Made by a program: the position numbers and the translations under genes
Notes under the pieces: model-generated
What the model saw: the letters and a program-made list of their open reading frames with translations, nothing else
The model's database searches: none
What the model was told of the DNA's origin: nothing
From: Liolophura sinensis
Taxonomy: Eukaryota > Mollusca > Polyplacophora > Chitonida > Chitonidae
Length of the DNA: 64,000 nt
Assembly (NCBI RefSeq): GCF_032854445.1
Contig: NC_088307.1
Coordinates: forward strand, 23,695,953 to 23,759,952
Reading direction: 5' to 3'
Shown: positions 1 through 64,000 of the stretch, one piece after another
How the letters are laid out: every line of letters starts with the position of its first letter
Numbering within the stretch: position 1 is the stretch's first letter

Positions 1-478
1 GTGACGACAGCTAGTGGACTCTCAGATTCCAAAGAATTTTACACTGCCTTTTTATTAACACATTTCTTACCGTTTACCTATTTTGTTTAACTTAATCCCA
101 GTATCTGCTGAACTCAAACTCTTACTGCTATTGACGTCCTGAATGCGATCACCTTCATACGGTGGCCCATGCACGCGGTATATGTATGACATGTTCCTTT
201 TTTCTCAACTTTTGTAATTTTTTCTTAGGTTTCCACCTGGGTGAAAAGGTTTTCACCCTGGGGAAAATCTTTTCACCCAGGTTCACACGGTTTCCAACTG
301 GGTGAAAACTAAGTCGAAACTTAAGAAAATGTTTCAAAGGTAAGAAAAATGGAAAATGTCGTAGGCCTATATAGGCCACCGTACCTTCACTTCCATCCCT
401 GTCACTGACACCGACACTCAGTGACATTCAGTGACAGTGTCAAAAAAAAAAGAAAAACAATTGAGATAATTTCGGTAC
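1..478 (-). other. Partial first intron of the S28 peptidase gene
   Basis: Intronic sequence downstream of the donor at 478-477, running off the left edge. It contains a hairpin-rich patch around 225-312 and a 14-nt palindrome at 364-377. I see no further exon. Confidence 0.6.
225..312. repeat. Inverted-repeat cluster (hairpin-forming)
   Basis: CCTGGGTGAAAAG at 236-248 is matched exactly by its reverse complement at 269-281, with a 20-nt loop. Further half-sites of the same GGGTGAAAAC type follow to about 310. A separate perfect palindrome, GGCCTATATAGGCC, lies at 364-377. This probably is part of a small foldback element, but no ends or target duplication are visible. Confidence 0.5.
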
Positions 479-653
479 CTTGGATAAGATAACGTTGTTT
501 ATATGTTTGAGATCCATACGTGCCAAAATTGAAGTGATCAATTATCTGATCAAAATACTTTTCAACATATGGCGTCGCAGCTTGCTGACCAACAGCAAAA
601 GCTGAGTAAAGGAACACCGCGAGCAACGTTGATGTTGTGGAGTCCGCCATCAT
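479..653 (-). CDS. Peptidase S28 family protein (DPP7/PRCP-like), first coding exon
   Basis: Only the first coding exon is in the window: 58 codons plus one base, ending CCAAG|GTACCG with the donor at 478-477. The ATG at 653 (or the adjacent one at 650) opens a signal-peptide-like stretch (LLAVFLYSAFAVG, residues 10-22). It is followed by YFDQIIDHFNF (33-43) and the QTYKQRYLI motif (49-57). This N-terminal pattern, (F/Y)xQxxDHFnF followed by a short spacer and QRYL, is typical of the S28 serine peptidases: lysosomal Pro-X carboxypeptidase, dipeptidyl peptidase 2 and PRSS16. These are lysosomal or secreted enzymes that cleave after proline. The catalytic Ser, Asp and His lie in later exons off the left edge, so activity and the exact paralogue cannot be judged. 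An in-frame GTG further upstream was not chosen. The gene is divergent from the ankyrin gene at 1057. Confidence 0.8.
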
Positions 654-1056
654 TAAATTCAGCGCCACATGACTACCGCATGACCACCGATCGTCTTCCC
701 ACTAGATTATCTCCCGTCCTTTGATTTACCTGAGCTGAATTAAGATATAATTTATTCCAGAAACAACATTTATCTTAGTAATAAACACACGTGTATAGAC
801 TAAATAAACACTTGAATTCATAGCAAGTTTTCTCCACAAAGACGTTCAAAACTTTAAACCACTTCCAAATCCGCTCCCAGATGGAACTCTTCAGCCAAAG
901 GAGTTATAAAATGGTGTATCGGCCAATGTAAACAACAACCTGACAACAACCGTGAGATTTTGACAGGTTCTGAGAATATCGGGTGAAAACTTAGAGATAG
1001 CTTAACAAGGCCGTTTTCCCTCACACTCTATTGACAGTAAACATCAAGAAAAAACA
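654..1056. promoter_or_regulatory. Bidirectional promoter region, S28 peptidase / ankyrin gene
   Basis: The 403 bp between the two divergent start codons (653 on minus, 1057 on plus) must hold both 5' UTRs and core promoters unless non-coding exons lie elsewhere. I see no clear TATA box placed for either gene, and transcription starts cannot be located by eye. Confidence 0.55.
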
Positions 1057-1222
1057 ATGGAGTACATATCTCCCCTATACTTGCACAAGGACACAGAAAA
1101 TCTTCTTTTGCCGGCGGCCGAAAGAGGTGACGTCGGGATGATTTTGAAACTGTTGCGAAAAAAGGCTAACGCCAACCTCACAGACGAAAACGGGAGATCG
1201 GCCTTGAGCTTAGCTGCAGCAG
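1057..1222 (+). CDS. Ankyrin gene exon 1
   Basis: Encodes residues 1-55 plus one base. It ends GCAGCAG|GTAGCT. The donor keeps phase 1, and the coding sense (AALSLAAA-) continues exactly in exon 2. Confidence 0.82.
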
Positions 1223-2830
1223 GTAGCTTTAATCCTCGTAATAACACGAAACAGACACAGCCAAAACGCAAACGTACATATACGTGTATGTGGCAAATTA
1301 ATTTAACTGATCTGCGCGTAAGCCGCCAAAATACTCAAAAAGTATTTGTCAAACATAATCATGTAGCATGGCCTCATGTGTTTTCGTGGTATTAATACTT
1401 TAAGCACAAGAGAAGAAGAAGCGACGCCTTTAATAGTAAAAATTGCTGGACATACTACAATCTACAGCATAAGTGGACTGCTTACCGAATTAAAGTTTAT
1501 TTTGATCCACACGATCCAATTGATCTCATGTTCAAAATTTGGCTTTTTTTTTTTTTTTTTTTGCAATGATACGAAAGTGTGAGTACCACAGAAACGTGCG
1601 TCGGAACGATGCTGTATTTGTGATGCTGCATTTGACGGTTCAGTGTACAGCACTTTAAATACTACATGGCTTAGATACTGTGCATCCATGACATTAACAC
1701 TGAGTTACCCTCCAGGCAAACCTACATGTATGCCCATTACTACACAAGGCCTACCCATATTCACTAGCTTTCATTCCATAGTCCTCTGTCCATACAGTAA
1801 CATGTCTGCTAATTCCTCAGTGTTTGCTTTCATATCAGCTGGCCAGACTGAGGCTGTCCGATTGTTGCTGGAGGCTGGAGCACAGGTCAATGCCAAGGCT
1901 TTCTCTTATGTGACACCATTACATCTGGCTACGCGAGGTGAATGTTTAAGTTGAAATCCATTTGTTTTTTTTTTAGTTTTCATATTCAGTTAAGAGAAAT
2001 GAACGGTATATACCTTCAGAGCCTAGTAGGAATTTTATATCAAAAATGCACAGATAAATGTGTTAGTCTAATACTCATTTGCCCTAATGCCTCAACTTTA
2101 ATTACATATGAAAGAGCAACTTTCTGTTCAATAATGCTCAAGGTAAAGCTAAGAGTTTTCACTGTTCTGGACCCCAAGAAAAAACATTTCATTTCTTGAG
2201 TTCTCCTTTAAGGCCACACAAATTAAAAATTTTGTTTATTTATTTGATTGGTGTTGTAAGCCGTTCTCAGGAATATTCCACTTATAAAACAGTCGCCAGC
2301 ATTATGGTTGGAGTAAACCTGCTGAGTCTGGGGGGGAAACCAACAGCCATCTGTAGGTTGCGAATAGACCTTCCCATGTGCACGTACAGCCGAAAAGGAA
2401 GCCAGCATGAGCTGAACTTGAATTATGGCCTAATGTGTACAATAAACCTGTTAAAAATGTTACTGAATTTCTTTTTTCTGTTTGCTTCATGATAATGCCT
2501 TTCTTTTTGTTCACAGGTAATCACATAGAAGTTGTGAAATTATTAATACTGAATGGTGCAGAATTAGGTGCTAGGACTCAGTCAGGGTTAAGTCCCATTG
2601 ACCTTGCCAAAGCAGGTTCTCCTCTGTGGGAGTTACTAAAGGCTGCCCAGGATGGAGACCTTCCAGGGATTGATTATGACACTGAACAGTCTGCTATTCC
2701 CGAACATGCCCTTGGAGGTTTTAAAAAGACTAAGAAAAAATCCTCAGCCAAAAAGGGGAAAAAAGGAAAAGGAAAAAAGAAAAGTGGAAAAGGGAAAAAG
2801 AAAGGAAAAGGGAAGAAGAAAAAGAAGTGA
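1057..2830 (+). CDS. Ankyrin-repeat protein with Lys/Gly-rich C-terminal tail (3 exons, complete)
   Basis: Joined exons 1057-1222, 1839-1937 and 2517-2830 give 579 nt, 192 residues plus TGA, with matching phase at both junctions (G|CT and G|GT). Residues 14-130 form about three and a half ankyrin repeats. Typical signatures are GRSALSLAAAAGQTEAVRLLLEAGAQVN (46-73, shown here only as a guide to the repeat phase), TPLHLA (81-86), NHIEVVKLLILNGAEL (90-105) and SPIDLA (114-119). Residues 155-192 are almost entirely Lys, Gly and Ser, with blocks of KKGKKGKGKKK type; this could be a nucleolar or RNA/DNA-binding tail (inference). Ankyrin repeats are protein-binding scaffolds, so no specific partner can be named. 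The family member is not recognised. The ATG follows an AAAACA context and the first in-frame Met was used. The gene is divergent from the S28 peptidase and convergent with ZNHIT6. Confidence 0.85.
1223..1838 (+). other. Ankyrin gene intron 1
   Basis: 616 bp with a poly(T) run at 1544-1562. I see no additional gene. The short open frames here have no recognisable domain. Confidence 0.6.
1839..1937 (+). CDS. Ankyrin gene exon 2
   Basis: A 99-nt exon. Acceptor CATATCAG|CTGGCC, donor ACGCGAG|GTGAAT. Encodes AGQTEAVRLLLEAGAQ through PLHLATR, one almost exact 33-residue ankyrin period. Confidence 0.82.
2235..2423 (-). mobile_element. tRNA-derived SINE, family 1 (head-truncated), in ankyrin intron 2
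   Basis: Begins with the (TTTA)n-GATTGGTGTT tail (inverted) and ends in the GAGCTGAACTTGAA part. The tRNA-like head is missing. Diverged copy. Confidence 0.8.
2517..2830 (+). CDS. Ankyrin gene exon 3 (terminal)
   Basis: Acceptor TTGTTCACAG|GTAATC after a T-rich tract. Encodes the third repeat, a short linker and the Lys/Gly tail, and ends at the TGA at 2828-2830. Confidence 0.85.
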
Positions 2831-2877
2831 CACAAACTGTGGTGAATACACTGTACAGTACAAATTTATCTATTTTT

Positions 2878-2883
2878 ATTAAA
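2878..2883 (+). terminator. Probable polyadenylation signal (ATTAAA) of the ankyrin gene
   Basis: ATTAAA lies 48 nt after the stop codon, the common variant hexamer. It is the first candidate downstream. Confidence 0.5.
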
Positions 2884-5668
2884 AAAACATCAGATCATTG
2901 TACTTTTCTTGTACAAAACATGTCATAATCATTATGTACATATCATATGAACATTTGAACACTGATACCCTGTCAGGAATCCAGTCAATTACAGTGTTAC
3001 ATGTATTCAGCACAAATTAACATTAAGGACTTTATTCGTGACAGTCTTACATGAAGGACCATACTTGTGTTAAATGGCATGAAATTAATGTAACATGAAA
3101 TCAGCCTTGACAGCAAGACTTGCCAGTTATCATCCATATTTACAGTGTGTTCATGTGTCAGTCCTATCATATTAAAGCCAATTCACATTGAGATGTGGGA
3201 TTTTGAACGGAACGAACTGTATCCCTGATAACGTTTTTCAGCATTTTTCAAGTGACACAATTTGCTTTATTCTGAATCACTAGCTTAAAAGAGTTTTTTG
3301 GTGAAGTTTTGTCAAGTACTTATCAGAAATTTGGCATCAAAAATATCATTTTAATGTCTTAACATTCTTATGATAGAACATTTTTACACACCAACCTTCA
3401 ACTTTTAAGTGAAATACAGTAGTATTGGAAATCTGTGCTGTAATCTCAAAATCATTAGGGTTCATTTTGATTTTATCACCATCCACTAATAGTGATAAAT
3501 GGTGATAAAATATACCACTAGCCTTTGGCAAGTCACTGACAAACTTTCCCACGTCAGATATACAGATATGCACACCACATTTGTGAAAGACAAGTGTTTG
3601 CAGGTATGCTTGGAGTTTAATGTTGTACTTAACAATTTTTCAGTCATATGATGACGAGAGGCATGTCTATATATAGTGGCAGAGCGATTCCATGCTCACC
3701 CAGTCACATTATGCTCACTCTCCGCCAACCAGTCATGTTTCCTTCTCTAAACTCTCAGTGCTGAGCACCAAGCGAGGTAGCAGCAAGTACCATTCTTAAA
3801 CTCTTTGGTATGTTGAGAGACAAGTGGTCTAAAAAAAACGTCAGACTGTCCAAACCATCTACAAATTCCTAGTCAGAGACTGAAATTCAACTTGTACCTC
3901 ATGCATTCTAGTGATTGGAAGAGAACTCTTAAATAAATCTTAACTGTAATTGTAGTCTTTATTATTCATGAATAATGAGAATTGTCACAATTTGACATTT
4001 TGAGGACAGTGCAGGTGTCACGACTGAGTTCCAGGTTAAATGTAGATGACACACAGTTGCTCAGGAACTGAGTATTGTTCTAAACATGCCAGCATGTCAT
4101 TCCTTGTTTGTCCTAGTTCACACTTTCCAACCTTCAACCTTGTCAACCTTCCAGGCACCCTTTTCAGAGGAGTATATGCATACATTTAGGACAATGACAC
4201 TAAAAACGACTTCTTTGTGGGACTCAAGATGCATGCTTCATCAACTGCCAATTATTTCTCTACACTTCATAGTTCTCTGAGAATGTTTCACAATACTGGC
4301 TGCAGAGGTGGTTGAAGAATTAGGGTACGGGTACACTCAAAATTGGCATATCATCTTGGAGAAACAGTAACGTTCCAGTCTTTTTGGTGTCAGAAGTATG
4401 TTTCAAAGTTCCAATTTTCCATGGCATTCTATGCCATTATAATTTACTGAAACAAACTGATATACCCTGTAACTTGCTTTCACTGTCATTTCACTGATGC
4501 TGGTGACTTTTAACTTCTCCGGACTCCTTATTGCTCCTTATTATATTACTCCTTATATGTACTAGTAGATTTTCCGAACTTCATACACTGTATTAAGACA
4601 CATATTCTTCCAACTGCTTCTTCTGTGCAGATTCTCCCAACTTCTGCTCAGGCGCAGATTCTCCTAACTGCTGCTTGTTTGTGGATTCTCCCGACTGGCT
4701 ATGACTATCTGTGTCTGTAAATACAACACAAAAATAAACATCAGTGAAAAACAACGCAGTAACTCCCTTTTTCCGACAACATTGTCAATCTGGATTGCTA
4801 CCGCTATGGACAAAAGCACTGACTTAGTGCATAATTTCATTCCCATGAATTCATCATCTTTGAAACAAATGACAAATTCAGTCTGCCGTATAAATATGGC
4901 TGCGATATCACTGATATCCAGATTCAGAACAGACCACCATAAAATGTGATCTTTTAAAAATAACTTCTTCTGTTGAGAAATTTGGCATAAAAAACAATTA
5001 ATAATAGTGTTTTCTTTCTGAAAAAGCATCAGTAGAAATACCATTAAACACTGTATCTGAAAGTACCTTAACTTGTTTGGGTTTTATTAGATTTTGGGGA
5101 GGGGGTGAGGGCATAATTAATTGCAGTCAAATGTTTGCATTTTAAGGTGAGCTTGAAGTATCACGTTGATTTAGTCCTCAGTGACATCGTAACGAGTTTT
5201 TACACCTTAAGGTTCAGATCTAAATAAAAATCTTGTGACCTCTCACAATTGTGAACAAAAAAAGTGAATGTGGCATTATGGTTAAATTCCTGTTTCAGGG
5301 ATAGAGAACAGTGAATATGACATTAGTGACAACATTCTAACTCTATCAATCTATTCATAACTCCCACCTCTCAATCCAACAATTGCCTGCATTTTATTCT
5401 GTAAAAATTATCTAAATGAATGAATGAATGATTATGGCTTAACGCCACATTGGCAATTTTGCAGCCATGTCGTGGCGAGAACAGGTTTAAAACAGGAGAC
5501 AGTGAATGGTTTTCAATACAATGGAGGACACTTAACATAAAACCAAAATAGACGAACATGTTTAAAACCACTTTATAAAAGAACCAAACCTTTGATAAAA
5601 ATCGAAAACTACAATATAATTATAACTATATATAATAAGTGTATGTATATATGATTTATTTGTATATA
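2884..5668. other. Intergenic region between convergent ankyrin and ZNHIT6 genes
   Basis: No convincing exon. It holds one arm of a dispersed foldback family at 4185-4325 (shared with 16840, 38965, 62430 and 62925), a CAGATTCTCC-type imperfect tandem at 4625-4695, and two fragments (3615-3670 and 5420-5500) of other dispersed repeats containing ACAATTTTTCAGTCAT and GGCTTAACGCCAC. Confidence 0.55.
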
Positions 5669-5674
5669 TTTATT
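5669..5674 (-). terminator. Candidate polyadenylation signal (AATAAA) of ZNHIT6
   Basis: AATAAA on the minus strand about 300 nt downstream of the ZNHIT6 stop codon; a second copy is at 5655-5660. These are the nearest canonical hexamers I found. Without transcript data this is a guess. Confidence 0.35.
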
Positions 5675-5974
5675 AAGAACTATATTTTATGATATAAAAC
5701 AATGACCTTTACATAATTTATACTAGCATCGCCAGCAATGCTGTCGAATATATCGAATATAGTGCTGACTGTGCAGAACTTTTCCCGAACATGAGCAAAG
5801 TGTACACAGTCAAAAACGATATGTTTGATGCCATATTGAACATCACATCCAACATAAAAAAAATCTAAAAAAAAAAATAACGGTATTTTCAGAAACATTT
5901 TTTAGATTTCCTGATTACTGAAGCTTACATCATCTTTATGGTTCCTTTACCTTTAAGCTGTTTTAAACAACAAG

Positions 5975-6359
5975 TCACAAGGCTGAAAATTTGTTTCCCA
6001 CTGACAACATATGATCCCTAAACTGACAAAAATAGGCCATACTTACAGAATTCTTTGTTGAGTCTAACACATCCATATCAGAAAAATAGGTGTGATAATC
6101 GGGAAACTGTTGAAAATTACCATTAAGGGAAAGATATTCTATGATAAGCCCAATAAATAATTCTGCAGGGTCTATTGAGTTACCTCCAGGGAACATATTT
6201 TTTATGATAGCCTTACTCCCTAAGAAATTTTTACCTTGGTGTACAAAGCTGTACTGTGACAGCTGTTCAGGCAATACAACCTCCAACGTTGGGAATTCTA
6301 TGATTGTTTTCCCTTTCAAATTGTTACCAATGGTCTCCTTCATGTCCAGCTTGTGGTAC
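5975..6359 (-). CDS. ZNHIT6: ZNHIT6 exon 7 (terminal)
   Basis: Acceptor TTTGCCTAG|G. Encodes YHKLDMKETIGNNLKGK, then IIEFPTLEVVL and a lineage-specific 98-residue tail ending at TGA (5977-5975). Confidence 0.92.
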
Positions 6360-9300
6360 CTAGGCAAATAAGGATTTGATACAGAAGATTAATCAGAGCA
6401 TATCTGTCTAAACCAGACAAGAAATCTCCAATTTCATGTGTACTTTCACTATTCTTAATAATGTACTTTGTTTCTGAGCTTTCACCCAAACTGGAGCAAA
6501 AGTGGACAATAATTTGTGAAATCTGTCTTTAAATTGAAGATTCACTCATGTTTTTATTAATTTATCATTTCTACACTTATGACAAAATGTATTTTCGCTA
6601 CGCAATATAAATATATACCTTCAAACTTAAAGGAGAAGAAAATTTAAAAATCTTAATAAACCACTGAAAAGAGTTTGCATTTCCTCGCAGGTGCATGCCA
6701 TAAAAAAAGTTGCTCAAGTTCATTAATTGTAAATAATTTCAGCGCCAAAATCCGCTGTGGGTGTCTCCATTTTGCCTAAGAATTAGTCCTGAAGTCTTCT
6801 GTGTTAGGAGGAGAATTTCTATCGGAAAGCGCCGAAATGCAGTTCGTACATTTCCAGTAGAAAATGGACGTGACCTGCCAACTGCCGGTACTTCGCGTTG
6901 CTTCGGTGATTTCCGAAGCAACGATCGGGAAAACCGGAATGACGATCGGGAAAACCGGAATGCTGGACGTAGGTTCCGAGTTTAAACGAACAAGCTGGCA
7001 GTTTGAATGACTCTCATTGGCTGAGAGGCAACACCCCCCCAGCATAAATTACAGGGTGTTAAAGATGGAGGACGCGATGGACTCGGCTATTTATGCCAGC
7101 TTTGCCGTTTTCAGATTTAAAGTGTATGGCGAGGAAAAATCGGAAAAATTGCAAAATTACGCAGGCACTACCAAATAGAAAAAAATGTGCTCTTTTCAGC
7201 CTAAAGCGCCATTTAAAAAATTTTCTTCTCCTTTAATGAAGATTTAGATTCCTAAGAATTTCATTATTAAGAAAAGTAACAGGACAATTTTCCACAGAAT
7301 CTACATTTACACACAATATTTGTTATTTGATTGGTGTTTTACACTGTACTCAAGAATATTTTACTTATATGATGGCCAGAATTATGGTGGGAAGAAATTA
7401 ACCCGCGATCATCCGCTGGTCGGCAACCGTTCCACGTACGATTGGAGAAAAAGCCAGACTGAGCATGAACTTGATTTGAACTCAAAGTGACTGCAGTGTT
7501 GAGAGGCTTCTGGGTCATTGCGCAGTGCTGGCATACTAACCACCTTGACCACAGAGGGCCCTTACACACAATAACACTATATTGTAATTATTTATTTATT
7601 TGATTGGTGTTTTACGCTGTACTCAAGAATATTTCACTTATACGATGGCGGCCAATATTATGGTGGGTGGAAACCGGGCAGAGCCTGGGGGAAACCCACG
7701 ACCATCCGCAGGTTGCTGGCAGACCTTCCCACGTACGGGCGGAGATGAAGCCAGCATGAGCTGGACTTGAACTCACAGTGACCGCAGTGTTGAGAGGCTT
7801 CTGGGTCATTGCACAGTGCTGGCATACTAACCACCTTGACCACAGAGGGCCCTTACACACAATAACACTATATTGTAGTTATAGTTATTTATTTATTTTA
7901 TTGGTGTTTTACGCCGTACTCAAAAATATTTCACTTATACGACAGCAGCCAACTCTTGGACTTGAACTCACAGCGACAGCATTGGTGAGAGGCTTCTGGG
8001 TCACTATGCTGCGCTAGCGAGCTAACCGACTGAGCCACGGAGGCCCCTGTAGTTATAGTTATATTATACACTGCACCTTGGTGTATTGGCACATGCTCCC
8101 TCGACCCTCATACAGATGGCACAATTCTCTGTCCCCACTCTGACAAAATCCCGCAATTTGTGTCGTATCACTGGGTCTGACTCCGTGGGGTGAAGGTAAC
8201 GCTTCAATGCCTCCTCTAATATCGTGTCCTCGCTGACTCTTTACGCAACAGAATGAAAAAAAAAAGCAATCTATTCAAATATCAATTCGAGTTTAATCAT
8301 GATTAATATCACTTTTTTTTTCAGGTGTGAGTTTTTTCTAAAGTTTTATTTGATCGTGTTTTTGGTGTTTACGCGGAATATTTCACTTATACACTGACAG
8401 CCAACATTATGGTGAGAGGAAACCGGGCAGTGCCCAGGGGAAATACAAGTCTAACCAATACGAGCCGTCAGAGCTTCTCTGTTTGGTTCAGAGCTACAGG
8501 AGTGACAAGCACATCGAATTTCTTCCGAAATGGTTTGTATGATTGTAAAAACAGATTGTCAAAGAACCCTGAGTTATTTTTTTTTTCAAGTTGCCATCCA
8601 ATTTGACCCTCAGGAGGACATGAACTTACAGAACAAGACAGAATGATTTTGTACCCCCAAAAGATAGCCGCACCTGCTCTTGCCATTTTTCATCTGAAAG
8701 TTATGAGAGGAATACAGCTAGCTGGATTTAGATTCGGCAACAATGGGAGCCACAGTCAACTAAAACCTCAAGCTTAACAGAACAAACTGACAGACAGCAA
8801 ATCTCTGTACACGAAGGCCGACATCCATATCTATATTGTACACTGCTGTATAGACAGCAAATCTCTCTACACTAACGCCGATGTCCACATTTATATTGTA
8901 CATGACTGTACAGACAGCAAATCTTTGTACACTAATGCCGATGTCCACATTTATATTGTACACCACTATATAGACAGCAGATCTCTCTACACTAACACCG
9001 ATGTCCACATTTATATTGTAGACCACTATATAGACAGCAGATCTCTCTACACTAACGCCAATGTCCACATTTATATTGTACACGACTGTACAGACAGCAG
9101 ATCTCTCTACACTAACGCCGATGTCCACATTTATATTGTACACCACTATATAGACAGCAAATCTCTCTACACTAACGCCGATGTCCACATTTATATTGTA
9201 CACCACTATATAGACAGCAGATCTCTCTACACTAACGCCGATGTCCACATTTATATTGTACACGACTGTACAGACAGCAGATCTCTTTACACTAACGCCG

Positions 9301-12300
9301 ATGTCCACATTTATATTGTACACCACTATATAGACAGCAAATCTCTGTACACTAATGCCGATGTCCACATTTATATTGTACATCACTATATAGACAGCAG
9401 ATCTCTCTACACTAACGCCGATGTCCACATTTATATTGTAGACCACTATATAGACAGCAGATCTCTCTACACTAACGCCAATGTCCACATTTATATTGTA
9501 CACGACTGTACAGACAGCAGATCTCTCTACACTAATGCCGATGTCCACATTTATATTGTACACCACTATATAGACAGCAAATCTCTCTACACTAATGCCG
9601 ATGTCCACATTTATATTGTACATCACTATATAGACAGCAGATCTCTCTACACTAACGCCGATGTCCACATTTATATTGTACACCACTATATAGACAGCAA
9701 ATCTCTCTACACTAACGCCGATGTCCACATTTATATTGTACACCACTACATAGACAGCAAATCTCTCTACACTAATGCCGATGTCCACATTTATATTGTA
9801 CACCACTATATAGACAGCAGATCTCTGTACACTAACGCCGATGTCCACATTTATATTGTACACCACTATATAGACAGCAGATCTCTGTACACTAACGCCA
9901 ATGTCCACATTTATATTGTACACCACTATATAGACAGCAAATCTCTCTACACTAACGCCGATGTCCACATTTATATTGTACACAGCTATATAGACAGCAA
10001 ATCTCTGTGCACTAACGCTGTTGTCCACATTTATATTGTACACCACTATATAGACAGCAAATCTCTCTACACTAACGCTGATGTCCACATTTATATTGTA
10101 CACAGCTATATAGGTATACAAGCAGGCTATTCACAGTGAGAACAATAACATTCAGTAGTCTTCACATAAAGGTGTGAATTTTTAATACCTCGGGGGAATA
10201 GAATGATATTTATTGTGAAGCGGACAGAAAGAAAGAATAGTAAGTAAATATAACATTCCGAGATATACACTTGAAATCTACAATGTAAGCAATAGTTTAC
10301 CAATCTGCATTGCCAGTGCGATTGGACATGCCTTGACAAAATCAGATTCAATGTCTGAAAACTCAGGATCTGAAATCTGGCAATAAATGCCAGTGCCATA
10401 AATCGGAACTTCAAAGTTGTCCACTATGGGTTCAAATTGATTCCATTAGAGTCCATTTAAAAAACTACACCGTTTTCATAGAAATTCCCAGGTTATTTAG
10501 GCCACCTAGACTTAGGTTGGCCATCTGTGACGTCACCTGCTGAGCGGCATCGGGGAGCTGGCTGGAGACCAGCTACATGTAACACAGTAAATCTATTGTT
10601 TTGATGGATTTAAAGTCATGATTACGTTCCTCAAAAGAAGACCTCCGACAAATATTCTGCTTTAACAGATTATTATCTCTATAATTATTTATTCATTTAT
10701 TTGATTGGTGTTTCATGTCATACTCAAGGCTTCTGGGTCATTGCGCAGTGCTGGCATACTAACCACCTTGACCACAGAGGGCCCTTACACACAATAACAC
10801 TATACTTGTAGTTATTTATTTATTTATTTCATTGGTGTTTTACGCCATACTCAAGACTACTTCACTTATACGACAGCGGCCAGCAGTATGGTGGGTGGAA
10901 ACCGGGCAGAGCCCAGGGGAAAACCACGATCATCCGCAGGTTGCTGGAAGACCTTGCCACATACCGCCAGAGTCTCTATAATTAGGACCACAAGTTAAAT
11001 CTGGACACTAATCCTTTAATATTGTGTGTGATAAATGCTGAAGATACAGGTTTACAGTATCAAGTTTCACTGACACATGTAAATGTTTATATCAGCTCAT
11101 TTCATTGGAGGATGCATTTAGTGGGGAGTGGTTATCATCAGCTCAGCTTGATTGACGCGTCTATAATGTCATGAAGATGTAAGATCAGTTGTCACTCACC
11201 TGTTGTCTGTGTACTTGGCCCCTGCCCCTGGAAACACCCATTCTATGTGCCACATGAATTTCTCCTCCCTATGGTCAAACGGAAACAAATTCTGACAACT
11301 GTGACAGGCTCTACAGCATATGAATACAACGCAACATATTTGAAATATTCGTAAAAAAATGAAACACCCACCTTATCCTATCCCAAATCAACAATGTCCA
11401 GACAAACCCATCAAAACTTCTTCAGCAGAAGAAATACAGAATCGACACTTCATGGCTGGAGCGAACGTTACCTGATGCCATAACTTTGGAACACAAAAGC
11501 TTCATATTTGCTCAAATCAGGTAATTAACAAGATTCTAAATCAAGAACTTCACTCTTTCTTACACCTCTTTTTTATCTACAAAGAAACACCCTATTGCAC
11601 TATTCTTAGCATTCCCCAAATTACATCCGGATTTGGGGGAAATGTATTTTGGGGATTGAATGTCACAATTTTACTGCATAAATAGTGACATGAAGTAACA
11701 CGAAGTCTCCTTCATGAAGGGAAGTAATCCAATGAGTTTTGGCAACTTCAAAGTTTTTCCCCCTGTTCCACCAAAGGTACATGCAACTTGTTTGCTAATA
11801 ATGGAACACATCCATTGCCATCAATATACCCAGAGCTGAATCTGACTATCGGGTAGTGATATTAATTTCAACATGAATTACTTGAGATCCTAATTTTTTT
11901 TTCAACTTTTGGAATAAAATGTACTAGATCTAAACAAAACAGTAATCCCTGTTGATCGCTCTTTCTTGCTTTCCCAGCCAAACACGGCCCACCCCCAAAA
12001 TGTAATTCTGTCAGTTACGACCATCAACAGATCCATGTACAGAAAATAGATCATAATTTACACCATCAATAACATACCTTTACACAATCAGTAACATACC
12101 TTTACACAATCAGTAACATACCTTTACACAATCAGTAACATACCTTTACACAATCAGTAATCAGTAACATACCTTTACACAATCAGTAACATACCTTTAC
12201 ACAATCAGTAATCAGTAACATACCTTTACACAATCAGTAACATACCTTTACACAATCAGTAATCAGTAACATACCTTTACACAATCAGTAACATACCTTT

Positions 12301-15300
12301 ACACAATCAGTAACATACCTTTACACAATCAGTAACATACCTTTACACAATCAGTAATCAGTAACATACCTTTACACAACCAGTAACATACCTTTACACA
12401 ACCAGTAACATACCTTTACACAATCAGTAACATACCTTTACACAATCAGTAATCAGTAACATACCTTTACACAATCAGTAATCAGTAACATACCTTTACA
12501 CAATCAGTAATCAGTAACATACCTTTACACAATCAGTAACATACCTTTACACAATCAGTAACATACCTTTACACAATCAGTAACATACCTTTACACAACC
12601 AGTAACATACCTTTACACAATCAGTAATCAGTAACATACCTTTACACAATCAGTAACATACCTTTACACAACCAGTAACATACCTTTACACGATCAGTAA
12701 TCAGTAACATACCTTTACACAATCAGTAACGTACCTTTACACAATCAGTAACATACCTTTTCCAGTATACCGTGGTATTTGACTTCCTCTTCTCGAAATT
12801 ATATGGTAAGATCTGAAGATCAATTCTTCTTTTTCTGGCTTGAGACACTAATTTGTGCAACTGAAAACAAGAATAGTCAGTTTACAACAATCTCCACTGA
12901 ATGATTTGTCATGCTTTACGTTCACAAGAATACACATACTTCAGCAATAATGAGTGGGAAGAGGCACAAGGCATTCAGAGAATACCGATAGCTCACCTGA
13001 TTGAGCAGTTTGTAAAACTGCATAATGTTCAAGTCATGTGATACGTACGTTCAAATACTGACCTCTAAACCAAACCAAAGAAGTAGAATAATTGACACTA
13101 ATATTATCCTCCAATTATAGTGCTAAGATCTTGCCATTAAATCAGTAAGAAAGACTAAAACTATAATACTGTCACAACTATGCTGTTTATCGTATGTGTA
13201 AGGATTTCAGAGCAGTGACTTCATATGTTATGGAGTTGTAAATCATTGTGGTGGTAAAAGACACTATTGGCAGTTGGAGACAAATTTACCACATAGGTCT
13301 TTGATATGCAAATTGCGAACTGCATCTAGCATTCAATGTACGATGGGACGCAATTGCAACTCTGTGAATAGCTGAGCAAAATGTTGAGCTATGAACTAAA
13401 AGACTTCCTTGGTCTTTGATATGCAAATTGCCACTGATAACTGGCTATCTGTATGCTACGGGTGGCCACTGCAACCCTATGATTGGCCAAACTGGACACT
13501 GACCCCATCTGATCCCCCTTTCACAATACCTCTCCTTACTTTGAAAGGCGAGCTAACCAGAGGAAAACATCAACTTTGATCCTGTACAAAATGTACCCAG
13601 CCTCCCAACTTAATCATCCAAATGACCGACATTTATCTTTTCAAATTTGCGTTTTTATTGCATATTTTCATATTTTTTCAATTTATTTATTTGATTTGTG
13701 TTTTATGCTGTATATTTCACTTATACAACGGCAACCAGCATTATGGTGGGAGGAAACAGAGCGAGGGGGAAACACACGACCATCTGCAGGATACTGACAG
13801 GCCTTTCCATGTATGACTGAAAAGAGGAAGCCAACATGAGCGGGACTTGAACTCACAAAGTCTGCTGTAGAGTTACTTTTTTTATTACAGCAATGAACAC
13901 CTCAAGACAGGCGATCGGTAAAGTAATATCAGCAAAAGATACATAACATTTTTTTACAAACCACATGACACAGGATACTTTTACACATACAACGCGTTGC
14001 ACAAGTCACAACAGATATTAAACAAACAACATGTTGATTACAACAACACCTTATTAGTATGACTCAGTATCTGGTGCACATACAACGCGTTGCACAAGTC
14101 ACAACAGATAGGAAATAAACAACATGTTGATTACAACAACACTTCATTAGTATGACTCAGTATCTGGTGCACATACAACGAGTTAAACACAGAATGCCAT
14201 GAAAAGTACTTATGCAACAAGCTGAAGATATGTAATATGTTGAAGCAAAAGCACAGCAGCTATTGCACGTGAAACACAAACCTGTTAATACCATATGGTC
14301 AATGCTAAATCCTGGCTAGTGTTCATTTATTTCTTGTATGTATGTCTATACCGTAATTCTTCAAACTTTTTGCACATTTCCAAGGTGTTTATTTAAGCAT
14401 ATTCTGAAGGCATTTTTCTGTATTGACTAACAAAATTTTACCCCTTTTTTTAAAAACTTATTGTGAAGCCCTGGAATTGATCGATCTACTTAGGGTAGCC
14501 TTTACGTCGTACTTAACAATTTTTCAGTCATAGACAAAGACAAATTTGGTTTGGCTCTGCTCAGAATTGAACTGCTGAAAAGTGTCATTTCCTTGTAAGG
14601 TGTTTAAGGCATACACTCTAAAAACTACACAGCCACTACCATGTATGAACAAATTTAGGATCTCAAGATGGATTTTGGACCACAAAATATTGCTAAAACT
14701 AATTTTTTAAAAAAATGAGCTAATTCTGATGTTTAGAGAAAAGTTTCTATTAAATCATACAAACTTTCAGGAAATTCATATATAATATATATACATAACA
14801 CTGCAATTTTCATTTTGTAAAATCTGAGCCTTATTACAAATAAAAACAGAAGGCAACATTTCTGTATTAAAATGACATGCAACAAAGCAAGAATTTTAAA
14901 TGATTACTTGGGAAGAAAACCAATTAAATGTTAGTTTTCCATTTTGAGCATGAAACAGCCACAAGAAGATCTAAAACTTTCCAGCCTTTGAAGTTTTTAT
15001 CCAATGACTCTCCACACTTTACTCAAGTTCCTATACCTGATTGACTTTGGGTTTAGTCTCCCGTGGAAACAGGCAATCCTGACGGCAATCATGCACCCAA
15101 ATGGTGGATTCAAGGCCCCAGGGGGAAAAGCGCTTCGGCAGATAGCCTATTGCCATTTCGCAAATTCACAATTTATACCTCAAAAAGTCGCACACATTTC
15201 TTTATCCCTCCGACGAATTTCTTCTGGAGAAACATTATCAGGTTTGCTAGACTGGAATAATTTCGTTTCGGACGACATTTATTTAGCGAGCTGTGGTTTC

Positions 15301-18300
15301 GCAGTGTTGCTGGATAGATTTACGTTTGCACACTCGCGCAAGACATTATCCATTTCCTGCTCAAATTAGATTTGAGCTTGGAGCCGTCACAGAGCTAACA
15401 CTCCCCATCTGCCGAATCTTCCGCAAGCAGGCTTCACTCATTTCTGAGCGAAAGTACTTTACGGAGCTAAAGACAGGGACAAATCACTGCATCAGATCTA
15501 CAACATCATCAACTATCGACTTTTTCCTTGTTTCCAAGTGTCCAAATCACTGCACAAGAGAGCAAATAAAAGAAATCAGAAAAAAAGATTCAGCCAAGGC
15601 AACTAACCATTTTAAATACAAACATTACATGTAAATACGATTCAGGTGATTTTAATCACACAACAGAAAATAAATGCATTTTTTTTTTAATCCATTAATG
15701 AGAAGGCTATTAAATGATTGATGTCTATGCTGCCAGGGGTATATCTGTATACCACAAAGTTTACAGTACTGGGGCTGTATCTGGAGCCATTCTAGTGCCA
15801 GAAAACATTTGGGTACCCAAATTCATCAAGATGTATTGAAACTAACAAGTAAATTGAACAAAAATATGATGGTTTACAAACAAATATCTTTCATTTAAAG
15901 ACTTAAAAGCTCTCAGTAAGCACAATTTTTTAGTTGCATTCATAAAATGTTTTATGCACAGTCAAAATGTCACCTTTAAAGTTTGCGATCATAACCCTCA
16001 AGTCTTTTTCTAGTCATGACCTCTGGCATGTACAGGTACCTTGAAATGCACAACAAATACCCGCCATACAAAAATATTTTCGAATACCCTTTTCTCTTGA
16101 AAAAAAAAAAATCCCCAAAAATATTAAAGTTATTAAGAAAATAAATTTTGATGCTCTTTCATCTCATTTTGGCATCATTTTTATGTTTTCTTCTCCTTTA
16201 ACTTTTTTCCTGATACATAAGAACAAATTGTTTACGCCTGAACTTAGCCACGTTTACTTTATCTGATGCTCCGACTTTTTCCATTCTCAAAAGTTATCAG
16301 AGATAGAACAGAGAGAGTTGCAACTGATGTTCTTGCTGCACAGCCCAAAAATAGCTTATGAATCTTGGGTGCCATAATTTGGGCTAAAATTGATAAAGCA
16401 TAAATATGTACAATATGCAGCAGAAATCTAAATTATGTCAATTTCAGCGTCTGAAAACAACAATTTAGACCAAACAAGAGTTTTATAACCTTAAACTACG
16501 CCTGCCATGGCAGAATAAAAGACAATGTCATGTTAACGAAAAAATGTATTTATTTATTTATTTCACTGCTATTTTACGCAGTACTCAAATATTTCACTTA
16601 TAGGACGGCGGCCAGCATAATGGTGGGAGGAAACCGGGCAGAGCCCAGGAGAAACCCACGATCATCTGCAGGTTGCTGTCAGATCTTCCCAGCCGGAGAG
16701 GAAGCCAGCATGAGCTGGACTTGAACTCGCAGCTGTTAACGAAAAAAGACACTGGATTGTCATATCTAAAACTTGTCATATTATATCACAAAGCCATGCA
16801 GTTCTTCAATAGTACCGTTGACATGGAAACACTTCTATATCCTAATCCTTTAACCCTTTCCCCCTACTGCAACCAACATTTTGAAACATTCTGAGAGAGC
16901 TATGGGGTGTCGAGAGATAATCTGCACTGTTTTATCTTCAGTCACGAAAACAAATCATTTCGTGTCATTTTCATGGTAATTACATGCATAAATTTCACTG
17001 AAAAAAGTGCTTTAGTGGTCGAAAACATCACACACTTACATTATATGCATAATCAAAAGGGTCACGGCTTAGTACATTTTACAGGAATATGACTTGTTTT
17101 CAACAACGGTCTGCTCCGGAGGTACAGACAAAAATGTGAACACAATTTCCAACTCTCCATATTGATGCAGTTCTGAAGATACAGTGGTAACAACAAACAA
17201 TACGTTCAGACAGATGGACAGACAGACAGATGGACAGACGGACAGGCAGACAGGAAGACAGACAGATGGACAGACAGATGGGCAGACGAACATTATCAGA
17301 CAGATGGACAGACGAACATTATCATACTACACAGAGATTATTAGTACTCTGTGCGGATATGCTTCGTTCTCTGCGATTGCGTTCTCTGCGATTACGACAA
17401 TGCAGATCAGCACAGTGTACTGATAATCTATTTATCATATACCTCCTATAAAAGCTATTTTGGGACACTGAAATCCAGGTATATACCTCGAACTCTGCTG
17501 CTTTGCGCATTATCTGGTAGCGTGATGGCCTGAACAAAGCTTTCAAACCATTATGCGCGTGTGGAGCTCGTTCTAAATATAGCATAGTTCAATAGTTCAC
17601 AACCGCAGTTTATATGAAGAAAAAAAAAGAACAGACAAACAGAAAGTCATGTAAAACAATGAAAAGGTAATTTATAAAACATCCTGTATGTGTAACGGTG
17701 CTTTGAAAAACTTTTTTTTTAAAAACAATCAACATACGGTCAATTTTTGAAAAACCAAAAATCTAAACTTCATCTTCATTGGGACTAACCAGTGGCGTCA
17801 AGTGGTACACTTTGATATATTGCCTGTGGAATTTTGTGAAAAAAAAAACGCATCGTTCTGTAATGGAAAAGTACTGGATGGGACACACGAGTCCATCTTT
17901 GGATGTAGTGTGTTGGTTGGACAGGGCTACCCTTGATGTGGGAGGCTACATGTGACGTGCATTTGAAATGATGGGGCTCATTTTTTCCCTGCATACCGAC
18001 ACTGTGAGAAGCGACAGCGTAACTACCGATGACTGCAACATTTTTGTGACCACTGAGTTGCTATACCAGCATGAAGCAGTTGGGTTTTACTAGCACTAGG
18101 CTATGGTTTGTTAAATGGCCAGGTAAGATAGATTTTTTTGCCACAGTCTTCATTATGGATCTCAGAGTTATGAACTTTCTCATTAGCTGACATTTATACC
18201 ACAAACTATTGGAAGCTTTTCCCCTGTAGTTGATGGCAAGGTAAAATGGCGATAACGCTTAATTTGTAAATAGTCTGAACGGTAAATCTGGCCTGAAATG

Positions 18301-21300
18301 ACAGCTGTATGCGCCACGAAATAGAATCCGGTGATACAAAAAATCACAAAGCAGATGCCTTTGATAATGGCCTGCAGACAGTGTAGAAAATTAAAATTTT
18401 CCCATGGTTTTAAGGACAGTAAATCGCATATTCATGTAAGTAGGTCAACACTGCATGTAAATTCCCGTTTAAGAAGACCGGGGCTTTTCCAGCCAGAGGT
18501 TACCCAGTGCAAAAGTAGTTCGGCGTGTACAAACAAACAGAGATATGGCAATAGGGAAAACAGAAGATACCAATACAGAAAAAACATTGGTTGGGTTTGA
18601 ATCGTGCACTTAGCAGACAGAGGTATGTGATAATGTATAATATTTATTTATTTATTTGATTGTTGTATTACGCCGAACTCAAGAATATTTCAATTATAAG
18701 ATGAAGGTCAGGGGGAAACACATGACCATCCATACATTGGTGAGAGGCTCCGAAACCACTGCGCAGCACTGTCATGCTACCCCCCTCGGCCATGGAGGCC
18801 CCTCAGTTCTTAAGATATAGTGGTAACAAAAAACAATACGGACGTACAGATGAACTGACAGATGGACAGACGAACACCACCATGCTATACTGTATAATAA
18901 ACTGACAGATGGACAGACAAACACCACCATACTATACTCTATAATAAACTGACAGATGGACAGACAAGCACCACCATACTATACTCTATAATAAACTGAC
19001 AGATGGACAGACAAACACCACCATACTATACTGTATACTAAACTGACAGATGGACAGACACACACCACCATACTATACTGTAGAATAAACTGACAGATGG
19101 ACAGACAAACACCACCATACTATACTCTATAATAAACTGACAGATGGACAGACAAACACCACCATACTATACTCTATAATAAACTGACAGATGGACAGAC
19201 AAACACCACCATACTATACTGTATAATAAACTGACTGATGGACAGACGAACACCACCATTCCATACTGTGTAATAAACTGACAGATGGACAGGCGAACAC
19301 CACCATACTATACCGTATAATAAACTGACAGATGCACAGACGAACACCACCATACTATACCGTATAATAAACTGACAGATGGACAGACGAACACCACCAT
19401 ACTATACTGTATAATTAACTGACAGATGGACAGACCCACACCACCATACTATACTGTATAATAAACTGACAGATGGAGAGATGAACGCCACCATTCTATA
19501 CTGTGTAATAAACTGACAGATGGACAGACGAACACCACCATTCTATACTGTGTAATAAACTGACAGATGGACAGTCGAACACCACCATACTATACCGTAA
19601 AATAAAATGCAAACGAACTACTTCATGGATCAGAGGCTAATAATTCTGCGCTGTTTTACTTCATATTTGTGTATCAGTTTTAGCAAAAGATACAAAAAAT
19701 AGGCCTAAAAAACTGCACGAAAAACCAACACATAAGATTTGTCCAAAAACAAAGTGATAAATGATCATGCAAGCATTACATCCAATCATGTGACACCAAT
19801 GTCAGCGGCTGATGTGAGACTTGAAGTGGCTGTATCAACTTTAACCAGTAATGGCTCGCGACTGATATATAAATACTCATTACGCACAATCTGGGCTGCC
19901 AATGCAAACTCGTCAAGTGCAAATGTGTGCATTCTTGCCGTTCAAAGCATCATAAATGCGAAGAAAGGAAGCACACCTCAATGAACACCACATATATCAT
20001 GTAAGCAAAAGATAATTGCGTTGCTGTGGCAACCGACAGCTTTTGTTTCTCAACAGTTCTTCCTGCACACGTACAATAGCATGAGGGGAAAAAAAAAAAA
20101 AAAAATCTCTGTCCAAAGTCTGTGTCATTTTGCTTCCTGGCGAAAAGCCAAATGCCACAAATCAGAAAACATGTATAGACCTAGTTGTTCAGGATTTGAC
20201 TTGCATACATGCACATCTACACCGTATGTACACACAGGAATTCACGTATATATACCATGTACATTTATATTAATAGAGGTTAACATAAATCAATTAATTT
20301 AATAAGAATTATGTTTACGTTCTAAATATTTTCAAATCGCTTACATATATTTTCTAGCAACAAATATTTGCCATGGTAAACGTTTTTTTTTATGGAGATT
20401 GCTTAAATCTTTCTGAAATGTAAAAAGCATTCTGTGGACATACTGCCTCTATTTACTTATTTGACTGAGTTTCACGGAATACTAAAGAAATTTTCGCTTT
20501 TTAAAATGGTAATCAGTGTTACATGATTGTTTGGAGATGTCATTGCTCAGTTATGGAGTCAGGAGCTCTAAAAACATACATCTTACATTAGAGCCCAGTC
20601 TGAAAATAAATTAATAAATTCTTGTAGGACATAACTGGCAAATTTTCTAGCAGTGTTTGTCTTGTATCAAACAATTGGGCCCTGTCAAAGTACTATAATA
20701 GTACAATTCAATATACATGTATATAGATAATCAATTGAAGATAATGAAATGGACACAAAATAACTGGTTTTCTTTGTATTAACTTTTCAAAGCCCTAAAT
20801 AAATCAAGAAAACATGTGGCACTGTATGAGATTTGGGGGAGGGGGGGTGTACAAAGCTTTTGACTTTCTTTTCTGACTATCCCGTATTACAAGTTTCACA
20901 CAGTAGGGAAAGGTCAGACACTTTTGGTCAATGGCTGGAAATATATTAAATATAGTTTTATAGTTGTAAACTGAACAGTGGAGAATTTGAACATGTATTG
21001 TGGCTCAAGTGGGGCAGTGGACAGCTTTCTTATACGTTTTGTTTAAATTCAAGAGCAGATCGAGATAATTCTCCCTCCAGTTCCCTTAGAATACTTGAAA
21101 TCTTGTACAATTTTGTCATGAACTGGCTTCTGGTTGACATGGTTGAGGACTTCAGCAACAAGACTTCAGCTTCTCATAATATTTTTCAATAAAGCCAATT
21201 TATAATCTGTACAAAGATGTCCACAGTTGTTTATTTATTAGTTTGACTGGTCTTTTACGTCGTCCTCAAGAATGTTTCACTTATACGATGGCGGCCAGCA

Positions 21301-24300
21301 TGATGGTGGAAGGAAACTAGGCAGAGCCCGGGGAAACACGCAACCATTCACAGGTTGCCGGCAAACCTTATTAACACGTACAACCAGAGATGAAGACAGT
21401 ATGAGCTGGACTTGAACTCATAGCGGCCGAATTGGTGAGAGGATCCTGGGGCATTTCGCTGTGCTGGCGTGTTAACCCCCTCGGGCATGGAGGCCCCCAA
21501 ATGTCCACAGTTGCCTGACCATACCCTAACCTTGATGTTAGTACTATAATAACTTGTACAATAGTACCCTACTAATATTCATCACAAGTAAAGAGAAACG
21601 TAAAGACTCGTAAGAGAAATGTAAAGACTCGTAAGGGAAATGTAAAGACTGGTAACAAAAATGCAAATTCTCACATATCTGGATTTGTCTCTGCGTCCAT
21701 GTTGTCTGGACTGTCGGGCAGCATTGTCCGTCTTTCTTGCAACATCTTCCAGGAAATGATAATCTGCAAACATCACACTAGAATTTTTCAATCTACATTG
21801 CTTGCAGGAAATCACTTCCTTGTTTTCCGTAAGGTTTTAAGACAGCATTTTTGTGAGCATTTTAGTAACCAATGACAACCAGTTTCCTGCCTGTGTTTAC
21901 AAGAAATCCATTAGCAAACCAAAGAAATAACAATTTTTTTTTCGTGGTAAAAAGTCTTGCAAGTTGCACATCTCTGTGAAAAGAACAAAAATCCATTTCC
22001 ATGTCATTATTTATTAGAGGATTTCATCTCTTTATTTTCATGAGAAAAGCATCGAAACTCTATGTGCAGCTTTATGATATTTGTTAAGCTTTTAAGATGC
22101 CTTTTACGATTCCTTTATTGTGAAAACTTTGAAAAGCTGTATAAATACTCTGAAAAAAAAACAACAACAAAAAAACCCCCTTGAAACAAGAACTACATTA
22201 ATTACACATGTATCCACATAAACCAGTTTCCATGGAAACTTCAGTCCAATAAAACAAGCCTGGAACAATGTAAGGGGACAAAATGATTTGTATATGACCT
22301 TCAAGGATGAAGGGAATATAAAACTGTGAGAAATGTACACCTTATGCATATTCTAGAAATAAACCTAAACTAAATATGTACATGCATATTCTAAGCGTTT
22401 AGAATGGTGCTGCAATCAGGACCTATCTGACACATTTCCCCTGCCCCTCTTCATTTGATTTTGAATTTTTTTCTCTTTTTTTTTTTTGCAAAGGGTACAA
22501 AACGTGGTTCACAACTTCAACAAATAAGATTAATCTGCACATAACTGAAAGTAAAATTTTCAGCCTTAAGCTACTATAAAGCTGTGTACAAATTTCAACC
22601 TCAATACTACTGAGTTACTTCAACAAGTTGCTGGAACTATTTCAGCTCTACTTGGATCCCACACATTATTAAAGCCAAGTATTGCCGATGTTTCGCAGGA
22701 GGGTAAATGGCCCTAAAGCACTCGAGGGTATGCACTGATGACAGACATTAGGAGTGCCCAGTCAATGCGTTGTCTTAGTTACAGAGAACCTTGTCGAAAA
22801 CAAGACAATATCCGCTCCACCAGGACGTCGTCGGGACAAATTCACCAATCAGGGAAAAGCTAATGGCCCACAGCAAGTCTGAGCACTCGCTGAATTTGTC
22901 GCAGAAGTGAAGTGGTTTTGTTGTTGATAGCTGGAGCAAACAGAAAATAACACTTTTCAAATCACAGCCAGACGGCCAATCACGCATCTGTAGACGTCTC
23001 CACAACTGCATCATCATGCCAACAAAGGCAAGGCGTACGAATCCAAAGTGAAGGTGAAACCCAAGAAAAAGAAAAAACGACTTTAATAACAACGGACAAG
23101 CCTGATTTCAGAGTCAAGATGGGAAAGCTCTTAAAGACTTCTAAAGTTCAAATATTTTTAAACAACCAAACACGTCTGACCACCTCATATTAATTAGCAA
23201 GTAGACGGAAAAACGTGTCGCCAATGATCTTTGATTTTTTTTTTCTTCTAAATTCTACAGATGGTGTATTACATGCCTGTGGATGACATACTATACAAAC
23301 ACACACTTTGTGGAACATTAAGTGAATGAATGATAACATTCGCACAACTTCGCAAATATTGGATTTGGTAATTTGTGACACCTTGAACAAAGACTTAAAA
23401 TTTATTTATTTTATTTATTTGATTGGTGTTTTACAATATTTCACTTATATGACGATAGCTAGCATTATGGTTGCTGTCAGCCCTTCCCACTTGCAGCCAC
23501 AGAGGAAGCCAGCATGAGCTGGACTTGAACTCGTACTGACCGCATTGGTGAGAGGTTTCTGGGTCATTATGAACCAATATGAATATTTGTATGCAATCTA
23601 TGATTTCGCCTGTGTCTTAAGTTACTCATTTTGTCCGATTCTTAGAGTTCTGTTCGTAATAGAAAAATGCTTCTTTAAAAGGAACGATGAAATCCTGCTG
23701 GTAAAACATTATGGTTTCAACTCCAAAAGTAATATTTTATGGCCTCTGATAATCTGCGGCCTCGGCCTCTAAAAATGCAGTTTTGCAGTCAAAATTTTCA
23801 AAGGTGGAGAAAACATAACAAAAGATGTGAAAAGAAGAGTGCGATAAGTTAGTTGTAAATGTGATTTTCAATATTTTTTTCTATTTCTCTTCAAAGGGAA
23901 AAAAGACACTTGAAAATAAATTTAGTAAGGCAGGTATCCGAGATCACCTCTTGATATATACCGTCTTTGAATAATGACATTATAAACAAGGAGATATCAC
24001 GTATAGTAAATATATTTGCACCAGAATTTGGTCTATTCAGATAACAAATGTGTTCAACCTGGATTTTCATCATCTTTATATCTTTAATATATACATAATT
24101 ATTATCATAATTTAGACTAAATGCATGCGCAACACATTTATATTCAAATAAATTTATAAGACACATACATCACATCCTCATTTAGATCATCATTATGCAA
24201 AGAGGTGTCCTAAATACCCACCAGACAAAAATATTTTCAAATACCCCCTTCTCTTGAAAGAAAAAAAAATTGTTTCTTTTCTTCCCCTTTAAGACAAATA

Positions 24301-27300
24301 CAGTAGTTACTTATATACTGGAGCATTTTTCCACTGATTGTGTGAATTCCCCCTTTAGGAGTGGAGTACCGGGAGTCAAATTCATGGTGGTTCACTTGAT
24401 TTCTGTCAAACGTCCACAACTGGAAGTCAGAGCTGAACCAATATTAACTGGATGTAAACCGGTGGCCTCAAAGCTCAAGGACTTGGGAAGTGGCCCCCAC
24501 TAATAAAAGGCCCACACAATTTCCTGAACAGTTTTCCTTCAGATATTATCAAGAATCAACTCTTCACTTACCACTCAAAAGATTGTTGGCCCAGAATGTA
24601 CTGATAGTATTGCATCAAATCTTATATTGTTCAGAATCAACCATGTCAACCCTCCACTTACCACTCAGAAGATAGTTGTCCCAGAATGTACTGACTGTTT
24701 TCCTTCTACTCTATTATTGTCAAGATCAACCCTCCACTTACCACTCAAAAGATAGTTGTCCCAGAATGTACTGATTGTTTTCCTTCTACTCTATTATTGT
24801 CAAGATCAACCCTCCACTTACCACTCAAAAGATAGTTGTCCCAGAATGTACTGATTGTTTTCCTTCTACTCTATTATTGTCAAGATCAACCCTCCACTTA
24901 CCACTCAAAAGATTGTTGTCCCAGAATGTACTGATTGTTTTCCTTCTACTCTATTATTGTCAAGATCAACCCTCCACTTACCACTCAAAAGATTGTTGTC
25001 CAAGAATGTACTGATTGTTTTCCTTCTACTCTATTATTGTCAAGATCAACCCTCCACTTACCACTCAAAAGATTGTTGTCCCAGAATGTACTGACTGTTT
25101 TCCTTCTACTCTATTATTGTCAAGATCAACCCTCCACTTACCACTCAAAAGATTGTTGTCCAAGAATGTACTGATTGTTTTCCTTCTACTCTATTATTGT
25201 CAAGATCAACCCTCCACTTACCACTCAAAAGATTGTCCCAGAATGCACTGACACTTTTGCATCAAATTTTATATTGTTCAGAATCAACCATGTCAACCCT
25301 GCACTTACCACTTAAAAGACTGTTGTCCAAGAATGTACTGATAGTTTCCTTCAAATCTTATAGTGTCAAGAATCAACCCTCTGCTTACCACTAAAAAGAC
25401 CATTGTCCCAGAATGCACTGATAATTTTGCATCAAATCTTACATTGTTCAGAATCAACCATGTCTACTCTTCACTTACCCTTCCAAAGATTGTTGTCCAA
25501 GAATGTATTGATAGTTTCCTTCAAATATTATAGTGTCAAGACTCAACCCTCCACCTACCACTCAAAAGATTGTTGTCAGAGAAGGCCTTTATTGGTACAA
25601 ATGCTGTCTTGTCCCTCAGGCCATTGCATGACTTTTCCTCTTTGTGTTTCTTCACGCATGCAACACAACATGTTCTCACTCCACATCTCGGGCATTTGTA
25701 TTTTGCCGACACTTCGTTGCAAACTTCACAACTGTAAAAAAAGTGCGAGAAAGACAATACAGATGTATTTCTTATTTATTTTTGTTGACTGGTGTTGAAT
25801 GTCATACTCAAATGCTGCTCCTTTGTATGACGTCAGATTCAGGAGGAAACCTGAGCGCCCAAACACATTTGGTTTTTAACACCATGCTCAATTGGTTTTT
25901 AACACCATGTTCAATTGGTTTTTAACACCATACTCAATTGGTTTTTCACACCATACTCAAGAACATTCCATTTATAACATGGCAGTCAGTACACCCACAT
26001 GAGCATCATCACTGAACCGCTTATTTTACAATGTGGCAGTCAGTACACCCACATGAGCATCACCACTGAACCACTTATTTTACAATGTGGCGGTCAGTAC
26101 ACCCACATGAGCATCATCACTGAACCGCTTATTTTACAATGTGGCAGTCAGTACACCCACATGAGCATCATCACTGAACCACTTATTTTACAATGTGGCA
26201 GTCAGTACACCCACATGAGCATCATCACTGAACCGCTTATTTTACAATGTGGCAGTCAGTACACCCACATGAGCATCATCACTGAACCGCTTATTTTACA
26301 ATGTAGCGGTCAGTACACCCACATGAGCATCATCACTGAACCACTTATTTTACAATGTGGCAGTCAGTACACCCACATGAGCATCATCACTGAACCACTT
26401 ATTTTACAATGTGGCAGTCAGTACACCCACATGAGCATCATCACTGAACCGCTTACTTTACAATGTGGCAGTCAGTACACCCACATGAGCATCATCACTG
26501 AACCACTTATTTTACAATGTGGCAGCCAGTACACCCACATGAGCATCATCACTGAATCGCTTATTTTACAATGTGGCAGTCAGTACACCCACATGAGCAT
26601 CATCACTGAACCACTTATTTTACAATGTGGCAGCCAGTACACCCACATGAGCATCATCACTGAACCACTTATTTTACAATGTGGCAGTCAGTACACCCAC
26701 ATGAGCATCATCACTGAACCGCTTATTTTAGAACATGGCAGTCAGTACACCCACATGAGCATCATCACTGAACTGCTTATTTTAGGGCATGGCAGTCAGT
26801 ACACCCACATGAGCATCATCACTGAATCGCTTATTTTACAATGTGGCAGTCAGTACACCCACATGAGCATCACCACTGAACCACTTATATACAATGTGGC
26901 AGTCAGTACACCCACATGAGCATCATCACTGAACCACTTATTTTACAATGTGGCAGTCAGTACACCCACATGAGCATCATCACTGAACCGCTTATTTTAG
27001 AACATGGCGGTCAGTGCCCCCACATGGGCATCATCATTGAACCGCTAATTTTATAACATGGCGGTCAGAACACCCACATGGGCATCATCATTGAACCGCT
27101 AATTTTATAACATGGCGGTCAGAACACCCCACATGAGAATCATCATTCACCAAGGACCACCCAGGATAATTTTTCCAAAATACATGTTTATGTCTCTGAA
27201 TGATGACTCCCCCAAAAGGGGTTTAGATTCTAAATTAGCAGAATTACAGTTGAGATCAAGCAATTTGATGCTGGTGGTATCAAAGGTCTACTAGTTAATA

Positions 27301-27729
27301 TTTCTACAACACAGTGAAAGTTATTCTCTTTGATGAGGATAGTGATTGAGTAACAAACTTTTCCATGAACACTGAACTAGAGACCTTGCTATGAGCAAAT
27401 GGATTTGGCCCTGGCAAGCCCACTGGCTACTGCTAGCTACCCATTACTTGCACATAGTCTAGACTAGCACGCTCCTGGTTGCATTTTGGACTCACCCACA
27501 GGAAAACCATGGAACCTAGCTAGTAAGCATGGTCACAGGTGACTACTAACTTCATATAGTTCACAGTATGACGCATACAGACATGGCCACAGGTGGCTAT
27601 TTCTGTTAATAACTGGCCGGCCAAGTATTACAGTAATAAATTAAACACAGAGCACTAAGGATGCAAAACCTGAGCTAAAGACATCATTACTTATTGACAT
27701 ACTACACCTCACACAAACCAACTATTTCA

Positions 27730-27767
<38 letters not shown>

Positions 27768-29908
27768 GGGAGTGTTTCTTTTCAAGCTTAATGCACATGC
27801 ACATTGTTCAGGAACAAGAACTCTGTCAAGTCATATAAAGCTGTGGATACCACAAATTGGCAGTGGCTTTAAAGTGACATGGTCACCCGAATATTACATA
27901 TTTTTGCGTTATTAGAGAAAACGACATGGGTATTGGGTATTTTTCTCCAGAAGTCACAAGCTTTTCTTTAATTCCACCCCCCCCCCCCCCAGCATGGTAC
28001 GTTAAGAGAATGTTTAAAAATAAAAATAAAAAAATGAAAACTGAAAATTCTGCCAGAATATTTAAATGAAGCGGTCAATTCAGTGGAAATGGAGCATGTG
28101 CACAGCGTTCAGTAAACTTCATTTGCAAACAAACTTAGCTGATTACAAGCATAAGAGAAGGACTTATGGCTTACTTGTGACAGGATCGGCCAAAAAGAGG
28201 CATAAGAAAAAACTCGACAGGCTGACAAGCAAGTCTAGAGTTGTAGTTGGTGGTAAGTTTGAACGATGGAGTACACTGAAGAAAGAAAAAGGTCTCACGA
28301 AGCACGAAGATGTCAAAACTACTGCTTGATAGATGGGTGCAAATGTTGTTGTTGTTGTGGGCAGCGGGTGTTAACCTTTGAATAGACACATATTTCTGAC
28401 TCTTTAAAGAGAAGATTATTAGTAACATTTTCTCAATGCTCTTTAAGCTGCTGTAATCTGCATGTATCTATGTGTATCAATATTCAAAATTATCCGAGTT
28501 TGTTGACTAATCGAAAGTCGGTATCATAGGGAACTTTCCGAATACTGCGCATATGCTTCTGGCCTTTCATGTTGAATATTACCTGAGGCAAAATGGCCCA
28601 TCCTCTTTGTGCTGAATTCAAATAATGGCAGGATTTCTCCGCGCTTGTACAATCTACATACTCAATGAAAATTTTTTATTTCAATGTGATTTAGTTTATG
28701 GATGAACTTAAAAACTTTGCTAAGACGTCGCACTCACAATTTGTTTAAAAGTCCTTCTAGATATGCTATTTTAAAATAAATGTCAATCCCTACCTCTCTA
28801 AAAATATCACCCCACATTTCCAAACTCCATCTGGATGGAACCAATTTCAATGAAGTCCGCACCAACACCACCCAAACTTACCTAATCCAAAGTTCTGTTC
28901 AATGCAATTCTTGGTTGAATTAAGAAGATTGAAATTTTTCTTTAATACAAACAGCAATGGAAATATAATAGCGCATATTAACAAGTGATGCTAAATTCTG
29001 TACCGATACATGTCACTGTCATATGTGGCAGAATTGTCTGAATGTTATTTATGGTTCATATAGATTAGGTATAAACAGTGTTCAGACGATTTTGTCTCCT
29101 ATGGTCTATGTGACTATTTATGTCACTCTACAGCAAAATAGCTAGGCCTACATCTCATGGTGGCTTAGCCCCGAATGACTCCAGCTCCTTTTCTTATACT
29201 GGCCTGGCGGCGTTGAAGCCTCCATGCTTACAATGTTAATTTCGTACTCAACGAAGGTCCAGACCGATTGTCTTTGTTACCAAACAAGTCTTGCGCCAAT
29301 AAAAGACACCAACCTAAAGACCTGTTTTCCGCACCATACGTCCCTACTCGATCTAGAATAGATTTATTATAGCCATGAAGACTTTCACGTTACATGCTCC
29401 TTGGCAACTGCCAAATGTTGAGCAGCTACATGCATGTCCTGCTTCTTAGAGGAGCAGTGGGAAGATGGCAGCATTCCTCAAGGAGCATATACCATGGAAT
29501 CCTTCACGGCTATAATAAATCCCAATGACGCTAGGCCAGTATAAGAAATGGTGTTGGAGTCGTTCAGGGCTAATACTGACTCCACAACAACAGCACGCGC
29601 CCAAGATATCGCCAAAAGCATTTTAAATTTGGTACAGTTGTACGTCTAGGTCTACATCTCATATCGACCCCTGTCAACCTTTTCTTTCATCATGGCGATG
29701 CACAGCTGTTTCACGTCGATTTTTTGAAACAGTCAAATCTTGCTTTATGTTTCTGCACAATAACAACAACACAGTCATGACGACTGTGGGCTACATGGTG
29801 AAAGTAGGTACGGATTTCGGGATAATGTACTTCATGTCATAAAATCACTTATAAATAAGTACATGGAGCATTAAAAAACAGCCCAATCCATGCCCTAAAT
29901 TACCTCAT
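5975..29908 (-). CDS. ZNHIT6: Box C/D snoRNA assembly factor ZNHIT6 (BCD1), 7 coding exons, complete
   Basis: Exons on the minus strand: 29908-29904, 25731-25559, 21763-21675, 12860-12757, 11268-11200, 8238-8077 and 6359-5975. They sum to 987 nt (328 aa) with every phase consistent. Residues 3-37 form a HIT zinc finger with ligands C3, C6, C15, C18, C23, C27, H31 and C37. It is followed by RDKTAF and YHFLEDVAR (61-69), then the BCD1-specific block KRRIDLQILPYNF (99-111), NTTVYWK (117-123), FMWHIEWVFP (128-137), ESDPVIRHKLRDF (166-178) and IIEFPTLEVVL (220-230). This order matches vertebrate ZNHIT6, as recalled. The protein is a nuclear factor that, with NUFIP1 and RUVBL1/2, assembles box C/D snoRNPs. 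Unlike the human protein it has essentially no N-terminal extension before the zinc finger, and it has a longer C-terminal tail (231-328). Introns are packed with minisatellites; two copy their own splice donor. Confidence 0.92.
6631..7232. mobile_element. TTAA-flanked MITE with AGGAGAAG termini
   Basis: Body begins AGGAGAAGAAAATTTA and ends with its reverse complement, TTTTCTTCTCCT. Both ends are flanked by TTAA (6627-6630 and 7233-7236), the target type of piggyBac-like transposases. No transposase frame inside. The interior has a tandem duplication of GACGATCGGGAAAACCGGAA near 6923-6960. Short frames inside look spurious. Confidence 0.65.
7322..7560 (-). mobile_element. tRNA-derived SINE, family 1
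   Basis: Near full length, diverged. Ends in ACCACAGAGGGCCC, the variant head also found in the copies at 7588 and 10685. The following ~25 bp (ACACACAATAACACTATA) is shared too. Confidence 0.85.
7588..7851 (-). mobile_element. tRNA-derived SINE, family 1
   Basis: Near full length. Shares head variant and 3' flank with the neighbouring copy, indicating duplication of SINE plus flank rather than independent insertion. Confidence 0.88.
7886..8047 (-). mobile_element. tRNA-derived SINE, family 1 (internal deletion)
   Basis: Tail and tRNA-like head present (GCTAACCGACTGAGCCACGG, the A-box complement); the middle ~100 bp is deleted. Confidence 0.85.
8077..8238 (-). CDS. ZNHIT6: ZNHIT6 exon 6
   Basis: Acceptor TTGCGTAAAG|A and donor CACCAAG|GTGCAG, 162 nt. 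Encodes VSEDTILEEALKRYLHP, ESDPVIRHKLRDF and a cysteine-containing segment. Confidence 0.9.
8346..8450 (-). mobile_element. tRNA-derived SINE fragment, family 1
   Basis: Tail-proximal part only, with TTTCACTTATA and AAACCGGGCAGTGCCC landmarks. Confidence 0.7.
8790..10123. repeat. 60-bp minisatellite, about 22 copies
   Basis: Unit begins CAGACAGCAAATCTCTCTAC and contains GCCGATGTCCACATTTATAT. Units are highly similar, with shared variants (CACGACTGTACAGA; AACGCCAATG) that suggest higher-order conversion. Because 60 is a multiple of 3 and the unit lacks stops in two frames, both strands show frames of more than 400 codons. These have a 20-residue period and no recognisable domain, so I treat them as artefacts. 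It lies inside ZNHIT6 intron 5. Confidence 0.95.
10685..10783 (-). mobile_element. tRNA-derived SINE, family 1 (large internal deletion)
   Basis: Tail joined directly to the head variant GTGCTGGCATACTAACCACC. It shares the ACACACAATAACACTATA flank with 7560 and 7850. Confidence 0.75.
10811..10969 (-). mobile_element. tRNA-derived SINE, family 1 (head-truncated)
   Basis: Tail through ACCTTGCCACATACCGCC. Head absent. Confidence 0.85.
11200..11268 (-). CDS. ZNHIT6: ZNHIT6 exon 5
   Basis: Acceptor GACCATAG|GGAGGAG and donor GACAACAG|GTGAGT, 69 nt. Encodes EEKFMWHIEWVFPGAGAKYT, aligned without gap to human FCWHVKLQFP. An alternative AG at 11293-11292 would break the reading frame. Confidence 0.9.
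11269..12756 (-). other. ZNHIT6: ZNHIT6 intron 4
   Basis: The first ~690 nt (minus sense) are the 22/29-bp array. The rest up to 11269 is single-copy AT-rich sequence with no exon seen. Confidence 0.75.
12069..12756 (-). repeat. 22/29-bp minisatellite made of repeated 5' splice sites, about 28 copies
   Basis: In ZNHIT6 sense the unit is GTATGTTACTGATTGTGTAA followed by AG. A 29-bp variant carries a 7-nt internal duplication (ATTACTG). The first unit is the first 22 nt of intron 4, directly after the exon 4 donor. Every unit junction recreates AAAG|GTATGT (one has GTACGT). Confidence 0.93.
12757..12860 (-). CDS. ZNHIT6: ZNHIT6 exon 4
   Basis: Acceptor TTTTCAG|TTGCAC and donor GGAAAAG|GTATGT, 104 nt. 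Encodes LHKLVSQARKRRIDLQILPY and EKRKSNTTVYWK, the family block with L(P)xxFxKRKxNxT. The intron starts directly with a tandem array made of its own first 22 nt. Confidence 0.9.
13680..13860 (-). mobile_element. tRNA-derived SINE, family 1 (head-truncated)
   Basis: Tail through CATGAGCGGGACTTGAACTC (B-box complement). Head absent. Confidence 0.82.
13984..14190. repeat. 93-bp tandem duplication, two copies plus a partial third
   Basis: CACATACAACGCGTTGCAC recurs at 13984 and 14077, and as a diverged start at 14170, spaced exactly 93 bp. Confidence 0.9.
15180..15441 (-). other. Cluster of three short open frames in a GC-elevated patch (candidate, unproven)
   Basis: Minus-strand frames: 15441-15361 (26 aa, begins MSEACLRKIRQMG), 15353-15279 (24 aa, begins MDNVLRECANVN) and 15278-15180 (32 aa, begins MSSETKLFQSSKPDN, contains SPEEIRRRDKE). 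The last two are in the same frame, separated only by TAA directly followed by ATG. A GTATAA donor-like site follows the last stop. The patch is richer in CpG and GC than its surroundings. It could be the 5' end of a nested gene, a decayed retrocopy or chance. No family recognised. Confidence 0.2.
16050..16203. mobile_element. Solo arm of TTAA-type TIR element
   Basis: Matches the right arm of the 58709-59284 element (CATACAAAAATATTTTC, TTTTGATGCTCTTTCATCT) and ends TTCTTCTCCTTTAA. Confidence 0.65.
16546..16733 (-). mobile_element. tRNA-derived SINE, family 1 (head-truncated)
   Basis: Tail through GAGCTGGACTTGAACTCGC. Head missing. Confidence 0.87.
16840..17045. repeat. Dispersed foldback-family arm
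   Basis: Shares TTTTGAAACATTCTG, GGGGTGT(C/A)GAGA and CACTGAAAAAAGTGCTTTAG with 38965-39170 and 62925-63130, and inverted with 4185-4325 and 62430-62615. Confidence 0.65.
17105..17340. repeat. Dispersed repeat with (ACAGATGG)-type microsatellite
   Basis: GTTCTGAAGATACAGTGGTA is followed by a GACA/GATG-rich tract (17205-17326). A paralogous arrangement precedes the array at 18846. Confidence 0.75.
18641..18803 (-). mobile_element. tRNA-derived SINE, family 1 (internal deletion)
   Basis: Tail and head (CTCGGCCATGGAGGCCCC) retained; middle deleted. Confidence 0.8.
18846..19600. repeat. 47-bp minisatellite, about 16 copies
   Basis: Unit CTGACAGATGGACAGAC followed by AAACACCACCATACTATACT and a short TA-rich part. 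It arose inside the same dispersed repeat as 17105-17340, whose flank (AAGATATAGTGGTAACA) precedes it. Confidence 0.92.
21230..21500 (-). mobile_element. tRNA-derived SINE, family 1, full length with target duplication
   Basis: Complete from poly(TTTA) tail to head. It is flanked by a perfect 13-bp duplication, ATGTCCACAGTTG (21217-21229 and 21501-21513), direct evidence of LINE-type retroposition. Confidence 0.95.
21592..21656 (-). repeat. 21-bp tandem repeat next to ZNHIT6 exon 3 donor, three copies
   Basis: In gene sense TTACGAGTCTTTACATTTCT(C) is repeated three times, starting about 19 nt inside intron 3. The donor-proximal GAGAATTTGCATTTTTG may be a diverged extra unit (12 of 17 matches). 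Confidence 0.75.
21675..21763 (-). CDS. ZNHIT6: ZNHIT6 exon 3
   Basis: Acceptor TTTGCAG|AT and donor AGATAT|GTGAGA, 89 nt. Encodes YHFLEDVARKTDNAARQ and a basic stretch to Tyr89. YxFLEDVAR is a ZNHIT6 hallmark. Confidence 0.9.
23401..23568 (-). mobile_element. tRNA-derived SINE, family 1 (internal deletion)
   Basis: Tail, then CTTCCCACTTGCAGCC through GGTGAGAGGTTTCTGGGTCA. Confidence 0.82.
23795..24288. mobile_element. TTAA-type TIR element, diverged copy
   Basis: Interior is similar to 58870-59130 (GCATGCGCAACACATTTATA versus GCATGTGTTTGGATATA region; ACATCCTCATTTAGATCATC). The right arm ends in CTTCCCC with TTAA at 24289. Confidence 0.6.
24545..25558 (-). repeat. ~80-bp minisatellite copying the exon 2 / intron 2 junction, 12 units
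   Basis: In ZNHIT6 sense each unit contains ACAACAATCTTTTGAGTG (the last ~18 nt of exon 2) directly followed by GTAAGTGGAGGGTTGA, i.e. a pseudo-exon end plus donor. Central units (24737-25217) are exactly 80 bp apart; outer ones are diverged. The authentic junction at 25559 is the first unit but has GTAGGT. Confidence 0.93.
25559..25731 (-). CDS. ZNHIT6: ZNHIT6 exon 2 (HIT zinc finger)
   Basis: Acceptor CTTTTTTTACAG|T and donor TTGAGTG|GTAGGT. Encodes the complete zf-HIT and RDKTAF. Its last ~19 nt are copied in the downstream intronic tandem array. Confidence 0.93.
25775..25860 (-). mobile_element. SINE tail fragment, family 1, diverged
   Basis: TTTATTTTTGTTGACTGGTG and ATACTCAAATG landmarks only. 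Confidence 0.5.
25869..25961. repeat. 23-bp tandem repeat, four copies
   Basis: Unit AATTGGTTTTTAACACCATG plus CTC. Confidence 0.85.
25984..27140. repeat. 54-bp minisatellite, about 21 copies
   Basis: Unit GTCAGTACACCCACATGAGC ... ATCATCACTGAACCGCTTAT ... 54 bp. It gives an open plus-strand frame of 306 codons with an 18-residue period (SQYTHMSIITEPLILQCG). I consider it non-coding: it is low-complexity in origin, lies inside an intron on the opposite strand, and is broken at one unit with a 2-nt deletion. Confidence 0.95.
27731..27761 (+). repeat. Poly(A) run, 31 nt
   Basis: Uninterrupted A tract. No matching retrocopy recognised immediately upstream. Confidence 0.9.
28066..28329 (+). pseudogene. 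Open frame resembling a repeat-associated invertebrate protein domain (fragment)
   Basis: 87 codons from ATG to TGA, rich in Lys/Arg. The central part YGLLVTGSAKKRHKKKLD and the SRVVVGGKFERWSTLKKE segment resemble, from memory, the short N-terminal domain of many uncharacterised, often transposon-derived, invertebrate and fish proteins (pattern GxxxxGxxKxRHxxKLdxL then VGxxFxRWxxLK and hT(h/d)edv). No downstream catalytic domain is present, so it is probably a relic. It lies on the strand opposite to ZNHIT6, within its first intron. It could also be a genuine exon of a gene I do not recognise. Confidence 0.4.
29163..29575. mobile_element. Long-hairpin MITE near the ZNHIT6 5' end
   Basis: The ends (GCTTAGCCCCGAATGACTCC ... 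CTTATACTGGCCTGG) are inverted at 29528-29575. A second inner inverted pair (GATTTATTATAGCCATGAAG at 29358 versus its complement near 29505) extends the stem, so most of the 413 bp can fold back. No open frame. Confidence 0.7.
29904..29908 (-). CDS. ZNHIT6: ZNHIT6 exon 1, coding part (ATG AG|)
   Basis: Proposed start: AAAGATGAG|GTAATT. Two bases (AG) plus T from exon 2 make Ser2, so the protein begins MSCEVC. The phase fits, A is at -3, and the site faces the GABBR1 start 480 bp away. The 5' end of the exon is unknown. An alternative is an unspliced start inside intron 1 (MSFSHFFYSCEVC) directly upstream of exon 2. Confidence 0.55.
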
Positions 29909-30388
29909 CTTTGCTAAACAAAAAAACAGAAACTGCAAACAGGAACACGTCTTCTTTGGTAGACAACAACAACACGAAAAATCCACAACCCACGTGTGTT
30001 AACCGCAACTTTCGATGACGCGCTGGAAAAAGGGAAAGGAGCGTTGAAACCGATGACGTGAGCGCACACTTATTTGCCCGCTAGACTTGACAGAGAAGGG
30101 GCTGGTAGCTGATGACAGTTGGCGAGCGAAGCAGACTGGCCTGTGAAACGTCGCGCCGATATTTGGCCGTGCATCTACAACTCGCTTCGGGTCACTATGC
30201 AAGGGGAATCGGCCTGAATCATTTGTGCACTGGGCGACAGTCGGAAATGGAATGTGTAGCGAGCAGAATGACGGGTAGACAGTACATCTCCAGTTAGTTT
30301 TCCTTCCAACTGCTTATCTTCTGAACTCCTCGATTCGGCTGCTGTCGTCGGAAAGAGCTGGAAATCTCCTCAGCGGCCGTGAAAAATC
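29909..30388. promoter_or_regulatory. Bidirectional promoter region, ZNHIT6 / GABBR1
   Basis: 480 bp separate the two divergent start codons. GC and CpG are higher than in the surroundings. TGACGTGA (30054-30061) is a CRE/ATF-like site; vertebrate GABBR1 promoters are known CREB/ATF4 targets, but conservation here is only a suggestion. An upstream ATG frame (30112-30297) would lie in the GABBR1 5' leader if transcription starts before it. Confidence 0.6.
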
Positions 30389-30661
30389 ATGGAATCGCTG
30401 CATACAAGGGCGATTTCGCCACACAGATCTTGGATTTACCAGCAATCTTCTGTGTTTGTGTGGATTATCTTCTCGTGGATTATGTGTTGTGAGTGTTTCA
30501 AAGAGAAAAATCTGACGATCGGTGGTATATTCCCCATGGTTGGCGGTTGGGGCGGAGGAGTCGGATGCTTGCCAGCTGTGGAGATGGCACTAGAAGACAT
30601 CAATAATAGCACGGACGTATTGCCGAACTACCAGCTTTGGATGGTGGGAAAAGACAGCCAG
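30389..30661 (+). CDS. GABBR1: GABBR1 coding exon 1
   Basis: 91 complete codons from ATG (context ATCATGG) to GACAGCCAG|GTAAAA. Signal peptide plus first ~50 residues of the flytrap domain. A stop codon precedes in frame. Confidence 0.9.
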
Positions 30662-33600
30662 GTAAAATGGTGAAACTTTTGAACAAGGTTAATTCCCAAA
30701 TGTGGTTTTGATCCAGTGTTGAGTTATGTATTCTTACTTCTGGTAATTTAATGCATGTTGGTATTTATTCATGCCATTCGTTTAATGATAGTTGATACAA
30801 CACTGAAACATTTTATAATCACTAGTAGAAGTGTAGGGATTTTTAAGTTGAGGTTGCTGCTAGGTGGTAGAGTGCCAATTGGTAATATAGGTCTAGAATT
30901 GTCTAATAGCCTAATATTTAAAATGTAGTTATAACCTCAATTCAGGCATGCTCCTGCAAAATCAATAAATTAATTTTTGATGCTTTAATTGTGTATATGC
31001 ACTTAAATTGATATTCATTTATTTCCTGTTTAAAGAATTATTTGCATTTGATTGTCTTGAACTGTTACCAGAATTAAACTTAAGTGATATCTAAGTAAAC
31101 ATACATGTAGTAATTAAATATTCAGGCAGATAAATGTTAATCAAAAGACATCCCAAATTGTACTTTCATATGTACATGTACATGTATGTGCCATAAGCCT
31201 ATAGGCAGTTACACAACCAAATATTTCCTTCATCCTACACGATTCAAGTACATATGTACTTGCATACTTGTGTGGCATACATGTACATGTAGTCATCCTA
31301 GAGCATGGATAGAAACTCTAGATTTTCCTAACTTGTCTGACAGATAACAGTTCAGGAAGTCTCGGAGACAGATTAATTGAAGATTACCTTGAGTACTGTA
31401 GGAACTGTTGTCTCACCTTTGCAACAGTGCCTGTCGGACTTACATGTATATGCAGAAAAATATCAAACATATCAAATGAACTTCTGCACAGTTACATGTG
31501 ATAGGTGTGATTGTCTTGGACTTCTAAAGTACGTGAGATTCTAGTTTGTCTAAATTTATTATATTCTCTTAATTCATAACATTCGTTGATTGAGAGACTT
31601 CTTTGGTGAATATGGGAATGATATTTGTGCCATTACACGGATTCTATGTGATAGGATACAGAATATGTGGTGTTGGTAATCTTTATGGTTGAAACTAGAT
31701 AGGGCTACCGTATACTGTATCTGTAAACCTAGCTTACGTCTGTTACCAAGTCAATTGGTAAAACAGCAATCAGTTTGCATTGATAATATTGCTTTCAACA
31801 TTATGTTGGTCACATTGTCACTGTGTCTACTTATGACTTGCTTGTTTTAATGCTGATATAAATGTCAATGTTTATGATGCTGCATCACTAAAATGCTGTG
31901 CTGAAGCTGCCTGACATACAATCACAGTATAAAACTGTCGCTGGCCCACCCGGTGCATTGCCTGTGTTTTATATGTTAATTTTCAAAACCTTCACTGTAC
32001 TAAATTTATAATCTTCAGCGTGACCTGACTAAATCTGACTTGAACCCACTGCTTTCTAACATGCAACACTAACTTTTATAAGCACAAGAGTGCAGTTATT
32101 GGAAAAGTATAAACCTAAATAATATGTACATTTACATGAAGGGCACTTAATGCAGGGTATAACATGAAAAATTTATTGGACCTGTAAATTTTATATTGTA
32201 TGTTTGCGGGTCTCCGTGGCCTAGTGATTAGAATGCCAGTGTGGCACAATCACTCGGAGGAGCCTCTTGCCAATGCATGCAATTACATGTATATATAGTG
32301 TTCAGCTATATATTTATCAGTATTGGATTTCAACACCATCGTATTCCAGATGCGAACAGTGCACTTTCACTTTCTACCACACGCTTCATTGGATGGTTTC
32401 ATTTCCATGTACAGGTATTTTGCATCTTTGAATACACATGCGAAAGGTCAGCATGTATTTATGGGCCCATAATGAATGGTCATACCTTGGATTAATTCAG
32501 GTTATGTAATATGCGTGCATATATCACAATGACATGTTCATGTCTCTACTTCCTGCTGGGAATTGCTCATAGGAATCAATACATGCATGCTGCAGTAAAC
32601 ATAATCATTTCATTTAGCATAACTGTGGTATGACTTAATTATGAACGTATTGTATTACCATACAAGCAGACATCTGTAGTTTTGGAACTATCCATGGTAA
32701 ACGACCTAATATTTTGCCCACAAAAGAGCCTTTTTAGAGGCAAATATGCGTCATAAAATGCATTGTGCGCATAGGGTTAGATGGTTGGGAGGTGGGGGGG
32801 GGGGGGGATTTTTGTGTCTTTGAGACGCCCTATTCTGACAAACTTAACACAAGACAGATGAGATAAATAAGAGAAAACTGGAAATGAAATGATTTCATAT
32901 TCTGGCTAAATCTTTGAAATATACGTGTATTTTTATTATTATGCTGAAAGTGGCATTTTTCCATTAGGATATCATTGAAATAAAACTCACGTCTCCATGA
33001 TCAATAATACTCTCAGTATAGATATCAGGTTAAGTGAACAACTTAAGTGATGGAAAATATTTTAGTTCATTTACTGTAATATATAGAACTGCAATAATAT
33101 AGATGTAACTATGGCATTAAACTACATCGTCCATGTTTCATTTTCTCCTCAGATACATATGTATCTGTTGGCTGTAAAAGGCCCTTGGCATGCTTGGTGC
33201 AGTTAACTTTGGCTCTTTATAATTGCTCCATTTCTACATATAATCAGGGCACAATGATGCCAGACAATGTTAAACTGCAGTCATGACCAAAAATAACAAG
33301 GGACCTTGCATGCATGTATGTCGTATGTGACATATATTAAAGGAGAAGGAATGATGCCAAAATCAGATGAAAGAGCATCAAAGCTTATTTGCAAATATGA
33401 TCTTTAATATTTTTTGGATTTTTTTTTTTGGAAAGAAAAGGGTATTTGAAAATATTTTTGTATGGTGGGTATTTGGAACCAACTTTTGGTATTTATTGTT
33501 CTTACATAATAATGGTTTTAAGAAGGATGTGATGCATGTCTAATAAATTGTTTGAATGTAAATTTGTTGTTTATATAGAAACATATGCATTTAACCTATA

Positions 33601-36600
33601 TTATGATGATATTTATGAACATATTAAAATATAAATATCATCCAAATTGAGGGTTAATACATTTGTTAGCTGAAAAGAACAAATTATAGTGCAGAAATAT
33701 TTATTAAACCTGTGTTACATCTTCATTTATGACATTATTAATCAAAGACTATAAATACCAAAAGGTGATCCCATATACCCACCGTAGAAAAATTATTTTC
33801 AAGTGTCTTTCTCAGCTTGTAGTCATGGACAAAATTTTAAACCATTTACAGCATTGCAGATGAGATGTAATAAATGTGATGTAATAAATGTAATGTAATA
33901 AAACCAGATCTAGTAGCAATACAGTTATATCCCCACGAACAAATCATAACGAGAACTGTTCAGTTAGAATGTGTTGCTGAAAAACCATTCTGTATTAAGG
34001 TCAAGAATCCCATTGACAATCTTGGCAAAGAATCCGAATAATGGCATTTTAAAGGACAAGGGCACTTAATTTTTTAGTAGAAGCCTCCGTTGGCTTTTAG
34101 AGTTATTGGAAGCTGTTCACCCATGGGTCCCAAGGTCTAGGCACTTTATGCAACATCGTGAAGTCGACTGTGCACTGAGCATGTATGCACCTTTCATTGC
34201 CAGCCTATGGAGGCTTTCACGCTGAACTGCCTTTTCTAAACTTTGAAATTTCCTGTTTTTGTGTCTGTGTGACATGTATACGTGTATTTTCGTGAAATGT
34301 GCAGCACAGTGGGCAGTTGGATAGAGATACATATATTTGCATGTAACGTCCTATTGGAAGCGTCAACATGCCTCGGCAGTATTACATGTACATGTACATG
34401 ATCATGTTAGGCTTTAGCACAAAATAACAACCCAGCTAGCCTGTACCATGTTAGAAATGAATGGCTCAATGTACTTTGGCTCAATCAGCCTTCCCTCCTA
34501 GCTTCCCTTTCCTCTTGTTAATATAGTTCGAGCCATAAGAAGTGATTTGTCTCTGAGCCATGTGTGTGATATAGCAATTTAATACTATATGGTTACTCAT
34601 TTAAGGTTCATTGAAACTTCATTATTACTTGTATAATTTATAGCTTGATGCAGATGTATATGTAGGCAGAGCTCGGGCCTCTTTCACAAATTGTCATAAG
34701 TCACATTTCTTGAAGCTTTTTTTTTCATAAAGGACGTCGAGGTTATAGTGCCATAAGTCTGCATCTTTTGCAAGAAAAGTTATGAAAAAATGGATTTACG
34801 AAGTTTTGTAAATGTGGCCCCAGTACATGGGAGGGTTTTACAGCAACCTGCGGATGGTCGTGGGTTTCCCCTGGGCGTTGCCCGGTTTCCTCCCACCAAA
34901 ATTATGGCCGCCATAAGTGAAATATTCTTGAGTATGGCATAAAACACCAATCAAATAAATAAATAAATAAATGTGGCTCCTGAACTGTGGCAATGTTACA
35001 ACTGGCAGCTTAATTTTGAGAATATTGACACTGATTGGATTTGTTTACTTAAGAGCATAAAGTGTACAATATAAGAAGGTAAAATTGCATGTATTTCAAA
35101 CAACTTCTTCAAATGACAATTTTTTTTTTAATTCTAAATTTATTTTGATCATAACAAATTCATTTGTTACAAGAGCATATTTATGATCATTTTTAAGTGC
35201 TTCTTGATTACAAGCTGGATACTTCATGTCAACAAAATCAGTCAATTAATTGTGATCTTTCCGTGCAAAATAAATAAATAAACTTTTTCTAGCTGTCACA
35301 GATTTGAAAATTGAATGAATGAATGATAAACATGTTTCACATTACGGAAGTTGATACTCCAGGTTATTTACAGAACACAACATTCCCAGGAAGAAGAAAA
35401 AAAGCAGCACCTCATTGAATTCTGGCTACAATTCTACAAAAGTCTGTGTTTAAACCCTTCTAATCAATCAGCCAATGAAAATAACTGACTACGCAGCTTT
35501 AAAACATGTTTGTTATTCAGCTCTGGTCGCTCTGTCTTGTTTAAACTCGGCGAGGCTCGAAGGCTTGTCCTCCCCAAGGGATAGGGTTAGGGGTATTTCA
35601 GGGTCGTTTTCTGTCAGCTTATCGCTGGGACACAACACCGCATCCGTCATGTCATTATCTGAGGAGGTTGAACCATCATCTCTCTTTGCCGTGAAATCCA
35701 CCATTTGTTAAATTGACAGCTAGCTGTGAAGGACTATCAGTGATTTGCAAAGTTGATAGATAATTTCATTTTAGATTGTCTGGTTAAATACAGTGCATCA
35801 GTGACAGGTAATTGCGTTAGTTATCATTTTTAAATTTCATGGCTATTAATTAAACTGGAAGGTTATTACACATGTCTATGCCTTTCAAAATGCACCTTAC
35901 ATAGAATAAAACTACAATATTGTTTTCAGAGGCTTTTGTCATCTTAAATTCCGTACATTTCTAGCGAATACAAATTTCTTAAAATTTAGTCTACAAAGAA
36001 AAAAATGAAAAAATTGTTTTTCAAATGATATTTAAAGGAAATATTAAAATTAATCACATTTTGACGATTCAGCTACTAGCTTCACTTGTGGTGGGTGTAA
36101 CAGTGATGTGGCATATAAGGATACTATTCAATAAATGAACAGGCAACCCCGAGACATTGCCCTCTACCATTCTACAAAGAGGCTACAGGCTGGCTAGTAG
36201 CACACTGTTGGGGTGCTCATGTAGGCCAACAATTGCTACAGTATGCAGTCAATATCTGCATAGATGATGTAGCTACATGTATTATTAAGCAACTGTAGAG
36301 ACTTGATAACACGCATACAAATGCTACATTTACCAGTGTTGATTTTCAAACAAGGCTGTAAACAAAGCATTGTGTGTTTTTGTGAAGACGGTGACAGTTG
36401 TCAAGAAACCGTTCTATGTATCTGTGTTAGTCTAGTACATACATGCTCATGTAGTTACTGTTGGTGGGTACATGTTTGAATGTACGTGTACATTTGCACA
36501 GCTGTATCAGACAAGAGAGCTGAGGCCTAACTTGATTTGGATTGGGTTTGAGAACAGCTTATTCCAGGAAATTAACCAGCCTAATTGGTACTGGCATCGA

Positions 36601-39600
36601 GTATGAGATGACTATTGGGTACTGATGGACCTCAGTGCAATCAGTATGAAGGGGAAAGGTCACTATAGTTCAAGGCCGTGAGCAGCTGTATGTGTGCATG
36701 CTGTACCAGTTTGTACTGACATATACTCATGCAGACTTTGCAGCATTTTAATTCCTTGATTCAGCATGGTACCATATATAACTGCAGGAAGACTTTTGCA
36801 GGAATCTTTTACTAGCTGATTTTATCCATTTTCATCTATCTTACATATATCTGATATACATGTGCACCTGTTCACCATCCTTGCTTCATATCGGAGCACA
36901 GTAACTCTTTAGCAAATTTCTGTCATCGCAGTGTGAATGATTTCTTCTAGCGACATATAATATATGATTGATAATTTTTTTGAAAACTACATGGCTGCTC
37001 TGATATTGTACCTTGCTAAGAAATAAAATTGAAATATAAAGAAACAAACTATTAATAAATATATTTTAAAAGGATAGACTTATGTATAAAATATGCTGTG
37101 CTGTACAAAAAAGTGAGATTTAATCACTATTTTAAATTCATATACAAAAGACTTTAATTTATCTCTGCATGCCAGTAACTTAATTGCCAAAGGTTGATGG
37201 TTCATTGCAGAAATCCATATCTGATCACCTATAAATACTGGCCACCATTGGAAAGCTCTTGAGGAATTGCCAAAAAAAATTTCAGTATGGTGTTAAAGCA
37301 ACCATCAAATAATTATATGAATATTAAATATATTGTAAACACTTATTAAGCAGTGTCTGGTGTATCTGGCATGATGCTGTGCATGCTCTTCAGTGGTGGA
37401 AGCACTTTGGTGGCATGGACTAGCACACCATAGGAAGACATAGTATGGACTGGCACACCACAGGAAGACATAGTATGGACTGGCACACCACAGGAAGACA
37501 CAGTATGGTCTGGCACACCACAGGAAGACACAGTATGGTCTGGCACACCACGGGAAGACACAGTATGGACTGGCACACCACAGGAAGACACAGTACGGAC
37601 TGGCACATCACAGGAAGACACAGTATGGACTGGCACGCCACAGGAAGCCACAGTATGGACTGGTACACCACAGGAAGGCACAATACGGACTGGCACACCA
37701 CAGGAAGACACAATACGGACAGGCACACCACAGGAAGACACAGTATGGGCTGGCACGCCACAGGAAGCCACAGTATGGACTGGTACACCACAGGAAGGCA
37801 CAATACGGACTGGCACACCACAGGAAGACACAATACGGACTGGCACACCACAGGAAGACACAGTATGGACTGGCACAGGAATACACAGTATGGACTGGCA
37901 CACCACAGGAAGATACAGTACGGACTGGCACACCACAGGAAGACACAGTACGGACTGGCACATCACAGGAAGACACAGTATGGACTGGTACACCACAGGA
38001 AGCCACAGTATGGACTGGCACACCACAGGAAGGCACAATACGGACTGGCACACCACAGGAAGACACAGTATTGACTGGCACACCGCAGGAAGACACAGTA
38101 TTTACACACACACACACACACGCACAGTGCATGTATATGATTTTTCGTAATATGACTGCAAAATTGTTAAGTACAAAATTGTAAAGTAACCTTAAGCACA
38201 CATGTACATGTACACTTACTGTACTTAAAAGCAAATGCAAAAGCATATATATTATTACAAATCAACATTAGGTAGGGATACGTTAGGTAGGGGTAACAAA
38301 AATTGTATATAACTGTAACATGTACATGTACTGTACAGTGGTATACATGTAGGAGTGGGACTTACACAGACAGTTATGTAAACTGTGTTCATGTGTGATA
38401 CCACCAGTAGGTGGCAGACATCTTGATATGCAAACTTAGCCGTGATGCTATCAGCCCAATGAAAAGTGGCAATAGAAGCTTCGAATCTGTCCCCCCGATC
38501 AGTCCACGGCTAATGACATGGTTAACATCTGGGGGGACAGTTCTTCCCCTCTAGCACGGCTGCTCAGGAAATTTTGGACATTGCGATCTATTATGGAAAG
38601 CGAAATTGATCCCAGCTTTGAGCGGATTGGATGAAGTCGCCGTCGGGCATGGTAGTGCTCTGATTGCAGACAAGAGTGTGGAGATCACTCACCTGATCTG
38701 TGGATGGTTTTCACTGCGCGACATGGCTGTTGGTGACTTGATTCATTACAGCTTTTTTGCTATATAACAGCCTGGTAGTTGTGCGCACACCTTCTACTTT
38801 ATTTTTACATGTAAATGTTATACAGCGTATTTGTACATTATTGGCCTGTATAAGGTGATAAATTTATACTTCTTGTTCTAAAGCTTGGGAGGTTAATTGA
38901 CCATTTTGTAAAGCCATGCAAGTTTGTAATCTCAGAAATCAACATGTCTATTAATTATAGTACTCTAATTCTTCAACCTTTTCAACTGCCACTGTGACCA
39001 AAATTTTGAAACATTCTGGGAGAACTGTGGGGTGTAGAGAAATAATTTGCACAGTTTTATCAAGCTTGCATCTTTAGTGACACACACAAATGATTTCTAG
39101 CATCATTTTTTTAATAATTGTGTACATAAGTTCCACTGAAATAAGTGCTTCGGAGGCCAAAAAGGTTATAGTAAATGCAATGGCATCTCATGTAGGAGAC
39201 CAGGGTTGAAGAGTTGGGTCTTGCGTTAGAAAATTAGGCCATGGCTTAAACGTTGGCAGTCTTGGTTCTTCTGCATTTGGCACTTAAGGCATAAAAGGGT
39301 GTGTCAAGCACAGTGTAGCCTCGCTTTGAGATGCCTCGATATAGTGCCCATTCAGATATAACGTCACCCAAATCTTCTCCCTCAAAAATCTTTGGTGTAC
39401 TTTCATGTGAGAACAGCTAAAATTGCAAATGAATAAAAAATTCTCACCATGAAATATACATAATGCAACATCTTTTGCTTCCTTTCCTTTTGTTGGTGTC
39501 TGACACGTTTTATTTGATATTTTAAGGTTTTGAATATTATGTGAGTATATGCAAAAAGAAATGGATTTTTCTATGAATAATGGAAACTGTTGTAACTAGT

Positions 39601-42600
39601 TAAATTTCCTTGCAAGCGAGATTCCAAACATATGTGACGTTTGATGTTGCAGCATTACTTCTGTGTGTGTATGTGTGATTTATTTATTTGATTGGTGTTT
39701 TACGGCGTACTCAAGAATATTTCACGTATACGACGGCGGCCAACATTATGGTGGGAGGAAACTGGGCAGAGCCTGGGGGAAACCCACGCCCATCCGCAGG
39801 TTTGCTGGCTGACCTTCCCACGTGCGGCCGTAGAGGAAGCCAGCATGACCTGGACTTGAACTCACAGCGACCGCATTGGTGAGAGACTCCTGGGTCATTG
39901 ACATGACTCGTGGGACAATGCTGAGATGCTTGTGTTCAGTACGTGAAAATTTGTGTACCGTGCAATGTCAAATACTAGTTTATAGTAAACTAACAATAAG
40001 AAAACATTTGACAGAACACATTTTGCATCAATAAACTTTGTTCTGTGTGAAACTCGTGATCTGTAGGTAAGATAAACTGTAGCTCCATACACTGGATCCC
40101 AAGGTCATTTCATTATAGTGTGATGTAGCCTATGACATGCTCAGGAACCTGTCCCCAAAGCGGTGCGCCATAGCAAGGCTACACTTTTAAAATAATAAAC
40201 CTGGAGTACATCTGCCCTCATTCCTCAACTTTTTAGCATATGAAAGAGCAACTATCGGTGCAATTTACGCACATTTGTAATTAGATTTTGGAGACAAAAC
40301 TACATTGGTTGGAATTGCCAATTTCAGGCCTCCATAAAAAGCATAATTGTACCAGTCTACACACAACAATTCCTTCAGGATAGGCTTGAGTAAACAGTTT
40401 GCAATCTTGCAAAAGGGTTGAAGAATTACATTGGTATACTGTATTTGTCTAATGACGGACGTCATCAGTTTGATTTCTTTGGTATGATGTTTCAGTGATT
40501 TATTTATTTATTTGATTGGTGTTTAACGCGGTATTCAAGAATATTTCACTTATACGATGGCGGCCAACATTATGGTGGGTGGAAACCCACAACCATCTGC
40601 AGGTTGCTGACAGACCTTCCCACGTACAACCGGAGAGGAAGCCAGCATGAGCTGGACTTGAACTCACAGCGACCACATTGGTGAGAGACTCCTGGGTCAT
40701 TATGCTGCGCTGGCGCGCTAACCAACTGATCCAAGGAGGCCCCTGTTTCAGTGATAAAGCACTATAAACATGTTGCACATGCTGTGGTTCAGACTGTTTC
40801 TTTGAACATGACGAACCACAAGCATACACCCAAGACAAATGAAAAACTGGCCCCGATAGCACAGTTGGTAGAGCGTCCACTTCAGGGGTGGTATATTCAG
40901 GATCAATCCTGGCTCGAGTCACACCTAAGACTTTAAAAGAGGAAGTTGTAACTTCCTCGCTTGGCGTTCAGCATGGAGAGGATAGTGCAACGACTGGTTG
41001 ACCCATATCAGTATAATGGCTCAGGCGGGGCGGCTTACATGCCTTCAGTTAGGCGTCTCAGTGAAGCAGCACTAAATAAAAGAGCGGTGGAAATCAGTCC
41101 TGGTAATTCTAAGTTGAATACATGTACATGTATATATGTTAGTCCAGTGCCAGCAGAGCTGTTCCAGATTCTTATATTATATTGACAAGCTATCAAACTT
41201 TAGAAAAGTCTTCCTCGTTCATGTCAGTGTTGTCTGGTGCTCAGAAGTAAGACACTAATTGTGATTCCAGTCGTGCCTGTCATTGTGTCTCTTCTTACAA
41301 AGGTGTCATCATACGCAAAGTGCCATCATTAGCAGCTGTGTAAATTACTATCTCTATAGAAGAATGGGCCATGTAGAGCGGAGCTGCTGAAGTTAAAACC
41401 CAGTTTTTCCACAGAGGCAATAAAAAAAAAAAAAACTGGCTGCCGTAAATGTTCTCTCAAATCAGTCTATTGGTCAATCAATCACTCTAAAGCCTGCATA
41501 TTTCCTGGGGGCGCCGGACTCAGGGATAAGTGACACTTGTTAACGGAAGTTTGACCGTCACGAGTCCTAAGCAAATTTTTACCGAAAGTTTTGCCTTCAG
41601 GGAGGAGATAGGGGGATAACGGCCGCATTGATCGCTTCAGTTCGTTTGTGGCCACAGCGTTAGGCTCTGGCTGAGGGATGGTGGGAAGCTAAGGCCACTG
41701 CCAAGGAGAACAGCAGACCATGAGCGTTAAAGTGGACCAGCCATTGATTACATACAGGCTGAAGATTTATCCCGGGCACTGCAGCTTGCTGCCAATCCCA
41801 CTCTAATTACTAGAAGCTTGTAGCAATTTCATACTGACCAGTGTTAGTCCCGCAGGTGAATCTGAAAGAGAAGACGGCCCAAGGGAGCGAAAATTGGGAA
41901 TCCGTGCAGTGTTAGGAAGAGGTTTAGGGTGGGGTGGGGCGTACAGGGGAGAGAGAGCAACGAGGATATCAAGAAGAAACCGATTTGAATTAAGGACACA
42001 TGGTTCAATGTTCTATGTGTACATGAGGGAATTCATGTCACAGTTTTAATCTTCTAGGAGTTTTTCCTTTCGAATGATAGATGCATATTGTGTTGACGAT
42101 AAAGCAGAGTGCGGCGATTTTGTTCATGCTTTAATTTTTCATTTATAGACTTCTATTAATTTTATCAGATTAGTAATAAAAGAGCTGTTGTTCTTTTTTT
42201 GGCACATGTACATGTATGTTGTATTGTTCACTTCGAAAAGAGAATGAATGTGCATAGAGGCTTCTGTGGCTTAGTAGTTAACGTGCTAGCGCAGCACTTT
42301 GACCCAGGAGCCTCTCACCAATGTTGTCACTTGCTGTGGGTTCAAGTCCAGCTCATGCTGGCTTCCTCTCTGGTCGGATGTGGAAAGGTCTGCCAGCAAC
42401 CGGCAGATGGTCGTGATATTTGGTTCTCTTCCACCATAATGCTGGTCATTGTCATATAAATGAAATATTCTTGAGTATGGCAGAGAATTATAAAGTATAA
42501 ATAAATACATGTAGGCAGTGGGTACATGTATGCCACATGTATTCAGTATACATACATGTAAGTAAAAATCGATCTGCAACAAACTTCATTTAGTAATAAA

Positions 42601-42800
42601 AATCGTGTAATGGCAGCAAATAATCTCCGTCAACCACTTATTGCCAACACGGCTAGTTAATTTGCATGACGTGGTGGTAAAATAATAAGATCACCATAGC
42701 GCTTACTGTCCTTGATGCATAAATTAAAGATACATTTATGTGCTCCATGTATATACTTTCCCACTCACCCTTCTGCATTTGTTCACGTTTGTCTGTATAC

Positions 42801-42838
<38 letters not shown>

Positions 42839-45800
42839 AACACCTTGAAATAGGATTGCGTGGGATTCCCCTAGGCTCTGCCCGGTTGCAGCTCACCATA
42901 ACACTGTCTGTCGTCGTACATGTACATGTATAAGTGAAATGTTCTTGAGCAAGGCGTTATAAAACACTGGAAAGTACACACACATGTAGCATCAGGATAG
43001 CCACCAAAACTATACATCTGGAAATACCTCTGATACCTCCTGAAGCTTATACAGGTACAGTAGTCACTATACAGTATATAGTGGCATATGAACTGTCTTG
43101 AGTTTCATCTTCAGCACCAAGCAGTGCAGTACTTACAGAAACTGTCACCAGAATGCTGCAGTTTTGCCTTGGTCATGCAGTGGCCTAATGGGGCATTTTT
43201 TTTACATGTATAGATCAAGTGGGCATAAAAAAATGGGCTGTACTTTGACACTTAGTAATCTCAGAAACCCTCTTATGTCAGCTTCTAAAAATTTACTCAC
43301 TCAAAAGCCATTGTGTCCTAAGTATACAGACTAAATTTCACTAAATTTCATTTTCATCCTTTAAGATTTTTGTTCATAGGACCAAAATTAAAATAGAGTC
43401 AAAAATGCATGTTCTGGATATTTCAAAATGATGTTCTACCTTGTTTGACTTGAAAAGGTGATCAATTCCTTGTCTGCCACAGAGAAAACCATCTTGATTC
43501 AGCAAAACTTGTGCCTATCTGGTAGAAGGGTTTCACTAGAACCAAACAGTGTTTCCAGACGACATTTGATTGACGCCTGTCACACAGGTGCAGCGCGCGC
43601 TCTACTCATGACACCTGACAGGTGAGGCAATGTGGGTCACCGGAACATGCGTTTTTGAGGTTATGTTTTCATTTTAACCCTGTGTACAGACTACTCAAGC
43701 TATGACCTTAAAAATTGGTCAGTATATTAATGAAATCATGCCATTTGAATGTCTAAAGTTTGAAAAGGTTTGAACAAACGATAATGGAGCGCTGCAGCAT
43801 TAAAGTACGGCCCATTTTTTTTTATGCTCACTCGAAGATTGGCATATGAATTGTCTTGTTTATTTTCATTTTCAGCACCAGTTAGTGTGCTTCTTACAGA
43901 AACCTCCACCAGAATGCTAGCTGCAGTTGCTGTGGGCATGCAGTGGCCTAATGGAGGCATTTTCTTACATGTACTTCTGCTGGAGCCTTGTAGAGTACAG
44001 TAGTATGGTAGAGAACTGTTATGTCTATCATCAATCATGAGGTTAGCTTGTCAATACCCCCTACCACATCAATACGTTCTCACGCTCCATGACTTAAGGG
44101 AGACTAACCCACTTTTCCTCAGGCTGACCCTGCCCCCTAGTGGGAAAAAAGGGCAGCGAGGGCTTTTAGGCCGAATTTGGCCATCAGCCAGGTCTTGGGT
44201 TCTGAAATATCCTCACTTGACCCCAATAAACACAGAGATCTTCTTATCCAAGTAGCAATTCACATGTAATTATGTTGCTTTGTGGTCAGATATATCATTC
44301 TGTAGTGCCTGTTAGATGGAGCATAGATTTAGTCATGCATGTGTGCACATGTACATGTATTTACATGCACATCATGCTGGCTTCCTCTCCGGTCAGAAGG
44401 TCTGTCAGCAACCTGTGAATGGTTATGGGTTTCCCCTGAGTTCTGCCCGGTTTCCTCCCTCCGCAATGCTGGCTGCAATTCTGTATGTGAGATATTCCTG
44501 AGTACAGCATAAAACACCAATCGAATAAATACATAATTCTATAGCCCTCAACTGTTTTCGTATTACATTTAAGGAAGACGCTCAAAGACTGTAAATGTCA
44601 TGTTTTACACCCTTTGGAGGGTATGCACATCGTATGTCTGATGACGTAAATAGAACGGACAAGTCTACTATATCACTGGATGTTGTTTTTGCTGACAAAA
44701 ATGGATGGGTAGATATCACATGCCACATGTGACAGAACGTCTCGCAACATTGTTAATTTCATCCCATCATTGGCGAAAAGTATTGTGATGTCATGATGCA
44801 ACAAAAAGGTTAAACTTATGTAACCAGTATATGGGGGATGATTTGCAACTTAATATTTCATTCCCAATATACATGTAGGAAACTATGTCACAGAAAGATC
44901 GAACATGTACATGTACTAACCAGTGTGCTGCAGACGATATGTAAACAACACTTTGCAGGAGAGTTCATTTCGTGGTAAGAAACATATCATTGTTGAAAAT
45001 TACAAGTAGGTCAGTACCGATGTATATTTCACTGTCAGAACACTTTACAGATTATTTCTACTCCTGCCGTCAGTTTGATACTCGTTCGAACTGAAATCAC
45101 TGACTATATAGACTGGCATCTTTTGTCTGGAAACAATGGTTTTAGCCTGGTGTGAATGATGTTGCAGGCTGTGTGCTATTTAGAAGATAACTTCTCTATG
45201 ATCTTCCAACACTACTTTGTATGAGGTGACAGTGTTTATTTGACTGGAGGTTTTCTTATTTAATAACGTATTACCCATATTAGATGTTTTGGGGAGGGTT
45301 ATAGAATCAAAATAATGTTACCTGCAGTTTTATAGTCAATATAATAAGGTGGACGAGGTCCAAAAATAATAATCTTGTCCACCTTTTTGATCATAAAACT
45401 GCCTCTAGGCACCTGTAGCAGGTACGTTATTTCTTAAATTTGCATGGTCTATACATTGTGTTATCAGGAAATTCAGTATTCAATCAAAATTATGATCATC
45501 CTTTAAATTTCATTTCTTTGACATAGCCAGACCTTAGCAGAGAAAATAGGGCCTGTCAGCAGGGAATTCTTTATATTTTTTATTCTGGCTAAATGAAAAA
45601 GACAGGGATTCCAAAGAAGTATAAGTTTTGAGAGAAAAATTCCTCCCAAAAATACCAAGATCAAAAAATTTAGGAGTTCTGCACAGGACATATTTATAAT
45701 GATGACGTAAGATCTGAAAACGTTATCAAGGTACGCCATGCAGATACTCCCTGTATGTTTCTTGTAGTCTTCAGCAAACCCTCACATTTAAGTACATGGT

Positions 45801-48800
45801 GTACAAATGTAGCTGGTTAACGTGGTCAGTGATGGGCTGATCGTCTTTAGACATGGACGGCATAGAGTTTGGGTGTTTAATAAACTCAGCTTACTTTAAT
45901 AAACTAATTTTTTTCTTCATGAATAGGCTTCATTATGGGATTCTCAGGAATCTGACCTTCAATCATGTGACAAAATTTTCATCCAGCTTTGTTGCTGTAA
46001 GTACGATGTAGGTACATGTAATTTTCATCCAGCTTTGTTGCTGTAAGTACAGTGTAGATACATGTAGGTAATATGCTTTTGAAGCTCATTATTTAGGGTT
46101 TGAATTAAACCAAAAGTCAAACTGGACATTTAAGGACCAGTACTATCTGAGATCTGCTGGTCCAACCACCAGTTTACTGGTCCTGACACAAAAAGATTTG
46201 TGTTTTTCTGATTTTTTGCTCAACTTGGAACTGCTAATCACAAATCATTTATCATTCTCAGTGGACGCAAATTTAAAATTTTGACATAAAAATACAACTC
46301 ATTATATGGATTTCTGTATTGCTGCCGATGCAAGGTTCTTCAAATTTTTGATAGACTTTACACCCTCATTTCTCGATAAGACATTTTTCTCTTAGAAGTT
46401 CTTGTTTTTTCTCTACTGGATTGTCGGAACAATATCTTACAAATCTACTGGTTGGACAGAAAATCCACTGTGGACCACCAGACCAGTGCAAATCTTGATC
46501 CCCAGTACTAGAATGTGTTTAAAGGCCAGTGTATCTGTAGATTGTATTAGTTTGTATCCAACCTTTGGCACGATTTGGCTGAAATATTGTCTACATGGCA
46601 TTAGGCCACAATCATTTCGTTATTTGTATCCAATCCAACATTAAAAGTTGAATTCCTGTCTAACTTTAAAAATTGAATTGCGTCCTGTACAGTGTATGAT
46701 GTCTGAAACAAAATCACGAAGACAGACATTCATTAGTTTGTTGATGGTACTACATTGTATACAAGGATATGTCTTGGCCAATATCATATGTATGTTCACC
46801 AATGTGGTCAATGTGAGCTCAAGTGAGTAATCGAGGGCACAAAAATATGTATCCTTGAGTACAGTGGAAAAATTAAAATACCAATCAAATGTACAAATAA
46901 ATATGTATTTACTTGGAAGTTCTCGTGCTGAATTATTGACATTGCAGGCAGTTGGCCTCAGCCTGTCTGGGGTTGCATGCTCTTGGTAATTTGTTTGCAG
47001 ATTAGCAGGAAAAGTCAGGCATTTTGTCTGATACCTGGATATGGGTGATTGTTTAATTACTTTCGGGCACTCTGGTTTTGATTCCTGCATGCATGGATTT
47101 TCATACTTCAGCAGTTATACAATATGTCTTCTCAGTTTAATTGAAATGCCTATAAAGCTTTTGCATTATGCTATGCTTATTGGTGGGCCAACAACATATT
47201 GCACATTGACATTTTGTGAGAAAACCTTTGAGTATAAAGTGCAAAAAATGTTGAGAATTTAAGGTAAGTTAATTATGTCCTAAACACCTTTCCACACCTA
47301 TTTTTGAACGCGCTGTCTGCCTGCCTTTAAACCTTTGAGAACTGTCAGTCAGTGAGTGCTGTCAAATATATCCGAGAGGTGAAAAGTTTGGCTGAGTAAA
47401 GTGTATAGGAGCTAACATGTAAGGAATGGTACATGTGTGTGTATGGTTGGCTGGGAGTTTTCTGCTTGACCATGGTCTACCACAGCTGGAAGAAGTACTT
47501 CAGTAAATATGCACCTACTCAATCCAAACCAGGTGCATCAGTTCAAGCAGAAAATGACAGAATCATTGGTTTATGTTCCCTGGGGGATAAAACCACATAC
47601 AGACATTAAACCCTGAGTCTCCAATCTTTTCACATATATGAAAAACCATCTTCCAGGGTAATTTGTGCACGTTTTGATTTTATTTTGGAGACAAAACTAC
47701 ACTGGCTGGTTTGGCCAATTTAGAGCTTCACGAAAAAATTTAAATTTTATTGATCTACACAGAGTAATACATTGTACTTTCAGAATATGCTTGCACCTTT
47801 GCAAACATGCGAAAAAGGTTTAAGTAGTGTTTGCCGTATTCACGTGCCACCTATTGTTAATAACATGGTATATATACATTTATTGATTTATTTGATTGGT
47901 GTTTTATGCCATACTCAAGAATATCTCACTGACATGACTTTGGCCAACATTGTGGTGGGGGGAAGCACTGTGCAGAGCCCCGTGGGAAACCCACAATTGT
48001 CCCACGAACGTGCTCTATATACATTGCACCACATATGTTGCTCTTGTGCAGGACTTTATCTGGTTTATTCCTGGCACTCCAGTTTAATATTCCTCCAAAA
48101 ATAAAACAAAATAAATCTCATTGATATCATTGAAAATTCTTGAGTGAGTGAGTTTTTAAGGTCAACCGGATGTCAGACACATGGGTTACAAATGTTCGAT
48201 CTTTCTGTGACATCATGACATCACAATTGCTTTCACCGGGAATGGAATGAAAAGTAACGTTCTCTCGAAAAGGGTGGTGGGACATGGGATGTATTGGATC
48301 CATGCGTTGGCTTACTTTCCGTCGGTATGACATGCATGTAAGTGTGTTTAGAAAAGTTTGTTAAAGGCCTATCTCTGGGCAGACTCTGCCCTTCTCCACC
48401 CATAAAATACTGACCACTGTGTTGTATGAGTGAAATCTTTTTGAGTATCACATTAAGACAACAAGACAAGATGAAAAGAAGAAAATAATACATGTTTTTT
48501 ATCATTTTTTCCAGGATTCTGGTACATACATTTACATATGTGTATAGTAATACCATATACTTTATGATGATAATCAGTTCTGTATTCTTGCAGTATCGCC
48601 ACAGTATGGTAACGGATCAGATTTCTTCTTGAGTATCACATTAAAATACCAGTCAGGAAAATAAAATATGAATTTATCATGTTTTTTAAGGATCTTTTAT
48701 GTACAATGTGTTTAAACAGCCTTGTATTCTTGGTTTGCAACCTTACCAAATCTGGTAACGAATCCAATTTCAGAAACCACAGTATAAGTCCTCTATCCTG

Positions 48801-51526
48801 TACATGCACCTGTTTATTAACAGTTAGACAATGATCCTGTATCTTCTGTGCAGGTAATTGCACTGAGCTACAAATTGCGTCAGATACTGCTGACATGTCT
48901 GAGTCGATCGGAGACCTATCGAACGACTGAACAACACTGGTTTATTGAGCAGATCATCCAAGGCATAATACAAGGCATGTTTGACCGCACACTGTCGCCC
49001 CGTGTCATCGGGTTGGGTGGGAAGCTTTTAGCGGGGACTTGGCCCATCGCTTGTCTTCACAGACATTGTTTGATGTCTGAATGGACAAGTGGATGATGGG
49101 AACTAAAGAGGTGCGGAATGGCCTTGATGGGCCAATCAATACGTGTCAGGTAGTCCCCTGTTCGACTGTGGCAGCGCTGGGAGCCGTGCCAGGGGTCGAT
49201 AGAGACTTCATTATGTAGATCAGTCGTAACTGGGTCAGGTCAGATGGTGGTGCCTTCGCGTGCGTAAAACTACCCACCCCAAGCAGAAATTACATACAGT
49301 TCTTCGATGGTCAACCTCTCCATGCACCATAACACGCGTCATGAGTGTTGGTATTTGGAATCATGATGACATTTCACCTCTTTAGTACTGTGGTTACTTT
49401 TCGTTTCATGCAGTCGATACACTGATGCAGTATAATTAGGACATTTAATACAGAAAACACTGCACATGTAATAGTGTGGTATTCCACTTCTCGACCAGGG
49501 CCCAGTATAATGACCAGTATGATGAGCAGTATAATGATGACAGTGTGTGTGTTAAAGTGTCACCTTTCCAGACATTTCCAGTGGATGACATGTATACCAA
49601 TGTTGTACATGTATATACCTTTACTACGTGTGAAGACCAGGAGTGTCTCACTAATATGGTCGCTGTGAGTTCAAGTCCAGCTCATGCTGGCTTCCTCTCT
49701 AGCTGTGCGTGGAAAGCTCTGTCAGCAATCTGTGCATGGTCGTGAGTGTCCCCCTGGCTCTCCCTCGGTTTCCTCCCACCATAATGCTGGCCGCTGTCGT
49801 ATTAGTGAAATATTCTTGAGTACGGGGTAAAACACCTTTCAGATAGATTATACACATACGGAAATACAAATACAAAATACGGATAAATTTAAATATACAT
49901 ATATTGTCATCATAGAGGCATTCTACAGAGAGCACAGATCTACCTGTAGGTCTTACTGTTACATGTAGTAAATTATGCACAGTGTACAGCTTATCATGCA
50001 GCTATAGATGCAACAACAACACACATTAAGCGAGTGTGTGCTTGTGTAGGGGTAACGATATACAGTTACATACAAATTTTTTGACCAGTGCACTGTGAAC
50101 ACATTGAGAAATGCACGTGTATTATTACACTATTAACGAAGGTACATGTACATGTAAGTTCTAGAAATACAGGTACACTGTATTTGTATTACTACTGCAC
50201 TGCTCTGTTTTACAAGTCAGCTGCTTTCATAGACAGTCACAAGTGGTGTATTTACTTACATATACAGTTACTTACATGTGCACCTACATGTATAATGAAA
50301 GTTCATGTATCATGTGTATGTGTATATTGTCCTTGTGCCAAGATTCTAGGGAGCATGTTTTATGTTAACCTACATGTAGCCTATCACTTCATGAAATACA
50401 TGCCAATTAACTTGAGCAATCTACATGTTATGAAGACTTCTATTTAACTGGAGTTTTTACAGTACATCTAACAACTGTGACACGTAAAAAAAAAAATGGG
50501 ATTCACAACGCGTACAGCTCGACCCGACAGACCTGATGACTTTACACCACCGTTGAGGCGGAGCAACTGGATATGTCACTGACACATCTTGGTCAAATAA
50601 GGGCTAATAAATTTCCCGCAGAAGCCATTTTATTGGGCTGTTGTAAGGGTGCAGTGATTGAGCTCTTCTTGCATCATAGCATTTATTACATGCACAGTAT
50701 ACAATTACATGGAGCTTGTGCGCTTATGCAACATGTTTCAAATGTCAGAGTTTACCCCGTGGAATTTGATTTTGGCAATTGGCTTGATGAAGTAGCTGTT
50801 ATATCAGCCTGTTGCTTCAACGGAATTCTTATGGTAGAATGACGGCATGAAAGATTTGAACAGAGCGAGGTACAAGATAAGGGCCACTGAGCGTGTGCAA
50901 GATTTGCGTGAAGCAGAGGAACTGGGAACTATGTGCAAATACCCAGGTTTTCTCAGTGGTGATCTGATATTGCTCAAAACTGCTTGGTTTTGCTGTTATT
51001 TGGAACTGCATTTGTAACAAGCAGAAATTTGAATGGCTGATAATTGAAGTTACAGAACTATTCTCAGTTCTCGAGGATTTTTATGTCTTTGTGTTTTGTA
51101 TGAAGTGTCACCTGACCCATGCCTTTTGTGATGATGTTTCGTGAGCAATCTTGTGGGCATGCATATCCAGCTTGAAACTGAGTTGCCATTGCATAAACAG
51201 GAAAATCTATGTCATTTAAACTGTGCTGTATTTTAGACAGACTCATTCTTGATATGGACATGTTTAAGTATGCCGTATTTCACATTTTCCATTGAAAGCA
51301 CAACGTGGGTTGTAACCATCATGTACATGTACAGTATATCCTCCCAAATCCTCCCCAAATACATGTACTTACACATGTAAGGACATAAAGGGCATTTCAT
51401 TGATTACATCGCTTTTGAAGGCATATTGTTCCTTTTAAATGACATGGTATATAATCCACAAGCCATTTCAGATATCAGATAGCAATCGGAGAAAAAATAT
51501 GTCACATGGAGGCTAGCTGCGCTATG

Positions 51527-51589
<63 letters not shown>

Positions 51590-54500
51590 GCATTAAACGC
51601 ATGTTAGTGTCTGGCCACAAGGACACCTTACCCTTATAAGGTGTACTAGCGGTACACTTGAGGTACATCTGAGGTGTACCATTGGGGTGTAGCATATCTG
51701 AACTGAGGTGTGTTCATGGTATATTTGAGGTGTATCTGAGGTGCATTGAAGCTGTAGTTGAGGTACTGCCAATTATGCAAATTACATGAGGCTTTCTAGC
51801 TCCTTGATCAAAATTTAGTGCTACTCTTTCTCTATGCTTATGCATAATTGGGTTGTTTTCCCACAGCCTGGAATATATATACATCTTGTTCGGGGTAACC
51901 ATCTTGGAATAATCAGGGGTAAATATATCCGTGCTCTGTGATTGGTCAGTATTTGCACACTGTCAAGTCAGTATAGGGTGAGACAATGGCTTATATTTAT
52001 TTAGTAAACATCTTTTTTTTTGCACAAAAACATTTGTATCTTTGTACTCACCATTTTGTCTGAAGTAAAATATGAGTCTAGTTTTAAAACTTTAAAAAGA
52101 GATTGAGGTGTACCTGAGGTATATGACCACTAAATTATAATCAAAGTTTCTAAGATGCACTTGAGGTACATCTTCTAAGTGTTGATATTTTTCAAAGGTG
52201 TATTTGAGGTACATTGTATCGTGTACAGAACCGCTCAGACACTCGCAAAGTTTCTAAGGTGTACCTGAGGTATATCATTCATTTTTTTTAACTTTCAAAT
52301 TTTCTGAGGGTACATCTGAAGTATAGGTATATGACTAGGAAGTACAGTGCACCTCAGATAATATAGATTGGGTGTATACCTCATCTATACCTCACACTGA
52401 GTTGTACACCTCATGTCTGTAAGGGGTTTCTTAAAGAGGAGCTCTAAACAATAAGCAAGATTAAAAAGCTTTACCCTCGGGTATAAGAAGCACAAAGGAT
52501 ATTTTTTAAAATTTTTTTTAAAACAAGACAAAAGCTGATTGAAAATATTGACTGGCGGCTAAATTACGAGGTCATGCCGTCACAACTGATAAGGTTTGTG
52601 TGAGTGCTTGACAATATGCCTGTGTTTTACAAGCATATACACCGTTCAAACCTTCAAGATAAAGTTTTCGGTGTTCTGGACTCAAAGAAAAACATCTTTG
52701 TAAAGATGGCATGTAGTGATGGCATATGTCATTGGTTTGGTTATAATGGCTGCCGGCAGGCTTTAACAACTGAATAAATTCATCAGGCAGATCTCAATAT
52801 TTCCTTCTGCTGATATTAAGGGGCTTTGCGCATATGGCATGCACGTGTGTAAACTCAAAGGAATCATTTTTGTACTAATTTTGAGTGAGTTTGAGCAGAA
52901 TTGTTCCTCTGGAGTTTTTCCTGTAAGATAGAGGCACGTCTGTGTGTGCTGGTCACCGTGCTCTAGGTCATAGTCAAATAAAACCAATTAACCATGAATG
53001 GTCATCAACTCTTTCGAGGCAGAAAAAAACCCTGACAGACCCGAGCAGTGCTAAAGCCAGTCGATAGAGAAAGGAGCGGGAGCGCTTTACTTTGATAACG
53101 CGAAGCGTTACAATGGAGATCTCCTAGCAGCCTTTCACACCGAACCAGCGCAGTGACGCGGCAATTCCGAAAAATCAGTCTCCCTATCCACTTACCCTGA
53201 TTAGTTTCAGTTCCTCACAGGACGCGATGCTCTAAGCTTTTTACCTTTTTATTTCTTCACTTCGTGTTTAACTTCGCAAACGTGCTCACTGGAATGTTTG
53301 ATATCAGAGTAAAAACAAATATGAACGAATGCATTACCTCAATTATCTAAACAAGATTTGCTAGGATGATCAGAAGAAAAAAACATCCTTACAATTGGAA
53401 AACTTGTTTTTGAAACTAGTTGGAAGATTCTATCTTTTCAAACTAGCTAGGATCCAATTTAACAAATGAAGTAACTGTCAGCTGTGTTGAATTACACCAA
53501 GTTTATTTACACATGGATTCATAGACTCCAGATTTTTGACAATAAAGTTGAAAAGTTAAGGCTTTTTATTTCCTTAATAACATGAGGTTTTTGTCATGTT
53601 TTCAAATTAATTCAGTAATTACTGCATAATCAGTTAATTAATACCACACATAATTAAGAGTTTGCTGCAAGAACATGTAACGTGTTGTCATTGATACAAC
53701 ATTGCTTTTTGATTTGTATTTCTCTATTTGATTGGTGTTTAACACAGTACTCAAGAATGTTTCGCTTTACGACAGCGATCGGCATTATGGTGAGAGTTAA
53801 CCGGGCCAAATACTGACAGTGTTAGAAAAGTGTTAGAGTGCTGGGCCATGTTACTTTTGGCAACCCATTAACCTACAGGCAGTTTTAATATATGATTTAC
53901 ATTGCTTTTCTTCCATATTAACTGCAGCAGGTGCGCATATGAAATAGAAACTTTCAGTGTCGTTTGTCATAACACATCAGATAAATGCATTAACTTTTTA
54001 CTGTTGATCCACGATTTACAATTTAAAGAGTGCATTAAAATTGGACCCTCTCCATGCATTAAGCAACAGTCAAACAAATAATGAAATATTTCCCTATTGA
54101 ACAATTAAGTGCGTTCACATAAAACGAGTTATTCATTTCTAGTGTTCTAGCTGTTTGTCTGTTAACAGTTCTGGTCCTTCAAATTCCCTTATGTCATTCC
54201 AAAAAAGTAAGTGGACAAAATTGACACAAAATGAAATGAAATTTTAACTTTAAGCATTAGATTTTAATTTAAATTTTGAAAATCACTTCAAGAGCCTTAA
54301 TTTTTCATTTTAAGAGTTTACAGTTTTTCCTGTTTGATATCATTGTAATGGCATGGTTAATTATGTTTAGAATTCCTTGTAGAGGATTTTTTCTGCTGCT
54401 TTTGTTAAGAATATGATGATACCATCAGCAGGGAAAAACTTTTAAAGTTTTTGTATGGATGTTTTCAAAATCTGTTTTACTGTAAGTAGATGAAAAATCA

Positions 54501-55285
54501 AAACTTAATGCAACAAGTAAACTTTCCATCTGAATATTGCCCGGATGAATTTTCTTAAGAACACTGTGTGATCCATGTGAGAATTTATCCCGCATAGACA
54601 AATGCTCCACTTTTCGATGGACAACAACAGTCATGTGGGGTACACATATATATTATGGAATCCTCCAAACTTGTAATCTCATTGGTAACGGGCCTTATAT
54701 TCGCATTGAAGCAGTGCTGATGTAACTGCCTGAGCCTCACTGAGGAGGCCCTCCTCTCCCACCCACATGTGAAAATGGGAGCTCTATACACGTACACATC
54801 TGACGAATCCAATAAGACATTGTGTGTAACAAATGTTACAATGGATGATGTCAGTAAATGTATGTTTTTTATCATAAGATTAATTTTGTTCTTAGACATT
54901 AAGTAATGACTCTATACAAAATGGCCGCCGTCGTTTAAGTGAAATATTCTTGAGTACAGCGTAAAACACCAATCAAATAAATAAATCTATACAAAATGAG
55001 CACTGGTATTAAGATAAAAAAAAATACTTGTCTTAGTATGACCCTGACTGATTTTATACCTGTGTTTTTGCTTTTTAATGAATAGATTTCCATTCCCTGA
55101 CAATTGTGTTATCTGTAGTACATGTCTGTCTGTTCGTCTGTGTGTTACAGTGTATGCCAGGCCTGGGCACAAAAGTTCTGTATGAGCTTCTCTACACCCA
55201 TCCCACCAAGATCATGGTGCTCACAGGCTGTAGTAGTGTCTCCACATTCGTGGCTCAAGCTGCCAAAATGTGGAACCTGGTTGTG
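30389..55285 (+). CDS. GABBR1: Metabotropic GABA-B receptor subunit 1, first two coding exons (partial)
   Basis: Exons 30389-30661 and 55151-55285 join in phase 0 to give residues 1-136; the rest lies beyond the window. Residues 21-34 are a hydrophobic signal-peptide core. The mature part starts the Venus-flytrap ligand-binding domain: [16 protein letters not shown] (42-57), [11 protein letters not shown] (62-72), then exon 2 [15 protein letters not shown] (92-106), [10 protein letters not shown] (117-126) and AKMWNLVV (129-136). These match GABBR1 ([35 protein letters not shown]) and not GABBR2. The GCSSVST loop carries the serine that contacts GABA in the rat subunit. There are no sushi repeats between signal peptide and flytrap domain, so it resembles the short 1b-type N-terminus. 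The product is a class C GPCR subunit of the plasma membrane that binds GABA and couples to Gi/o with GABBR2. Confidence 0.93.
32206..32282 (+). mobile_element. SINE family 1, tRNA-like head only
   Basis: GGTCTCCGTGGCCTAGTGAT, a degenerate A-box region, followed by GAGCCTCTTGCCAATGC. Confidence 0.6.
33341..33815. mobile_element. TTAA-type TIR element (right end truncated)
   Basis: TTAA at 33337-33340, then AGGAGAAGGAATGATGCCAA. Arm GTATGGTGGGTATTTGG at 33459; the opposite arm (ATACCCACCGTAGAAAAATT) is near 33774 and then lost. Confidence 0.7.
34841..34973 (+). mobile_element. SINE family 1, 3' part
   Basis: CAGCAACCTGCGGATGGTCG through CACCAATCAAATAAATAAAT. Confidence 0.88.
35513..35704 (-). 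CDS. Short acidic open frame (candidate, unknown)
   Basis: 63 codons beginning [18 protein letters not shown] in good context (AACAAATGG) and ending TAA. Composition is protein-like (Asp/Glu/Ser-rich, with [13 protein letters not shown]) and CpG-richer than the flanks. No domain recognised. It could be a small secreted-type or regulatory peptide, the N-terminus of a decayed element, or chance. It is antisense to GABBR1, inside intron 1. Confidence 0.25.
   Translation of the reverse strand: MVDFTAKRDDGSTSSDNDMTDAVLCPSDKLTENDPEIPLTLSLGEDKPSSLAEFKQDRATRAE
37430..38100. repeat. 30-bp minisatellite, about 22 copies, with higher-order structure
   Basis: Unit CAGTATGGACTGGCACACCA plus CAGGAAGACA. 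The block at 37621-37740 recurs at 37741-37860, a four-unit (120-bp) higher-order repeat. Several frames on both strands stay open because 30 is a multiple of 3; I do not call them genes. Confidence 0.95.
38104..38125. repeat. (CA)n microsatellite
   Basis: Short CA run directly after the 30-bp array. Confidence 0.85.
38395..38760. promoter_or_regulatory. GC-elevated island with CTCF-like motif (candidate regulatory element)
   Basis: Non-repeat sequence with higher GC than the intron around it. CCAGTAGGTGGCAG (38404-38417) matches the bilaterian CTCF core CCASYAGRKGGCRS at every position. Function is inference. Confidence 0.35.
38965..39175. repeat. Dispersed foldback-family arm
   Basis: ATTTTGAAACATTCTGGGAG through CACTGAAATAAGTGCTTCGG. 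Same orientation as 16840 and 62925. Confidence 0.65.
39678..39901 (-). mobile_element. SINE family 1 (head-truncated)
   Basis: Tail to GAGAGACTCCTGGGTCATTG. Confidence 0.9.
40195..40455. repeat. Dispersed repeat, copy A
   Basis: Shares TTTTGGAGACAAAACTACA, a TTGGCCAATTT-type block and the distal AAAAGGGTTGAAG region with 47605-47835. The 5' part (CATATGAAAGAGCAACT) is also at 2105-2130. Confidence 0.65.
40500..40743 (-). mobile_element. SINE family 1, full length with target duplication
   Basis: Flanked by a perfect 12-bp duplication TGTTTCAGTGAT (40488-40499 and 40744-40755). Complete head GCTAACCAACTGATCCAAGG. Confidence 0.95.
40850..41125 (+). mobile_element. Second tRNA-derived SINE family
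   Basis: The tRNA-like head has A box TAGCACAGTTGG (40857-40868) and B box GGATCAATCC (40900-40909). It continues into TTGGCGTTCAGCATGGAGAG and ACTGGTTGACCC, body motifs I recall from V-SINE-type molluscan elements such as RUDI (uncertain). The anticodon arm is not tRNA-like, so it is not a functional tRNA. Confidence 0.7.
41380..41960. other. GC-elevated non-repeat island in GABBR1 intron 1
   Basis: No open frame, SINE or tandem structure. Contains TCAATCAATCACT and CTAATTACTAG homeobox-like sites. Candidate conserved non-coding element. Confidence 0.3.
42256..42510 (+). mobile_element. SINE family 1, full length
   Basis: Head GAGGCTTCTGTGGCTTAGTA and B box GGGTTCAAGTCC, then tail ending in AAATAAATACA. 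Diverged near the 3' end. Confidence 0.9.
42800..42835. repeat. (TA)n microsatellite
   Basis: Uninterrupted TA run of about 35 nt. Confidence 0.95.
42856..42970 (+). mobile_element. SINE family 1, 3' part, with TACATGTACATGTA insertion
   Basis: CCCCTAGGCTCTGCCCGGTT through GGCGTTATAAAACACTGG. An insertion of CATGTACATGTA interrupts the GTCGTATAAGTG segment. Confidence 0.75.
43090..43997. repeat. Pair of related dispersed-repeat segments
   Basis: 43110-43215 and 43870-43975 are direct relatives (TTCAGCACCA, CAGAATGCT, CATGCAGTGGCCTAATGG). The AAAATGGGC(T/C)GTACTTT edge is inverted between the two copies. Confidence 0.6.
44366..44533 (+). mobile_element. SINE family 1 (5'-truncated)
   Basis: Begins at ATCATGCTGGCTTCCTCTCC and runs to the AATAAATACAT tail. 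Confidence 0.87.
45323..45402. repeat. Short foldback element
   Basis: CAGTTTTATAGTC...AAGGTGGACGAG is followed, after a 16-nt loop, by CTTGTCCACCTTTTTGATCA and TAAAACTG: an 80-bp hairpin. Confidence 0.7.
45976..46063 (+). repeat. 44-bp tandem duplication
   Basis: ATTTTCATCCAGCTTTGTTG followed by CTGTAAGTAC is present twice in direct succession. Confidence 0.9.
46853..46904 (+). mobile_element. SINE family 1 tail fragment
   Basis: TTGAGTACAGTGG through ACCAATCAAATGTACAAATA. Confidence 0.55.
47605..47835. repeat. Dispersed repeat, copy B
   Basis: Related to 40195-40455 in the same orientation (ATTTTGGAGACAAAACTACA; GATCTACACAGAG; GAAAAAGGTT). Confidence 0.65.
47881..48003 (-). mobile_element. 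SINE family 1 (tail half)
   Basis: TTTATTTGATTGGTGTTTTA through GGGAAACCCACAATTGTCCC. Confidence 0.85.
48845..49310. other. GC-elevated non-repeat island in GABBR1 intron 1
   Basis: About 465 bp with clearly higher GC and no repeat match in the window. An 82-codon frame (48848-49096) exists but has no recognisable domain. Candidate regulatory or non-coding exon sequence. Confidence 0.3.
49638..49842 (+). mobile_element. SINE family 1 (5'-truncated)
   Basis: GTGAGTTCAAGTCCAGCTCA through GTACGGGGTAAAACACC. Confidence 0.9.
51532..51586. repeat. (AT)n microsatellite
   Basis: Uninterrupted AT run of about 55 nt. Confidence 0.95.
51640..52420. repeat. Element rich in degenerate GAGGTGTACCTGAGGTATA motifs
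   Basis: At least ten imperfect GAGGT(G/A)(T/C)A half-motifs occur in direct orientation (for example 51658, 51728, 52104, 52203, 52258). At the right end they are inverted (TATACCTCACACTGAG, GTACACCTCATG), bracketed by CCCTTATAAGG and CTGTAAGGGG. Probably a foldback or satellite-bearing element. Confidence 0.6.
53030..53230. other. GC-elevated non-repeat island
   Basis: Contains the perfect inverted repeat AACGCGAAGCGTT (at 53098). No frame or repeat match. Confidence 0.3.
53716..53805 (-). mobile_element. SINE family 1 fragment
   Basis: TTTGATTGGTGTTTAACAC through GAGAGTTAACCGGGCC. Confidence 0.8.
54917..54987 (+). mobile_element. SINE family 1 tail
   Basis: ATGGCCGCCGTCGT through CACCAATCAAATAAATAAAT, about 165 bp upstream of GABBR1 exon 2. 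Confidence 0.87.
55151..55285 (+). CDS. GABBR1: GABBR1 coding exon 2
   Basis: 45 codons. Acceptor GTGTGTTACAG|TGTATG and donor GTTGTG|GTAAGT. Strong match to GABBR1 including the agonist-contact loop. Confidence 0.93.
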
Positions 55286-56079
55286 GTAAGTATGGAACTC
55301 ATTAAACATGTTGAAATACAAAAGGACAAATAATGTACCCTTTTATGTATTATCCTTTTAGGCAACTTCTTTTCTGGATACTGATTATATTGAAAGCTGC
55401 TGAGCCAACTTCAGTGAAACTTCATCCATGGATTCAATGGCGGTCCTCCATTTATAGTCTCATTAGAAACCGTACAAATGACCTTGACATTAGGCTTTTT
55501 AGCGGATATGGACACAGTGCTTCCAAAACAATATACATGTATACTGTGCAAATGTATATTTAAATATACATGTATATATATATCCTTGTTGTTGGGGGAC
55601 ATGCATGCTGTGTCTGGAATTATGACCTGGACAGCTGAAGAGACAAGGGATTTTGGCTAAAACAGCTTGATAGGTTCAACCAAAGCTTATGGCTCTATGA
55701 AAGGATTTCCTAATGAGAATGCCTACTGTATTTATTGGCAGCAAATGTTACAATGCTTTCATCTCATCATAGTGACATCCAAAGTGGTAAATATACATGG
55801 AACATGTATCTGTGTACTCCAGAGCATACAAAAATCTGCAAGGTTGTCAAGTTCTGTTTTTCCTGGGAAACCACACTGGCCCTGATGTCCATTAATGCTC
55901 TTGTTGCTGATAGTTATGATTAGGTGTTACCCCCGTGGCGTACGTGCATATACTGAACACTTCAGGGCCCAGGGTACGCCAAGATCAACTCTTTTAATTG
56001 TTAGGATACACGAGGGACAGTTTTATAGTCCCAAGCTTGCATGGACAGAGAATAATCTGCAATATGTAACACATCAGAA

Positions 56080-56195
56080 AGTTTGTCAGTAACTTGCCAA
56101 AGGTGGGTGGTTTAATTATCCCCCAGGCATTCCAGTTTCCTCCACTCATAATACTGACTGCCATCGGATAAGTGAAATTTTCTGACATTAAGCAA
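56080..56195 (+). mobile_element. SINE family 1, old diverged copy
   Basis: GTCAGTAACTTGCC, TTCCTCCACTCATAATACTG and ATAAGTGAAATTTTCTGA landmarks. Confidence 0.55.
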
Positions 56196-56274
56196 CAGTC
56201 AGTCAGTGAAATTTCCCCCATGTCTCCAACTGTTCTTAAGGGTTTTTGTTTGCAGTCCAGTTCATTTGTCACAC

Positions 56275-56504
56275 GCTCAGTCGGAGCGCAGCGTAATGAC
56301 CCAGGAGTCTCTCACCAATGCGGTTGCTTGTGAGTTCAAGTCCAGCTCATGCTGGCTGCCTCTCCAGCTGTACATGGGAAGGTCAGGCAGCAACCTGCAG
56401 ATGGTCATGGATTTCCCCTGGGCTCTGCCCGGTTTCCACCCACCATAATGCTGGCCGCCATCGTATAAGTGAAATATTCTTGAGTACGGCGTAAAACACC
56501 AATC

Positions 56505-56533
<29 letters not shown>
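56275..56533 (+). mobile_element. SINE family 1 with target duplication
   Basis: Flanked by ATTTGTCACAC (56264-56274 and 56534-56544). The 5' end starts within the tRNA-like head (CTCAGTCGGAGCGCAGCG). Tail (AAAT)n. Confidence 0.94.
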
Positions 56534-56537
<4 letters not shown>

Positions 56538-56729
56538 GTCACACTCAGGATATCATGTACATGTGTCTTTCAGCCAAACCTCTAAACAATCTAGTGGATA
56601 AATTTCAGTGGTTGATGGTCAGTCAATCCAAATGAATATCTTTATAGTCCTGGCTAAAATTCATTCAAAGCAGCTGACCTTTGTCACAAAATGAAAGACA
56701 TCCACATGTAATCTTGGGTATGGCACATT

Positions 56730-56986
56730 TTGATTTATTTATTTATTTGATTGGTGTTTTATGCCGAACTCAAGAATACTTCACTTATACGATTGCGGCC
56801 AGCATTATGGTGGGTGGAAACCGGGCAGAGCCTGGGGGGAAGCCCACGACCATCTGCAGGTTGCTGGAGAGGAAGCCAGCATGAGCAGGGCTTGAACTCA
56901 CAGCGACCATATTGGTGAGAGACTCCTGTGTCATAACGCTGCGCTAGTGCGCTAATCAACTGAGCCACAGAGGCCCCCCACCCCCC
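56730..56986 (-). mobile_element. SINE family 1, full length with target duplication
   Basis: Flanked by GGTATGGCACATT (56717-56729) and GGTATGGCATATT (56987-56999). Complete head. Confidence 0.93.
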
Positions 56987-57934
56987 GGTATGGCATATTC
57001 AAGCACCAATAAAATAAATACCTAATTAGCTAATATTTGTGAAGAGAAATTTTACTGGCACTTGGCTCTCTATAAAATATTATGAAGTCCTGTAATTTTC
57101 CTCTCTGTTAAATTTCTGAACTGACATGTAGTACTGTAGTTGATCCAAAATTTCAAATATGATCAAGTTTAATGGTGTTAATTAGTTCTGTTAATCTTAA
57201 AAATATGTTTTATGGTTTGTTAGGAAGATAAAATGAAACCCCAATTGAAAAAATATAATATTTTAGGACTTAAATTTGCCTCTAAAATGCATTTTTTTTT
57301 TATTCAAATTATTTAGGGAGAATACGGTAATCTCTGGTGTCTCTGCATATTTATAATAATGTGACCTTCATGGGTTTACAACCACATATAACTTGTTCAG
57401 CCACTATCATATAAAGCGGTTTTTATTTCCTGGACTGTCTGGGAGACTTGAACGCAGGGATTTGATGGAAATGCAGTATTAGACCCCGGGGAACACCTTT
57501 TGGCATGACATAATGTTGTAGTCTCTATAGTGTTCCTGTCAACTCTTATGGCTGGACATTTATTTGTGTGTTTAAACCTTCTCCTACCTTATCCAATGAC
57601 CATCATGTATAGCAGTGTTTATACTTGCACTGGGAGTTGGTAGTAATACAATATAGGGCCCTGGGGAACTGCTTTTGGTGAAACAGGATGGACTTTAGGA
57701 CCTTTAGACACTGTTTAAAGGTTTATAGATTATGGTCTATTATAGATTATTGATCTGTGCTTTTAGTGGACTGTTGCAGGACAGAAAAACGCCTTTCTAA
57801 TGGCCTCCTGTTATACTGCTAGAGCCAAGGCCATCATTAGAAATGTGCTTGTTATAATGTCAGGGGTAACCCTGATCTAGGATCTGTTTCATTCTTCCTT
57901 GCTTAGCGTTCATCACTGAAATCTGGAACTCGGT

Positions 57935-58260
57935 CTGTTCAATAGTGCTGTTCTCAGCATGTCAAAGCTGTGCGCTACAAAAGCATGTTTCCTTTAATCC
58001 TGCCGTACTTCTGACTTGATATCACCTCGTTATTCATGAAAAATAAAGACCATAACGCCACAACACAAATGTCCTAGACTTTAATACACCCGCTAATCTT
58101 GCACTCAGTCTTTTAGAGTGTGTTGTCTTCAGCATGTCAAAGTTGCGCGGTACACAAACAGTTTCTTTCAATCTCACAGTAATTTTTACTTCATATCACA
58201 CAATTATATGTGAATAGTAAAAACCATAATGTTACAACACAAATGTTTCTGGCACTTCGA
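57935..58260 (+). repeat. ~180-bp diverged tandem duplication
   Basis: CAGCATGTCAAAG(C/T)TG(T/C)GCG...ACAACACAAATGT occurs at 57956-58070 and again at 58132-58248. Confidence 0.7.
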
Positions 58261-58708
58261 CAGGAAAGACAACTTCGCACGCCGCCATTTTGGCTTTGAG
58301 TCAGCCCCCTTCAACGTTGCCTGGAAACAGAAAAACTCCTGGACTGTTTAAATTAAAACCAAGAAGAGGTATACCATTAAAAGATCAAGTCTTGACTTCT
58401 GTTTTAATTAGCAAACAGAAGAAACTATAAGCAACTATTAACTGTTGTGAAGATGGAGGATCCGAGTTCAAGCTAGCAGCGGAGTCATGTGATTTGAAAG
58501 TGGCAGTTTGCAAAGTTCAGATACTGTTCAAGTGAATGCGTCGCTCACATTTGTGTTAATTACGATGTTACGGTCCTAGTGATATGAATTCAGAATGACT
58601 TTTGGATCATTGGAATCTTGTTTTCATTGCGTACAGCTTTGACGCTTCGAGGATAGGCAACAGGACTGAGCTCCAGGTTAGCGAATGTAAGGATTCAGAA
58701 CAGTTTAA

Positions 58709-59284
58709 AGTGGAGAAAAAGTAAAAAATACATAAAGATCAGATGAATGAGTACGAAAAATTAGTTGTAAATATGATCTTTAATATTTTTTTGATCTCTA
58801 AAGTGAAAAAGACACTTGAAAATATTTTTTGTATGGAGGGCAATTAGGAACACATTTTGGTATTTATAGTCTTCGTGTAATAGTGGTATCAATGATGATG
58901 TGGCACATGTTTAATAACTATATCTGCACTAAACTTTGGTCTTCTCAGCTAACAAATTTGTTCGACCTGAATTTTGATCACATTTATGTTTTTAATAAAT
59001 TCATAAACATTGTCATAATTCAGATTAAATGCATGTGTTTGGATATAAAAAAACAGATTTACATTCAAATGTATTTAGTAGACATGCATCACATCCTTAT
59101 TTAGAACATTATTATGCAGCAATGATAAATACAAAAAGGTGGTCCCAAATACCCACTATACAAAAATATTTTCAAATACCCCTTTTTCCTGAAAGAAAAA
59201 TTTTGAAAAATATTAGAGACCACATTTGCAATTAAGTTTTGATGCCCTCCGATTTTGGCATCATTTTCTATGTTTTCTACTCCT
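58709..59284. mobile_element. TTAA-flanked MITE with ~170-bp inverted arms
   Basis: TTAA at 58705-58708 and 59285-59288. Left arm GTAAATATGATCTTTAATAT ... right arm ATATTAGAGACCACATTTGC; outer ends AGTGGAGAAAAAG and TTTTCTACTCCT. Best-preserved member of the family. No transposase. Confidence 0.75.
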
Positions 59285-59792
59285 TTAATGTGAAAGCTGA
59301 TCTGGGAACATGGTCAACTGATCTGAGAGCTTGATGGGTAAACCTATCCATTCTCCAAAAAAGGGCCAAACACTAAAGTTTGTATTAAGCTTTTAATGGA
59401 ATTCCTTTTTAATTTATCTGGTGATATTAATTTGTCTAAAATTCCAATCTTTCTCATTTGCCAGAGTAAAAAAATAATTTCCCTACTGCCTGTATTTTTT
59501 TTTCTGATAGTGATGAGTTACAGCCTCCAAAGAATTACAATGTACTCATTGACCGACCCTAGTTTTTTCTGATAGGGATGCCACTGGGTTTAATACACCA
59601 AACAAAGAATTTTTTAAGGATGACCAAGCGCACGTGAAAATGCTCCCCTTAAAAGTTAGAGGTGGCCAGATGAACCGAAATGAACCAAGTGTAACTGGTA
59701 CAAAGTGAGATACCTGTAGAGACAGGGCTTGTAATACTCACAGATTCCAGTTGGAAGTACAGTCTCGTGCCCAGTGTGATACTTTGTGAGCA

Positions 59793-60049
59793 GGTGGCTC
59801 AGTTGGTTAGTGCGCTAGCGCAGCGTAATGACCCAGGAGTCTCTCACCAATGCGGTCGCTGTGAGTTGAAGTCCAGCTCATGCTGGCTTTCTCTCCGGCC
59901 GTATGTGGGAAGGTCTGTCAGCTACCTGCAGATGGTCGTGGGTTTCCCCCGGGTTCTGCCCGGTTTCCACCGACCATAATGCTGGCCACCGTCGTATAAG
60001 TGAAATATTCTTGAGTACGGCGTAAAACACCAATTAAAAAAAAAAAAAA
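59793..60049 (+). mobile_element. SINE family 1, full length reference copy
   Basis: A box TGGCTCAGTTGG (59795-59806) and B box AGTTGAAGTCC (59864-59874) as in tRNA genes, followed by a ~180-bp body and poly(A). Near-perfect target duplication ACTTTGTGAGCA / ACTTTATGAGCA (59781-59792 and 60050-60061). Confidence 0.95.
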
Positions 60050-60769
60050 ACTTTATGAGCAGTATTCGACTTCCATGGAAATTGAGGGAGAGAGGTTGGA
60101 TTTTGCGAGTAGAGGTAGCAGATTTATCTTTACAAATCTTGATTTGCATGGATGATGGAGAGTTGCACTCTTTGATTGTTATTTATTGTGATGCTTATCT
60201 GCGAAGCATCATCCAACATGAAGATACATCAAGTACTTTGTAGACACATATAGGACAATGAATAATTCATGTATCTTTTTTCTATCAGTTGGTAACTGCA
60301 TCCTTATGATTGGTGTTTAACGCAGAGTAAAATGACAGGCGCCCAAGGAGTCTTTTACCCAATACTTAATAAATCGTGTTGCTCATTGTGAGATTTCATC
60401 CAAAGTCCAATACATCTTGTTGAGCTGATTCAACAAAGCCTGCTAATGATCATGATTCTGGTGTACATATTTCGCCTGAAGTTTAGCTTACACACTGTAC
60501 AAATACACTTCAATTTAACTATAAAGACCTTAAATTGATGCACAAATTTGATTTGCCTCTAATTAATCAAGCTTCACGAGAAAAGAAAAAAAAGCAGGAT
60601 GAATATTATCAGAATCAAGCAAAACGTGTCACTTGGAAAATTTAAAACTTTGATGAAATGCAGCAAGCTTTATTAATTGAGACCCATATACTAGTAACAT
60701 ACATGTAAGACAAACATAGTTAGTGTATGTGAATGTCACTGATCTGAACTGAGGTCTCCTTAACCATAA

Positions 60770-60876
60770 ATTTATTTATTTGATTGATGTTTTATGCCAT
60801 ACTCAAGAGGAAATGGAGGAAGATGGGCACAGAGGAAACCCACGACCATCCGCAGGTTGTTGGCAGACCTTCCAAC
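60770..60876 (-). mobile_element. SINE family 1 fragment, internal deletion
   Basis: TTTATTTATTTGATTGATGT through GTTGGCAGACCTTCC. Confidence 0.82.
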
Positions 60877-60933
60877 ACCTTAACCATAAATAGATACATG
60901 GACATGTATGATGAAAACAAGCTGATAATTATT

Positions 60934-61077
60934 TGTTTATTTATTTATTTATTTATTTGATTGGCGTTTTACGTCATACTCAAGAATATTTCACTTAAAT
61001 GACGGTGGACAGCCTTACAGTGGGAGGAAGTCTGCGACTATCCCACAGGTTGCTGACAGACCTTCCTCATATACAAC
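60934..61077 (-). mobile_element. SINE family 1 (tail half)
   Basis: (TTTA)n GATTGGCGTTTTACG through GCTGACAGACCTTCC. Confidence 0.87.
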
Positions 61078-62261
61078 TGATAATTACAAGACCGTTCATA
61101 AAGTATGTGCGCTCAATGTGCATGGTGGGTTAGTAAGCTGTGTAGAGAAATCAGAAGGTTTATGTACATGTAGTCCTTTTGTGTTTTGTGTTAAAGGATG
61201 TTTTGGGAATTGGCCTTGCTTTTTTTTCCGACCTGGAACGACCATTTTGGTTGATGGCTGGCATGCAAATATCTGTTTCCATGAATAGATGTAAATTCGT
61301 ACTGGCATGGAATAATTAAACAACCAACAGTCACTATGTATACAACGTATGTTTTCACAACACCCCCAAATACATGTGCGTTTCTACACGTTTCATGTAT
61401 GCGTGGCTGATGCTTGGCGGTGACATCATAACAGCATTGCCTATATAATCTCAGCAGTCATTAAGTGGCACATCCTTTTATTTTCTCTTGTTAAAATTTG
61501 CAGTACTCATGCAATATCTGGCGCCAAGGACATTTTATGAAATGTTCTTGATTACAGTGTCCTAGTGCTCAAATGGTCATTTCATGTGCAAGTTCCATTC
61601 CAAAACATACTGGAGTTGAGCTCCAAGTCTCCAATTTTCATAACATGGTGCCAGTATAAAAATTGCAGACTGTACTTTTCGCAAATGCAGTTCCCAGTTT
61701 TACTTTCACCCATATGGGGACCATATCCATGTTCTGAGGTCTATCTGCTTGATACGTTACAATATTTATAGCTGCGAAATTCTAGCTTCTTTCATTGTGC
61801 ACTTTTTTATTGATAGTTTGCACAACTTTTCTTGTACGTGCAAAATCAGGTTGCTTTTCTGGTTAACCCAAACAACTCAATTTATGCTAATAATTAGAAA
61901 ATCGATTTATGGCGTGTTACACATAGGTTGGAGGGAATGTATATTGATCCAGTGAAAAAAAAGGTGATCTAATGAAGATGTGATTTTCATAACTCGTAAT
62001 TTAAATGAGGACAACTGCCTGGGTGCTTTCCTGGAGAAAATTTATATTAGCATTGGCTTAATAATTTCATTTATTTACTTATTTGATTGGTGTTTTAATG
62101 CCAGTCTGTGCTTAGGACTTTGTCCTAATTTTTTAATTTAAATTTATAAATTAGTATAAATTAGTACTCTGGTGATTTGTGTCGAATGTTGTTTTGGAAG
62201 TGGGTTTTAATGTGATTATTGAACCATATGATGATTGGTATGTCTGCCTTATGATCTATTG

Positions 62262-62340
62262 CATTTATTTATTTGATTCGTGTTTTACGCAGTATTGTAG
62301 AATATTTCACATATACGGCGACAACCAGCGTTCTGTATCG
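62262..62340 (-). mobile_element. SINE family 1 tail fragment
   Basis: TTTATTTATTTGATTCGTGT through GGCGACAACCAGCG. Confidence 0.75.
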
Positions 62341-62427
62341 TGGGAGTGCCTTATGGTGCCTAAATTAACAATATTTTATTTTAGTGCATGTGTAGGGAGT
62401 TTTAATGGTGCAGAAATGGGTTCTGTA

Positions 62428-63140
62428 GATCTTCAACCTTTTTGATCTCTAAAGTACTTTTTTCAGTAGAATTTATGCATGCGGTTATTATGAAAATAAT
62501 GCCAAAAATGACTTGTGTGTCATTGCACAAATTGTTTTTCTACACCCCATAGTTTTCTTAGAATTTTTCACAATATCAGTCCCAGTGGTGGTGGAAAACG
62601 GCTGAAGAATTAGATCAAACCCACCTATTAAATTATCACCTCACCTCACAGATACCTGAAAGACAGAGTGACTTCATCTCACCTAGCAGATACCTGACAA
62701 ACTGCCTGGCATCTAAACCAGCTGGAACTGGAAGAGACACCTCAAGGGTCAAAGTCTTTATAAGTACGGGTTTGGATTGTAAAGAGTCTAGACTGCTTGA
62801 TGTAAGTGAGGACTCCAGTTGCCAGATAAACTCCCTAGGGGTGTGAAAAGAACACCATACAGTGTTGGTGTGAAGGCTATAAGCTTTAAAACATTGATTT
62901 GCACTCCAATCCTTTGGTTACGTTAATTCATTTTTCAGCCTTTTGAACCACCTCTGCATCTAATATTTTGAAACATTCCAAGAGAACTGTGGGGTACAGA
63001 GAAACAATCTGCGCAGTTTCATGAAGCTTGCATCCTTAATGGCATAAACCATTTCAGTATCATTTTCATAATAATTGTATGCATGTAAATTACACTGAAA
63101 AATACTTTTATTTAGTGGTTGGAACAATTGAAGATTTACA
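62428..63140. mobile_element. Foldback element with ~190-bp inverted arms
   Basis: Left arm 62430-62615 (outer CTTCAACCTTTTT, inner GCTGAAGAATTAG) and right arm 62925-63138 (inner TTAATTCATTTTTCAGC, outer GGAACAATTGAAG) are inverted relatives around a ~310-bp spacer. Single arms recur at 4185, 16840 and 38965. Confidence 0.6.
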
Positions 63141-63352
63141 GTATTATGTAAACATTAAGAGATGCGAGTCTGCTTAACTCCCACAAATAAAACTACATTT
63201 TTAAAGAACTTTGTCCTTTAACAAATGAAGTGCATGGGATATCGCCCCTGTGGAAAAGTGGTCATGTATATATACTCTAGTGGATGACAAAGTAATTAAT
63301 GGGCAAAATGTGGATGATCACAATTCTCCAACTTAAAAATCCATGTTTAATG

Positions 63353-63495
63353 ATTTTCTCTATGTGATTGATTTTTTAATATGCCACACTCAAGAATATT
63401 TCACTTATAAAACATCGGTCAGCATTGTGGTGGGAGGAAACCGGGTAGAGTCTGGGGGGAAACCTACGACCATCCGCAGGATGCTGCCAGACCCC
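63353..63495 (-). mobile_element. SINE family 1 (tail half)
   Basis: TGATTGATTTTTTAATATGC through CGCAGGATGCTGCCAGACC. Confidence 0.83.
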
Positions 63496-64000
63496 ATTTT
63501 TAATGTCCTCAATCCTTTCATATACACGTAGTTAAGGAAAAGACAAGGTATATGTATCCGTTTGGCAAAGTGGCAGTGCATGCACCCTTGATCGTGCAAT
63601 ATGCAAGCGCTCGAAATTCCCAACATAAAAATCCATTTGTATTGACCTTGATCCTTTCATAGATATATAGAGGCGATGTATGTCCATACATACCCTTGTG
63701 GTAAAGTGGTCAACCCCAGACAGTGGTGTATGTGTTTGGTGTACAACTGAGAACAGTCTGGGCACTTAGTTCGGGATTCCCTGGGTAATAACATAATGGG
63801 CTGTCAGGCAGTCTCATGCAGTTACAGGCTCCCTGGTTAATACATGTAGCTCTGAATCAATAATCTATAGATTATATGGTGTGTAGGTATATAGCCTGAT
63901 GGTGGGTGATTGACCCAGTGTTGCTGATGCCAGGGACAAGAGGTAGGGGTGGGGGTGGGGTGGCTAGTGCCTCTGAGCATGGGAGATGCACTCAGTTCAG

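Follow-up and report, generated by a model that had tools for sequence, protein, structure and literature searches.

Minisatellite-like duplications of exon-intron boundaries have been described as mirages in lancelet genes, where units of 10-160 bp carry AG/GT signals in many copies (PMC3087553). According to the accessible text of that account, both intron boundaries are affected, and the arrays show concerted evolution, divergent edge units, and unstable length. Adh3 data and RT-PCR are presented there as suggesting that regular splicing is undisturbed, and globin splicing is likewise reported to be undisturbed at the BflGb6 and BflGb9 mirages (PMC3087553). The available part of a second report describes mirages in the lancelet TnC and PGBD5 genes, with undisturbed splicing reported for the former and suggested for the latter (PMC3902484).

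Human genes provide two related systems, each summarized here from the accessible portion of its source. The donor minisatellite of IFI6 (6-16, G1P3) has two downstream units that are reported to be used as donors, and three mRNAs result (PMC4526556). In duplicated human genes, variation of boundary minisatellites can activate cryptic splice sites (PMC2812944), and these repeats differ from the arrays described below in that they belong to recent human paralogs and half of them are coding. No earlier report of boundary duplication in molluscs was found in the literature searched, which lies outside most subscription papers, and the mirage papers found concern lancelets. The accessible text of a study of Conus introns describes short simple repeats and contains no boundary duplication (PMC3862624).

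The window analyzed here, a stretch of 64,000 nucleotides within the 609-Mb genome assembly of the chiton Liolophura sinensis, contains a gene on its minus strand with two such arrays, one at exon 2 and one at exon 4. These arrays are mirages, a type of repeat already described in lancelets. As in lancelets, their units span the exon-intron boundary, the authentic exons are kept at the 5' edge of each array with an open joined frame, and splice signals are kept in many copies. The exon 2 array also shares the pattern of concerted evolution and divergent edge copies. Unlike the lancelet cases, the host is a mollusc and two donor mirages reside in one gene, with 12 and 28 extra copies as compared with 6 and 3 repeat units in two haplotypes of BflGb6.

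The host gene is ZNHIT6/BCD1, because a HIT zinc finger is followed by a BCD1 domain in one joined open frame (Table 1). We take its product to be a box C/D snoRNP assembly factor and a helper in building ribosomes. Among solved structures, exon 2 is best matched by the Box C/D snoRNA protein 1 zinc finger (2n94, E 7.6e-8), and matches to the BCD1 domain (PF25790) turn up exon by exon downstream of exon 2. When exons 2 through 7 are joined at their first donors, they yield a single open frame of 246 amino acids, the last few of which may be intronic, that matches the BCD1 domain with E 1.7e-47 and zf-HIT with E 4.3e-8. A productive mRNA therefore needs the first donor. Exon 1 was not found, and thus the joined frame covers exons 2 to 7 only. 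The solved structures matched by ZNHIT6 do not span the join between exons 2 and 3; human ZNHIT6 has NLLSDYRFLEDV where exon 3 here starts with DYHFLEDV. A protein search of the genome with exon 2 returned one place at full identity and three further matches at E 0.13-0.2.

Table 1. Positions in the window of ZNHIT6/BCD1 exons, donor sites, and tandem arrays
Feature	Position	Strand	Basis or remark
Intron 1 array (54 bp x 21.6), some 250 bp upstream of exon 2	25980-27145	.	TRF
Exon 2, HIT zinc finger, ends ...FSDNNLLS + G	25559-25731	-	zf-HIT E 2.1e-9; boundaries and open joined frame
Authentic exon 2 donor GTAGGT	25553-25558	-	in-frame join to exon 3; every decoy would add TGA
In-frame TGA reached by any exon 2 extension past the true donor	25536-25538	-	frame reading
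Intron 2 array, 12 units at 80-90 bp steps	24545-25497	-	sequence read and split into units, TRF
Decoy donor GTs, intron 2 array	25478, 25388, 25308, 25221, 25141, 25061, 24981, 24901, 24821, 24741, 24661, 24571	-	
Exon 3 (DYHFLEDVARK...), acceptor TTTGCAG	21675-21763	-	
21-bp x 3.7 repeat without donor, about 8 nt into intron 3	21591-21667	-	TRF, sequence reading
Exon 4 (LHKLVSQARKRRIDLQ...VYWK), start of BCD1 domain PF25790	12757-12860	-	
Intron 4 array, second mirage, 22-bp units GTATGTTACTGATTGTGTAAAG	12057-12756	-	TRF, sequence reading
Exon 5	11200-11268	-	
Exon 6	8077-8238	-	
Exon 7, 5' part	6218-6359	-	3' end not fixed; possible donor GT at 6234

The true boundary between exon 2 and intron 2 reads GACAACAATCTTTTGAGTG/GTAGGT (25577-25553, minus strand; the slash marks the junction), so that the donor junction is GTG/GTAGGT. 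Twelve units, counted one by one, follow it, as an earlier sequence-only reading had held; they start at 25497, 25407, 25327, 25240, 25160, 25080, 25000, 24920, 24840, 24760, 24680, and 24590 on the minus strand. The interval of 24545-25731 given by that reading contains the array and also takes in exon 2, whose start is its upper end. TRF scores the array at 1211, with 11.4 copies over 24646-25577, which is far above chance. A genome search placed the array at one site, and the missing second match in one assembly does not prove absence.

Each unit combines the end of exon 2 with about 60 nt of intron. The proposal that exon sequence had been copied was correct, but the copied part is 19 nt rather than about 18, with a phase-1 junction (AGT G/GT), and it is degenerate. 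Measured against the 27-nt exon-end-plus-GTAAGTGG, mismatches number 0-2 in eight of the 12 units and 3-6 in units 1-4, which lie closest to exon 2. All 12 units retain the GT, and 11 carry the GTAAGT that had been ascribed to every unit; unit 2 carries GTAAGC. The authentic GTAGGT, which had been read properly, differs from the decoys at +4. Units 4-10 are near-identical, and units 1, 2, 3, 11, and 12 are divergent and form two subtypes. This is the pattern of a minisatellite with a homogenized middle. The exon ends and donors copied in the units support the proposed origin by tandem duplication across the exon-intron boundary.

Reading the frame beyond the true exon 2 donor gives ...GRWRVES and then a stop (...DNNLLSGRWRVES*, 25536), which closes the frame seven codons past the junction. 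The TGA is the eighth codon after the AGT codon of the junction, and thus the prediction of a TGA within eight codons holds. Because this TGA precedes the first decoy (GT at 25478), all 12 decoys would carry it.

The intron 2 case had been treated as singular, but the same gene has a second array at exon 4, and further cases exist elsewhere in the genome. Exon 4 ends with TGGAAAAG/GTATGT at 12757, and the 22-bp units begin directly after it. There are 29 AAAG/GT sites, one true and 28 copied, of which 28 read GTATGT and one reads GTACGT. Exon sequence makes up just about 4 nt of each unit. When read onward, the frame of exon 4 meets a TGA in the second unit.

Other repeats populate the same window. 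Additional minisatellites with 30-60-bp units occur at 8792-10113, 18853-19606, 25980-27145, and 37415-38101; no exon link was seen for any of the four, and no exon copy was recognized in the third, the 54-bp array of intron 1. On both strands, the array at 37415-38101 has several open frames. A short interspersed repeat (gtggctcagt...ggcgtaaaacaccaatcaaataaata), presumably a tRNA-derived SINE, is present in several copies on the minus strand at 7300-8060 and 10600-10990.

The strength of the true donor relative to its copies depends on how it is assessed. The sequence-only reading considered GTAGGT to be the weaker U1 match, and a human-type donor frequency table agrees, with all 12 exon 2 decoys above the true site by a median of 2.6 bits. 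Duplex energies with U1 agree in part: the true donor is at -9.9 kcal/mol, and 10 decoys are stronger (nine at -10.2 and one at -10.8), one is equal, and one is weaker (-8.0). The usual gain is 0.3 kcal/mol. It is thus fair to call the decoys stronger by consensus, but their advantage in pairing energy is slight. At exon 4, 27 of 28 copies equal the true donor, one is weaker, and none is stronger. The further claim that the decoys should outcompete the true donor is not supported, given the small energy gain, the exon 4 copies, the unchanged decoy GT columns of both ZNHIT6 arrays with donor columns that are overall not depleted in the other arrays, and the lancelet mirages reported to splice normally. 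The U1 5' end is the canonical ATACTTACCTG in the three U1 loci read, of 41 genome matches. U1 snRNA genes also form a tandem array, with spacing of mostly about 2 kb, at G000:C10:30033968-30099180.

Donor-bearing arrays also begin at the exon ends of other genes. We fetched 23 arrays with perfect donors, comprising 18 of the 21 counted among the matches listed (about 100 of 187 places) and five more that represent every cluster of at least four donor motifs among the matches listed in a single-motif search; the three left unfetched among the matches listed belong to one repeat family and are relatives of L030. In 11 of the 23 the array starts at an exon end (L009, L011, L015, L016, L018, L020, L021, L022, L023, L025, and L029). 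Three of these 11 exons exceed Pfam cut-offs, matching GH31 (7e-13), SID-1 (5.9e-10), and MH2 of SMAD proteins (1.3e-10). The L025 exon has a PDB match to GTPBP6 (9.4e-9) and an NCBIfam match to HflX (4.5e-9) that is under the whole-protein cut-off of that model. The L016 exon has a weak deoC match (0.0073) and no convincing match to PDB. Six exons were identified by open frame alone, four with a script-found acceptor (L009, L011, L021, and L023) and two by eye (L018 and L029). A convincing exon is absent in the other 12 arrays, one of which (L028) runs off the fetched stretch.

Two of these loci have features of their own. At L015 (G000:C1:26351900-26355600), 39-bp units come after an exon for a GH31 alpha-glucosidase and keep its frame open through seven units until a stop, so that splicing at a nearer decoy would insert 13-residue repeats instead of a stop. 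At L023 (G000:C3:2902900-2906300), the exon apparently ends at the second copy, the first having AT instead of GT, which gives the impression of a boundary shifted downstream by one unit. Elsewhere in the genome, one locus encodes eight haemocyanin beta-sandwich domains in a row (PF14830, best 3.3e-41), which we take to be a molluscan family and which point to a mollusc as the bearer of this genome.

Acceptor-side arrays exist as well. The motif TTTBCAGG in three copies occurs at 455 places versus 172 for the reversed motif, with no single-motif baseline, and these counts are not comparable to the donor counts because the acceptor motif is less specific. A script found exon candidates in three of 14 fetched acceptor-motif arrays (L066, L070, and L072), and the latter two were accepted by reading. 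Both arrays end at an exon in a mirror image of the donor case; L070 is tetraspanin-like (0.0042, under cut-off), and L072 has no family match.

The controls run do not support preferential seeding of arrays at true donors. Three copies of MAGGTAAGT occur at 187 places in the genome versus 115 for the reversed motif, the looser AGGTRWGT in three copies at 3309 versus 2805, and single motifs at 17344 versus 15018, where places are copies and not arrays. Up to 2.98 Mb of C1, the matches listed include five clusters of at least four donor motifs and no such cluster of reversed motifs, but four reversed-motif clusters are reached by 3.55 Mb. One and the same script found exon candidates at 11 of 20 donor arrays versus eight of 20 isolated donor motifs. 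From the array set, L008 and L010 were then dropped as unconvincing and L018 was added by eye, as was L029 from three arrays outside the script (L028-L030); the isolated motifs were neither pruned nor extended by eye. Three of 10 array peptides are above the Pfam cut-off, versus one of eight isolated-motif peptides (calpain).

The reversed-motif control consisted of 12 arrays fetched from 18 counted among the matches listed. None of these 12 showed a bounded exon to the script, and the stretch of L037 ends 109 bases past its array. Inspection by eye together with Pfam revealed that L037 is a mirage at a donor of a matrixin gene on the other strand (E 4.1e-13), making one such case among 12 arrays of a non-splice motif. 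Thus, this control is not free of mirages. L041 has PP2C-like exons nearby (E 0.0027, under cut-off) that its array apparently does not cover. Open frames were extracted from all 12 arrays, whereas Pfam searches covered pieces of L037 and L041 only, and exons beside the other ten may be missed. No preferential seeding is shown. Between 6 and 27.2 kb of the window, itself chosen for one of them, two of the five arrays that have a unit of 20 bp or more and five or more copies span donors.

Selection on the decoys was assessed by aligning each array to its own unit with wrap-around alignment and ranking the donor 9-mer among the windows of the unit by divergence. In the 13 exon-anchored arrays the mean rank is 0.46 (range 0.08-0.92), with the donor 9-mer more divergent than the rest of the unit in L009, L018, L020, L022, and L029 and less so in the other eight. 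The mean rank in the 12 reversed-motif arrays is 0.29. All arrays except the ZNHIT6 pair were picked by motif, which biases ranks downward. The test leans toward conservation because the other-gene arrays were chosen for perfect donors, and even so there is no mean conservation; for the same reason it is weaker as a test against depletion. On average, then, the donor columns are neither specially conserved nor depleted, and their varying like the rest of the unit fits the behavior of silent passengers. The ZNHIT6 arrays rank at 0.11 (exon 2, on the conserved side) and 0.45 (exon 4), and their GT columns are free of mismatches, at exon 4 over about 28 units. The low rank and unchanged GT at exon 2 leave room for constraint on that array.

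We consider it likely that the intron 2 array is a mirage whose host transcript is spliced at the first donor, with the decoys as silent passengers and any misspliced product decayed. A stretch straddling the donor of exon 2 would have been tandemly duplicated into a minisatellite, and the array would then have been partly homogenized, leaving units 4-10 near-identical and older outer units of two subtypes. With the duplicates on the intron side, the first copy would continue to end the exon. The nearest donor would be chosen through exon definition from the upstream acceptor, and the twelve downstream copies would be spliced out. Rare use of a decoy would include the in-frame TGA, with nonsense-mediated decay as the probable outcome. 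Most likely, the arrays are a harmless by-product of local DNA duplication.

The silence of the decoys is not guaranteed, because the comparable minisatellite of human IFI6 supplies donors that are used. The ZNHIT6 arrays resemble that system in having tandem splice-donor copies within a minisatellite. The IFI6 type, however, is one in which downstream copies act as donors for productive mRNAs, whereas use of an exon 2 decoy would truncate the ZNHIT6 protein at a TGA before the first decoy. Productive alternative donors that lengthen the protein have the IFI6 precedent and the in-frame L015 units in their favor, but the closed frame excludes them for the exon 2 array, barring frameshifts, while the 22-bp unit at exon 4 shifts the frame and the exon 4 frame reaches a TGA in the second unit; we regard this reading as extremely improbable. 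The TGA after exon 2 would instead serve regulated unproductive splicing, wherein decoys are used in some tissues and ZNHIT6 is lowered through nonsense-mediated decay. Inclusion of the stop by all 12 decoys, the superiority of 12 by the frequency table and 10 by duplex energy, and the unchanged GT would all suit this purpose. This reading is nevertheless unlikely, given the slight usual energy gain, the lack of stronger decoys in the intron 4 array, the donor columns without extra conservation when the 13 anchored arrays are taken together, and the normal splicing reported in the accessible text on lancelet mirages (PMC3087553, PMC3902484).

It has less probability still that the array acts as a U1-loading platform that aids exon definition or blocks premature polyadenylation in intron 2. 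Such a platform would employ the 12 and 28 additional U1-type sites that lie no more than about 1 kb from two exons, as well as the canonical U1 5' end in three genes read, but donor columns that are no more conserved than the rest of the unit in 13 arrays argue against it. An intermediate of intron gain or boundary shift, in which copies furnish new boundaries and later exons as proposed for the lancelet globins, follows a model set out in the accessible text of PMC3087553, and the L023 exon that apparently ends at a second copy would accord with it. No gained exon was seen in ZNHIT6, whose first copy is used for the in-frame join to exon 3, and we consider this reading very improbable here. 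An assembly artefact is suggested only by the reliance on one assembly; units that diverge and form subtypes, along with like arrays at independent genes, make it exceedingly unlikely.

That boundary mirages are a general feature of the Liolophura sinensis genome, present at the donors of many genes and the acceptors of some, is a tentative proposal that we regard as somewhat doubtful. What draws attention is the host range and frequency of mirages, with two in a single gene and repeated cases across a single genome. The repeated mollusc cases suggest that mirages arise in any setting rich in minisatellites. Each array amounts to a natural contest in which identical or slightly stronger donors are set at regular steps downstream of the real one, and therefore ordinary RNA reads could measure the effects of distance and exon length on donor choice. 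Such reads could also tell whether the arrays feed intron gain. If mirages prove to be general in this animal, it would offer a series of natural experiments on how splicing picks one real exon end from among a dozen or more near-identical copies.
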